From positions 9,154,501 through 9,218,500 of the forward strand of contig NC_063159.1 in assembly GCF_020921035.1 (NCBI RefSeq): a stretch of 64,000 nt of DNA, in the 5' to 3' direction. Below the pieces are notes generated by a model. It was not told the origin of the DNA. It did no database searches and saw only the letters and a list, made by a program, of their open reading frames with translations. The DNA is from Rhodamnia argentea. Lineage: Eukaryota; Streptophyta; Magnoliopsida; Myrtales; Myrtaceae. Each line of letters starts with the position of its first letter. Position 1 is the stretch's first letter. Shown in pieces: positions 1 through 64,000 of the stretch. The position numbers and the translations under genes are program-made.

Positions 1-630
1 AGTATAGTCAATATCCAAAAGATTAATTTTTTGTTGGTGGTTCGGAGGATTTTCGCAGTTTTGGAGCCATATGCATGTGCCATTTCCTAAATGGAACTCA
101 CCAAACAAGTAAGCACGGAATTAGTCATTAAAGATTTGGTCGTTCGTTGATTGATTCGTTAATCTTTTTTTTTTATGAATTATATTTTTTTTTGTTTAAA
201 AAATGCATTCAAGTCATGAACTTGCCGGTAATGAATTTTAAACCTCGAAAATCCTAAGTGGCTCTTTGGCCCGCGGTCGCGTGGCATGACAAAAGAGGTC
301 ATGTGGGAGACACATAGGACTTTCAGCCTTCGAAACCCTCTGATGGTGAAATTAGGGCGGAATTAAAATTTGATTACAATTTTATAATGTTAAGGACTTA
401 GTTTGTGAAGATAAAACATTAAGGATTCAATTGTCGATGGTAAAAACATTTAAAAAGACTTGTTCTATATTATATTCTCGAAAATTAGATGACTATATTT
501 ATTGGACGCTCCTTTGACATTATTCTGATGGTAAATTGTCTTCACAATCTCCGACCTAAAAAAAAAATTGACTTCAGATTCAGTTTAAATTTGACTTAAT
601 ATTTATTAAATGAATATATGTAGTATAAAG
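1..630. other. AT-rich intergenic DNA
   Basis: No open frame with recognisable protein content and no clear repeat ends were seen. The stretch is AT-rich with short poly-T tracts. Confidence 0.5.
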
Positions 631-1334
631 GGAATATTTCAAATAAGAGTCTAAAGTACCATTGTTTTATCAAGTAAGGATCTAAAGTACACATTGTTTC
701 AAATACGGGCATGAAGTGCCATCGTTTTCTCAAGTAAGGCCTCAAGTGGACATTATTTCAAATAAGAGCATGAAGTGCTCTCATTATCTCAAATAAGGAT
801 ATGAAATGGACATTATTTCAAATAAGGGTGCGAAGTGGACATTATTTCAAATAAGGTACTGAAGTGCCTTCATTGGCTCAAATAAAAACCTAGTCAAGGG
901 CATTTTTGTCCTTTATTTTTTTAATTCTTTTTCCTTTATTTTTTTGTTTTTTCCCTACCATCTTCAATGTCCAAAGAGGGCTGAGAGGGTCTCCCTTACT
1001 TGATCTAGCAAGGGCCACCCTCGCTGGCCGCAAGAGAGGTTGGCAAGAGAGGGCCTAGCCTCTCCTAAGTGAGGGTGGCCCTCGCCAAATCCGAGCGAGG
1101 GTCATCGCAACGATCCTTTCCGGCCTCGCTTTTGGGCGACTCTCGACCAGCCCTCTCTTTGGTGGCCGGCCACAAATGTAAAAGACAAAAAAGAAAAAAA
1201 AAAGAAAAAAGGAAAAAACTTCAAACAACAAAGGACGGAAATGCCATTCACCGGGTCTTTATTTAAAACAATATCCACTTCGGACTTTTATTTGAGCAAA
1301 TGAGAACATTTCATATTCTTATTTGAAATTTTCC
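631..1334. mobile_element. Non-autonomous element with inverted ends and subterminal repeats
   Basis: The left end reads GGAATATTTCAAATAAGA and the reverse complement of the right end reads GGAAAATTTCAAATAAGA. Inside each end are several degenerate repeats of about 40 bp built on 'caaataagg...gaagtg...catt'. The centre is GC-rich, flanked by T-rich and A-rich tracts. There is no transposase. I could not fix a target-site duplication, so the superfamily is open. The 65-codon frame inside is not a gene. Confidence 0.65.
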
Positions 1335-1807
1335 TTGATATAAACTCGTGCACAGGTGAGTATGTTAGAAGTTAGGCGGGTGGTCAGTCATGTGGTTAAC
1401 CAAAATGGACGTTGCTTTCAGGAAACTTTAGGTCCAACGGGATTTGTGGCATGAAACATGGAATCCAACATTAATATGTGAAGTTGACTTATTGTTACAG
1501 GAAAATATTTTGAAAGTGCCTTTCTTGATAATTGAAAACTAATTATTAATCAGAAATTTTCGTGGTTATACAGGAAAATTGCATGGTGAATTTACATACG
1601 ACTAGTCTCTAATGGACATGAAATCATGGACAAATTCTAGAATTCATCGAGAGTTTTCTAATTGACCAAATTAAGTGACTAGGTCCTCAAAATATTCAAG
1701 AATTTTTTCCGCATTTAATCTAAATCAAATTAGCTGCAAAATATTTCTACCTATAGTGTTGATCGAGTTATCAAATGTGATCATGGAAATTACATTGAGA
1801 TGGTGAG
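1335..1807. other. Intergenic DNA, nothing recognised
   Basis: AT-rich single-copy-looking sequence with no supported gene. Confidence 0.4.
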
Positions 1808-2091
1808 GGATAATTATATAAATGGTCTTGAATTTTGGCCAAATGTATAATATGGTCCATGAACTTTTAGCAAATGTTCAACCTGGTCCCTAGATTAAAC
1901 GAAAATGTCCAACTGTATTCTTCCATTTATTCAATTTCAGGAACAATATGGAATGTTTTCATATAGTTTAGGGACTGAATTGAACATGTACTAAAAGTTC
2001 GGGGATCACATGAAGCAAATTAAAAGTTCAAGGACCATATTGTATATTTTGCCAAAATTCAAGGAGTATTTGTGTCATTTTGTCAAATGGT
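1808..2091. mobile_element. Palindromic MITE, family A
   Basis: The two halves are reverse complements built on 'gtccatgaacttttag' and 'ctaaaagttcgggga', with ends reading roughly 'aaatggtcttgaattttggcc' and its complement. The same family recurs at 19,622–19,992 and 28,600–28,985. There is no coding capacity. Confidence 0.65.
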
Positions 2092-2579
2092 GAACGTGTT
2101 TTAGTGCTTTTCCTAGCTTGTTTTATTCTAATTCCACTGTTATAATCAAGAGCATTGAGCTTGTCTCCTTCATTTTTTCCCCAGATCAAGTTCAAGCTGC
2201 CATTTCAAGAAAAAAGTTCTTATAGTTACGGACATAAGAACAAAGGGGGCTTTCGTCAAAAGCTCTGTTCATCCAATTTTGGTCATAACTTCTTCCGACC
2301 CAAATCGAGTTTGCAAGTAAAAATTGCAAGATGACGAAGATATATGTCCTCAATTCCCTGCTAAACCAGATTTACTAGTATAACCCAATACTTCCAAACA
2401 TCATGGCAGAGAGATAAAGCATAACCAAACATCTCTTCAAGGCTTTAAGCAGCAATTAACGACTCTATTATGGTGCTGAAATTTCTTAATATGATTTTTG
2501 CACAGGATCTAGTGGATCAATGAAAGGCTCACCTTCCCGCGTCCGAGCGAGTTGACTATTTCATTACTCGAAGTCGAGA
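2092..2579. other. Intergenic DNA, nothing recognised
   Basis: No gene or repeat boundary could be supported here. Confidence 0.4.
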
Positions 2580-3660
2580 TCAATGAATTCTTTTCCACTC
2601 TTCACCACTAAAATTAGGCAGTGGATCATTTGCAAGGAGAATATTTGGGCCTCCTCTTCTTCTTTTTTTTTTAATCTTTTTAAAGATGTTATCATAACAT
2701 AGAGCAGGAACATTAGACATAGTAGGAACTTCATCCACAAGTTTCCCATAGATAGATGAAACCTTAATTTGCACATGTAAACTCAACTAAGGGAAACACC
2801 GACAGCTTTTATCCTCTCGTTCTCAACTCGTTGTTGATGATTGCCCTCTCCATCTGCGGAAAACAAATCGGCAGTCGGATTAGTAATTGTAACTAGAGCA
2901 GCAAATGAGTCATATGTAGCATCAAAATGAAATCTCAGGATGATGTATATAGGATAAACACGCGCTAAAACTTACAAATTGTTCATTCTAATTGGTATAA
3001 TACTTTGATGAGTTCAATCAGTTTCTACATCCATTACCACGGAAGGAAGATCCATCCTCAACTAGATCAACCAAAATGAAGGCACTACTAATGGAATACT
3101 GCCGCAACATGATAACGCATGGCGGCATGAGACTCTGATTAGAGCTTAACCATAGTAATAATCTGCATTACGAGTTCCACACTTCGTTCACAAGTAACGC
3201 TTTATGACAAACTCGTCGGAAGAAGTAAAAAGACTACATGACAACCTAAAATTTGCTTCCCAAAGATGTGAAGCTCATCTCATGTTCGATAATGATATTT
3301 TCTTTCTTGTTCATCTTAAAGAATTGCTCGGTGATCTCTTGTTTATGAGGAAATTTTGAGCCCGACAAACGTTTTGCTAGTACTTCTCCAGACAATTTGA
3401 CAGCCTTTTTCGGCCTATCGTTCTTTTAATAATTTCAAAGCCTTTGATGTCCTAAACTCATAAAGTATAAAGAGTTCTTCGCAAGACCATGAACAATTGA
3501 GAATACTTTACGTCGTTCAGGAGAAGCATAAATAGAGTTTGTTTAACAAATATAGTACCTAATATAGGATTCCGAGTTTGTCACGAAAGCGGTAGAACTC
3601 ATTCACCACCCATTCATACGATGTCTCGCAACTAGAAGAGAACCACAAAGCATCAGTGTC
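2580..3660 (-). pseudogene. Unidentified coding-like remnant
   Basis: Several minus-strand stretches read like exons. 3,553–3,660 contains the peptide ETSYEWVVNEFYRF. A frame near 3,400–3,540 contains KVFSIVHGLAKNSLYF and ends in a stop. A shifted frame at about 3,240–3,415 contains VLAKRLSGSKFPHKQ and EQFFKMNKKE. 2,640–2,785 follows a plausible acceptor (tttcccttag) and contains SSIYGKLVDEVP. Stops and frame changes separate them, so an intact product is unlikely. I do not recognise the family. It could be a decayed gene or a gene with splice sites I failed to join. Confidence 0.3.
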
Positions 3661-3837
3661 AAATAGTTCAATGATAAATACATAGGTAATCACTTTCTGA
3701 AAAATTGCAAAAACTAACGGAGAAGCTCATGTCGCATATATTTAGTGGTTGGCATGTGTTGACATAGTCAACAGAGAGGAAATATTTTCAAAATTATTAT
3801 TCTTATCCTTTCAAAACATTCATCCCTTTCAACTTTT

Positions 3838-5078
3838 ATGTCTTATTAATTTTCAAATTGAAAAAAGTGAAAGCATATAAATTTATTGATATGCATAACT
3901 TATTCAGTTCATTAAAAACTAAGTTAGAGAGAGAAGTATACCTTGTTCATGTTTTCAAGTACAACTTATTCAACTTATTCAAACATGTGAACAAGTAGTC
4001 AATTTATTTGCTTAATTTAAAATTGTGTTAATGTGATATGAAGGATAGCATATTATATGAAGTCTTTGCTTAATGCTTATTAACTATAACTATCGCAACA
4101 AAAAGAAGTTAAAAAGTTTAACTTATTTGAAACATGCATAGGGACATTTTATTCAATTTTGGAAAAAAATATGAAAAAAGTCAAAAACCTATTGCAATTG
4201 TGTTAATTTATTCCTAAACTTTTTCTTATTTGTCAATTCAATCATAAACATTTTGCAATTGTGTCAATTCAATCCATCCGACCAATTTTGGCCAACTGGA
4301 AACATGATATTTTAAATTTTTTTATTTTTTAGATTTTCTATTTTCCTTTTTTTTTTTTTTCTTCTCCTTCCCTCTTGTTCCTCACTGTCGCTACCACATT
4401 ATGGCCGAGGCGAGGCTCGACTTCGCCAGCTCGGATCCAGCGACGGTGAGGTTGAGCCTCGTCGTGGCTGGACTAGGCACGGCCTGGCTAGCTGGAGGTA
4501 CAAGAGGGAGGAAGGAAAAAAAAGAAAAGAAAAGAAAAAATAATTTAAAAAAAAATTAAAACATTATGTCACCAGTCGACCATTGTCCATGTCGGCGCCA
4601 GTCGGCCCAAATTCATCAGATGGACTAAAATGACATAATTGTAAAATGTTTAAGACTGAATCGGTAATAAAAATAAATTCAGAACTAAATTGGCACAATT
4701 GCAATAGGTTTTTGACTTTTTTCCACATTCTTTCCAAAATTGAATAAAATGTCCCTATGCATGTTTCAAATAAGTTAAACTTTTTAACTTCTTTTTGTTG
4801 CGATAGTTATAGTTAATAAGCATAAAGCAAAAACTTCATATAATATGTTATCCTTCATGTCATATTAATATAATTTTAAATTAAGAAAATAAATTGACTA
4901 CTTATTCACATGTTTGAATAAGTTGTACTTGAAAACATGAACAACATATACTTCTCGCTCTAACTTAGTTTTTAATGAACTGAATAAGTTATGCATAACA
5001 ATAAATTTATATGTTTTCAATTTTTTTGCCATGCTGAAAATTAATAAAGAAAAAAAAATAAAGAATTCCAAACTAACT
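3838..5078. repeat. 1.2-kb foldback (long inverted repeat)
   Basis: About 440 bp at 3,838–4,290 is repeated in inverted orientation at about 4,620–5,078. Both arms carry matching landmarks, for example 'aacatgcatagggacatttt' on the left and its complement at 4,745–4,764, and 'gttattcaacttattcaaac' paired near 4,910. The middle is T-rich, then GC-rich, then A-rich. The inner part resembles the TIR family at 39,870–40,770 ('acctattgcaattgtg'), so a TIR element may form the loop of a larger foldback. No protein is encoded. Confidence 0.75.
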
Positions 5079-5474
5079 GACAATAACTAAAATCTTATTT
5101 TCTGATTTTTGTACGATTCACTATTTAACAGAATATTGAATTACAAATTGCTCCAAATATACAAATTTAAGCTTAACTCCCTAAGAAAACTGCATCTTTA
5201 GGTAAAGTTCCAAATTGCTCCGAAAACTTTTTCATTTGTCCATAATTTCCCCAATTTTCATATCAAATAACGGTTTCACTTTGAAGGTAATTTTCCACAT
5301 TACCTTGCGAATATGAATTTATCACGGACATGAAAATGCCACCTCAATCAATTAATGGTAATTTTCGGACTTTTTTTTTTAATGTATAGGCAGATTTGAG
5401 ACTAGATTGGAAGGCAGCATTTTTTTTAAGAGAGATAATTAAAATTAAAGTCGGTGATTTTTAAAAGCAGTCCA
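5079..5474. other. AT-rich intergenic DNA
   Basis: Nothing recognised apart from poly-T and poly-A runs. Confidence 0.4.
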
Positions 5475-6070
5475 AGCATGCTTCAGTTTCCAAGTAAAAG
5501 CCTGCTCTCTGCCAAGGATCACCCTCGTGCTTGGCAATCGGAATTATCTTAGACCTTCCAAGTAGCCTCCGTGAATTTTATTCCCCCATATATGACGTTA
5601 TGCATGGTAGTCCAATACTGAGGTTTTCGTGGCACAACCGGTCAATTATATGATCGAGAAACACTTCAAGACGCCAACACACTTCACATCTAGGGTTCCC
5701 TGAGACATTCTAGGGTTATGTAGAATATTCTCATAAATGGGCGATACTGTAATTGTCACGTACTCTAGAACTTTCATATTTATGTCGGTAGTTGAGTAGA
5801 TGCGATTTTGGCCTTTGGATTGAGATACGATCAACGGTTGTAACGAGGGCCTTCTACTATATAAAGAGGTGTACTCTCCTTATTTTGATCATCCAAAGAA
5901 AAACACTCTTCTCAAGCTAAGCTTAGACTTTCTAATTTTGGGTAGCTCCTCCGGCTAACAAAGCATTTCAAGCTGTTAAGCTTAGCTTGCATTGCTTTCA
6001 AAGAGGGGAAATATAAGGGGAAATATAAAGCTAGCTTGCATTGCTTTCAAAGAGGGGAAATATGGGTGAA
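5475..6070 (-). pseudogene. Degenerate BODYGUARD-like hydrolase fragment (copy 1)
   Basis: This segment is a decayed copy of parts of the pseudogene at 7,250–8,690. Shared stretches include 'agtaaaagcctgctctctgcc' (5,493) against 'agtaaaagcctgttctctgcc' (7,352), 'cttccaagtag' followed by 'ttcccccatatatgacgtta', and the later 'ttctaattttgggta' and 'gcttgcattgcttt' blocks. Only the region of the C-terminal part survives, with many indels and no usable frame. It shows that the hydrolase locus was duplicated before both copies decayed. Confidence 0.55.
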
Positions 6071-6396
6071 GGGAGAAAATGAGAGAATTCGGTGAGAACA
6101 ATAGCCATAGAATTTCTTCTACATGCATATGAAAAAGTCTAGATGCACCTTTTTCCTAGCCAAACAGTCTTGGACAATGGTAACCCCATCAACCACCTAC
6201 GCGCATTTTCAAATAGAACCACCAACTCACAAAAATAACATTTCATATCTTATTAGTTCTTCAGATTTAATTGAATTGACCCAAAAAAAAATTTGCCGGC
6301 AAAAAGATAATTTGACATACGAACTTACATCATCATGCTCTAATTTTCCATTTTTCCTCAAGCGAGATACAAGTCACCGCTACTAAAATCATGGCG

Positions 6397-6690
6397 TCAA
6401 TGACCCCGAAAATCCTCCCTGCACGAATCAATTTGGGGCAGCTGTGGCAAAGCACCACAATCAAATTTGGGACAACCACGCCAAATCCCCACAATCAGAA
6501 CCACGGTGCTGATAGCCGCCGCTGCCATAAGTCCATAGCTAGCATACTGCACCGCCTTGCTTGGAGCTTTTTGGGAGTAGTAGATTGCCATTCCGGCGCC
6601 CACCATCGTTCCCACCAACGCTAGAATGTTGATGTCGAGGGGCGGGGGCGGCAGCAGGGCCGACGATTGTGGGGTAGTCGACGGCGGCAA
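6397..6690 (-). other. Open frame with two hydrophobic stretches, unidentified
   Basis: A 97-codon minus-strand frame carries two likely membrane segments (around ILALVGTMVGAGMAIYY and MAAAAISTVVLIVGI) joined by a short polar loop, after a proline- and serine-rich start. I do not recognise it. The opposite strand next to it holds a peroxidase relic, so this may be a remnant or chance frame. Its general plan (Pro-rich N-terminus, two membrane spans) resembles the small gene at 10,487, but I see no clear sequence match. Confidence 0.22.
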
Positions 6691-6764
6691 AAGCGGGGTA
6701 GCTAGCGGGGGTGGGCTCCGGAATAGCAGCCACCAAGGGCGCGTCCGGACTCTAGTATTCCTTG

Positions 6765-7000
6765 ACCCTGCCTGAGACTTGAGCTACACATTCAGCAACT
6801 CCTTCTACGCTAGGCTCTTGAACCACCAGGCCGTCCTTGGCATCGACTAGCAGCTCAACCTCGATGGCGACATTTCCCGGATCAGGAGTTTGAAGCTGGG
6901 TTCGAGGACTTCAGGAAGATGTTCACGCTATCAATGAGCCAGATGGGGAACATCAAGGTCTTGATGGGGAACGGGGGAGATTCGCAACACTTGCAAAGTT
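6765..7000 (+). pseudogene. Class III peroxidase C-terminal fragment
   Basis: The frame from about 6,780 reads YTFSNSFYARLLNHQAVLGI followed by an in-frame TAG where the family normally has Gln (IDQQL). It resumes with LNLDGDISRI, and after a frame change MSQMGNIKVLMG. These match the distal part of class III haem peroxidases: the FSNSFY...LL segment, the DQQL element and the MGxIxVLTG block near the C-terminus. The upstream domain with the haem and catalytic histidines was not found. It is a truncated, frameshifted relic that could not make an active enzyme. Confidence 0.65.
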
Positions 7001-7249
7001 GTGAACAGGAAATAATCACAACTAAGTCTCGCAAACGTTGTATGATTTGTCCTCAAATGGATTGATGATATTAATGAAATGAAAACTAAGGCATGAAGGA
7101 TATTGAAAGTAATGTTCATTAGTAGCTCAAATCGCCCAGGAAGGCGTATTTTAGTTTCCCCGGTCAAGAAAATCTACTATTAAATGATTCCTAATGAACA
7201 AAAAATGCTTCAGGCAATGATCAATCAAAGGTGTAGCGAACGGAGAAAA

Positions 7250-8690
7250 TGAATGGCCAAATCACTTGCTACCATCTTTCAAGCGCCGGCCCTCTTTCGG
7301 ATTCCTTTCCAAAACCTGCAAATCTTGCCCAAACATGCTCCAATTGCCGAGTAAAAGCCTGTTCTCTGCCGAGGATCACCCTGTTGTGGTTAGCATTAGT
7401 AATTACGTCAACCTCCGCATGTGGGATCTTCATCTTGGTGTTGTTGCTGCACCCCAAGGGGATAACATCGCTGCGGTTGCCGTGAAAAATCACAATCCCT
7501 GGATTTCCTTAGAACTTCCAAGTAGTCATCCATGAATTCATTCCCCCACATATCACGTTATGCATTGTATGCAAGGCTGAGTGATGGGTGTGCCTCGTCA
7601 AGTCGATCAGGGCAAAATGCAAATCACTGGGACAGAGAATGAACGAAAGCTGCGAGTTAGAAACCACAGTGAAGAAATTACTGCTTTGTGTTTCCTATCT
7701 TTTGTAGTAAGAGAAAGGTACGCTTTCTAATTTTGGGTACCTCCTCCGGGTAACAAGCTTCAGGATTCTCTCCCATGTCCTGTGGTTGCGGCAAACAAGG
7801 AAGCAGACACATCGATCCAAGTGCTCGTGCCATGACATGACCGATGAGCCAAATGACAGAGGAGGCCACAATCTCTTCTCAGCAAGCTTGCTGTTAAGCT
7901 TGCATTGCTTTTCAAATAGGGGGAAGATGGCTGAAGGGGAAAAATGAGAGAATTGTGTGAACGACATGGAATAGTGTAGATGTAGCTTTTTTCCGTGGCA
8001 TAAAGTACGTTCTTAGTGCACTCATCGGTGCAACTGGGGTGATTGATGCCACGGACTCCGCATACTTTGCAGCTAAGGCCAGCGCGATTATGCATCCCAT
8101 GGCGTGCGCAACTAAATGGGAAGAATTTAACCGATATGTCATCAAAAAAGAGCAACATTCAGAAGAAGAGCGCAAGAAAAGAATGCAAAAGCTCGAACGA
8201 AATTACCTGGCAGAGTCTCTGAACAACGACATGAAGCTTAAGCGCACCGTTGCACGCCCAAGAAATGCACGAGTCACAGCCACAATCAGACCACCTACTA
8301 CGATGATTCATCGTCACTACCCTCCCTGCCGAACCAGAAAGATCCCACCTTTCGACCAATCGGAGCATACCCATTTCCCTGAAACCATTTCTCCTGCCGG
8401 ACAGACTCTCGGAGACCTCGCTCTCTCCGTCGCCTCCGCTTGCCCAGCTTCTCCCGCTGGCTCTGTTCTTGTTGCAGTAACGAGGAGAGGGCTTTCCTTC
8501 GATGAACGCATCGAGGAAGCAATACAAAACACGCACAGGGAGGTGATGAGGAAGTCGAGGAAGAGGAAGGCGAGGCAAGTGAGGAGCGAAACGAAGAAAT
8601 GGTGGGTGCGAGTGCGATCAGTCAGATTATCCAGACCATGTGGGAATTCCCTAATGATTCGTAGTGAGTGTCTCCTAAAATTAGTCGAGG
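7250..8690 (-). pseudogene. BODYGUARD-like alpha/beta-hydrolase pseudogene (copy 2)
   Basis: Three minus-strand blocks match BODYGUARD-type hydrolases, cuticle-related enzymes of the alpha/beta-hydrolase fold. 8,222–8,690 gives the N-terminal part, with RWSDCGCDSCISW and LHVVV. 7,990–8,140 gives the nucleophile region, SSHLVAHAMGCIIALALAAK. 7,767–7,890 gives RLWPPLSFGSSVMSW and RNHRTWERILKLVTRRR. 7,269–7,600 gives DLTRHTHHSA and the C-terminal VILGRE block. The segment that should carry the oxyanion-hole HG motif, between the first two blocks, is missing; only about 60–90 bp separates them. The expected nucleophile Ser in the A-H-S-M-G motif reads Ala (GCC). The blocks lie in different frames and there is a stop after MTTWKF. 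No working enzyme can be made. Confidence 0.75.
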
Positions 8691-9585
8691 ATCACTTATG
8701 AACTCTCGGATAAAAGATCATCGGATTCCTGAAAACGTTATCTAGTCCATAGACAAGCGTAGATCGACGGTAATTGAACGCTGTCGACAATGCTAGGATC
8801 TCCAACATTTTCCTTAACAAAATAATCTTGCTTATTATTTGTATCGACATCATTTCCAAAGAAATCGAAAGTTAATAATCAGAATTGCAAGCTCGTGTAA
8901 TGCTGAAACAGTGGATCTCCAATACGTTCGCTCCCTTTCTGCGGATCTTGAATGAAATTCCTGTTGAAGCTTTGTTCCCTACACGCCGGCGAATGACCTC
9001 TCGTCTACTGTCGGATATTGTCGATGGCAAATTTCGGGCATCGGATAAAAAGAAAGAACGTTGGTTAGTTCTCTCTGGACGTTAGTTTCTACGTGGACAA
9101 CAGTTTACACTTTCTCCGAAACGCTCTAAAGAATAGTAACGCTCCCGACACTCCCTCGCACTTGAACGAACTACGATTCTCATAAGGCCGCATTTCTTCG
9201 GAGGCACTTAATCTGTGGACGGTGGGTACGTTCCTTCATATGATCGTATCAGTGATACAAATTTGTGATTCTATTGGGCATTGTTTCATATGTTTTCAGC
9301 ATCGTTCTAGATATGGAATTCGTTTCCTTCACTCCCGGACCATGTCGCACATTTCTCTTCTCCTCCGCTCTTGGGATAAATGAGTTGGCTGACAACGGTT
9401 GCAGATTTGGCCAAGATGTTGTTTCCAGACTCAGCAGAGCCTTCTCCTTATCAGAGAGTTGACATGTGGCGTTGACTAGTCAATGATCCGGCGGCACTAG
9501 CCGGAAAATGTCAAAACTACCCAAACAATTTGATTTTTTTTTGCCCAAACTCAGCCTACCTAGCTTACAAGACTCCCTAAGGCTG
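8691..9585. other. Intergenic DNA, no supported gene
   Basis: Short open frames occur at 8,885–9,085 and 9,265–9,462 but neither shows family features or splice context. Confidence 0.4.
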
Positions 9586-9750
9586 CGTTTGGTCGTCCAG
9601 ATAAAACTCAGAATATGATATGTTTTATCATATCCCGCATTTAGTAGTTGTCCAGGACAAGATAAAAGGGATATAAGAGGATATAAAAGGAATAAAATAA
9701 TCCTAGGGGAGAGTTGGGATAAAGCCGGATAAGATTTCTCTTGTCCATCG
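9586..9750. mobile_element. Left-end fragment of a PIF/Harbinger-like element
   Basis: TAA is followed by GGCTGCGTTTGGTCGTCCAG, then 'aatatgatatgttttat' and 'gataagatttctcttgtcc'. The same order of blocks is found at the left end of the larger element at 20,013–21,694. No matching right end was found nearby, so this is probably a truncated copy. Confidence 0.5.
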
Positions 9751-10486
9751 CTCAAGCCACCCCTCTCCGCCACGGCCCATTCACCTCTCTACCACGCCTA
9801 GCTACCTGTCCGGCCGCGGGCCGCCACTCCGGCAAAGGTGACGTAGTTGGTGGTGGTCCCGAATCATTATATTAGTGACATTTTTGCGACAAGGCGAGAG
9901 TAATGTGAAGTAGGGAGCCACTTCAATTATTCAATTTTACATATATATATATATATATATATATATGCTGTTTTATGATTTTTTATTTTTTATTTTTTTG
10001 GTTGAAATGCTGTTGTATGATTCGAGAGTAGAAATTTACAATCCTTGCTAGGTGTAGTTTAATTTTAGCTTAGTATTTTTCCCTTGGCCTGCTCGTAGCT
10101 CTCTTTTTAGATGCTTGATAAAAGCTTCTTGAGAAAAAATTTATAGGGATCGTTGTCTAGGGAAAAGCACTTTTCGAAATGGAAAAAACTTACCCTCTTT
10201 GCCTCTCTTTTTATTATTATTATTATTATTTGGTAGATGAGATAAGATGCCTCCCTCGATGACACCCATCTTTTTCTTCATCGTATTAGTCGAAAGAAGA
10301 GCAGAAATCGTCGTTGGTTTCAAATAATAGATACTCTCTCTCTCTCTAGGATTAGGATCGTGCCTATCCCGATTCTAATGCATTGTAATTGATATTATAG
10401 TAACTTACAAAGACTATATCTCTCTGTTTTCACTCGTTCTTTGCAGGTATCGTTTTCATCTTTCTTTGCTCTTCCGTCATCCATCA
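9751..10486. promoter_or_regulatory. Upstream region of the 10.5-kb gene, with (AT)n and (ATT)n
   Basis: The stretch holds an (AT)12 run near 9,941–9,965 and an ATT run near 10,212–10,230. Just before the next gene is a short CT tract and the sequence 'gttctttgcag', a good 3' splice site ending at 10,446, so the gene probably has a 5'-UTR intron. No TATA box could be assigned with confidence. Confidence 0.35.
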
Positions 10487-10936
10487 ATGGCTGCGAATCC
10501 ACCACCAGACCTTCAAGAGTCGGCCAAGAGAACAGGAGATACCCCTGTTGGAGATTTAGAATCGGTCATACCGAGGCCGACGGATACCCGAGGAGGAGAC
10601 CTAAATGCCCCTCAACCGGCACGTAGCTGCGCAGCTAGGTTCTTCTCTGACGAATATACCAAGGCCGCGTACACCGTAACGGTCATCTTGGCCGTACTTA
10701 GTTTCGCCGTGATCCTGGTTGGTTTTCCCCTCAAGCATCCCGTTGTTCTTCCTCTCGAAATTTTGGCATTTTTATGGGCTGGGTTGGTATCCATTACTCT
10801 CTTCTTGCTGCTAGTCGGATGGGCGTGTGGTCATGGCACAATGGTGCGCAATGGGTTGTGGCTGTTCCATCTGGAATTCTACCCGACCTTGATTTTATTC
10901 AGTGTCGTGACAAATTACGGTGAGAAGAGGGCTTAA
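10487..10936 (+). CDS. Small predicted membrane protein, family unknown
   Basis: From the first ATG the frame encodes 149 residues. The N-terminal half is polar and proline-rich (MAANPPPDLQE, then DLESVIPRPTD). Two or three hydrophobic segments follow: residues about 60–80 (YTVTVILAVLSFAVILVGF), about 89–112 (LEILAFLWAGLVSITLFLLLVG), and a weaker one near 128–143. A CGHGTMVRNG motif sits after the second span. A second, broken copy lies just downstream at 11,243–11,690 and keeps the same landmarks, which supports this being a real gene that was tandemly duplicated. The coding part appears to be a single exon. I do not recognise the family and assign no function. Confidence 0.5.
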   Translation: MAANPPPDLQESAKRTGDTPVGDLESVIPRPTDTRGGDLNAPQPARSCAARFFSDEYTKAAYTVTVILAVLSFAVILVGFPLKHPVVLPLEILAFLWAGLVSITLFLLLVGWACGHGTMVRNGLWLFHLEFYPTLILFSVVTNYGEKRA

Positions 10937-11242
10937 CGTTAGCATAGATTTTCTTAGCTCGGATCTCTGCCTCTTTTTTTTCGTTTTAGGGGGTTGGTGG
11001 TGGTGGTGGTTTGTTGGGTGGTGGTGTTTCAGATTTGACACCTATGTTCTGATTTTGGTACTTGGTTGTAGGTTTGGAAATTGCCCTTCTTTCCGTGTCT
11101 GCATCTTTTCTTGTCTTTTTGTTACTCAAATTCAATTCATCCTGTGAAGATATCTTTTTTTCATCTTTGTTGCTCTTGTATCATCCATCAACTCCTGTCA
11201 ATCTTTGTTGCTCTTCCATCATCCATCAACTACTGGCAATCA

Positions 11243-11690
11243 ATGGCGAATCCACCACCAGAAACTTCGAGTGTCATCGGCCACCACCGAGTGAAGTGAA
11301 ATCGAGCCGAGGCACTCTAGTTCCAGATTTAGAATCGGGTATCGATAGGCGGATGGACATGTCATACGGATTTTCACAGAGGTGGCGCTCATCTCTGTCC
11401 TCCTCGCAATTTTAGGCGCCGCGGCCCTGATTCATCTTGCCCTCGAGCATCGCGGTCCCATTCTCAAAATTTTCACGTTTTCATTTACCGGGGTGGTTTA
11501 TGTTAATCTATTCTTGCTGCTAGTTGGACGGAGGTGCGGCTATGGCAAAATGGTGCGCGTAGGGGGTGTGCTTAGCCCGCTGCGAACTCTTTCTGATGAT
11601 GATCTTCTTCTTTGCGATGAAGTGCTTTCAGGAACGGTGACCAAGAGGAAGATGGGTCGGTGTTTGCACAGATTTTCTCAGATGTTTTAA
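11243..11690 (+). pseudogene. Broken tandem copy of the 10.5-kb membrane-protein gene
   Basis: It starts MANPPPE like its neighbour but runs into a stop after 18 codons. The downstream pieces, in other frames, keep the same landmarks in the same order: PDLESGIDRR, a hydrophobic stretch with LEHRGPILKI against the neighbour's LKHPVVLPLEI, and LFLLLVGRRCGYGKMVR against LFLLLVGWACGHGTMVR. The leader 'tcatccatcaa' before the start is also shared. At least two frame changes make it non-functional. The duplication spacing is about 760 bp. Confidence 0.6.
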
Positions 11691-13278
11691 AGGGTCTTTG
11701 CTCTTTGCGCCGATGTTTCATAGAGTGATTTTGGTACTTCATTGTAGGGTTGGAAGTTAGCTGTATTTTTTCCGCACTTTGTTCGGTCTTTTGCACTCAA
11801 ATTCAGTTCACCAGGATTATCTCTTGATCTGTTCCGATTCTCACTGTAACTTCAAAAGACAACTTAAAAAATAAAAATAAAAAAGATAAAGAGGATAGCA
11901 TGAGGAGTTTATAAATTCATCGGGATTTTCTCTTGATCTATTTCTCACTCTAATTTCAATGGATATTTAAAGAAAGAAAATTCAAAGAGATAAAAGATGA
12001 TCACATGAGGGATTTATTGACTTCAGTATTTCTCGTCTAGACTTTGTGTAATTAACAAGAGTTTAGTATGACGTGTTGTAAATTCAAAAGGGAATTAACA
12101 AGAGTTTAGTATGACGTGTTGTAAATTCAAAAGGGAAAAGAAGGAGTTCATACCATCAGTAGAGTTTGTAAGACCACGACTGATCTTGTCAAATGAATAA
12201 GATTTATAGATAATTCAATAGAAAATAAAGATAAACATCGTTTTATGTAAAGTATATTGATAGATAATTTATTCAGCAAATTGAATATTAAGTTAGAAAG
12301 AGAAATAGATCTTATCAGATGAATAAGATTTATATTTTGAAGTATATGTCAAGATGGGAATGGATGCACAGTTAATCTAGTTAATTTAAAATATTTTAGT
12401 ACAATTTGGAGTTATAGCTTATGTTAGACTTTTTTGCTTACTGTTCATTAAAGATAGATACTGCACTAACACTAATTTACTTTAAAGAAGTTTAATATCA
12501 CAGCACCACTTGTTTATAAAAAAAATTAAAAAATTTAATATTGGCATTTCATTCAATTACTAATTTTAAATATATCTCAAGTCCTTTAAAAGCAAATCAA
12601 TAGAAAATAAAGATAAACATCGTTTTATGTAAAGTTCGCCCGATTGGAAATTGATTCAAAAAAAGATAAGGAGAGAAGCCCATAAACTTTTATATGTTAG
12701 TTTGTTGTTTGAACAATTTTTCAAGCAGTACAATTCCGACAATATTTAGCCAACGGATAAAAAGACATGATCTTCGGAATAAAGGACAAGCATTCTTTAG
12801 AAGTACACCTTAGACCATGAAAAGGGTGGTCCTACAGTTTTGTTTTCCATGTCCATAAAGTTTATAAAGCTCCAGCAAGCGAAATGCCTACTCGAGCAAT
12901 TCATTGGTATCCAAATTATTTACACTTCTCATTCTTAAATGTCAGAGCCCACACTGAAGAACACCCTAGTCGTGGAAAGGCCAATACAGAACAACCACAA
13001 CGATCGATTCTCGATCAAATTAAACTTACAGAAAATAAAAGAAAAACCATCAACACTCATTTACATCGATTTTTCGTCTCATATTCCCCTCACCTTACAT
13101 TAATCAGTCAATTTCTCTCCTTTTCCATGTCATTTCTTTGACTTGTACTAGTCTTTTTTCGTTCCAATTTTATGTTTTTTTGTTTTCTATTATTTGTCGA
13201 GGTCAGAGTAAGAGTGGAAAGACTACAACTACACCTTCAGTTGAAATGCAGTTCCCCCACATCAAGTACTCCGAAGAG
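11691..13278. other. AT-rich intergenic DNA with short direct repeats
   Basis: It contains an exact 43-bp tandem duplication at 12,050–12,092 and 12,093–12,135, and a perfect 39-bp direct repeat at 12,215–12,253 and 12,597–12,635. No protein gene is supported; the open frames at 12,884 and 13,172 show nothing recognisable. Confidence 0.5.
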
Positions 13279-13473
13279 TCAGATCCATAAGCAGCACACC
13301 CTCTCTTCAGGTAAAAGTAGACAACCAGCTATCCATGATTTTGCCAAGACAGTTTCACTTAAACCTGGAAGAAATACATCATAATAGAATGGAACAGAAT
13401 CAGCTTTAGGTGGTGACAGAAACTCTAAATTAGGAAAATCTCCTGATGGTTGACATATTAAGACAAATACAAA
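13279..13473 (-). other. Orphan open frame without a start codon
   Basis: An uninterrupted minus-strand frame of about 64 codons runs between two stops and has protein-like composition, with pieces such as PSGDFPNLEFLSPPKAD, YYDVFLPGLSET and a Cys-rich end. It begins without ATG. It lies about 660 bp downstream of the last coding exon of the RING-CH gene on the same strand. It may be an exon relic, part of that gene's 3' region, or chance. I do not recognise it. Confidence 0.25.
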
Positions 13474-14132
13474 CTATATATTTCAGACTTCATAACTATT
13501 TTTCGCCAATATATTTTACATGTATCATGATATTGAGTTAACACAACCCAACAAATTCCATGACTTTTTATATTCTTGAACTTTATTACAACATCAAAGA
13601 TTCAACCAAACCAATCTTCCTCACAAAACCAGCACCAGGGAAAAAAGAACTAAAAGTGGCAGTAAACTGAACTAATTTAGAAGAAAGGAAGTCATCGAGT
13701 CTTCATGTATGCATCTTCTTATTTAGACACAAAGAATCCTGTTTAGTAACCTGTCAAAATGTAAGGTTAATTGGGAATTCTCCCCAACCTTTAAGGTATA
13801 TAGCAAAGACCCCTGCCCTCTAAATCTTGACAAGTGCCCCCAACCATTAGGATAGGTAAAGACCTCCCACTACCATAGGTTGGGGAATATTTGCAAAGTT
13901 AAAAAGGATGGGGAAATTTGTAATTAACTGAAAAGTGTATCCTCTCTTTCCTTCTTTTGTTTACCCCAACGCATGAGTATCTTTGAGCAACCCATGATGT
14001 ATTATCAACACTCTTCGGATCAGTTGCAATGCAACATTATTTAATCCTGGTATACATAAAGTGGCATAAACAAACCACAGCTTTCGTTTATCATCAAGTC
14101 ATCTATAAGGCTCTCAGCTTCAATTTAATCGT

Positions 14133-17100
14133 TCAGTCAAGTGAGACAGAATGGTGTACCTGTCTCCTACGGCTTTGTATGTACCAAGATCTGGCCATTA
14201 TGTAGCATGGCAAGAGAAAACCAGCAAATTGAAGAACTGATACCTGAAACTGAATTTCCAATATTACAATTACTTTTCATGATGTAAAAACTAGTCAATA
14301 GAGATTATTATCACTGAAAAGTTCCATGCACTTAGCACATTCACATTCTTTCATTGATTTAAAAGCTAAAAGCCTACAACATGAACTAATGAGCTTGGCT
14401 GACCAGACTATGATCAAGATTAATAGATTAATATCAAGAAATAACATAATCAAATTGTCTCACTAAATTAAAACACACAATCATGCACTCTTTTGTAAGT
14501 GGCAACAACTTCAATAAAACAGAATCAATCTTGGATCGGAAACAGTAACTACAAATGTTGCCATAGCAAAACTTGCATTTGTTCCCAAAACGTTTCATTT
14601 TTCAATCCTATAAGTGCTATTCTAGACATCTCAACCTAATAGGGGCCTATAAGCGAAGGCAGGGTACACATCTATCATTTCAAAATCACAGGAAGTAGTT
14701 ACAGTCTATCATTTCAAAATCGCAGGAAGTAGTTACAGTCTGCCAACTGCTCAGTGCACCCACCTCCACAGCTTCACTCATGTAATGAGGCAAAAAAGGG
14801 AATGCAAAATAACTTATGTAAGGATATCGAAATATTCGAAGGTCTGAGATACATCTGCTGCTCCACACACCACGAAAATTTCCCCCAATCATGTACGCTA
14901 TTTGTTGAGAAAATGATTCTGGAGAAAAAGTATATTGTGCTGCTATATTACTGTTGCAGGCACACTCGAACATTCCAAAGCATTGTTGGTATCGGAGGCT
15001 TACATCGAAAAACATTGATGATTCTTGCACCATTCCAGTTTCTCGTGTAATCATGAGAGCTTGGCGTAGAAGTAGAATTATCAACAACTGCCAATTAATG
15101 ATCCACGTTTATTTACTGATAGAGGGCAATAATTGATAGAAGATTAGCAACACCAAATCCTTGTTCCGATCACTTACAATGAGAGCCACGGAACGGAGGC
15201 AGGCAATGCTACTACTACTTTCAACAGCATACTCTTCATAGTCAGATCGCAGAAATTGCCTTTCAGCAGCAGCTAGCGCTATAAGATGAGAATCACGAAG
15301 ATTGATATGTGGGCCCCATGCTCGCCTAATCGACAGAAGCACATGATATTTTAGGCTACAAATGCTCAGCAAGGACACAGAATGGTGAATCAAAGATGTG
15401 ACATGCATATCCAAAGTTAAACATTAAGACCTTAGCATGCAAAGATGCAACAAGCAAAGGCATAGCACCATCAGCTAAGATGAGCAAGATGCTATGAATC
15501 TATATCAAATTTGCAGCTGAAATTTCAGGTCTGTAATTCAGTGAAATGAAACAAGGTTGGACATAAGCATGGAGAAACTAGGCGAGTTTTGACTTGACAA
15601 CTTGGAACAAGAGAGATTAAAGCTGGAAACAGAAGTTGTGATCGATTCATAACCAGCAAGTCCGTGGTCATAGCATCCAAATATTCTGCAGGACAATAGG
15701 GTACAACCCTGGGATCTCACTTCAAGCTAAAGTACAGTGTGGTATTAAGAACGAAGAATTGATGTGTGAATCTGCCAGATCAGACAACCTAACAAGAGTA
15801 CAAGCAACAGTATCGATAGCATCTAGAAGAATATCTCCGCCGTACACTTGTAAATGATAGATCATTGGGAGACCGATTGATTTATTAATCTTTTTGGGGA
15901 AAATGCCTGCAATTATGTAAAATGACACACCATATTAGCATATGCAACTTCTTCCCTTCCTAATACGCCTTAACAAGAATAACATAGCTTGGAAGTAGGT
16001 GCTATTGGAAGTAGACTTTAAATAAAATAAAAAGTTTCAAATAAACAAGTTGAAGATAAAAGCTACTTGGTTCAGATAACGTGCATGTTTATAACTGAAT
16101 ACATTGAAAGACAGAAAGAGATTGAGTAAATGAGAATGCACAAAAGAAAGTGATATTCTTGTGGATTAATAGTGGCTGTCGATGCCTTAGTCATTTCCAA
16201 GTGTTACCCAAGGGGGCATCCACTAAGCTGATTGAGCTTTGGAGTAAGACCAACAATTGTCAGGTAACTATGAATATGTTTTCTTTACCCATTATATATA
16301 AAAAGAGAAATGAGACAATAATGAGGCCAGAGGAGACCAGAGGAATGACACGAGGAAAAAGGCCATTTTCTTGATCATCAATATCCATGCAAAATATCTC
16401 CCTCATATATAAAAAAAAAAAACCTAACAATGGAAGTAAATAAGAAGTTTTAACCAAAAGCTAAATAACAGTAAGTAAAATCCCTAAAACATCCAAAGGA
16501 GCATGACTTTCTCTAAGATGGTAGAAGATGTTAATTGTAGATTGTTAAAATAAAGCATATCTAGACATTGGTGGCCAACTAAAGTAAAAGTATGCTCCCT
16601 ACAGGGATTTTATGTTCTTCATGAAGCTTACAAGTTACCTGACATCAATGGCCACAAGATCGGGACTGATAGTGGCAGGTGGCGAAGAATAATTTGGAGA
16701 AAAAACCTATCACATAGAAAACCAGACCTTTTATATGTGAATTTGCATATTCATCATATATAGATTAAGAAGCTAAGATGCAGTCCCACCTGGTTGCAAA
16801 TCTCACAGTTGATGTCACCTTTTTTGTTGCACCACCTTTGAATGCACTTCCTGTGGGCAAACTACAAGAAAGATGAGAGCTGATATCATCAGACAATCCA
16901 AACACTCCAATGCTTAGAGCAAATCCTACTGATTTCAACTTAGGGATCAATTATAAACCAAAGCAAGACTTGGTCATAATCTCAACCAACTTAAGCACAG
17001 AAGTACATCTCCTTGATGAGAAGTCAGGAAGGAATAACAAAATTATGATCCCACTATTTGTGGGTATATGTAGTGAAAGAGGTAGCTGCCACCCCTCTTC

Positions 17101-18526
17101 TTCATGTATACATTAAAAATCTAATGCATCGTGCTATTAATTAAGGCATCTAAGTGACTAGTTTCACATTTTAAACCCAGAAATCACACGGCATGAATCT
17201 TTGAACAGTCATTACCATACATGGTCGTGTACCACAAAATACCTCTGTTTTACCATGTTCAAGTCATTCCTCTATGTTAAACTAACAGAATCTCCCTTTC
17301 CTGTCAATATTGCCGTGTCCATTTTCTTACTCGTGGTTTTGTTGGGTATTAGATGAGGAAGATAGTAATCTTGCTAACTAACCCATCCATGTGAGTCATG
17401 AACTAGATGGGGAGGCACTTGGGTACTACAAAAGAGTCGTGGTTAAATATTCCACCATTTACCAATGCTTGTTTAAATAGCTTCACATTGCATTCTGAGC
17501 ATTGGTCAAAATTATGGTGTGTGCATTCACGGTATAGCTGATGCATTTGTTTTAACTCGCTAGCCAGACATCCATACCAGTAATGAATCAATTGTTTGGC
17601 AAATAGAGAGATCGCCCCATGAGACCCTTCGTTCCCCAGATCCATCCCACGCCGGCTTGAATTCTCCATAATAAGTATCAGAAAGTCTCTTCCCACTCTC
17701 TTACTCATCCACTTAATTTGAAGTCTTCTGTTCATCGTGGAACAAGTTATTTGGTGTCATTGACATAATGATTTGTCAAACAAAGCCAGTAATCGTCATT
17801 GACATACTACTTATTTCCCATTTCATCTGTTATCGCCCCTCGCAGAAGAAATCAGAGTAAATATGCAACAGTATACCAAACCCCAACAAAGTCGTAAATG
17901 CAAAAAATTACTGCAACACAACCACTGAAATTAAAAGCCGTCACGCGGTTGAGACCAGCCCCGGAAAAAGAAAAATTGCAATTTCCACGAAGCTCCACCT
18001 CTACCAAAGGGGCAAAAAAAAAAAAAAGATTACTTGTTTCCCTTTACCTTCTTCAACTAAGAGTGGCCACACTGGAGTTTGAAAATCGAGACCCTTGATC
18101 ACAGAGAGAGAGAGAGAGAGGATTCATCTAAGTCACAGAATTCGCGAATGTCAACCCAGGAAAACATCTGCCTTTCAACAGCCAACTTGAACCGCAAAAA
18201 GGACAGAAGAAAACGAAACAAGCTCGAATAGAGACAGAGAGAGACCTTGAGAGTACCGCTACAGGCACAGGGAGACTCCATGGCCTGGACTTCGTCCTCC
18301 TCCTGGCATATCCTGCACTCCACCACCACTCTCTCCCTCGCCTTCTTCTTCGCCGCCGCCGCCGAGCACCCTTCCCCTCCGTCGACCACCACCACCACCA
18401 CACCCGCCATCGCTTGCATTTGCTTCTCTCTCTCCGGCGCTCTGCCCTCGCCGTCCACCGCCGAATCGGAGCGTGCCACCGCCGGCTTCGCGGTGGCCCC
18501 GTCCACGCGCACCATAATGTCGTCCA

Positions 18527-18530
<4 letters not shown>
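14133..18530 (-). CDS. RING-CH (RINGv) / DUF3675 membrane E3 ubiquitin ligase
   Basis: Six coding exons join in phase with consensus splice sites: 18,246–18,530, 16,790–16,861, 16,639–16,706, 15,178–15,325, 15,004–15,087 and 14,160–14,243, giving 247 residues. Residues 72–117 form a C4HC3 RING-CH finger: CRIC, CAC, HRKC and CEIC supply all eight ligands (C72, C75, C88, C90, H98, C101, C114, C117). The plant DUF3675 region follows, with FSPNYSSPP, AWGPHINLRD and ALAAAERQF. Two hydrophobic segments come next (LLIILLLRQAL and LQFAGFLLPCYIMA). Members recruit E2 enzymes and ubiquitinate membrane targets. The start at 18,530 (MVDD) is chosen because the upstream in-frame ATG only adds a GA-repeat-encoded Arg-Glu run. 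The 3' end is uncertain: read-through after RRRQ stops at 14,133, while a further exon would end elsewhere. Confidence 0.85.
14671..14738. repeat. 34-bp tandem duplication
   Basis: Two adjacent 34-bp copies differ by one base (…aaaatcacagg… against …aaaatcgcagg…). They lie in the intron between the last two identified exons of the RING-CH gene. Confidence 0.9.
17403..17735 (-). other. 110-codon open frame inside intron 1 of the RING-CH gene
   Basis: The frame lies on the same strand as the host gene, within its first intron. It has several Cys and His residues (CTHHNFDQCSECNVKLF) and no hydrophobic segments. I recognise no domain. It may be a remnant of an inserted sequence or a chance frame. 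Confidence 0.2.

Positions 18531-18561
<31 letters not shown>
18531..18561 (-). repeat. (GA)n microsatellite abutting the RING-CH start codon
   Basis: About 31 bp of CT on the plus strand (GA in the mRNA) directly precede the ATG. Another short GA run lies at 18,100–18,120 in intron 1. Length variation here would alter the 5' leader, and could move an upstream ATG in or out of frame. Confidence 0.85.
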
Positions 18562-18565
<4 letters not shown>

Positions 18566-18920
18566 GATGCCGAGTCAATGGCAGTTTCTCTCTCTACAGA
18601 GGACGAAGAAGAGGAGGAATAGTGGGGAGCGTGCGTTTTAAAAAAGCAGAGCACGAGCTTCTCTGGGGACGTAATTCTGGTTAAATTGGGACCCTCCTTG
18701 TTTTACTCTTCCGTGAATGGTCCAAATTGCCCCCACTGTTGGGCTTGAACTTCGTTCATGTCCGAGCAAAATATCTCCATGCCAGTAAATATTGTTCATT
18801 TTTAATTTCCTCTATTTTCATAACATGCAAAATCCATACTCTAAAAAATCAAATGTTTTTTCATTAAATATACTTAGCAGATACTCTGTCCCTTAATGAG
18901 ACATCTTATAACTATATGTT

Positions 18921-19310
18921 GGGTTAATACCGTAAAAAATCCTAAATTGATGCACATGTAAAAATATCCCGAACTAATTTTTTAACTATAAAAAATTTCA
19001 AACTTATACACCTGTAAAAAATTTACCTGTCGGTTTCTGTTAACGAATATTCCAATTTTAAGTTATTGCCCTCTATTTGTCACAGTTGTATTAATTTAAG
19101 TTTTTTCGTGGTATTAGCCCAATTTAATAGAAATTTATGGGGGGTAAGTTTGTCGCATGTGTACCAATTTAGAGTTTTTTATGGTCAAAAAATAATTTTC
19201 AGTAAATTTATCATAAATGTATCAGTTTAAAGTTTTTGTGGTTAAAAAATTAATTTTTAATAAATTTATTACAAATATGTCAAATTGAAGTTATTCGTGA
19301 TGTTAACCCT
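18921..19310. mobile_element. Non-autonomous element with inverted ends
   Basis: The left end reads GGGTTAATACC and the reverse complement of the right end reads AGGGTTAACATC. Inside are repeated units of the form 'aaaaact...taaattgatac...' in both orientations. A related fragment is at about 26,220–26,400. There is no coding capacity. Confidence 0.55.
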
Positions 19311-19621
19311 ATCATGTTCTAAAACCATTGCCCCGCCCTAATACATTTTATCCAATTGAATTTAAGGAACAGTCATCAAATGCATTACAGTTTCACGCTC
19401 GTGCGTCTAAGGTGCATGCAAGTGATGATCCTATGACATTTGAAACCGAAGATTGGTACTTGCTAATATTGTATCGTAATCATTTTCTCATAGTAATTGG
19501 TATAGCAAAATGATTAAATTACGATGAGAAAATATTAATTCTCTAAACCTCTTAAGCATATCAAATTATGGTGTCTTCTTTTGGTTTTTTTTTTTTTTTT
19601 TTCATATTTCCTATTTTTATT

Positions 19622-19992
19622 AGGAAAAATGACACAAATGTTCTCTCAACTTTAATTCAATATACAATATAATCTACGAACTTTTAATTTGTTCAATGTA
19701 GTCCATGAACTTTTAGTACATGTTCAATTTAGTCCATAGACTATATGAAAATGTTCAAAATTGTACATAATCTAAAATTTATGGAAATACAAATTTGAAC
19801 ATTTTCATATAGTTTATGGACTAAATTGAACATGTATCAAAAGTTCGGGGATAACACGGAACAAATTAAAAGTTTATGAACCATATTACACATTGAGCTA
19901 AAGCTCAAAGATCACATTGACCAAATTAAAAGTTTAGAGACCACATTACATATTGAGCCGAAATTCAAATGCCATTTATGTCATTATCCCTT
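19622..19992. mobile_element. Palindromic MITE, family A
   Basis: The left half carries 'gtccatgaacttttagtaca' and 'gactatatgaaaatgttcaa'. The right half holds their reverse complements around a centre near 19,785. It belongs to the same family as 1,808–2,091 and 28,600–28,985. Confidence 0.7.
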
Positions 19993-20391
19993 TTTTAATG
20001 TGTATAGAGAAAGAATGCATTTGGTCGTTCGGATAAAAGTCAGGATATGATATGTTTTATTCTATCCTGTATTTGATAGCCTTCCAAGACGGGGATAAAG
20101 TCGGGTATTAATGGGATATAACCTGAATTAAAAAATCATATGGAGGAGGTGGGATAGACATGGATAGAATTTCTCTTATCCAAAATATAAAAGCTATTTT
20201 TTTTCTAAAAACCCTAGGCTCTTCTCTTCTTTTTTTTTTCTTCCTTCACTTACACACATGACACGGTAGCTAAAGCAATGCGAATCGAAGCACCTCCTTT
20301 ACTGTAGCTCTTCGATTCACATTGAAGCTTTACAAAAAGAGCGAGAGAGTTAGAGCATCATATTTTTCTAATTCGCGAAGGTAAATAATCA

Positions 20392-20392
<1 letters not shown>

Positions 20393-20484
<92 letters not shown>
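20393..20484 (+). repeat. (TC)n microsatellite, about 92 bp
   Basis: An essentially pure CT/TC run of about 46 units, the longest simple repeat in the window. It lies inside the PIF/Harbinger-like element. Confidence 0.95.
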
Positions 20485-20485
<1 letters not shown>

Positions 20486-20821
20486 AAAGCCAAGTGTAGG
20501 GATTGAACAAGCATTGTTATTGGCATTAAGAACGATTTGAGTGCGGATTGCTTTTCAATATTTAGGCAATTGTGTTTGAAAATGTCTTACCGATTTCTGA
20601 GTGTTTGTCTATTTTTGCAATGGGGTGTCTTGGCAATTGCATTTCATTCGGAGGATAGTTGGCAAAAATATTGCAAGGTTTGTGTCACTTTTTTCTCATT
20701 TCTATTCTTCACTACTTCTTTTTTCTTTTTTAACAAAGCAATATATCTTCTTTGTAAATCTATCGAGGAGCTTCTTCTTTGAGAGAGAAGTCCTTCTCTC
20801 AATATGATCGACTAGCAACCA

Positions 20822-21162
20822 TATTTGGAAAAAGATCGTGCCAAGGGAAATCTTAGTGAAGACCCTTCAGAAGCTCACATAACAGTAGATCACGAAGAAG
20901 GCGAGAATCATGATAATGAGGCAACTAGGGGTGCAAGTCAAAACTTACCACTGCTATCATATTCTTCTAATGCTTCACAAAGAAAAAAAGGGCTAAAGCA
21001 AGTGATAAATGGGCTGCTGTGTTAGTTGAAATTGCAAGCACTTTTGGCTCTTTTTTGGAAAAAGCTAACGAGAGGATGGAGATGATTGCCAGCCGTATCG
21101 AACATGCTAAAGATGTGGATAATGATAAGAGAAAAATCAATGAGGAGCTTCTTCAATGTCTC
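20822..21162 (+). pseudogene. Myb/SANT-like ORF1 relic of the PIF/Harbinger element
   Basis: An acidic segment (VDHEEGENHDNEATRG) leads into a basic stretch (SQRKK). The frame changes at a run of seven A bases near 20,982–20,988, and the next frame reads KASDKWAAVLVEIASTFG and EKANERMEMIASRIEHAKD. This order of an acidic linker, a lysine-rich patch and a helical C-terminal region is what I know from plant Myb/SANT-like proteins tied to PIF/Harbinger elements. The Myb domain proper was not found upstream, so only the C-terminal part survives, with a frameshift. Confidence 0.5.
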
Positions 21163-21824
21163 TAGATACTATGGATAGAATAAAGTTACACAGAAAAATT
21201 GTGAAGGACCCTGAGAATATTTATCTTTTGTTATGATTTCAAGGAGACAATGGGCAGGCATTTGTGGAGCTATTGGTCCAAGAGATGATGGAAGAGAATG
21301 ATTGGTGATTTGGAATTATTTCTTTCCTAAGGCTGCCATTTGTTATGAAGTCTGGAGCTTGGTCTATAGTTTTTGTGGTATTCAATGAATTAGATAGAGT
21401 TGGAGCAATGAGTCTTTTTGCTACAAACAACATCAAACAATGTTCTTTTTGCTATTTATTGTAATCATATTTTTTTTAATGTGCTATTTCTTATGAAGTC
21501 TGGAGCTTTATTAATATGTCTTTTATTTGATATATAGTTTCTACCAAATAATAGATAGAATTGGATATAAGAATGTTCGCCTTTTAATCCGTGGTTCACC
21601 AAACAATGGATGGGATATGATGAAATCCATGAATTTCTTATCATATCCTATCTAGTTCTATCCTAACTAGAAATCTGGATGACTAAATGCAGCCTAAATG
21701 GATCAACTCGCATATTGTTGGCCTTACCTAATAATATAGTCACCTGTTTATGTGGAGTATAGGGAGGGAATAAGAAGCTTGAGACCCGACATAGTCTAGG
21801 ATGATTGCTGAGATTCTGACCTTT

Positions 21825-21879
21825 AAACTAGTGGTTCCACCTCTTATGACCAAAAAAAAAAAAACTAGTGGTTCCACCT
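21825..21879 (+). mobile_element. Minimal poly(A) retro-insertion with 18-bp target duplication
   Basis: An exact 18-bp duplication (AAACTAGTGGTTCCACCT at 21,825 and again at 21,862) brackets only 19 bp: CTTATGACC followed by ten A. That is the mark of target-primed reverse transcription of an extremely 5'-truncated transcript. A second case with the same GACC-poly(A) core is at 46,947–46,999. Confidence 0.7.
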
Positions 21880-22019
21880 TAATATAAAAACATTTAAGCC
21901 CACTATACCCAAGTGAAAGAAAAACTTAAAAAGAGAAAATGCCACCCTCCTCACATTAATTCCCGCAACAATTTCAAAATTTTCTTTGTTTTCGGCTTAT
22001 ATTTTCCCTAAAAAAACTA

Positions 22020-22214
22020 TTCAAAAAATCATAACTATATTACACTTTCGCCAATTTAGTCCTCAATCTTTTAATATTGTCAATTAATTTCATGTTTCCC
22101 CAATTGAGTCAATCCAGCCAATTTTATCTAGAAATCATTGACGTCGACCTTAGTATCCTACATGGTATAACCGACGCTGATGTGGACAATTTTCAATAAT
22201 ATTTTAATATTTTT
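22020..22214. repeat. Arm of a degenerate TIR element
   Basis: The phrases 'ccaatttagtcctcaatctt' and 'gacgtcgacctt' match the arms of the TIR family seen at 39,870–40,770 and 43,870–44,340. The tandem array that follows appears to be amplified from such an element's GC-rich centre. Confidence 0.4.
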
Positions 22215-22945
22215 TATTTTAGCACATTTTTTATTTTCTTCTGTTTTGTTTCTTTACCTTTTATATTTTTTTATTTTCCTTTTTCTTTTTTCCTTTTCCC
22301 ATCACTGGCCATTGCCTGGCCTCGCTGATGTGCTGGGCGTCCATCACTCGAGGCCAATGGCCGACAAAGGAAAAAAGAAAGAAAAAAGATAGGCGAAAGT
22401 GCAATAAAGGTAAAATTTTTGGACAATTTTTTCTATATTCCCTTGACAAACCACCTTTGTTTATTTATTTTCTTCTGTTTTGTTTCTTTACCTTTTTATA
22501 TTTTTTTATTTTCTTTTTTCTTTTTTCCTTTTCCCATCACTGGCCATTGCCTGGCCTCGCCGATACGTTGGGCGTCCATCACTCGAGGCCAATGGCCGAC
22601 AAAGGAAAAAAGAAAGAAAAAAGATAGGCGAAAGTGTAATAAAGGTAAAATTTTTGGACAATTTTTTCTATATTCCCTTGACAAACCATCTTTGTTTATT
22701 TATTTTCTTCTGTTTTGTTTCTTTACCTTTTTATATTTTATATTTTCCTTTTTCTTTTTGTCATTTTCCCATCATTGGCCATCTCCTGGCCTCGCCGATG
22801 CGTTGGGCGTCCATCACTCGAGGCCAATGGCCGATAGAGGAAAAAAGAAAGAAAAAAGATAGGCAAAAGTGCAATAAAGGTAAAATTTTTGGACAATTTT
22901 CTCTATATTCCCTTGACAAACCACCTTTGTTTGTTTATTCATCTA
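22215..22945 (+). repeat. 235-bp tandem array, about three copies
   Basis: The landmark 'cccatcactggccattgcct' occurs at 22,298, 22,533 and, slightly changed, 22,768, giving two exact 235-bp steps. Each unit has a T-rich tract, a GC-rich core ('ctcgaggccaatggcc'), an A-rich tract ('aaaaaagaaagaaaaaagat') and the linker 'attcccttgacaaaccacc'. The last copy is cut short near 22,945. Because 235 is not a multiple of three, the same peptides appear in successive frames; none is a gene. Confidence 0.9.
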
Positions 22946-25050
22946 TTTATGGGGTGTATGGTCTCTACGCGAGCGTCTATGTCATCTACAGATCCCATGT
23001 TATGGCTAGTGGTGCACTTTGTCCTGGTTTCACGCGAAATGTTAAGGTACAGGGGAATCAAAAGTACCATCCAAGTAGAAAACAAAGGTGCCTAAGCAAA
23101 CCGTGTCTAATTAATTTATGTTTTTTTTTTTGGGAAATCAATGAATTTATATATAGAAAAAAAAAAAAAACGGGGTATTGTCTCTTGTTTGGTACATGAG
23201 GAAATGGGACAACACCCACGACATCAAAACCAAGAAAAGTTTGCTTCAATAATAGGGAAATCCCACGTTTCTTTTTCTTGTTATCTCCAACCTAGTGTCC
23301 GCTCGTCACCATGATGACAAAAGATGAAGAAAAGTAGAGTCTTACATGTAAAAGAGGCAAAGAAGTAAGATGTTTAGTCATTTGCAACTCATTCTTGTTT
23401 ATTGCATGAGGTATTTGACTACATCCCTCGTGAAGGGTATCATTGTGTTTTCTAAGGCATATTCCTTTCCCCGTATGGGAAATTCGTGTTATTCTAAAGG
23501 GCCGTTTTAGAGGATGATGCCGTGTATATCATGAAAATTTCAATGCATCCCCGTATATTTGGATCGTTTGGCTCGACCCCTCAAACTTTTAGGCGCAAAT
23601 TCATAGATTTTTGTTGGTGGTTTGTCCATCAATGTCCGCCATTTTAAGCCGACCGTGCTACTTAGAATGGCTGATATCCATGTCGGCGATTTATTGGTCA
23701 AAATTGATCGAATCGACTTAATTTGAAATATTTATCATTCAATTGGCAAAATCAAATGATTTATAACTTAATTGACAAAAGCTAAATCGATTTAAGACTT
23801 TTTGAATAATTTTCTCGAATGAATGTTGTCCACTTGATTTATTGGCTTTACGGTTCGCCCTTTCGGGCAAACCTCCATTGGCGAATCGAATTGTAGTGGT
23901 TGATTTATTTGACCTTAGAGAAAGTTGTGAGTCAAATCTAGTTGGATGGGCATAGTGTATTGCTCAAGCTTGTTTTTAAGTAGATCATGCTAAATCAAAT
24001 ACTCGACTTAAGCTCGACCAAGTCGAGTTGTCACATCTTTGCATCTTCGAAGGTAGACGGTTTCCTCGCGTGCCATAAAATGCGGCAATGAAGTAAAAAT
24101 TAGTCGACGATTATGAAATTAGTGCATTGAGTATGAGGCGATAATAAAGTACAGAGAGAGTTATATGTGACTCTTTGAGTGAAATTAGAGCACGATTGGT
24201 AGCGGTTGTTTGGCTATTACATTACAGGTTGATTGCCAAATACATTGTTTGATTGCAATAACAGCTATTAAACTCGTGAATCGCGATTGACTACTAAAGC
24301 GATAATCGCAGGATTCCCTCTAATCTAGATTTTAGGAGTATTTCGGAAATCCTAATGCTACTCTCTTTTTATCATGTACGTCATTCGTGAAATCAAACAG
24401 GCTATTGTTTTAGTCTTTTTGCTAGAAGTTTGGACCGATGTTGATGTCGCGTCGAAGTTAGAGACGGGCTTGGACTTAGGCAAACTTTTTTGACCCGTGA
24501 CGATGATTTTGATTAGGCAACATGTGGGAGAGGCAATCCCTAAGTCGAAGCATGGGGGCGTAAAAGGATGGGACAATCAACAAGTTGGCTGAGGAAACTT
24601 GGATGTGTTGTCTTGGAACTACTATAAAGAGGAATCATAATAATGCCTACATGGGAGAAGTTCATGTAAATGTCCAATCAGTCCCATCCATCGAAATTTC
24701 CTCTTTGTTCTCGTACATTTTGGTGCATGATTTTCACCGAATATGAGTGGCGAGATCAACCTAAAAGAGACTTGATCGAATTATCGACTCAAAATATTCG
24801 ACTTGCTTGATTGCATGAATAAATTTCATTTCAACTGCCATTTTTTTTAATTTTATATATCTCTATTTTTACTCGTGATGCAATTATTTCCGAGTAGAAC
24901 TGATCATTGAGCGAGTCCTGATCGGGACGTGCGGTCCGATCGGGCGTAGTTCATTGCTCAAACATGCCCATCGGGTGATGGATGGATGGATGGATCGGGC
25001 CTCGTAGCTAAAACACTCATAGTCTACACGGGCCGAACAAACTAAATTCC
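22946..25050. other. Intergenic DNA with degenerate transposon relics
   Basis: A decayed TIR-family relic lies near 23,520–23,820 ('catgtcggcgatttattggtc'). A GATG tetranucleotide run is at 24,976–24,995. No gene is supported. Confidence 0.4.
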
Positions 25051-25200
25051 GGGCCCATTTGACCCGGGCAGATGTGGGTGGCCCGCGATCGGGTCCCGGA
25101 CCCGAGCGCCAACGCGGCTAGGGTTTACATACAGCAGCTTGGCTGCGCCATCTATTTAAGTCCCCTCTTTGACCCAGATCTCCCATCACAAAACCCTAAA
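25051..25200 (+). promoter_or_regulatory. Site II / telo-box type promoter
   Basis: GGGCCCA at 25,051 is a site II element on the minus strand. TAGGGTTT at 25,119 and AAACCCTA at 25,191 are telo-boxes. TCTATTTAAG at 25,151 is a TATA-like box. In plants this combination is typical of ribosomal-protein genes and of polycistronic snoRNA genes. No ribosomal-protein coding sequence follows within the next kilobase. Confidence 0.5.
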
Positions 25201-25390
25201 AATCATCGTAGCTCTTCATCGTCTTCTCTGGCAGAGGTCGCAGTTATCTTCCGTCTTCTGTTTGGCTCATCAGTTTCGAGCTCAGATCGCTGTGTAGTCG
25301 CTCGCTCGGCTCTGGATTGCTCTGGATTGCTCTGTTTCCCCTCCTCCCCCTTCCTGTAGCTAGCTTGTTTTAGCTTTGCTCAAGCGGGAT

Positions 25391-25475
25391 GGCCTGTGAT
25401 GCGAAAAATTGTCCGTACCATCTGAGACGACCGTCTCTGATCGACATTTCATCATCTCTAGCTTTCTGAGGCCTT
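25391..25475 (+). ncRNA. Candidate C/D box snoRNA 1
   Basis: A C-like box (GTGATGC) near the 5' end and a D box (CTGA) near the 3' end are enclosed by a GGCC/GGCC terminal stem. Internal CTGA and TGATCGA look like D' and C' boxes. The length of about 83 nt is normal for the class. The C box departs from RTGATGA at its last base, and I could not match the guide stretches to rRNA, so this is tentative. Confidence 0.3.
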
Positions 25476-25587
25476 CGCCGCGGCTCTCCCGCGACTGCTT
25501 GCGCTCTCGCTTCTCGTTCGATGTTTCGCTCGATTTTTTTTTTCCCTTTTTTTAGGGTTTTTTGTTTTCCCATTATCTGCGACTTTC

Positions 25588-25688
25588 AGAGGGGGTGGTG
25601 ATGATCCGAAAACACATACCATCAAACTCTGAAGCCCGATCAGGGCTTGTTGATGCGATCGACAATCGAGAGATTCTCTGAGCCTCTT
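25588..25688 (+). ncRNA. Candidate C/D box snoRNA 2
   Basis: It carries GTGATGAT (a good C box), CTGA at 25,628 (D'), TTGATGCG (C'-like) and CTGA near 25,677 (D). AGAGG upstream can pair with CCTCT downstream to close it. It lies about 110 bp after candidate 1, behind the site II/telo-box promoter. Guide targets are not identified. Confidence 0.35.
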
Positions 25689-26828
25689 CCTTCTTCTCCC
25701 GGAAGATTTTCCCCTCGTTTTGATTTCGAGTTTTGTTTCTTCTTCTTCTTCTTCTTGTTTCGGCAACAAATTAGAGTCACTGCTACGCCTTTGCTTCCAT
25801 GGCGTATTCAGCGCTGTACGTTGCCGAGATCGACGGAAGCCGAGATTCTGGCATTTCGCCCCTCAACCCCAGGGCGCTTTGTGCATTCAGACGCTCCTAC
25901 AAATCTCCAAATTCGCGATTCAGCCAATTGCGAAATCTTGAAAATGATTCGGTTTTGAAACGAGGGAAAAAAAAATGAATTTTGAGTATTTGTGAGAGGC
26001 GTGTCGAATTTACTTTTTTTTTTTACAGAAAAAAATTCGCGATATTAAATTAATTTTTGAAAGATAAAAGTCAATTGAGGCAAATATAAGAAGTTTTCAA
26101 AGTGGTGTAATTTAGTAGTTTTGTAATTAAATAATTTTCATGAAAATCCAGAAAATACGAGAGGACGACCTAAGGGCGGAGGACCATGAAGTGTGCACTA
26201 CATTTAGAAACATGAAACAAACGGTAAATTTATTGCATGTATATCGTTTTGAAGTTTTTGATGGTCAAAATAATTGATTTGAGGTAAATTTATCACGAGT
26301 TTGTGGTTTATGATGGTTGAAAAAATAGTTCGGAATAATTTTTTTTTTTATGGTCAAAATAACAGTTTTGGATAAATTTGTTCCATATGTATCAATGGTT
26401 CGTTATATGGGTATGCTCATCTTTGATACGAATGGGATTTAAAGAGAATCGTACAATCATACTTGCTAATTGTACGCCCCTCATTTCAAACCTCATTTTA
26501 ATTGATCTCTCTCGATTCTATTAATCGAATAGCTGATTGAATCCATTCATAAATCTAGATCTCGATAACCTTCTTAACTAAAGCATCTCGGAACTATGAT
26601 CTTAGATCGTGTCCCGCTGGAAAACTTTCGAAAAGACCTTTTCAATGTGAAAAGTGCAAAACCCTCGAAGAAGCTCTTTTCAATGATATTTATGGAGTTT
26701 CTTTTTTTATTAAAAAAAGGGTACTTATGGAGTTGGATTTGCAATTGCATTGACACAAAAACAAAATTTGGTATGAAAATGAAAGAACACAATGAACGAG
26801 GTTGCTTTTGCAAATAAGAATAGGCTAA
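25689..26828. other. Intergenic DNA
   Basis: A CTT-rich run (25,736–25,756) and a fragment of the element family at 18,921 (26,220–26,400) are the only recognisable parts. Open frames here have no family features. Confidence 0.4.
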
Positions 26829-27262
26829 GGGCCTGTATGGTAACACTCCCTGGAAAGTGTTTACGTTCCGAAAGTTTTTCCGGAACACTTTTGGAACAGA
26901 AACGGGTATAATAAAAAATGTTCCAAAAATGTTCTGGAGAATACTTTTGAGAAAAAGAACACTTTTGAAGCAAAATTAAGGAAAAAAAACTTGTTTTTTA
27001 CTCTTCGAAACACTTTTTAGAAACTGTTTGAGGGCGAGCTTGTGCAAGCCACCACCGCTCACCATCGTCGGTGAGGACCGCCGCCGCCGACCGCCGCCGG
27101 CGGTTGTAGATCATTCCTTTTGGTGAAAAAAGTGTTTTTTTTTTTTTGTGCGGTTGCCAAACGCGTTTACGTTCTCGGAAATCGTAGTCGGGAACAGAAA
27201 AACAAAAAAATGTTTCTGTTCCAAATATGTTCCTAGGAACAGAAACGTTACCATACAGATCC
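26829..27262. mobile_element. Tourist-like (PIF/Harbinger) MITE
   Basis: Ends are GGGCCTGTATGGTAAC on the left and, in reverse complement, GGATCTGTATGGTAAC on the right. Both are flanked by TAA, the classic Tourist target triplet. The interior has 'gttcc/ggaac' repeats and a GC-rich centre. There is no coding capacity. Confidence 0.8.
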
Positions 27263-28087
27263 TAAGTGGCTAACCATGGTAATTTTTTTTTTTTGGGGGC
27301 TTCTAATGACCAGTTTTGATAATTGCAGGAAACTGTTGGACTAAATGGCAACATGTTCAAGTCAATCACTCTGGAAAAAAAAAAAACCAAAAAAAGTCAA
27401 TCACGTGCATGTAGAAGCCAACCAATTTGTTTTTTATTTTTTATTTTTATTTTTTTCTTTTCCAAAGATGTACCTTTGCAGATTCAGCAGGTTCTTTCGT
27501 GACAGATTAGATCATTGTAGAATGAAGAAACTGGTGTGTTAATCTTTGCCTTAGAAACGACATCCTCGACTCCCCAAAATTCCGTTAGTAAAATCTGTTA
27601 CTTCTGACATATCTCTTTCTTTTATCTTATTTTCCTTTTTCAATACGGAGCACAAAGTTTATTTCATGCTCAACACGCGCTCGGCGCTGTTTCTTGCAAA
27701 AATTTTAGCATTCGGAGAAATTATTGCAAACAAGTCCTTCGGAATATCTGGATTGAATAAGATTAGTAGAAGAAAGGTAGGGGCTTACAATGCATGGCAA
27801 ATTATATATTGCTTATATAGAGTTAAGAGAATGTTTGCTCGGAATCGAGATTTTGATAATGTTACAAAACATGCTTAAATGATGTTTCCATATATTTACA
27901 ACCAAAGTAGTTCTCTACTAAATGATACAATTTATTCAATTTAAAAAAAAATTACTTAAAATCAAGTAAAGGGATTTTGCAATTTTAAATGAGGATGAAT
28001 TTTGGAACCAAGTTCATTCAAATTTCTAAAGCAATTTTTGCAATGGGTATTCTACGTCCAATCAAATAAAATATGTTCACTTCACTC
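27263..28087. other. AT-rich intergenic DNA
   Basis: Open frames at 27,345 and 27,666 have no family features. Nothing else was recognised. Confidence 0.4.
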
Positions 28088-28262
28088 CTTTTTTTTTTTT
28101 TCGATTTGTGCACTATGTGTCGTGAGCGGGTTGCGAAACTTTATTCCTTTTTCACGAGTCTCGTCCCCACTCCCTCTCCGAAGATGGGGATTCGAACCCC
28201 CCACCTCCCTCTTTTCAAATGAAAAGAGTTGTCACTGGGACGATCCCTAATAATCTTTTGAA
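28088..28262 (-). mobile_element. SINE-like element
   Basis: Read on the minus strand, a tRNA-like head ends in GGTTCGAATCCCC, a good RNA polymerase III B box, preceded by 'cccagtgacaactctttt' in the position expected for a weak A box. A body of about 90 bp follows, then a run of about 13 A at the 3' end. That is the plan of plant SINEs. I could not establish a target duplication. Confidence 0.55.
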
Positions 28263-28599
28263 ATGTTTGATTTTCGAATTTTTCAATTGTAGCATGCCGT
28301 AATGGAGAATAAAATCGACTATCATGGAGGTTGCTAAAAAGAAGGCATAATTGTTGATTGAATACATTCTTGAGCAAGGGATTATTATATCAATAACGAC
28401 TAAAAATGAAATGAACGATGAAAAGAGTTGCAGTAAAATTTAACTTTTCGCATTAATTATATTGTCGTATTTTTCATCTTTAGCTAACTTATTATGTTAC
28501 GAGATGAGATGAGATGACATGTTTAGCTAGAGAAAAAAAGGGGTTAATATTTCAATTTATAAAATTTCCCCAAAATTGCTTACATGCAAGTTATAGAAA
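28263..28599. other. Intergenic DNA
   Basis: Nothing recognised in this stretch. Confidence 0.35.
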
Positions 28600-28985
28600 A
28601 CTGCAAAAATAATCTTAAAACTTTGGTCTAATGTATAATATCGTCTCTAAACTTTTAATTTATTCAATGAAATCTCTAAAATTTAACTCAATGTGCAATG
28701 TCATCCTGAAACTTTTAATTTGTTTAATGAAGTCCCTTAACTTTTGATACATATTCAATTTAGCTCCCGTACTCTAAGAAAATGCCCAACGCTATCCTTT
28801 AATTAATTTAAGTTCATAAATTAGATTGAACGTAAATCAAAATTTTAAAGGTCGCATTGAACAAATTAAAAATTTAAGGACGGTATTTCACATTGAAATA
28901 AAGTTCGAGATACTGATCAAATTAAAATTTTAGAAATCACTTTGTCTATAAGACTAAAGTTTTGGACCATTTGTGCCATTATCCT
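28600..28985. mobile_element. Palindromic MITE, family A
   Basis: The left half carries 'cttttaatttgtttaatgaa' and the right half 'gaacaaattaaaaatttaag'. The overall plan is that of 1,808–2,091 and 19,622–19,992. This copy is more diverged. Confidence 0.55.
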
Positions 28986-29938
28986 TGTAAATTGTTTCGA
29001 TCGCTGACTAAAGATCTATTTTGAGTGGACAAAAATGCCCTCCATGTGGGGTGCTAGCCGTGCTATATCGATGGCTAAAATCGGCAATTCACCTTAAAGC
29101 CCTACCATTACGACTGCTTCAATTCATCATCATCTTTTAGGAAACCCCCGCGGGCCCCACTCCCCCCGCAAAAAATAAAAAATAAAAAAATTGTCATCTT
29201 CATTTCGTAGATCTCAATCCAAGTCCAAAAACCCATGAGAAACTCCTCCTCCTCCTCCTCCTGATCACAAATCGAACATATTCAGATTCTCGCCGTTCGT
29301 TGTCAATTGGGCTCGCGAGCTCGCATGAACAGCAATCTTCGAAGCAAATCGCGTTCTTGACGGCCCCGGTAACCATCAGTTCAATCGGAGGAGCTGAGAT
29401 TTTTCTTCAATCGAGAAAGTGCTCGTTCATGCGCTTTTGGTTTTTCAATTTTCACCGGAGGGATCTATTTGCCTTTTGTTTGTGCTAAATTTGTCGGATT
29501 GTTGGGGGATTTCGATGATTGGGCGCGTTTTCGTGGTTTTTGGATTGATTTTTGCGAGATTTATGGTCAACTTTCCTCGGCGTAGTAGCTCGGTGGAGCT
29601 AAAAGCTGCTTGTGATTTGATTGACATGGAGTCGCATGTTGTCTGTTACCTATTGGTTTAGTCATTTGGGTGGTGAAAGAACTGCTGGATTCATCACTGA
29701 GGCGCGTTTCATTGCGGATTCTTTGATTGTACCATTACAATACGATGCATGATGCGCGATAAGCTGTTAACTTGTGTCAAGTGCAAGAGTTCTGTGCAGA
29801 CGGACTGACTGGAAAACTTGGCTGTTGTACGGATGCTCGTTTCATATACCTGATATAGTTTGGAAGGGCGTGCTGAATTTCGTTGATTCATGCAGGTTTC
29901 GTTGCCGTGGTAGAGTTCTTGTACGCTGAAAGGTCGCC
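28986..29938 (+). promoter_or_regulatory. Promoter and 5' UTR of the ERDJ2 gene, with a leader intron
   Basis: A CTC-repeat tract at 29,244–29,262 lies in the presumed leader. A leader intron is likely from 29,369 (CCCG|GTAACC) to 29,895 (CATGCAG|GTTTC), leaving 43 bases before the start codon. The 527-bp intron is T-rich as expected. The splice sites are predicted from consensus only. Confidence 0.5.
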
Positions 29939-32900
29939 ATGGCTGCATCGGAGGAGAATAGCGCGCTGTTTCCTATTTTCATTTTGACTATAATGGCGCT
30001 GCCTTTAGTGCCTTATACCGTTATGAAGTTATGCCATGCTGCTACCAAAAAACCAAAGATCACGCATTGCCAGTGTTCGCAATGCTTGCGGTCAGGGAAG
30101 TATCGCAGGTCCATATTCAAGAGGGTGAGTCGCATGGTTGACTTCTTGAAAGCATTCGATGTTTATGAATGGTAAGGGGGTTGAGTTTATGACTGCATGT
30201 TCTCTTTCATCTTAATTGTTGCAGATCTCCACATTTTCAACTTACAGCAACCTGACATTGGTTCTGCTCTGGGTCGTGATGATATTTCTAGTCTACTACA
30301 TAAAAAATATGAGCGGGGAGGTAAAATCTATGTTGCGAACTTTTCTATTAACCTATTTATTTTGCTGTTGATGGTACCCTTGCCAGTTACTTATGATCTT
30401 TTTTTCTTTCCATATGTATATGTCATGTCTTATTTCCATCATTACCTATGAATGCGAGTTTCCTGAATGTTGCTTTTCACTGAGTTGTCTTTTTTCTGGC
30501 TTACGTAGATTCAAGTTTTTGAGCCATTTAACATTCTTGGGTTGGAACCTGGAGCTTCCGATTCAGAAATAAAGAAGGCGTATAGAAGACTTTCAATTCA
30601 ATACCATCCTGATAAGAATCCTGATCCAGGTTGACGGTTTTACAAATATCTCCAAGTTTGATCTAGTTAAATAATTCATGTATCCCAAGAGTTGACTTTG
30701 TAAATATCTGTTATCAGAGGCACACAACTATTTTGTGGAGTACATTTCCAAGGCTTATCAAGCTCTCACTGATCCTATATCTAAGGAAAATTTTGAAAAA
30801 TATGGTCATCCGGATGGGAAGCAGGTAACTTGTTGTTTGAAGCTGTCTACTAATCTAATTAATATTCTTTGAGAAAGCTTAAAATTATCCTGGTCTTGTG
30901 CAGGGCTTTCAAATGGGGATCGCTCTCCCTCAGTTCCTGCTGGACATCGATGGTGCTTATGGTGGAATTCTTCTACTTTGGATTGTGGGCGTCTGTATTC
31001 TTTTGCCACTAGTTATTGCTGTCATATACCTCTCAAGGTCATCAAAGTATACTGGAAACTATGTCATGCATCATACACTGTCTAATTACTATCGCTTAAT
31101 GAAACCTTCTTTGGCCCCGAGGTATGTGGTCCTTTCTGAGTATGTGTCCCGTTCATTTTGTCGCTGTATGCATCAAGAGTTATTTTTATGCTGTTGGATG
31201 TTAGTGATAAACAAGACCTTGTAACTGTTGTTCTGATGGTAGGATGCTGCCATCGTCCATGAATTTTGATGTGTTCTTTGTTTAACTTTTAGTACTCCCT
31301 TTTAAGCTTGTCCTCATGTTGTAGTATGTTTTTGGAACTCTCAGACCTGTAAAGTTGTATAACGCTCCATTTCTCTCTTCTATGATTGCTTGCAGCAAAG
31401 TTATGGAGGTCTTTATCAAGGCTGCTGAATTCATGGAAATTCCAGTCCGAAGGACTGATGAGGAACCTCTTCAAAAGCTGTTTTTATTGGTCAGGAGTGA
31501 GTTGAATCTGGATCTCAAGAACATCAAGCAAGAACAAGCTAAGTTTTGGAAGCAACATCCCCCATTCGTTAAGGTGATATGCAGCAAAATTGTCATAAGT
31601 AGCTTTCTGTCAATTATTTTTTTCAAGTAATTCGGGACTTAATAAAGACGTGCTTGGTGCTTTGATTTCTTTCAAGACAGAATTGTTGATTCAGGCTCAG
31701 TTAACAAGGGAATCAGATTCCTTATCTCCAGCTTTGGTCGGTGATTTCAGACGTGTTTTGGAACTTGCACCTCGACTACTTGAAGAATTAATGAAGGTGC
31801 TATTTAGTTTCTTAGTGATAATCGGTGGGGGGAAGGGTTTGTCTATATATAATATGCATGCTTTCTATTAGAAACCACGCCTTTTGCATCTTTCTTCATT
31901 CTTGCTCTTTTGTATTGGTCCGTATCTTAGCAGTTATTTTTCATGCAATTCCAAACAGAAATGATTGAATCTGTATATAGCTCTTTGCTTGACGTGTGGG
32001 TTTCATACTGCTCAATTAGCCGAACAAGAAATGAAACACTAGTATTTATGCTATATGAAAACCTTTTGGTTGTGTTGGTGTTCTTTGTTGACATATTGTG
32101 AAGCCATTCAGCTAGCTTCATTATCCTATTCCTCTCAGTAATGTTTAAACTTTTCATTCAGATGGCTGTCATTCCACGCACTGCCCAAGGACATGGTTGG
32201 CTGAGGCCTGCAATTGGTGTTGTGGAACTTTCTCAATGCATTATTCAGGTGCTGAAGCTGAGAACTTGTTCTTTATTAATTGTCGTCGTTGAATAATTCC
32301 ATAGATTTCGGTTGTCAAGGAAAGATTACCTTTTCCATTTATGCTTTAATAGTTATGTTGCATGAGTAATTGATTAGGAGTCAAGGAGATTGATTTTCAA
32401 TCTACTGAACAGATTCTCTCTCTCTACATATGTGTGTTGTTTGTTGCACTGAAGTTTTTTGTTACTTGGATCTTCTGCCGTGATCTTATAATGTCTAACA
32501 TTGTGGAGAACTGAATCCCACAGATGTAGTTACACTAGTTCATCCAAACTTGAGTATTAGCTAGTAGCAGAGAGTTGTATGAAGTACAGATGGATACATT
32601 GACAGTATGACAAGCAAAATGACAAATAGCTGATGATCTGAAAAGTCATACTACAGGTTTGTTTGTAAAACTTAAAAATAAGTGCTGCAAATTTAAGCTG
32701 CAAAGTTCATGTGTTGACCATTTCAAGTGCTGAAAAAATAAAAATAAGAAGCTGTTTGATATTAACTGAAAATTGATTGTTGAAATATTACGAATTTCTT
32801 ACCAAATATGAAATCATGATTGGTATTGGTGATTTTGAACAATATAGTTGGCCAGATTCTAATAACAATTGATCATTTCCTATGGAAGGAATTTAGAAAC

Positions 32901-34554
32901 CGTTACTTATCAGATTAAGTGAATTCTGACTGTAAATGCTAATTCAGCTTATGAAACCAACTTAATCTCGCTGAGTGCTAATTTTGAGTTTTCAGCACTT
33001 TATTGGGGTCATCAAACAGGCCTTAAGCCAATATTCACGGTGTTAAAGGTCTGACGTGCACTCTTCTCTAATTGGAGGCTGATTTGCCATTTACCTTTTT
33101 TTTAAATGCTCAATTGCCTTCGTCTTCCTTTTGCATTTTATCTGAGATGTGGAGGTATGTAGACTTGCACCAAATTCCAATGTGCACTATTGCTACCGGA
33201 TACAAGACTATAACTAATCCAGGGGAGCTTGTGGGTGTTTTATGAATGTATGTAGGCTGTTTCTATCAGTGCAAAGAAGACAACCGGAGGATCTAGTGAA
33301 GGCATTGCACCTTTGCTGCAGCTGCCGCATATCAGCGAATCTGTGATTAAGAGGATTGCTCGCAAGGTGAGCATGTGATTGCTACATGCATTGTCTCTGG
33401 TCAGAGATCTTTTTTCCGCTATTCTCAAGGGTGGAAATGATATGCCTGATGGTTTGAGCTTAAGGCTATCCTTTTTTCTGTTAATTAAAATCAAATGTTG
33501 ATCAATTGTTGCACCTAGTGGAGTGATTGTGAACCCCATCCCTGAATCTTTTGCATTCTGGGGATTTTTACTATGGTTTTCAATGAAAATTGGCACTTCA
33601 TGATGCATTACACTGTGCAAGTGGATATTACTGTGTCAGCCCTGCAATGAGCAATGGGAACCATGGCATTGCAGATTCTTAGTTCCTCCTAAGCTCCCTT
33701 TTTCTAAGATCTTCACTCATTATCTTTTGCAGAAAGTGAGAACATTTCAGGAGCTGCGGGACATGTCTCTTGAGGACCGCGCTGAACTGCTCCAGGCAGC
33801 AGGCCTCTCCAGCACAGAAGTACAAGACATAGAGAGAGTTCTAGAGATGATGCCTTCTCTATCAATAGATGTCACATGCGAGACTGAAGGTGAAGAAGGC
33901 ATACAAGAGGGTGATGTGGTCACGATTCAGGCTTGGGTTACACTCAAAAGAGATAATGGACTCATTGGCGCCCTACCTCACGCTCCGCGGTATCCTTTTC
34001 ACAAAGAAGAAAGTTTCTGGTTTCTTCTGGCAGACCCCACCTCCAACGAGGTTTGGTTTTCTCAGAAGTTAAGTTTCATGGATGAAGCGGCCGCTGTAAG
34101 TGCTGCCTTTAAGGCAATCGAGGAGACTATGGAGGGATTGGGAGCAGATGCAAAGGAAAAAAGTAAGGCCATCAGAGAAGCAGTGGAGAAGGTGAGGGGT
34201 GGCTCGAGGCTGGTTATGGGCAAGTTTTTGGCCCCAGCGGAAGGGAACTACAATTTGACATGTCACTGCTTGTGTGATTCGTGGATTGGCTGCGACAAAA
34301 AACTGAACTTGAAGGTGAAAGTTCTCAAAAGGACTCGTTCGGGCACTAGGGGCGGCGCGGCACTGGAAGAGGCCATCCTGGAGGATGGGGTTGAAGAGGA
34401 AGAGGAAGATGATGAAGAGGAGTACGATTACGAGAGCGAGTACAGCGAAGATGAGGCTGATGAGCAGGACTCGAAAAAGAAGGGCAAGGCCGCCAACGGC
34501 ACAGTCCCTAAGAAGGGCTCGAGTTCGGAAGGCTCGGGGTCAGATGAGGACTGA
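29939..34554 (+). CDS. ERDJ2A: SEC63 homologue / ER J-domain protein ERDJ2
   Basis: Ten coding exons join in phase: 29,939–30,124, 30,225–30,320, 30,509–30,629, 30,718–30,824, 30,904–31,121, 31,396–31,573, 31,677–31,796, 32,162–32,248, 33,256–33,366 and 33,733–34,554. The product is 681 residues, close to the 687 I know for Arabidopsis ERDJ2A. An N-terminal membrane anchor ([16 protein letters not shown]) and a second span ([16 protein letters not shown]) precede a J domain at about 98–165 with the HPD motif ([10 protein letters not shown]). A third span follows ([18 protein letters not shown]), then the SEC63 Brl region and a very acidic C-terminus. In the ER membrane it links the Sec61 channel to BiP for protein import. 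No broken exon was found. ERDJ2A and ERDJ2B paralogues cannot be told apart here. Confidence 0.95.
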
Positions 34555-34834
34555 CCACATTGGAATAGGAAAGATAATGTGGAACTTCATTGTGTACTTT
34601 GATCCCTGCTAGTTACGGCAGGAGTTTTCGAGGATTGATAGTTTTTTATACCGTGGATATTGGGTTCGAGCCAAATGATGATTACAAAGAATTTTTTTTA
34701 TCTTCTCCTGAGGCGTATTTCTTATTGATAGCAGTGTTACGCCCGAATTGACCTTGCTCCGAACTTCTCGCGCGCAAGGAGCGCTATCCATGACGTTGTC
34801 ATTACCCTCTTATATCTTTAGGTCCCTTCGTTCG
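34555..34834. other. 3' flank of ERDJ2 and start of the DUF4220 cluster
   Basis: The phrase 'ccgaacttctcgcgcgcaag' at 34,759 is repeated at 49,681 ('ccgaacttctcgcacgcagg'), so the duplicated DUF4220 segment starts before 34,760. Confidence 0.45.
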
Positions 34835-34929
34835 CAATTTTTGAATTTATGTTGTTAGAAAGAAAGTGGCAAACCACCGCATCTTTCCCTCCTGTGGTTC
34901 CCCCATTTGATGGCTGACCAGGTAGCTAT

Positions 34930-35738
34930 GGGGGGCGCATGATAACACTTCTATTTCAGAAATTAATTTCTGGTGAGAAGTTTATTTTTCTACTCTTACT
35001 CATAAGCAGAAATTGATTTTTCTATGGTAATGGTAGAAAATTTCTATTTCTAAAACATTATTAACAGAAAATCTTCTATGAAGAATTATTATCGGTAGTT
35101 GAAAAATTTCTACTTCATTTTTAAAATTATTAAATTTCTTTAAAAAATAATTTTTATTATTAAAAATATTATTTACTTTTTAAAAATAAAAAAAATAATT
35201 ATGTATTTTTCACTTTTGCGGCCGGAGATGGCGACTCGATGGCGGTGGCGGCCGGTGAAGGGCGGTGGTCAGAGGTGGGCGGCGGTCATAGCCGGCGGTG
35301 ACGGACGATGGTCGGTGGTTACGGGCTGGCGGACGGTGGCCGGTGGCGGTCATGGTCGGTGGCGGGTGGTGGTCATGTCGGCGGTGGGCGATGGTCGACG
35401 ATTAGCGGTAGTCGCGGGCGGCGATGGGTGGTGGCCAAAGGTAACAAGTACTTTATGAGGCGAAAAGAGGGTGGGGGCGTGTAATGAAAAGAAGGTGAGG
35501 CAATAAGTATTTTGTAAAGTTTTTTTTTTTTTTGGTCCAAGAAGTACTTCTTGAGTTGAGAAGCTACTTTTTTTTAACTTCTCAAATTGGGAGAAAAACA
35601 ACTTTAAAAGTAGAAATTTCTTTCAGAAGTAAAAGTTTTTACCAAACGAATTTCTGCTTCAGATTACCAAACGAATTTCTACTTTAGAAGCATTTCTAGA
35701 GCAGAAATTCACTTCCATAAGTGTTACCATGCGCACCC
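34930..35738. mobile_element. MITE inserted in DUF4220 pseudogene A
   Basis: The left end reads GCGCATGATAACACTT after a G run, and the reverse complement of the right end reads GGGTGCGCATGGTAACACTT. TAT flanks both sides. Flanking DNA is collinear with the second membrane span of the intact DUF4220 gene. The centre (35,215–35,450) is a G-rich patchwork of 'ggcggtgg' motifs that opens a long but meaningless frame. The superfamily is probably PIF/Harbinger-like, but the target triplet is not the classical TWA. Confidence 0.7.
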
Positions 35739-35916
35739 TATATTTCTCAATCCGTCCTCATCTCTCATAACCAAGGCAATTCATCCAGTCGTGTAGATAA
35801 AGTAGATGGAGCACTTAAGGCATTTTGGGCCTCATTTTTTTTGTTACATCTTGGCGGTCCAGACCATCATTGCCTTTTCTTTGGGGGATAATTCCTTTGG
35901 AAATGGCACCTACTCG

Positions 35917-38724
35917 TAGACACGGCCATTTGGGCCCGTAGGCCCGGAACCGTAAAAAAAAAGAAAAAAAAAGGGCCGTGGGGCAGAGAGCTGTTGGGCT
36001 CTGCGCCCGGCCCCCCCCCCCCCCACAACGGCTCTTTGGTCGTTGCACAACCAACGGTCAATTTGGCTGTTGGAATTTTTTTTTTAATTATTGCTTATAA
36101 ATACATATGCTCCCCCTTTCATTTTTCTTACAAATTCTCCGAACAATTCTATCAAATTCTCTCAAATCCTCTCAATTCACTCAAATTCTCTCAATCCCAA
36201 CTCAATTCTCTCAATCGGATTTCCGATCAATTCTCTAAAAAATGGCAAGTGGAAGCAGAAATGCCGACAATGGCAAGATGACTATGGGAGATTTCGAGTA
36301 TCCCATTCCTGAATATGATTCTCGTGAATATGCATGTTGGGAAGACGACGACGATAATATCAACTATGTCCCGATTCCGAACGTCGAGCACATCCCAACA
36401 CACATCCTCCCACCGGTGTCGAAGAAACGTCAACGGCAAATGAGCCGGAATGGAAGGGCCGAGATAATACATCCGACTTGTGGCTACACTTCGACAAGGT
36501 ACGTAATGAAGGCGAAGGTAAGTATAATATAAAATGTAAATATTGTTCGCAAACATATAAATTTACGAAAGGAGACGGCTACGGAACATTCCGTCGGCAT
36601 TTGACGAAAAAACATTCAATGCAAGCGGGGATCGACAATACGCAACAACAAATTTCCGGGTACGCCACTTCTAATCCTCATCCTATATTCCGTTACACCG
36701 ATGCACTTTATAAAAAAACATTAGCTGAATATGTTGCCCTTGATTATGCTTCGTTTAATACTGGTGAAAATTTTAATATGAAATATTTGATAAATACTGC
36801 GTTGGTTACGAAAGCGCCAACTATTCCAAAAAATACTCTTAAACGCGAAGTTTTTCATCTTTATAAAAAAGGAAAAAAATCTTTAGTAAAATTTTTTGCG
36901 GAATTCAATGGACGTGTGCATATAGGTAGTGATATTTGGAGTGATCCTTGGCAAATTCATTCTTATATGAGTGTCACGTGTCATTGGATAGGTGACGATT
37001 GGACCATTCAAAAAAGACTTATTGCATTCCGAGTTTTTGATGAAAGACATTCGGCTCATAATATTTATAGAATAATTAGGCAAATTTTAGAAGAATATAA
37101 TTTGATAAATAAAGTATTTTCAATTGGTTTTGATAATGCCGCCGCAAATACCGCTTCTATTCCTGAATTAGAAAATATTTGCAAACCCACTTTTGGTGGA
37201 CAATTTTTTCACATTAGATGTGCTTGTCATGTTTTAAATTTATGTGTATAAGATGATTTACAAACTCTTGAAACTTCTCTCGCCCCAATAAAGGATGCAA
37301 TTAAATTTTTATGGAGTCATCCCCATTTTATGAAATCATGGGGAAAATTTTGTAAACAAAATAGTAGAAGGGCAAGAAGATTTCCAAAAGATATTCCGAC
37401 TCGTTGGAATTCTACGTACGAGTTGCTTCGGCAAACTTTTGATTATAAAGATTTATTATATATGTTTATTTCACAAAATATTCCCGAAATTACTTTACTT
37501 CCTCAACATTGGGACGTTTGCAAATTTTTTTTAGATTTTTTGAAAATTTTTAATGATGCTACTAAGACTTTATCTGGTATTTACTATCCTACTATGCATT
37601 TATTTTTAATAGAGTGTGTTAATATTGGTAGTGTTTTTAGTGAATATGAAAATGATACCGAATTAGCTCGAACTATTTTAGTAATGCGAGAAAAATGGTT
37701 GCATTATTATTTGCAAATTCCTCTCGTCTATTTAGTTGGTATTGTTTTTGATCCACGTATTAAATTAGACGGTTTACTAGATTATTTGAATGTGTATTAT
37801 CATGATTGTTTACATTTGGAAGATTCAATAGATATTTGAAATATACTAGGAGATGTTAAAGAATCTATAGTAGTATTATATGGAGAATTTTGTAGTAGAT
37901 ATGGTTTAAATGATTCTGGATCTTTACAATCTACTACCTCAAGTAGCGAATGTGGTAGTTTACTTGGTAGAGGGTATAATATGCTCAAGAGTAGGCAAAA
38001 AAATAAAAAATAAAAAGGGGCAACAGGTAGTATTTCTGAATTAGAAAAATATTTAACCACTCAATTTGAGTTTTGTGATGCAGAACATAGTATAGATTTA
38101 GAAATCCTGAAGTGGTGGAAGTGTCACTAAATCGATTATCCAGTTTTCGCCCTCATCGCTCGTCGGATATTAGCAACCCATTCTTCAACGGCTGCAGTTG
38201 AACAAGTATTTAGCGCTAGAGGATTAATTTTGGACTCTCGCCATTTAAGATTAAGCCCGGAGTCTGTGGAAGCTCAAGCTTGTGTCGATGATTGGACGAG
38301 GGCGAAATATCAACAACAAGAGCTAGATCGTGAACACGAATTTTTTAGCGATGATATTGGAGATACCACCGCCACGAGTATCATAACGGGTAGCGACGAT
38401 TGATGATGAGGTAAGTTAGGGTTATTAAAGGTAAAAAAAACTACATGGGTTTTGATTCTTCTATCCCCAAGAAGATAAGTAGGCGCTTAATAATAATTCA
38501 TTAAGTTCAAGCCCATTCCTCCTCTCTCTTTTTTTGTCCCATATTTTATTACAATGTACAATTTGATTATATTTTATAACTTATAATTTATTATGTTTAT
38601 TTTATTATTTATTATTTTAAAAATTAAAATTAAAAAAGGAACCGGAATGAACCACCGGTTCCAAATCGGAACCGGAACCAGCATTTTCAACGGCCGGTTC
38701 CTGAACCGGAACCGGCCACCCCTA
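35917..38724 (+). mobile_element. hAT transposon, 2.8 kb, with decayed transposase
   Basis: A perfect 8-bp target duplication (CCTACTCG at 35,909–35,916 and 38,725–38,732) flanks the element. The right end in reverse complement reads TAGGGGTGGCC; the left end TAGACACGGCC is a diverged match. GGAACCGGAACC motifs lie just inside the right end and GGAACCG near the left end. It carries a hAT transposase pseudogene, a TATA-like CTTATAAATA at 36,093 and a CT-rich leader. The insertion point lies within DUF4220 pseudogene A. Confidence 0.9.
36242..38403 (+). pseudogene. hAT transposase (BED zinc finger type), disabled
   Basis: From ATG at 36,242 the frame gives an acidic N-terminus. Around 36,460–36,480 the reading frame shifts, and the next frame gives WLHFDKV, then the BED finger CKYC...FRRHLTKKH. 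The catalytic region follows (HIGSDIWSDPW, SIGFDNAAAN, CACHVLNLCV), interrupted by TAA at 37,249. It continues with RFPKDIPTRWNSTYELL and stops again at 37,837 (TGA), near 38,012 and near 38,128. The C-terminal dimerisation domain (LATHSSTAAVEQVFSARGLI, then LSPESVEAQACVDDW) reaches a natural stop at 38,403. One frameshift and at least four stops make it non-functional. It belongs to the RICESLEEPER/DAYSLEEPER-like group. Confidence 0.9.
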
Positions 38725-39505
38725 CCTACTCGGTCTCATTTTCCAAGTCGACGCTGGTAATTCCAACGATATTAGTGTTTTTTGCCGGAGCCGTAAAAAA
38801 TGTGGAGAGGACTCTGACACTTAATCTCTCAAGCCTTCCGAGGCTCAATGAATCGGTGCTCTTATCGGACTCGCCTTATAATGAATCGGTGGAGTCAAGT
38901 GAAGACCTCAATGCTTTAGAGGAAGGATATTCTGATGGCGTAGCCGCGTTGCTTGTAGAGAGCATTGTGATGAAGCGTGCTTACTACGTCCAAATATTTA
39001 TGGTCTTCATCGGGGTTCTCATTTTCTGACCGCCTAAGGACTATGGAGCTGAGTCGAGTCGAGCATATTTAGTCTTGTGATGGATGCGTTGAGAGCGATA
39101 ACAGTTGAACTCCATTTTATGTATGAGGTGCATCACACTAAAGCGTTGGTAAAATGCTTCATGTGAAGCTACAGTTTCTGCTTCGTAGCCTTTGCTGACC
39201 TTGGTGCTGGCTTTCGTTCCGTTTAATCACTTGAAGAAGCATCGGCTTCGCGAACTCGATGTGGAAATTACTTTTTACCTTCTTTCCAGAGGGATGGCTC
39301 TTGACGTGATTGCTTTGTTTATGCTCGCTTTCTCCAACCGAACTGTTCAAGTGTGAACAACACATGATCGCCTAAAACTAGATTCATTTCTCCACATGTT
39401 GATATCTGCCGCCACGGATGACTTGAGAAAGCGTCGATCCGCCACAAGCGAAGCGGAGGCTAATGCCAATGCGATGTATGCATTCTTAGATACACCATTA
39501 GTAAC

Positions 39506-41316
39506 TGTAATTTGTTTTCCTAAGCATGGAGGAGATTACTTTTCCCTATTTTAGACTTTTCTTGCAAAGATGACAATGTTTTAAAAATTAAAAAAATATG
39601 AAAAAAAAATCGACATGTCAATATATATTTGTGATGGAATGGGATGAAAAATTTTTAGTTTGGGAAAGTTGCTAGGTTTTAAAAAAAAAATTAATTATCC
39701 TACAGTGAGCCCGATTCTTAAAGCCGCTTAACTTTGTTTCAAGATACTTTGAATTTGATTATTTTGGCTCTATAAATAATTCCTGTGCTCATGGCTGGTG
39801 AATATAATTGCCGGCTGATGAACACATGCACGTCCTGAGCCTATTTCCCGCTTGGCAAAGATCCGCTTACCCGTAAATTCCGAAAAAATTATCAAAAAAA
39901 GTCCTGAATTTATTGTAATTATGTATTATTTTTTATTGTATTCTTTTCTAACTAGTCTTCAAACCTTTTGCAATTGTGTGAATTTAGTTCATTCAGCCAA
40001 ATTTGACCAGTCGAGGCAGATCATCCAGCGACATGATATTTTAAAATATTCATTTAATTTTTTCATTTTTTTTCCTTCTCTCTTCTTCTTCCTCTGGCTG
40101 GTGACGGCCGGCGAAGTGGACAGCGAGGGTGCCTGTGCCATGGATGTGCGAGGCTCGCCTCGCCAGATCTGGTAGGCCTCAGGGGCCTCAGCCTCAAGGG
40201 CACCCTCGCCCTCACAGTCCACCCTCGCCGGATCCATGCTCGCGGATCCCTCCTTTACTGGATAGAGCATATATCCCTTCGAAACTATCGCAAATGGGAG
40301 GGCGTCAATCGAAACCCACATCAGAAAGAAGTTGACTTTGAGCTCTGCGTGGGGAGGGGGAGATGAATGGCCTGAGGCTGTTGACTGATTACTCGGAGAC
40401 GAAGAGCGTGGATGGAATCTGGGGAAAGATTGGGTAGAGAAGGCGGAGGGCTTCGAGGATGGGAGAGAGAGCGCAGGCGCACGGAGAATAGAAGAAGCGG
40501 AAGAGGACGACGACGATGCCACGGAAGAAGAAGAAGAAGAAGAGAGAGAAAAAAAAAAGAGAAAGAAAAAAAAAATTAAAATATCATATTGCCAGACGAC
40601 CGGCGCCGGCCCGTGTCCCTGTCAGTGCCGGCTGGTCAAATTTGGCTGGATAGATTGAATCAGCATAATTACAAAAGGTTTGGGACTGAATATACAAAAA
40701 AAAAATTTTAGAACCGAATTGACACAATTACAATATATTTATGACATTTTTGGTAATTTTTTCCCCTGAATTCCCCCAAAGTTTCTAACACAAGAAGCGC
40801 CTAATAATGTTCACTTCAAGAATACAATGTCTGCAATGAGAGGTTCCAACTGTGAATCTACTTAATTCTTCAAAGTAGCTCACTAATTATCGGGGAAAAT
40901 TACCGAAAAAGTTTTAAATCTATTGTAATTGTGTCAATTTAGTTGTAAACATTTTTTTTGGCCAATTAAATCTTAAACTTTTTGCATTTGTGCCCATTCG
41001 GTCTATATGACCAAAAATTACTGATGTGTATCTGTTGTCATTGATATTAGACAATTTTTAATATTATTTTTATTTTTAAAATTTAAAATTTTTCCTTTTA
41101 TTTTTCTCTTTTTTTTTGGGGTTCCTTCTTCTTCTAGCTAGTTGCCGAACCAGGCGGTTGTCGGCCCTCGATGACCGGCCAGAGGCGAGGGTCGGTGATG
41201 TCGATCTTGCTTGCCTTTGGCGAAGCTCTGCCCCACCGACCTTGCCATATCTAGGCGAGTATATTATCTTTCTTTATTATTCTTTAACTCCAAACATATG
41301 CGATTGTATTGTTCTC
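39506..41316. other. Intergenic DNA with a TIR-family element
   Basis: About 39,870–40,770 is an element with long inverted arms: 'ccttttgcaattgtgtgaat' on the left against 'acaattacaatatatttatg' and 'ataattacaaaaggtttggg' on the right, around a T-rich, GC-rich, A-rich centre. The DNA on both sides matches single blocks near 49,630–49,800 (for example 'gcaaagatccgcttacc'), which shows where it inserted into the duplicated segment. 40,900–41,300 is one arm of a second, degenerate copy. Confidence 0.55.
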
Positions 41317-41919
41317 TAGGGGTGAGCATGGTTTCAGGGTAGAACCGAGAACACGGAACCGGAACCTGTAGGATCCGGTCCGGTTCCGGGTTCCAAGGTA
41401 TGTATGGTAGGTTTCGGGTTCCAAAAATTGAGGAACCTGTTCCAACGGGTAGGTTCCAGGTTCCACTACCCGTAACCCGAACCATAGATTCTGAAATAAT
41501 TTTTTATATTTTTCTTAGTATATATTTTTGCAAGATCCTACAATGTTCTATGTTGTCCAATGATGAGTGTATAATCTGGAGTCAAACAAATTTTTAGGTT
41601 TCGGGTTCCAAAAAATGATAAACCTGTTCCAATGGATTGGTTTCATCCGTATGGAACCTAAAACCACTTACCTCTACTGTCTCTTAGATGTTGTAGCGTT
41701 CACTCTTATTTTGCTTAACTAAAAAAGAAAAAATAAAAAAAAATAAAAGAAATTGATAGGTTTTCGAGTACCACAGGCCCGACCCTAGAACTGTGACGGG
41801 GGTAGGTTTCGGGTTCCAAGGTATAACGGGTAGGTTTCGGGTTCCAAAAAATGAGGAACGTGTGCCGACGGGTAGGTTCTAGGTGAAACTTGTAAGGAAC
41901 CTGGAACCGCTCACTCCTA
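41317..41919. mobile_element. Non-autonomous hAT element, 603 bp
   Basis: The left end is TAGGGGTGAGC and the right end in reverse complement is TAGGAGTGAGC. Near-identical 8-bp target copies flank it (TTGTTCTC on the left, CTGTTCTC on the right). Many GGTTCC/GGAACC motifs lie in both halves. There is no transposase. It lies about 430 bp upstream of DUF4220 copy B. Confidence 0.8.
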
Positions 41920-42345
41920 CTGTTCTCTTCTCCCACAGTCCCATGTCCTTTGCTCTTTCGCTATCCGTAGTTTTGAGCCGTCGCGAATGCTTTATCCATT
42001 CATTCTAGGTAAGCATATCCTCATTGTCCCACGCATTTCTCTATACAAGTACACTCATATGACTTGTCAGATGTGATATGACCAAACGTTTCACAAAACT
42101 AATTATGGATGAGATACTTTTTTTTTTGGCCATTTAATTTATAAGATACCTTGCTTGTGTTCATTCGTGGAATAATTGGTTCACGATTCTTTTACTTTCT
42201 TAGGTTTTTGATTAGATTCTTTCTTCAAACAAATCAGCAAGGAACCATCTCTTCTCACCATGTATATATACATTTCCCACTATTCTATTCTCTACAAGTC
42301 GAAAATACATTGAAAAGAGCGATAGAGTTCAAACTAAGCAAAAGC
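41920..42345 (+). promoter_or_regulatory. Leader region of DUF4220 copy B
   Basis: This region shares blocks with the leaders at 50,440–51,260, for example 'tggatgagatactttt', 'ccttgcttgtgttcattcg', 'aaggaaccatctc' and 'aaactaagcaaaa' just before ATG. It is the common DUF4220 leader. No TATA box is convincing. Confidence 0.5.
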
Positions 42346-43353
42346 ATGGCATTTAGCTCCACTTCGGGTATTTGGAGCAAATGGAATATCCGAGGCTGCG
42401 TCATACTGGGTCTCTCACTTCAGGTCTTTCTTGTTCTATTTGCACCCCTTGTAAAGAAAATAGCGAATCATCGCACCATTTTCCTCTTGTGGTTGGCCTA
42501 TTTGATGGCCGACTCGGTAGTTGTATACGGGATTGGGCTCATCTCTCGGAACCAAGGTAATTCGTGCGCCCATGCGGATCAAGTAGATAGATCACTTCGG
42601 GCATTTTGGGCCTCATTTCTTTTGTTACATCTTGGGGGTCCAGACACCATCACTGCCTTCTCATTAGAGGATAGTTCGCTTTGGAAATGGCATCTACTTA
42701 GTCTCATCTTCCAAGTAGGTAGCGCCATCTATCTCTTTGGGCAAGTATTTCGAGCGACAAGTTACTTGGTGATCCCAACGATGCTAGTGTTTCTTGCCGG
42801 GGTCATAAAAAATGCGGAGAGGACACTAGCACTTAATCTCACGAGCCTCTCGAGCCTCAGGGAATCGATGATGGTAAACGATGAGCTAACCTATAATGCA
42901 TTTGTGCTGTTGGTTGAAGAACTCAAAACTCTGGGGCGTAATTATGCTAATGAAGAAAAAGCAAGGCTTGCGGAGAGCGTGGTGGTGAAGCACACTTACT
43001 ACTTTAATATCTTTAAAGTCTTCATCTTAGATCTCTTCTACGAAGATACAGAATGCCTCATAAGCCGCTAATATGTCCGCAAAATTTCTGCATTGGATGC
43101 ATTAAGGGTGATATCAGTCGAACTCCATTTCATTTACGAGGTGCTCCACACAAAAGCATTGACAATATGTTCCAAGTGGAGCTGCATTTTTCCCTTCATA
43201 GCCTTCACTGAGGTTGTGATGGCTTTCGTCTTATTCAATTGCGTCAAGGAGCATCAGCTCCCCAAACTCGATGTGGAAATCACTCATACCCTTCTTTTTC
43301 GAGGGATCGCTCTTGATGTCATAGCTCTATTTATGCTTGTTTTCTTCGATTAG
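42346..43353 (+). pseudogene. DUF4220 copy B, truncated by two stop codons
   Basis: From ATG at 42,346 the frame matches the intact gene closely (LSLQVFLVLFAPL, FLLWLAYLMAD, KAFWASF replaced by RAFWASF, LHLGGPDTITAFSLEDSS, NAERTLALNL). It stops at TAA 43,069–43,071, just before the YVRKISALDALRV segment. The same frame continues to a second stop at 43,351–43,353, where the intact gene has the Trp of SNWTLA (TGG to TAG). After that, similarity ends and the DUF594 half is absent. A 241-residue protein with only the N-terminal membrane spans could be made, but I regard the locus as a pseudogene. Confidence 0.8.
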
Positions 43354-44640
43354 ACTATTGCCGAAATCATAAACCGAAGCCCCATTCAGTTGTCTCTACA
43401 AACCCGAATGAGGCTTCGGGGCGGAATCTATGTTCGGGGCAGGATGAAAACCAGAATTCGGCTACGATCAAGAGGAAGATGATAGGCCAGTGGAATCCCG
43501 ATTCGTCTAATTGATTACAACAGAGTCAATTTTCAGCCTAAGTATTTTGTTTTTATCAACAACTAGATTCATGCTCCTTTCCTTCGTTTATTCTTAGATT
43601 CCAAATTTCAAAGGGGAGAATGTACTTTTCCTCTTGTCCGTGAATGCCTTGTCCACTCATTCTAAGAAGATGATTTTCTTTTTTCTTTTAAATGGTAGTA
43701 GGCGTATACACGCATGATAATTCAACCAATTTTCCCTTTGTCGATCTTCATCAAATGGATAATCCCGTTCTAGACGAACCAAAGCTTTGAATTTCTACTG
43801 TTTAATCTCCTGATTTATCATACGCGGAAAATAATGTGACCAAATTTTTCCTATAACATCGATCGGCTCATTGGAAGGACAACACAAGACACCCTATAGT
43901 TTACATCTTTGCTCCTCAAAGTCATTACATTGGAAATGGATTGCGGCCACTCATGCACGTGTACATTGCAGCCCACACCTAGATGGGTGTTAGGGGTCGC
44001 GATACCCTCGCTTAGATTTGGGCGAGGGCGCAGAGGCCCATGCCCGTGGCCAGCGAGGATTGGCCGGCAACCTTGCTGGTGTAGAGATAAAAAAAATAAA
44101 AAAGAAAGAAAAGAAAAAGAAAAAAAGAAAAAGAACAAAAAACAGTCAGCACAATTTATCGAAAATTGCCAAAAATTATCTACGTCGGTACTAGCCGTGC
44201 CACGTAAGATGGTCGACATCCACATCAGCAATTATAAGTCAAAATTGACAAATCGTCAGAATGTTTAGGACTAAACCGGCATAATTCAAAGGTTTATGAC
44301 TGAATTGATTGTATAAATGTTTCAGGACTGAATTGACCACCGTATATATTTAAAAGATAGCTGTTGTAAAAAAAAAGAAATTACAGAATTCCATTATCAT
44401 AATATACAAAGAAAATAGGCAATTGTTATTCAATAGAAATGGAAAGTTATCCAAAGAATATGAAGCTATCCACTGGTGTAGGTCAAATTTATTTAGGCAT
44501 TTAGTTGGCAAATAAAGAATAAGTTATCAGCAAAATTTTCGAGTCGACAAGTTCGCGAACCACTGAAAGGTCGAAAGCAAATCTTTCATCTCTTTGGCTC
44601 CGTTCGTTTATCCACTGGTGTAGGTCAAATTTATATATAT
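43354..44640. other. Intergenic DNA with a TIR-family relic
   Basis: 43,590–43,860 matches the downstream flank of the intact gene near 56,170–56,460 ('attcaaccaattttccctt', 'cctgatttat'). 43,870–44,340 is a degenerate TIR-family element with a GC-rich centre and an A-rich arm. The 26-bp phrase starting 'tatccactggtgtaggtcaa' is present twice, near 44,467 and 44,618. Confidence 0.5.
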
Positions 44641-46551
44641 GTTCATCCTTTCATGGATGACATACTTTTCTTCTGCCACTTCAAAGTATAGAACACCTTG
44701 CTTATGTCCATTCTTGAGTTTTTGAATACATACCTTCTTCACACAAGTAAGGAACCATCTCAACATCTTATATATTTTGCAGAAGAAGCAAAATGTGGAG
44801 AGAACACTGGCACTTAATCTTTCAAGCCTCCCGAAGCTCAGGAAATCGATGATGTCGTCGTCCTCATCTATTGATGGCGATCATCAATTCAACGAGCTCT
44901 TTGCAGAACTCAATGCTCGAGGGGAAGGATATTCTAATGAAGAAGAAGCAAAGCTTGCAGAGAGCATTGTGGTAAAACGTGCTTACTACTTTTTTGAAAT
45001 ATTTAAGGTCTTCATCGGAGATCTCATGTTCTATAGTTTAGAACGCGAAAGGACTTGCAAATATTTCCATAATGTTTCTGCGATAGATGCGTTGAGGGTG
45101 ATATTAGTTGAACTCCATTTTATGTACGAGGTGCTCCACACGAAAGCGTTGGCAATACATTCCATGTGGAGCTACATTTTCCGCTTTGTAGCCTTCACTG
45201 ACCTTGTGCTAGCTTTCATCTTTTTTAATCTCTTGAAGAAGCACCGGCTCCCCGAACTCGATGTAAAAATTACTTATTCCCTTCTATTCGGCGGGATGGC
45301 TCTCGATGCGACAGCTCTATTCATGCCAGTTTTCTCCTATTGGACTCTTGCCAAAATGAAGCGGGGCAACACGGGATCGTCCAAGCAAGATTCTTTTCTC
45401 CACAAGTTGATATTCGCCACGGATAACCAGAGGAAGCCCCGATCCACCACATGTGAAGCAAAGGTTCGTACCTGTGGTGGTATGTATGCGGTCTTAGATA
45501 CACCATTAATATTTTGAAAGTGGTCAGAATCCATCTGTGCTTGTAACCTTTTATCCGAGTCATTGCATGAGGGACCGAGAAAGTTGTATAACCACGGTCA
45601 GAGGTGGGGCATCTGCGACAACTTGGATTTTCTGTTTCGTGTGGCGAAGAAGATTACCTATTATTTCCGTCAAGCTAGTGACATAATCTGTGGTCAGAGG
45701 AAAATATTAATGATTGCGAATACGAGCCGCGTGTCCAAGAATCCCTTGATGAAGAAGCTATGGATCTTTATCTTTAAGGAGGTTAGACGTAAATCCATGA
45801 TTGCGAGTGCTCCACCAGAAGTGAAGAAGACATTTGAGGCGAGAGGCGATCTATTTCTCCAGGGCACACTAACCGAGGAAATTTGTGGCGATTTTTCAGC
45901 TCATGTCACCGAGATCAATTACGACACCAGTATTATACGTTGGCATGTTGCTACTGAAACATGGTACAACAAAGAGTTTGTCAGAGATGAGGAAATGGAA
46001 ATCGCCAAGATCATCTCCGGTTACATGGTGTATCTTTTACTTAATCAGCATAACGTGGTGTCGGTCGTGGCGGGCGTCTCCCAAATGACCTCAGCAGAGA
46101 CGGTGGTCGATATATTGGGGCACCGTCGGAGTATGATGCGAACACGGATGTTAAGGCGCTGTGCAGCAAATTGTACGATGTTGTTGGTATCCATGCAACC
46201 CCTCGGACAACTGCGCTTCGGGAGCGGTTCAGATTGGCCCGAAAGATGGAAAGGCTCGGGGAAAGGAAGTGGAAGGTGATGAGCACAGTGTGGGTGGAGA
46301 TGCTGTGTTATGCAGCAAGTCATATCAGGGGAGAGGCGCATGTGCAGGTGCTGAGCAAAGGCGGGGAGCTTCTCGCCTTCGTTTGGCTGTTGATGGCTCA
46401 TTTCGGTTGTTTATACAAACCTGAATGGGGCATATATCGTATACCACCGCAGGGATACATAGGTCCAGAAACAGTTGGGGGCCGGCCAGAGGATGCCCTA
46501 TCCAAAGCATGGGATGGTATAGCAGAATGCAGATGTACAGGATGCATATAA
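44641..46551 (+). pseudogene. DUF4220 copy C, 5' deletion plus stop and frameshift
   Basis: The leader (44,641–44,783) matches that of the intact gene ('tttcatggatga', 'ttcttctgccacttcaaagta', 'aggaaccatctcaacat') but joins directly to codons equal to about residue 155 onward (NVERTLALNLSSLPKL). The start codon and the first membrane spans are therefore deleted. The frame runs to TGA at 45,515–45,517 where the intact gene has CGA in TFRRW. It resumes in the same frame with CACNLLSESL and VKKTFEARGDLFLQ. It then shifts frame near 46,105–46,170 and ends with the DUF594 core (WVEMLCYAASHIRGEAHVQV, GGELLAFVWLLMAHFG). It is clearly disabled, but it is the only pseudogene that keeps DUF594. Confidence 0.85.
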
Positions 46552-46946
46552 ACATGAAGGGAAAAATAAAAGTTGATTGAGAAGAAATTGCTCTCTCTCT
46601 CTCTCTCTTTCTATTTAATGATGTCGATTTTCAAAGGGGGAGATGCCAACATCGATTTAATTAGAAAAAAATGTATTTGATTGTGTGGTTTGCAAAGTTG
46701 AAAAATACAAATTTACAAACTTTTTCTTTTCATTTTTTTTTTGGTTTTGTAGTTCAAAAGTTAAAACAACTTTGCTTGTATCCCATCCTGATTTAGAAAA
46801 CCATTTTTCTGACCGGATGTATTTTCAATGCGAATTCCATTTTCAAAGTAAATGAGAAGTCAAAACATCTCTCTTATATGAACGGAGCTGAAAAACAAAA
46901 CCAACAACTTGTCTTTCAAATGAATAATATCAAAAATACACGTTTT

Positions 46947-46999
46947 AACTATAAAATAACATATCTGACCAAAAAAAAAAAAAACTATGAAATAACATA
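46947..46999 (+). mobile_element. Second minimal poly(A) retro-insertion
   Basis: A 17-bp duplication (AACTATAAAATAACATA, with one mismatch in the second copy) brackets TCTGACC plus about 12 A. The inserted core has the same GACC-poly(A) 3' end as the one at 21,825–21,879, which suggests that the same retroposon family made both. Confidence 0.6.
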
Positions 47000-47253
47000 G
47001 CCAACCATATTTTTTTTCAAAATTTTGTTTATGTTACAAGCTTTTCGTTTTTTAAAACAAAATTCATTTTCAATAGAAAAGGACATTTAAAAAGAGAAAA
47101 CACATCTATTTTCTTTTTGTCAAATGAACACATTATTTGTTCTATTGACCATAATAGTTGAAAATGACAAGGGGAAAAAAGAAAATAACAAAAAAATATT
47201 AAATACAGAGTAGAAAAATGTAAGAACAAGGAAATCAAAGCAAGAACACATTA

Positions 47254-48469
47254 GAGACCTATTTAGTAACAATTCTATTCTAAAAAATTATTTCTAAATA
47301 TAAATGATTTTTTCTTATTCTGCTCCCGAAAACAGTTTCTAATCAGAAGAACGCATTTACGCATTTAGTAACTGCACAAAATTTTATATCCAAAATAGAA
47401 AAATAACATAAATGAGTTTGGTACGATACTAAAAATTTCTATTCCCAATTTTTTCATTTAATAATAAAAATAGCGGTGGAAGCAGCGAGGACTAGCGACC
47501 GGCGAGGGACTCATACTTGTAAGGACAAGCATTAAGTTACACTATGCTTGTTTTTCTAAAATGACATTACTATTTTTTTTTGTTCTCCGGAACAAACAAG
47601 CTACTTTTTTTTACTCCTTGTTTTTGTTCCAAATCTATTCCCGTGAACAATTTCTGTTTCAGTGGATAGAAAAATTAATTAACATTACCAAACGAATTTT
47701 TATTTTTATTTTTATATTTTCATGAACAAAAGAATAGAAAAATAGAGACTTAGATCTATTTGGCAACAATTCTGATTCTTTGATTCTGTTCTCAAAACAA
47801 AAAAAAGATGAGAAACATGTTTGATAACGTAAATGATTCTAATTCTAATTCTATTCACGGGAACAATTTGAAAGCAAAAACAAGAATAAAAAAAAGTTGA
47901 TTCTAGAAAAAAAAATCACTTTTGAGAATTACAAAAAAGAACAATGTCTTAGTTCTTTTAAAAAGATTAAGTCTTCCACATGGACTTATGAACTTTAAAA
48001 AAATTAAAATTAGATTGAATATTTACAAACAACTAATTTTTTTAAATACATTTTTTAAAAATTAAATTTAAAAATAAGCTTTAAAATATAACAAAAAAGT
48101 TAAAAATTTTTAAAAATGGGGAGAGAATTAAAATTGAAAAAAATTAAAAATTGAAAGAGTGGGGAGAAATTAAAAAAATCTACAAAGTTAAAAATTTTAA
48201 ACAAATTAAAAAAAGAAATTTTTTTAATTCTTATTAAAAAGATTAAACTTTTTAAAAAAAAATTCTAGCCACGTGGTTGTTACAGAGAACAAAATTTTCT
48301 ACGGTTACCAAACGCGTTTCTATTCGGGAATGTAAATTTTGTGCGGTTATCAAACATGTTCTGATTTTCTAAAAGTGGAGCAGAGTCAGAAAATACAATT
48401 CCAATTAGAATTTCTTTTTTGGATCAGAATCATTGCCAAATAGACCCTTATAAATGTATCAAACGGGCC
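47254..48469. mobile_element. Two nested Tourist-like MITEs
   Basis: The outer element starts after TTA at 47,251–47,253 and ends before TTA at 48,470–48,472; the paralogous site at 57,641 has a single TTA, i.e. the empty site. The inner element (47,753–48,447) has ends GATCTATTTGGCAACAATTC and, in reverse complement, GGGTCTATTTGGCAATGATTC, again flanked by TTA on both sides. Both are AT-rich and non-coding. Confidence 0.7.
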
Positions 48470-49076
48470 TTAGATGGCAAAGCTTAGAGCCACTAAAAAA
48501 TCTCCAAACTGTCTCTCTCCTCTTCCAAATGAGGATACAATTTATTGCTAAATCAATAATACGTGTTTTAAATTTGAAAAGAACATAGCCAAATATATTT
48601 TTAAAGCTTTTATTTATGTTAGAAAATTGTCGTTTTAGCAACCCATATTCATGTTCAAGAAAATACATTTTTTTAATTAAAAAAAGAAAATCTATTTTCT
48701 TTTTGTCAAATGAAAATTGAAAATAACCGGGGAAAAAAGAAAATAAGGAAAAAGGGGGGAAAAGAGAGAGAGAAGAGAAAAGGAACAAGGGAATCAAAGC
48801 AAGCACACATAGATGGCCAAGCTTAAAGCCACTAAAAAATCTCTAACCTTCCTTGACACGAAATAGAAAAGAAACAGAGGATCTGAGAAATCCATAAGAA
48901 AGTGTTACTACTTTCTGATGGAGACCATTTTTGTATAAGGCTCTATTTATAATAGAATATATGGAATGGACACAATAAAGGAAAAGATATACAGAAGATA
49001 CTTTCCTAATTGTACATGATCTAATCCCCAATTAAATTAATTTACTCAAATCTCTCCAGGAACCCTATTTCCAACA

Positions 49077-49117
<41 letters not shown>

Positions 49118-49130
49118 ACTAACAACGTAG

Positions 49131-50269
49131 GAAAAGTTCGAGGATGGAGATTTCCTCGTTTCGTTTTGTTACGTCATTAGGAGGGAAATGAAGATCTCGA
49201 CCTCATCTCGTTGTTCCTAGCCCTCGCGTCTAAACAAGATCTAGGTCGTAAACATGGGTTTCTAGCATTTTTCTCCACATATGTTGGTGACTTGTTTTTT
49301 TTTTTTCTTTTTAAACATAGAGAAATTTACTTTTTCTCTTATTTATGCTTTTTCTTGCAAAGAAGAGAATGTTTTAAATTTAAAGAATATGACCAAATCC
49401 TCATGTCAATATTTATATGTATTTTAGGTTTATTAGTTTGGGAAAGGTGCAAGGGTTGAGAATTCTAAAAACTTAAAAATTGAAGTTCAACTCTAAACAC
49501 ACCCTCACTGGTTACTACTTTTTGTTATCAATAATTTTTTTTAACCAGATCATATAGTGGCATCCTTAAAACCGATGCCTTACCCGAAAATCAGAGTTCC
49601 CCGTAATTGAGAGAAAATATAAAAGTAATGACCGGCAATTCATACCTAGCAAAGATCCGCTTACCTTTGAATTGACCTTACCCCGAACTTCTCGCACGCA
49701 GGAAGCGCCTGGCTGTGCTCACTTCGGTCCAGAACGTCCTCATCGCAGCTCTCCTTGCACCTCTGCAGCGGTCCTTCATCTTCAAAGTCTGCAATGAGAG
49801 AGCTCTACTATGAAAATGCTGCATCGTTCTTTTTCATCACTGCCGGATGATAAAATTGTTTTTCTCCTCTCTAAATAGTTTCCCAGCCCAATTCTTCAAA
49901 GGAGTCGCCGGTCATCACGACAAAGGGAAAAGAAGGAGAACATCAACTTGGGAGTTTTCTCTTTCCTAAGAAGAGTATGCTTTCTATTTCGAATTCTTTG
50001 ATGCCAAATTTCAAGGATAAGATGCGAGTGTACTTACCTCTTCTCCCACCTCCTTTACTCTGTCCCTATTTGTAGTTTTGAGCTGCCATGAAGGCATTGT
50101 AAACTTTCAACCAATCACATTGTTCACCATGCCGTGTCAGATTTTCGACACTTGGGTGAACGTTTTTGAAGAGTATAACGCTCAAGCAATCGCAAAAAAA
50201 AAAAAAAAAGTTAAGGCATTACAGTGAGCGTTGTACGAAAATTATGACACTCATGGTATTCTTATCTCG
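49131..50269. other. Duplicated intergenic DNA of the DUF4220 cluster
   Basis: Blocks here match the flank near 39,760–40,860 ('gcaaagatccgcttacc', 'gtctgcaatgagag'). No gene is present. Confidence 0.45.
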
Positions 50270-51266
50270 CATCTCAACATCCACATATTCATTTCTCACT
50301 TCCTCCTATACAATCCAAAGTTCTATGGAGAGGAGCAATAAAGTTCTAATTAAGCATAATCATGGAATTTTGTTCCATTTCATATCTATGGAGCAAATGG
50401 AACGTACAAGGTTCCATCATATTGAACTAATCATGGATGAGATGCTTTTCTTCAGCCATTTAATTTAATGCATGAGATACGTTGCTTGTGTTCATTCGCG
50501 AAATGGTTGGTTCACGATTCTTTTACCTACTTGGATTCTTGAATAGATTCTTTATTCGAACAAAAAAGCAATGAACCATCTCAACATGTATATATACATT
50601 TCCCAATGTTCCTCCTATACAAACAAAAATTTTATGGAGAGGAGCAATAATATTCAAATTAAGCATAAACATGGCATTTAGTTCCATTTCAGCTCTGTGG
50701 AACAAAGAGGTTCCGTCATATTAAACTAATGATGGATGAGATACTTTTCTTCATCCATTTACTAAATTAGATACCTTGCTTGTGTTCATTTGCGAAATGG
50801 TTGATTTGCATTTCTTTTACCTTCTTGGGTTTTCGAATAGATTAATTCTTCCGACTAACAAACAAGGAACCATTTCAACATGTGCACATAAACATTCCCT
50901 GCTGTTCTTCTTATACGAACCAATTATATCTGTTTCTCCTATACACTCCCAAGTTATGCAAAGAGCAGCGATAAAGTTCAACCTAAGCAAAAACATGGCA
51001 TTGAGCTCTATTTTGGATATATGGAACAAATGGAACGTTCGAGGCTCCCTCATAATGAACAAATCATGAATGAGATAATTTTCATCAATCATTTAACTCA
51101 CGAGACACCTTGCTTTTGTTCATTCGCGGAAAGGTTGGTTCGCAATTCTTTTACCTTCTTGGATTTTTGAATAGGTTATTTCTTTTGACAAACAACAAGG
51201 AACCGTCTCAACATGTATACTTCTATATTTCCCATTGTTCCTCCTATGCGAACTGATATTAAATAG
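50270..51266 (+). repeat. Tandem array of DUF4220 leader-plus-start segments
   Basis: At least three successive units, about 290–340 bp each, repeat the same order: 'ctaatcatggatgagat', 'ccttgcttgtgttcattcg', 'ttcttttaccttcttgg', 'aggaaccatctcaacatg', 'ttcctcctatac', 'agcaataaagttc', then ATGGCATTTAG or ATGGCATTGAG and some 20 codons (such as MALSSILDIWNKWNVRGS) before the next leader begins. A fourth unit is cut by the hAT element at 51,267 and resumes at 52,351–52,420 ('aaactaagcaagaacatggc'). None has a gene body. Confidence 0.8.
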
Positions 51267-51639
51267 TAGGGGTGTCAATGGTTCAGTTCAGTTCGGTTTT
51301 TCAAAAAACCGAACCGAACTGAACTATTAGGGAATGCGTTTGAACTGAACCAAAACTCATCTTGAACTGAACTGAATTGAGCTGAAAAATTCAATTTAGT
51401 TCGGTTCGGTTCAGTTTGGTTCATGGTTTTTGACGAATCAGTGCAACTCAGATTATTTCCTCTTCCCAACTGTATCGCAAGCCGCCCACTGTTTCTCTCT
51501 CCCCCAGCCCAAAACCCACCTCCACCTCCTTCTTCTTCAGAAAACTCCTAATTTGCAAGCCATCCGAACCAGCTCATAAATTTTCCCATTCGACCGAATT
51601 GAATCTGCCGCCATGTTCGTCGCCAATCCCAATTGAGCC

Positions 51640-51930
51640 CTAGTCCCTACTTCCTCCTTCTTCTTCCTGTTTCTGCTTCATCCTCATCTTCAGCTCACGC
51701 ATGCCAAGAAGCCCACGCCCTTGCCTTCCAATCATGTTGAAGCACCTAGCGTAGGCAAGGTGCCGGACGGCGCATCGACACGTGCCGATTTGGGTGCGGA
51801 AATGGTCGAAAGCCGATGACTTCTTGAACTGCGCGACCACGCGCTTCAAGCTGCGCTCCTTGTAGAGGAAATCGTGGGCCGATTTGAGGGTGGTGACCAA
51901 GTCGCCAGCTTGCAGGGAGGTGGAAAATGT
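51640..51930 (-). pseudogene. PPR-protein-like fragment captured by the hAT element
   Basis: A minus-strand frame of about 86 codons contains LKSAHDFLYKERSLKRVVAQ, FKKSSAFDHFRTQIG and VRHLAYARCFNMI. The spacing of YKER-LK-VV-FKK-FR-G-VR-LA-A-F resembles the segment before the first repeats of mitochondrial PPR proteins of the At1g55890/At3g13160 type, as I remember them. The fragment ends in a Lys/Glu-rich tail and a stop, unlike a real PPR protein. The identification is moderate; that it is non-transposon coding sequence is more secure. Confidence 0.45.
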
Positions 51931-52017
51931 GCTCTTGAGGAGGTGTAGTCATTTCTGTGTCTCTTAGCTTGTGAATCTGCAGTTGGAGAAGAGAGATTGG
52001 AAATGACGAGGACTTAC

Positions 52018-52137
52018 AATGGCGCAGGTGGCGAAATTAGGGTTGAGGAATTTCTTCGCGAGGTAGTGAGTGATGATATCCTCGTCCATCGGGTGGAATT
52101 TGAAGCCCGGAGGCAAGTCCACGATGTCATCTTCCAT
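52018..52137 (-). pseudogene. NAC-domain first exon captured by the hAT element
   Basis: From ATG (52,137) the 40 codons read through [20 protein letters not shown], the hallmark of NAC subdomain A. A consensus donor (CCATT|GTAAGT) lies exactly where NAC genes usually have their first intron. The following subdomains B–E are absent; the next DNA is of a different origin. It was therefore captured as genomic DNA with its splice donor. FHPT is changed to FHPM and DEEL to DEDI. It cannot bind DNA as a NAC factor alone. Confidence 0.8.
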
Positions 52138-52420
52138 GGCAACCGTGAGCTTAAGTTTTTAACTTTTTATTTTTATGGTTCGGTTCGATTAATCGAACCG
52201 AACTGAAAAAAACTGAACTAAAAAATAAATTGTGATTCTTTTTATTATCCGAACTGAAAACCAAACCGAACTGAAAATGAACGAAATTCCAGTTCGGTTC
52301 GGTTCGGTTCAGTTTTTGGTTCGGTTCGCGGTTCGGTTTTGACACCCCTATTAAATAGGGAGGAGCAAAAAAGGTTCAAACTAAGCAAGAACATGGCATA
52401 AATCTACGATATGTAAGAAC

Positions 52421-52952
52421 AAGATCAAGCTCCGAGGAATTTTGAGAAATAACCCATTCCGAAGCGATTTTTAGAATTTTTTGCTAATCAATTATGATCC
52501 TCAAATGAGGCCAACGTTGCTTGCCCTCCACAAATTAGCTAATTTCGGACCTCTGCTGCAATCCAGAAAGCTATCTCTCTCTCTCTCTCTTACTCTAAAT
52601 TTTTAATTATCGAAATAAAATTAATTAGACAAAGAATACAACGTCCGCGATGAGACGTCTCTATTATGGAAATGCTAACTTCTTCTTTTTCCCACTGTAA
52701 ATATTGACACGTAAAACACTTACATTATTTTTTCAATGTTTTTTGCGAAGCACTGTTAATATATCGATTAAACGCAGGAAAACCTTTTTACTTGTTATTG
52801 AGTGCAGACAACCAAGCCCCAGATCACTCCATTTTGTTAACGTGATGAATTTTCCATTTCATTTACATTTTCAGTACAAATTTCGTTATTAAAAAAACCG
52901 AAAAACCAAACCAATTTTCTTGTACCAACAAATTGGAAGACTACGTCAAACT
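52421..52952. other. Intergenic DNA of the duplicated cluster
   Basis: The phrase 'aagaatacaacgtccgcgat' (52,632) matches 'aagaatacaatgtctgcaat' near 40,820, so this is again the flank of a DUF4220 unit. There is a short CT run at 52,574–52,590. No gene. Confidence 0.4.
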
Positions 52953-53278
52953 TGTTGGGGTTGTCCCACATCAATTGTAGAAGGGGCTGGTGGTCGGTTT
53001 ATAAATATGAGGGAAAATCTCATCCTTTGAGCTAGCTTTTGAGATGAGAGAAGCCCAAGACCACCCAACACCGGTATTAGAGCCCGGGTTACCAACAAGT
53101 CTGGACCCAACAGTCATATAGGAGAGATGCGGGTTGTCGCTGCCTCCGACCCAGGGCCCGACGTGTGAGGGGGAGATTGTTGGGGTTATCCCACATCGGT
53201 TGTGGAAGGGGCTGGTGATCGGTTTATAAGTGTGAGAGAAAGCCTTTTGGTATAAGAGAGGCCTAAGACCACCCAACA
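52953..53278 (+). mobile_element. TRIM (terminal-repeat retrotransposon in miniature)
   Basis: Two direct repeats, 52,953–53,070 and 53,178–53,278, begin TGTTGGGGTT and end CCACCCAACA. Directly after the first comes CGGTATTAGAGC, close to the TGGTATCAGAGC site complementary to initiator tRNA-Met. GTGAGGGGGAGAT before the second is a good polypurine tract. The internal part is only about 107 bp, with no coding. The two repeats differ mainly by an indel and several substitutions, so it is not recent. Confidence 0.9.
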
Positions 53279-53737
53279 AAACAGATTCTTGTGCTCTTTG
53301 ATTCGAATAAATTATTATTATTATTTTTTTAAGCTTTGATCGATTATGATTGAGTCAATTTCAATGAATACCAATTTCTTTCGCTTGTTGCCAAAAGCCT
53401 AACTTTACTCTCCTTTCCATACAACGGATCTTGTTTTTATTCCATGAGAAGATTTCGGTGTCCCTTTTCTATTCTTTGATGCCAAACTTGACAGAGGAGA
53501 GATGCCAAAGTACTTTGTGCCGCGGTGAATTCCCTATCTCTTCATCCATTTCATGGATGATATACTTTTCTTCTGCCACTTCAAAGTATAGGACACCTTG
53601 CTTGTGTTCACTCTCGAGCTTTTGAATAGATGTTGTCTTCTGACATACAAGTGAGGAACCATCTCAACATCCTATATGTTTTGTTGCAACCGAAATTATA
53701 ACGAAGAGGAGCCATAAAATTCAAACAAAGCAAAATC
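53279..53737 (+). promoter_or_regulatory. Leader region of the intact DUF4220 gene
   Basis: It shares the cluster leader ('tttcatggatgatatactt', 'ccttgcttgtgttcactc', 'aggaaccatctcaacatcc', 'caaacaaagcaaaatc' before ATG). A possible TATA-like CTATATGT lies at 53,671. The leader is almost the same as that of copy C and more distant from copy B. Confidence 0.45.
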
Positions 53738-55879
53738 ATGGCATTTATCTCCATCTTGGATCTGTGGAGCACATGGAACATCCCAAGCTTCGTCATATTG
53801 AGCCTCTCGCTTCAAGTCTTTCTCGTTCTATTTGCACCCCTAAGGAAAAAAATAGCCAACGACCACATTGTTTTCCTCTTGTGGTTGGCCTATTTGATGG
53901 CCGACTGGGTAGCTACATTTGCTATCGGCCTCATCTCTCACAACCAAGGCAATTCATCCGATCGTGAAGCTGAAGCAAATGGAGCAATTAAGGCATTTTG
54001 GGCCTCATTTCTCTTGTTACATTTGGGCGGTCCGGACACCATCACTGCCTTCTCTCTAGAGGACAGCTCGCTTTGGCGACGACACCTGCTCAGTTTTATC
54101 TTCCAAGTCGGTGCTGCCATCTATGTCTTTGTGCAGATATTTCCTAGCGACAATTCGTTGGTGATGCCAACAATGCTTGTATTTTTTGCTGGAGTCATAA
54201 AGAATGTGGAGAGAACACTGGCACTTAATCTATCAAGCCTCCCGAGGCTCAGGAAATCGTTGATGCCAGTGTCCTGGCCATTTTATGATGATCATCAATC
54301 CAGCGAGCTCTTTACGGAACTTAATGCTCGAGGGGAAGAACATTCTGACGAAGGAGAAGCAGAGCTTGCTGAGAGCATTGTGGTAAAACATGCTTACTAC
54401 TTCTTTCCAAAATTTAAGGTGTTCATGGGAGATCTCATGTTCTATAGATTAGAACGCGAAATGAGTCGCACATATTTCCAGAATGTTTCTGCGATAGACG
54501 CGTTGAGGATGATATCAGTTGAACTCCAGTTTATGTACGAGGTGCTCCACACGAAAGCATTGGCAATACATTCCAAGTGGAGCTACATTTTCCGCTTCAT
54601 AGCCTTCACTGACCTTGCGCTGGCTTTCGTCTTGTTTAATCGCTTGAAGAAGCACCAGCTCCCCGAACCTGACGTGGAAATTACTTATTCCCTCCTATTC
54701 GGGGGGATGGCTCTTGATGCGATAGCTCTATTCATGCTCATTTTTTCCAATTGGACTCTTGCCAAAATCAAGTGGTACAAAACAAGATCGTCCAAGCTAG
54801 AGTCATATCTCCACAAATTGGTAGCTGCCACAGATTACCTGAGGAAGCCCCGATCCACCACATGCAAAGTAGAGCTTGGTGCCAATGCTATGTTTGCGGC
54901 CTTAGATACACCATTCACATTTCGAAGGTGGTCAGAATCCATCTCTGCTTGCAACCTTTTATCCAAGTCGTTGAATGAGAGCCCGAGAAAGATTTATAAG
55001 CTCGGTCGGAGCTGGGGCATCGTCGACGTTTCTAACATTTGCAGTATTCCGTTGCGTACTGCCAAGAAAATCGTCTCTTGTTTCCATCAAGTTAGGGAGA
55101 TATGCTGTCGTCCAAGGAAAATAGTAGTGATTGCGAATACGGAGTACGTGTCCAAGAATCCCTTTATTAGGAAGCTATGGATCTTTATCTTTAAGGAGGT
55201 TAAGCGTAAATCCATGAATGCAGAAACTCCAGCAGAAGTGAAGAAGACATTTGAGGCCAGAGGTGATCTGTTTCTCCAGAGCACACTAACTGTGGAAATT
55301 TGTGGCGAATTTTTAGCTCATGTGACCGAGACTAATTACGACAACAGCATTATATGTTGGCATCTCGCAACCGAGATATGGTACAACAAAGAGAAGCGGA
55401 GAGCTGGAGATGAGGAAAGGGAATTCAGCAAGATCCTCTCCGACTACATGCTGTATCTTTTGCTTAATCAAAATAATGTGGTGTCCGTGGTGGCCGGCGT
55501 TGCCCAAATGACCTCAGTAGCCGCGATGGTCCATCTTGTGTTCCATGGGAGCCGTAATGTGGAGGAGTTATGCGAGCAATTGTATGCAATTCCTCCTAAT
55601 ACATCCGGCTGGCCAACCGCAGTTCTGGAGGGGTGCCAATTGGCCCAAAAGATGGAAGGGCTCGGGGATGGGAAGTGGAAGGTGATGAGCGGCGTGTGGG
55701 TGGAGATGCTGTGTTATGCAGCAAGCCATATCAGGGGAGAGGCGCACGTGCAGGTGCTGAGCAAAGGCGGAGAGCTTCTCGCCTTTGTTTGGCTGTTGAT
55801 GGCTCATTTCGGTTGTTTCTACAAACCTGGATGGGGCATTCATCGTATTCGTGAGCACAGAAGACTAAGATGGTACTAA
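53738..55879 (+). CDS. DUF4220/DUF594 membrane protein (intact copy D)
   Basis: A single-exon frame of 713 residues. Several predicted membrane spans lie in the N-terminal half: about 17–35, 44–66, 117–135, 142–155, 282–301 and 318–338. DUF4220 covers roughly 48–420, with the motifs AFWASFLLLHLGGPDTITAF (87–105), LEDSSLW and VIKNVERTLALN. DUF594 is at about 648–695 (WVEMLCYAASH...HVQVLSKGGELLAFVWLLMAH). Between them is a cytosolic region with VKKTFEARGDLFLQ. The length is usual for the family and all landmarks are present. The biochemical role of this plant-specific family is not known to me. It is the only uninterrupted member of the local cluster, so it is likely the functional source of the broken copies. 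Confidence 0.92.
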   Translation: MAFISILDLWSTWNIPSFVILSLSLQVFLVLFAPLRKKIANDHIVFLLWLAYLMADWVATFAIGLISHNQGNSSDREAEANGAIKAFWASFLLLHLGGPDTITAFSLEDSSLWRRHLLSFIFQVGAAIYVFVQIFPSDNSLVMPTMLVFFAGVIKNVERTLALNLSSLPRLRKSLMPVSWPFYDDHQSSELFTELNARGEEHSDEGEAELAESIVVKHAYYFFPKFKVFMGDLMFYRLEREMSRTYFQNVSAIDALRMISVELQFMYEVLHTKALAIHSKWSYIFRFIAFTDLALAFVLFNRLKKHQLPEPDVEITYSLLFGGMALDAIALFMLIFSNWTLAKIKWYKTRSSKLESYLHKLVAATDYLRKPRSTTCKVELGANAMFAALDTPFTFRRWSESISACNLLSKSLNESPRKIYKLGRSWGIVDVSNICSIPLRTAKKIVSCFHQVREICCRPRKIVVIANTEYVSKNPFIRKLWIFIFKEVKRKSMNAETPAEVKKTFEARGDLFLQSTLTVEICGEFLAHVTETNYDNSIICWHLATEIWYNKEKRRAGDEEREFSKILSDYMLYLLLNQNNVVSVVAGVAQMTSVAAMVHLVFHGSRNVEELCEQLYAIPPNTSGWPTAVLEGCQLAQKMEGLGDGKWKVMSGVWVEMLCYAASHIRGEAHVQVLSKGGELLAFVWLLMAHFGCFYKPGWGIHRIREHRRLRWY

Positions 55880-55926
55880 AGCAGCAGCTATTTTAGGATT
55901 TAGTGCACGACCACAACGAAATAGAG

Positions 55927-55979
<53 letters not shown>

Positions 55980-57667
55980 TCATGCTGGTGCATCTTTAAA
56001 TTAGGTCTACATCTAATAATAATTCTACTATAATTAGCAAAACAAATATGTGTGTTATTACAGTAATTATTCATAGGCCCAACTCTCTGTCGAAGCTGCT
56101 CTTTGGGTTCTCACCCGGTTAATGCGAAGCGAAACTATCGTGTTTTCCTGTCGATTGTGAGTATGAATGCCTTATTCCGTCGTTCTATGAAGGAACGAAA
56201 CCACCTCCTCTTTGTTCCTTACATCATTTAACGCATCAATCAAGCACATGAAGATGGATTTTCTTGTTTATTAGGACATGACCAGAAACATTAGTCGTGC
56301 CTTGTGTTCGATACGCCACGCATACACTTACGAATAATTCAACCAATTCTCCCTTCCTTGATCTTGATCAAATATGGATAAATCCCATTTTTAGACCGAC
56401 TAAAGCATCGAATAATTATTGTTTGATAACCTGATTTATGATTCACGAGACACAGCGTGACGAAGGCATTATAAAGATCACATCTTTGGAGGGGTATGCA
56501 ACCTTGTGAACTTTCCTAGAAACAAAAGAATGAATAGTCAAGACTCGGAATTTTCTCGATTTAAAATTTATATAAATTTATAAATAAGTCGAGCTTTTCA
56601 ATTTGTGTGCTTCTTCTCGATTTATACCCTAGAATCAGAGAAAGATCTTGCATGGAGAAAAAAAAGGAAAAACCAAATGGTCTTCGATGAAATATTGTCC
56701 GTCATGTCAGACCTTTCGCATCTTATAAGTTCATTTTCTGCTTATTCTCATTCATAGATGACTTTTCTAAACCCGGAATCCTTGACACGTATATGATTTA
56801 TTTTATTTTATTTTATTTTTATTTTTGGAATTTGGACAATATTTTTAACTTTTCACAGCAAGTAAAAAGAAAATAGATTTTACTTGTTCTTGACTGCAGA
56901 CAAACAAGCCCTAAATCACTCCGTCTTTGCTAATATGATGAATTTTGTATTTCGATTTCAGAATTTGGACAAATGCGATAATATGATGTCGCCTTACATG
57001 CAAAATAAGGGCTCTGCTTCATGATGTTCTTAATTTTCAATTTCAGTGACAATGGTATTTTGTACTTGAAAGTGAAATTTTCCCCAACATGGACATAAAT
57101 TAGAAAAAAAACACATTTGATTGTGTGGTTTGCAAAGATTAAGAAATGTAATTTTCAATTTGCGTCCTCATTGAAAATACAAACTCCAAAACTGTTCCTT
57201 TTTATTTTTGTTTTGTAGTTCAAAAGTTAAAACAACCTTGCGTGTGTTCGACCCTTTTATTTTTTTCGACCCTTACTTTGAATACCATTTTCCGACTGAA
57301 TGATTTCCAATACAAATTTCATTTTCAAGAGAAAATAGGACACCGAATCATTTTTCTTGTACAAAAGAAAATCGAAAAATAGGACCGAAAACTTATCTTT
57401 CAAATTGAAAATAACACAGCCAAATATACTTTCACGATGTTTATTTATGTTACAAACTTGTCATTCTCGGAAACCAAATACATTTTCAACAAATTAGAGA
57501 ATTTTAGTCAAATGGAACACATTCTTACTTTGGAAAATGACAGGGGAAGAAAAGAAAATGAGGAAGCAAGGAAAAAAATTAATAAACATAGAGCAGAAAA
57601 AGGCAGGAACACAAGGGGAATCAAAGCAAGAACACCACCATTAGATGGCCAAGCTTAGAGCCACTCA

Positions 57668-57703
<36 letters not shown>

Positions 57704-57853
57704 CCTGTTTCAAAACTCAACAACGGACACAAGAAAGACTCCTCCCTTCTCCTTCTCCTTGTCTCTCTCCTTTTCTTGCAGCCAAATCCAATCACTCAAA
57801 ATCTCTTCCATTTGATTTGAACTGAATCAAGAACCAAAACTCCATTAAAGGCC
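55880..57853. other. Downstream flank of copy D and DUF2358 upstream region
   Basis: A (GA)n run of about 44 bp is at 55,932–55,975. 56,170–56,460 matches 43,590–43,860. From about 57,090 the DNA is duplicated at 46,660–49,130. A CT run at 57,671–57,701 and a CT-rich leader precede the DUF2358 start. No gene is supported in between. Confidence 0.5.
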
Positions 57854-60032
57854 ATGGCTTTCCTCTTGCCCAACCTCTCCCCTTGTCTCCTCCAACCCAA
57901 GCCCTTTCATCCCACCAAACCCTTCTCTCTCTCTCTTTCTTCTCCCTCTCCCTCTCCCTCTCCCTCTTCTTCGGTTTCTGTCAGTCCTGCCCTGAGCAGC
58001 GTGGAAACGCCGACTGTTCAAGGGGTTGAAGTGGGTACCCCACGCGATGAGCAGGACAATCAGCATAGAGACGACTTCTTCGTCAATCTTGGGCTCGCCG
58101 TCAGGACTCTCCGTGAAGACATGCCTCTGCTCTTCACCAAGGACCTCAATTATGACATCTACAGGTATACTTCCTCTCTCTTTTTTTTTTGCCCTTTCTT
58201 TCTAGCTTCTCCTTTTTTTGGGATTTTGGTGGGATTTTGTAGGATTAAGCTTTGAGATATATGTAGGATATAAATAGTTTGGGATTCTTGATTCCCATCC
58301 AAAAGTATGAAGCTAGTTTTGGGATGCTCATAGTTCCATCATTTTCCTGGGGTATCTGTGCATTTGCTTTAGATTACTGCTGTCATCCTCTCTCTGAGTC
58401 GATTTGAAATTTGCCTTATCATTTGTATTTTTTTAGGATAAGCTAGAAAACAGAGCACTCAAAGCAGATGAGCAGACCTGTTACATGCTCAACAATCCAA
58501 AACTACAGAAACAAGCTCTCAAGGCCCCAGTTAGAGCATAGATATTAAAGCCTATTGAAGAAAGCTTTCCTTCTAACCTCAGCACAGCCCATTATCCTAC
58601 CACATACTGCCTTCTTAATTCTCAAAAGTATTGAGCCGACAGTTCCCAACCAAAGAAGAGTCATGTATACAACAATTCCTCATGATCCAAACATAATGGA
58701 GAAAGGCCTCCCATGATAGCTTGAATAGCAACTGGTGAAATTGATTCCCTTTGAATTATGAACATTGCACAGCTAGCTTCGCTAATCCAGTCCCTTAAAT
58801 CACGAGAAAGCATATGCAGAATAATAAGTGATTGCTGTGGTCCAAAGCTGAGTTACATAGGCAACATGTTGGGGAATTTACAATTTCCACTTCAGTAATC
58901 TATCTCTCGTAGCCCATCTGTTGTCCATTGCCAACCAAGGAATAAAACATTGCTTTGCTGTGTAAGGATTAAACTAGATGAGCTTGCATCATGGCTCCTT
59001 CAATCCTTTACTAAGTATGCGAGGACCTGCCCGCTAAGAAATCCCCTGACATGAACTATTTGGAAACTACTCTGTCAGGGACAAAGGGATTGGGCAGTAA
59101 AGAAACGGAAAGCTCAGGTTGAATCTGAACTGGAGCTTAAGATTTAGCTGGTGACCAATGCCAATAAATAAACTAAATAACATTATTTGACTTTAGACTC
59201 AAAATGAATGTTCAGTTTTGTTTGTAGCTTATTGTAGATGTAATCCTACTTTTTTGTGGATTTTCAAATTTATCCATTGGTGATATACCATTTTTGAATT
59301 GTTCGCATGTGCTTAAAGGAATTGTCTCCTGCAGGACTGTTGGACGTTTGCACTTTTGGCTGTTTATTCGAAATCATTTTGCAGGGTCCTTTTACAGCTG
59401 AATTTTCGTTTTTGTGACTCTGATTTTTCATGTATATACGATGTTAGTTTTTCCATGAGATGCCTTATGGAAAGTCTTGAAGGGCGTTGTCTCGTCTTGA
59501 TGCTGAAGGAAGTTTGTGTTTATATGTTGCTTCTCTGTTGTTCAGGGATGATATCACTTTTACGGACCCTTTGAACACCTTTACTGGGATTGATAACTAC
59601 AAATTAATTTTCTGGGCATTGAGATTTCATGGAAAGATTCTGTTTCGTGATATTTCCCTCGAGGTGTACAGAATTTGGCAGCCTTCAGAGAATATGATAT
59701 TGATCAGGTGGAACCTAAAAGGGGTTCCTCGGGTTCCGTGGGAAGCAAGAGGGGAGTTTCAAGGGACGTCGCGGTATAAGCTGGATAGGAAAGGCAAGAT
59801 CTACGAGCACAAAGTGGACAATCTAGCCTTTAATTTCCCACAACCCCCTAAGCCCGCAGTGTCGGTTCTGGATTTGGTCACCGCTTGCCCAGCTAGTCCA
59901 AATCCGACATTCTTGTGGGCTCCGGTTGACGTGCAACCATCATCGTGGGTGGAATTCTATCGAGCTGTGAGGGAGACTTTGGATCGTCAAGATCATTTGC
60001 TCACACAAGACGGTTTCCTTCCTTGCTCATAG
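57854..60032 (+). CDS. DUF2358 plastid-targeted protein
   Basis: Two exons, 57,854–58,164 and 59,546–60,032, join in phase (YDIY-R-DDITF) and give 265 residues. The first about 55 residues are Ser/Pro-rich with few acidic residues, typical of a chloroplast transit peptide. The DUF2358 domain follows: LAVRTLREDMPLLFTKDLNY, FTDPLNTFTGIDNYK, FWALRFHGKILFRDISLEVY, IRWNLKGVPRVPWEARGEFQ and GTSRYKLDRKGKIYEHKVDN. The fold is of the NTF2-like type. Molecular function is not established to my knowledge. The length fits Arabidopsis At1g16320/At1g79510. An AATAAA polyadenylation signal is at 60,124. The gene is convergent with CYCB3;1, as in Arabidopsis. Confidence 0.93.
58430..59010 (-). mobile_element. 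LINE fragment (zf-RVT region) in the DUF2358 intron
   Basis: On the minus strand one frame reads KQCFIPWLAMDNRWATRDRL, and a shifted frame CNSALDHSNHLLFCICF, then GTGLAKLA. This matches the cysteine-rich zf-RVT module at the C-terminal end of plant L1-type LINE proteins ('FI.WLA..NR..TRDRL...C..C....DH..HL.F.C'). Frameshifts and stops are many, and the reverse transcriptase itself is absent. It lies antisense in the 1.4-kb intron. Confidence 0.6.
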
Positions 60033-61822
60033 TAGAACGTGCAGTTCGCAGTCTTGTAATCGGTAGGGCATATACTTGTGTAATAGTGCAATGCAGCTCG
60101 TGTGGTATCATTATTTTGATGGCTAATAAAGGTGGTTTTGGTGAATGATGATACAGTATATGTACATAAGGAGGTACGCTGAACGGTTCAATGTATACTC
60201 TCGATTTTGGAGGAGGTGGAGGTGCTCGAGTGTAAAGTTAGCCAGTACATGTGGACATCTATGGGCACTCTAATACAGCCCTGGCTATTTGGTCCCCTGT
60301 TTCCGTTGTTCCTGTTCAAAGTTTTTGCCCTCATAGTGTGCAGTTTTTCTATTGCTTATGGTTTGGTGGGAGATTGTAGCGATGTTCACTCTCATGGGGA
60401 TATTTAGAAAGGGAATAATTAAATATATTCACTCAATTTTAGAAGCACAGTGGCTTGTCTCTGCGGTCTACATAGCAGTTAGCTTGCTATTTAACTCCCT
60501 ATAAGGTTTTTTTTTTTTTAATGCATAAATATGGAGCTAAGCGTCATGTTGCATTCTCATTGAGGTTTCTTTTATTTTTTATTTTTTTATGCGATGTGTG
60601 TTGGTGTTGATTAGGTTCTAAATCAAGCAAATTCTATTCTTCTTAAGCTGAGTTTGACCTGAAGTGCCATTGTTGTTTGTTGGAACACTTAAGCGATGAG
60701 TTCTCTTACAGAGATGTGAGAGCTTAAATGCTGTTACAGTTTTGCCTCATTGTCATTGTTACATACAGCGATAATTGGACATGACAAAAGAAAAAGACAA
60801 AACAGAAACTATTCGCAGGCGTGCTTGCGACTGCAAAATCCGTCGTTAACTTATGTCTGTGCTCTCTAATATTTTCAAGGTAATAAGTGATAGTGTGCTA
60901 ACTTGGATGTTGAGAATAAGCATTGTTTATTCTCTATGAAGAAATTTTTGACTCTCGATAGGGTTTTATCTATTTCTTGAGCCTTGTTATGTAGTGTATG
61001 AATCCTTGCTTAAAAGAGTTATAAGCAGAGAATAGAAGAGAAACAGATGTTTGGCTTCAAAAACGGGGAATGTACGCATCACTATTCTGTAAATCGTTAC
61101 GAATGAAACCTACTAATATCACTAATAGCAAACGGAATCTTAATAGGGCTTTTGCATGGTAATCAAGGGGACAATTTGCGCGAAATCAGCTAATCACTGT
61201 CGCACTCGGTTTTAAACTGCGAATGGAAAGTAGTTTGATCCATTGGAATTTCAATATCAATATCAGTCCGTTCTCAAGCTGCAGCAAGAAAATGAACTGC
61301 AAATCTGAATATTAGATACTAGTGAGATTCAAAAGTGTTGTGAAAGGATGAAAGGTGATATCAATCTCCAGTGAGAAGTTAACCCGAGAATCTACATATC
61401 GTTTGAAATCTAAAAATGAAATTGCTTCCGCCATTACCAAAAAAGTTGAGGCGAGAGCGTGTTACAGTGTATATGTATACTCAAATCCACAAACAGTCGT
61501 AAAAAAACCCAAAGGACACAATTGAACCGCGTTAGCAGCGGAGGCGGCAGTGGTAGCAGCAACCGCAGGTCAAAAGCCAATATATACTATACCTCACTCG
61601 CGATATTAAGGCAAGTCACAACAACTACAAGATGTCCAGCATTGCAGATTTGCCTGTCAGGCAATAGAACAGGAAAGTACCCGATAATATTAGAATACAC
61701 AGACAAATATGTGAATTAAATCCTCCAAACAAAAAGTGACCTTACCGAGCAAGTCAGCTTTCTTAGCAGGATAGAATTTTGGAAATCATGTCATGGAACA
61801 CAGAGAATCAACATAAGCCAAA
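60033..61822. other. Convergent intergenic region
   Basis: It holds the 3' UTRs of DUF2358 and CYCB3;1 and AT-rich DNA between. Short frames at 60,207 and 61,459 are not supported as genes. Confidence 0.45.
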
Positions 61823-63929
61823 TCAAAAAGGAAGCTCATCCAATGGTTTCAACGCTGCAACACAACTGAGTTCTGACCCCATATACTTCTCATATGTGAC
61901 CTTCAACTGCCCCAGTCTTGCAGCTTTATGGAATCTCAGTATCGTCTCTGCACATACTCTGCAAGAATAGGCTGAGCTTGTCAATACTGATTGCAGAGTA
62001 AGAAGTGCACAAAGAATGATCTTAAAAGATCTATGCCTGATTTGGGACACTTCATAGCGTGAATGTCTGATAAGCAGTGGCGTCCAAGCTGGAGACATCT
62101 GTAGCGTACACCTTGCAACGTATAAAGCTGATGCACATAGCAGTGAAGACTTGAACTCCAATGCCTCATATTCCACCAAGCAAAGCTCGATAAGGTAAAA
62201 TGCTAGGTGTTCAAGCTGGCAGGAGTGACCAAGTCAACAAGAAGCATTAGCAGGTGTAGCGCTTAACAAAATTAAACCAGGGCAAGGTAAAGCAAGATTT
62301 TGCAGGACATGGACATTCAAGTTTCCACCACATCCAGATTGGTTCTATCTACAGAGACCTCTATAATCTGAAATCCAACTTACGTCGATATTATTAAAAG
62401 TCTGAAGCTCTTCACGAGAAGGCATGATATTATCTTACGTGCTAGTATGATCAAACTCATTCATGAGCTACTGCATACCTTTTTGTCTGAATGAGCAGCT
62501 TTGAGAAACCTCAGCATGAAAACATAAGGAGTAGGCAAATTCAGACGAAATTTCAGCTGCTTTAAGATTGATTTTTCCTGAAAATATAACAAAAAAGAAG
62601 GCATTATATGTCGTCAATAGAGGCGGATTTTTCCTAGATAGTACGCTTAGCATATATGAAAAATGTCATAAAGGTCTAATTTTTGGCTCTTCCATCCCTA
62701 CCATTATTTAACTGGATGGTTGAAGTTTACGAGGCCAAAAGCAATTACTACTTATGAGAAGAGGCCTTCTGTTTCCTAATAAGTGAAAAGCAAGTTAGAT
62801 GTTCTTTTGTCATTCTTTTGCTGGAGCAAGTCATACATTATACATTGCTATGCATTACATCAAATTGAGTAAGCTATCTCAACCACATAATATGACAGCA
62901 CATACCATCCCTAGCATTTGCTCTCTTGTGTAGGACTCTGCTGAGATGCTGATGAGGTCTTTTATCTGTTGGAAGAGCAAGGACAAAAATACGGATGTGT
63001 CAAAAACTTCCCTAAAATATAAGGATTACAGGACAATAGAAACTTCAACATACCCTAGGATGCCAAAAGTCTTCATATTTAGATGATAGCAGAAGTGCAG
63101 TGAGACCAACTAACTGCATCTCTTTCTTCTGGATTGATACTTGAGATAGATATCGGTCCAGCAATGTCACCATGAGATAAAGTGTCTCATGCATTAAATC
63201 GAATTTGAAGTGTACCTACAATATTCACAAAGATGTCCAATAACTTTTAACGTGTGACAAGATTACAACCAATACCACAAAATTAGATTTAAGACAGTGA
63301 ACAGGGAAAGGGAAGATAAAATGTTGAGTTCTTAAGTCTATACCTCAATGAGCCAATTTACCAATATGCCTCTCATATTGGGCGTAATGTCTGTTTGAAT
63401 TGACATGTAATTTGCCAAACATGCACTATGTGCCTGCAAAAAGAGACATTTAGTGAACATAAAGGATAGAACAAATTTACATTTTACACTATATCAATAC
63501 AGTTATATTTCAGGGACCCACTTAGAGGCACCGAATGCATTAAAACTTATCTCATATACTCCGATGATAATACTACAGTCTCCAAGTTTTCATGAAACCT
63601 AAATAGAGTCTATCTCTATATCCCATTTTTGTCCCTAAACAACAATGGCTAATCATGAATTCCTCGATCTATACAGCGAAAATGTAAAGCACATTTGTCT
63701 ATATGAATAGAGCTGTCACATCCCTTAATCTGACTAAGAGGTGTGAGGCAAGAAATTCCTTACGATGGCTAGTAATAGCCAAACAAAGAGGTGAACAAGA
63801 AAATACCTCAGTATTCCAATAATACTCGTATATATCGTCCACATATTCAGCAACTTCAAGTTGATTGCTGTAATCATCTATGCTTGGTAATTTCTCCAGC
63901 TTTAAGACTTCACCATTTTCACCTAGGAA
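61823..63929 (-). CDS. CYCB3-1: CYCB3;1-type mitotic cyclin, 3' part (continues beyond the window)
   Basis: Seven exons on the minus strand: 63,807–63,929, 63,344–63,433, 63,054–63,215, 62,906–62,965, 62,479–62,577, 62,037–62,215 and 61,823–61,958. They encode 282 residues, all in phase. The cyclin box begins at YVDDIYEYYW. The cyclin N-terminal fold has MRGILVNWLIEVHFKFDLMH and LVGLTALLLSSKYEDFWHPR; the C-terminal fold has RLNLPTPYVFMLRFLKAA and SLLCASALYVARCTL. The tail ends ALKPLDELPF. B3-type cyclins bind CDKs at G2/M. The lead-in GENGEVLKLEKLPSIDD and the DUF2358 neighbour both point to CYCB3;1. The destruction box and N-terminus lie beyond base 64,000. The last intron (61,959–62,036) has a GC donor. 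Confidence 0.93.
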
Positions 63930-64000
63930 CTGCAGAATAGACAACCACCCTTAGATTCATGCAACAAACACCTCAAGAACTAAACCAGTTCTTCTAACCT

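Follow-up and report, generated by a model that had tools for sequence, protein, structure and literature searches.

Gene capture has been called rare in hAT transposons, and the maize groups Ds2 and Ds-l4 together provide eleven elements with gene fragments (2 Ds2 and 9 Ds-l4) (PMC3260210). In grapevine, Hatvine-6 is an hAT system with gene capture, in which interiors are often unique or present in few copies and match host exons as well as introns (PMC2528002). Pack-hATs have been published from maize and rice, and capture from more than one locus has been reported for Pack-TYPE elements (PMC8903248). In the part consulted of a 2026 review, a capture route for unlinked fragments is considered possibly undiscovered, and the joining of unlinked gene fragments by DNA transposons is treated as unsettled (PMC13317346). 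For Eucalyptus and the Myrtaceae, no report of gene capture by hAT elements was present among the papers listed in literature searches.

Here, we describe a non-autonomous hAT element of 1,084 bp (positions 51267-52350) in Rhodamnia argentea. The window, the whole stretch of 64,000 nucleotides that we analyzed, corresponds to C10:9154501-9218500 of a genome of 346.7 Mb. The ends of the element, its target-site duplication, its copies, and the donor-gene DNA inside it identify it as a Pack-hAT with three captured gene pieces, to which we assign a probability of about 0.93; this figure applies to the three-gene Pack-hAT identity and not to the mechanism of capture. The element thus falls within the definition of a class that is already published, as is capture from several loci by Pack-TYPE elements. 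The features are listed in Table 1.

Table 1. Features of the Rhodamnia element and its surroundings (window positions)
Feature	Position	Strand	Details
Left target-site duplication TTAAATAG	51259..51266	none	
Left terminal inverted repeat TAGGGGTGTCAA	51267..51278	+	12 bp, perfect pair
Left subterminal region	51267..51451		11 GTTCRG/CYGAAC motifs; common to other family members
Probable element-core stretch	51491..51553 (query 225-287)		78-84% to five elements, L013-L017
5' end of putative beta-propeller-like gene, donor on C1	51584..51733	+	Start codon 51613; MFVANPN, then stop
C1-gene/PPR junction	51729..51733		CGATC in both donors
PPR 5' flank and first ~78 codons, donor on C3	51731..51982	-	Start codon 51952; frameshifted
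Start of NAC intron 1	51989..52017, far end approximate	-	Splice donor GTAAGT 52017-52012
NAC exon 1, codons 1-40, donor on C7	52017..52141	-	Start codon 52138; last 43 nt of donor exon absent
Right subterminal region	52162..52350		11 GTTCRG/CYGAAC motifs; common to other family members
Right terminal inverted repeat TTGACACCCCTA	52339..52350	-	12 bp, perfect pair
Right target-site duplication TTAAATAG	52351..52358	none	
Neighboring repeat unit without the element (related empty site)	50384..50677	+	79% across joined flanks, bases 1-291

With the maize and rice Pack-hATs the element shares hAT ends, an 8-bp duplication, and captured coding DNA; compared with what the consulted part of that work describes, it is distinguished by three donors on three contigs, a truncated sister element that represents an earlier stage, and a join at a defined microhomology (PMC8903248). 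Like Hatvine-6, it belongs to a group with common ends and differing interiors that contain host-gene DNA, but Hatvine-6 has a common transposase coding sequence, whereas the Rhodamnia element, at ~1.1 kb, has none (PMC2528002). Its resemblance to Ds2 and Ds-l4 lies in the non-autonomous hAT structure, the modal Ds-l4 length of ~1 kb, and filler DNA that sometimes derives from intron-bearing genes; in contrast to the elements in the portion of that study consulted, its three-donor interior has been amplified to four full copies (PMC3260210). Among the metazoan Pack-TIRs, Pack-hAT-N8_XT is likewise a multi-copy hAT with a piece of a gene 5' UTR, and microhomology at breakpoints has been described together with gap-filling and template-switch models; these are animal elements, however, and a three-donor composite was not met among them in the sections consulted (PMC8277862).

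The original prediction of an hAT element with perfect 12-bp inverted ends and a perfect 8-bp duplication proved correct on both counts. The dense subterminal motifs that it described were also confirmed: GTTCRG occurs 11 times in the first 185 bases of the element, once in the 710 bases of the interior, and 11 times in the last 189 bases. Shuffled ends (5,000 base shuffles per end) contained ~0.1 motifs on average and never more than 3. The short terminal inverted repeats and the subterminal repeats agree with membership in the hAT superfamily. The ends, the core, and the three gene fragments account for nearly all 1,084 bp of this apparently transposase-free element.

Related repeats without the element align across its joined flanks, showing that the element is an insertion. 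In addition to the adjacent repeat unit listed in Table 1, a genome search revealed a second element-free repeat at window positions 42097-42352, which aligns with bases 42-291 of the joined flanks. Both empty sites are paralogues and not alleles of the insertion site, and they do not match it in the target bases. The repeat unit that hosts the insertion recurs at both of these places in the window and in a cluster at C1:25.25-25.95 Mb. A DUF4220 frame lies upstream of the element (44726), and a DUF4220/DUF594 frame starts at 53702, ~1.35 kb downstream.

The interior had been predicted to hold fragments of two genes, an NAC exon and a PPR-like piece, both on the same strand. Searching the genome by nucleotide identity recovered a donor for each, on C7 for NAC and on C3 for PPR, and both pieces do lie on the minus strand; the count of two did not survive, because a third fragment derives from a gene on C1. 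The NAC piece matches its donor at 113 of 125 bases (90%), with the Pfam NAM domain in both frames scanned. The PPR piece matches at 218 of 252 ungapped bases (86.5%, or 81% with gaps), and five PPR models match the donor. Its nature was thus predicted correctly, but its proposed extent of 51640-51930 was not, as part of that interval belongs to the C1-gene fragment (Table 1). The latter matches a 405-amino acid frame at 137 of 150 ungapped bases (91%, or 83% with gaps). Pfam matches of this third donor were weak and under the cut-off (SBBP, 0.008; SGL, 0.012), and phmmer returned one SodC-family chain at 4e-7 and, weakly, designed Pizza proteins, which hints at a beta-propeller-like protein and supports no closer name. 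All three pieces are gene 5' ends that include the start codon, extending 4 (NAC), 32 (PPR), and 29 bases (C1 gene) upstream of the ATG, and their donors sit on three chromosome-sized contigs. Host-gene DNA with identifiable donors (NAC, PPR, and beta-propeller-like) is what Pack-TYPE membership entails.

Short pieces of conserved families can match one another at the protein level, and the similarities could in principle reflect chance or a conserved gene with no transposon involved. The probability of this is close to nil: the donor matches have nucleotide E-values of 1e-40 to 1e-67 and include intron and pre-ATG bases, and the existence of four copies with exact ends and duplications refutes it.

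We also compared the column majority of the four copies with the best single copy for identity to each donor. The values were 88.7 versus 89.1% for PPR, 91.2 versus 93.5% for NAC, and 92.0 versus 91.4% for the C1 gene, with no consistent gain for the majority. Because the majority is not clearly nearer than single copies, the true donors may be lost or unseen paralogues, of which the present genes would be close relatives.

Besides the window copy, the genome search yielded at least three further full-length copies, on C1, C9, and C5, with 93, 91, and 87% identity to it, respectively; all copy counts from this search are lower bounds. Their 8-bp duplications (CTTTATTT on C1, GTAGCCGG on C9, and ATACGCAT on C5) are perfect, so that four of four full copies, including that on C10, have perfect and mutually different duplications. 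The copies therefore look transposed, and the captured DNA moved along with the element, as in other Pack-TYPE elements. Kimura two-parameter distances between copy pairs range from 0.062 to 0.124, with mostly transitions, and these values mark the lineage as old and decaying.

When the genome was searched with the interior alone (window 51440-52165), 11 candidates were scored and 12 matches obtained. These comprised the four copies, two pieces of a shortened relative (L012), the three donors, two weaker matches to the NAC part on C8 and C11 (62-63 bases, 84-87%), and one element-core match at C8:25.49 Mb, inside an L013-type match. L012, at C10:7.78 Mb, is broken off on the PPR side and lacks the left part. 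The interior was found only in the four-copy lineage and, in truncated form, in L012; of the 16 further family members examined, five share the short core stretch at 51491-51553 and none has the rest. This stretch is probably part of the element itself and not a captured gene, and its matches to L013-L017 suggest that the recipient element was probably similar to these.

The junctions between the pieces retain part of their history. After NAC codon 40, the element continues with GTAAGTCCTCGTC, the start of donor intron 1; the 43 exon 1 nucleotides that precede this intron in the donor are gone, with a 1-base overlap at the deletion. The splice donor that had been predicted is thus genuine, whereas the complete first exon proposed with it is ruled out by the missing 43 nt. 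The presence of intron 1 sequence indicates that DNA was the source of the capture. The fragments of the C1 gene and the PPR gene abut directly, with no element end in between, and the CGATC at their junction is kept in the copies on C1, C9, and C5, whereas the window copy reads CAATC. At least five shared bases occurred in 0.535% of 200,000 random breakpoint pairs drawn from the two donors; microhomology was measured at this one capture junction, as divergence blurs the remaining boundaries. L012 retains, next to its NAC intron and ahead of the PPR start, DNA from 189-30 bases before the ATG of the C3 PPR gene (130 of 152 ungapped bases). The match scores 152, compared with 28 for the best of 200 shuffles, and the four full copies have lost this DNA. 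The GTAAGT-to-TGCAG distance is accordingly 41 nt in the full copies and 208 nt in L012.

We consider a repair-based capture of the gene pieces somewhat more probable than all other routes combined. An older core element, with ~290-317 bases on the left and ~190 on the right, would have suffered a break or a stalled fork in its interior. Error-prone gap repair could then have copied the 5' ends of unlinked genes, switching templates at short homologies, and the composite would later have been trimmed internally, with loss of the PPR-upstream DNA, and have spread by transposition using the transposase of another element. The source of this transposase and the order of the captures are inferred.

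Alternatively, paired elements inserted near each gene could have been mobilized by their outer ends together with the host DNA between them, and the process repeated for each gene. Such a fusion of neighboring insertions has been proposed for Pack-CACTA and, on the basis of sequence structures in maize and rice, for further superfamilies, hAT among them (PMC8903248 and PMC13317346). For the Rhodamnia element it is unlikely, because the donors lie on three contigs, because 9 kb around each donor contained neither a family end nor an inverted repeat (≤1 mismatch) in any of the three cases, and because the join at the common CGATC has no element end within it; excised elements, on the other hand, could leave no trace at donor loci.

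To place the lineage in its family, we compared 16 of the other loci listed with common ends (L013-L028), allowing ≤2 end mismatches. Among their 8-bp duplications, 10 are perfect, three have one mismatch, two have two, and one (L024) has none in register. A single strict form of the end, 27 bases long, had 14 exact matches in the genome, compared with 0 for the reversed control, and this number is a lower bound on family size. Listing elements with the same ends, as had been suggested at the outset, thus revealed a larger family whose interiors differ and split into several groups. The opposite outcome, an interior common to the whole family with no gene origin, does not hold, since the 16 others lack it apart from the core stretch.

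One member, L018 (C1:5393300-5399300, 1044-4983), is 3,940 bp long, shares these ends, and is flanked by a perfect duplication of 8 bp (GTTGGAAG). It carries a 190-amino acid BED-finger ORF in which Pfam detected zf-BED only, with no catalytic or dimerization domain in this one scanned ORF, and a search of solved structures with it gave 0 matches. L018 is probably the remnant of a transposase-bearing family member; no intact autonomous partner was met among the members compared. Genome searches with the interiors of L013, L022, and L025 gave mainly matches to what look like their own copies, and gene capture is not claimed for these groups. For the L019 interior, no clear gene was present among the ORFs at two non-element matches. 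Fifteen L019-type interior matches of 73-78% identity lie in one orientation within a 0.8-Mb stretch (C1:21.26-22.09 Mb), which suggests that a larger unit was amplified in tandem there.

A second group in the family also carries gene DNA. L021 (C1:25450500-25453600, 968-2056) is multi-copy, with further copies on C5, C6, C7, C8, and C10; the group contains seven full interiors, including the query, and the duplications at six loci checked were perfect in two and had one mismatch in four. Its interior holds two pieces of a Glyco_transf_8 gene on C6, bases 150-81 before the ATG and codons 58-96, and the start codon is absent. The upstream stretch fits a C2 locus slightly better (90% versus 84% for C6). 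We take the C6 donor to be GATL-like. The interior also has a stretch that matches C11, with 0 Pfam hits. These matches support the capture of family 8 glycosyltransferase DNA in the L021 group as a second Pack-hAT lineage.

Across both lineages, all four nameable donors contributed 5'-proximal DNA, three pieces with the start codon and the Glyco_transf_8 upstream stretch with codons 58-96. That this hAT family repeatedly takes up such DNA by template switching during repair, with joins at microhomologies, is a tentative generalization to which we give somewhat less than even odds.

Finally, we considered whether the captured pieces might be functional, as an exon donor, as part of a chimeric peptide, or by giving rise to small or antisense RNAs that affect the genes of origin. 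The NAC frame (codons 1-40) is open in three of the four full copies (window, C1, and C9) and disrupted by a 2-nt deletion in the copy on C5 and by a 17-nt insertion in L012. The NAC region also diverges least among copies (0.053, compared with 0.075-0.112 elsewhere). Summed over the three pairs of open copies, 14 of 22 differences are nonsynonymous, whereas in the absence of constraint a share of ~79% (95 of 120 sites) would be expected; silent changes make up 8 of 22 against a flat expectation of ~21%; these counts are small, the copy pairs are not independent, and one of four full copies is frameshifted, so the numbers are too few to speak for or against selection on the NAC part. A transition-rich mutation spectrum, moreover, favors silent changes. 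The other two frames argue against function: the PPR frame is shifted just past the start codon in all four full copies (L012 has the correct frame at the start and leaves it further on), and the C1-gene frame meets a stop at codon 8 in the three copies with a start codon, which is deleted in the copy on C9.

A functional mini-intron joining NAC to PPR was rejected. The spliced reading is open for 116 codons in the window copy, but the three remaining full copies have open lengths of 87, 47, and 63 codons, and plant introns are usually longer than the 41-nt interval; given the unequal lengths and the short interval, we do not credit it.

At the RNA level, perfect 21-nt matches to the donors begin at 21 positions for NAC, 13 for PPR, and 10 for the C1 gene, making small-RNA cross-talk between the element and each donor possible. 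Since the pieces lie on opposite strands, a read-through transcript in either direction would carry antisense sequence of one or more donors. Weighing these observations, we regard a function of the captured pieces as very improbable; most likely they are passengers.

For annotation of the Rhodamnia genome, copies of the element could easily be mistaken for NAC or PPR genes. With three donors, several copies, an earlier-stage sister, an intron, and a microhomology junction, models of capture can be tested in this family by comparative genomics. If the template-switch reading is true, the family would be a natural record of a route for the capture of unlinked fragments.
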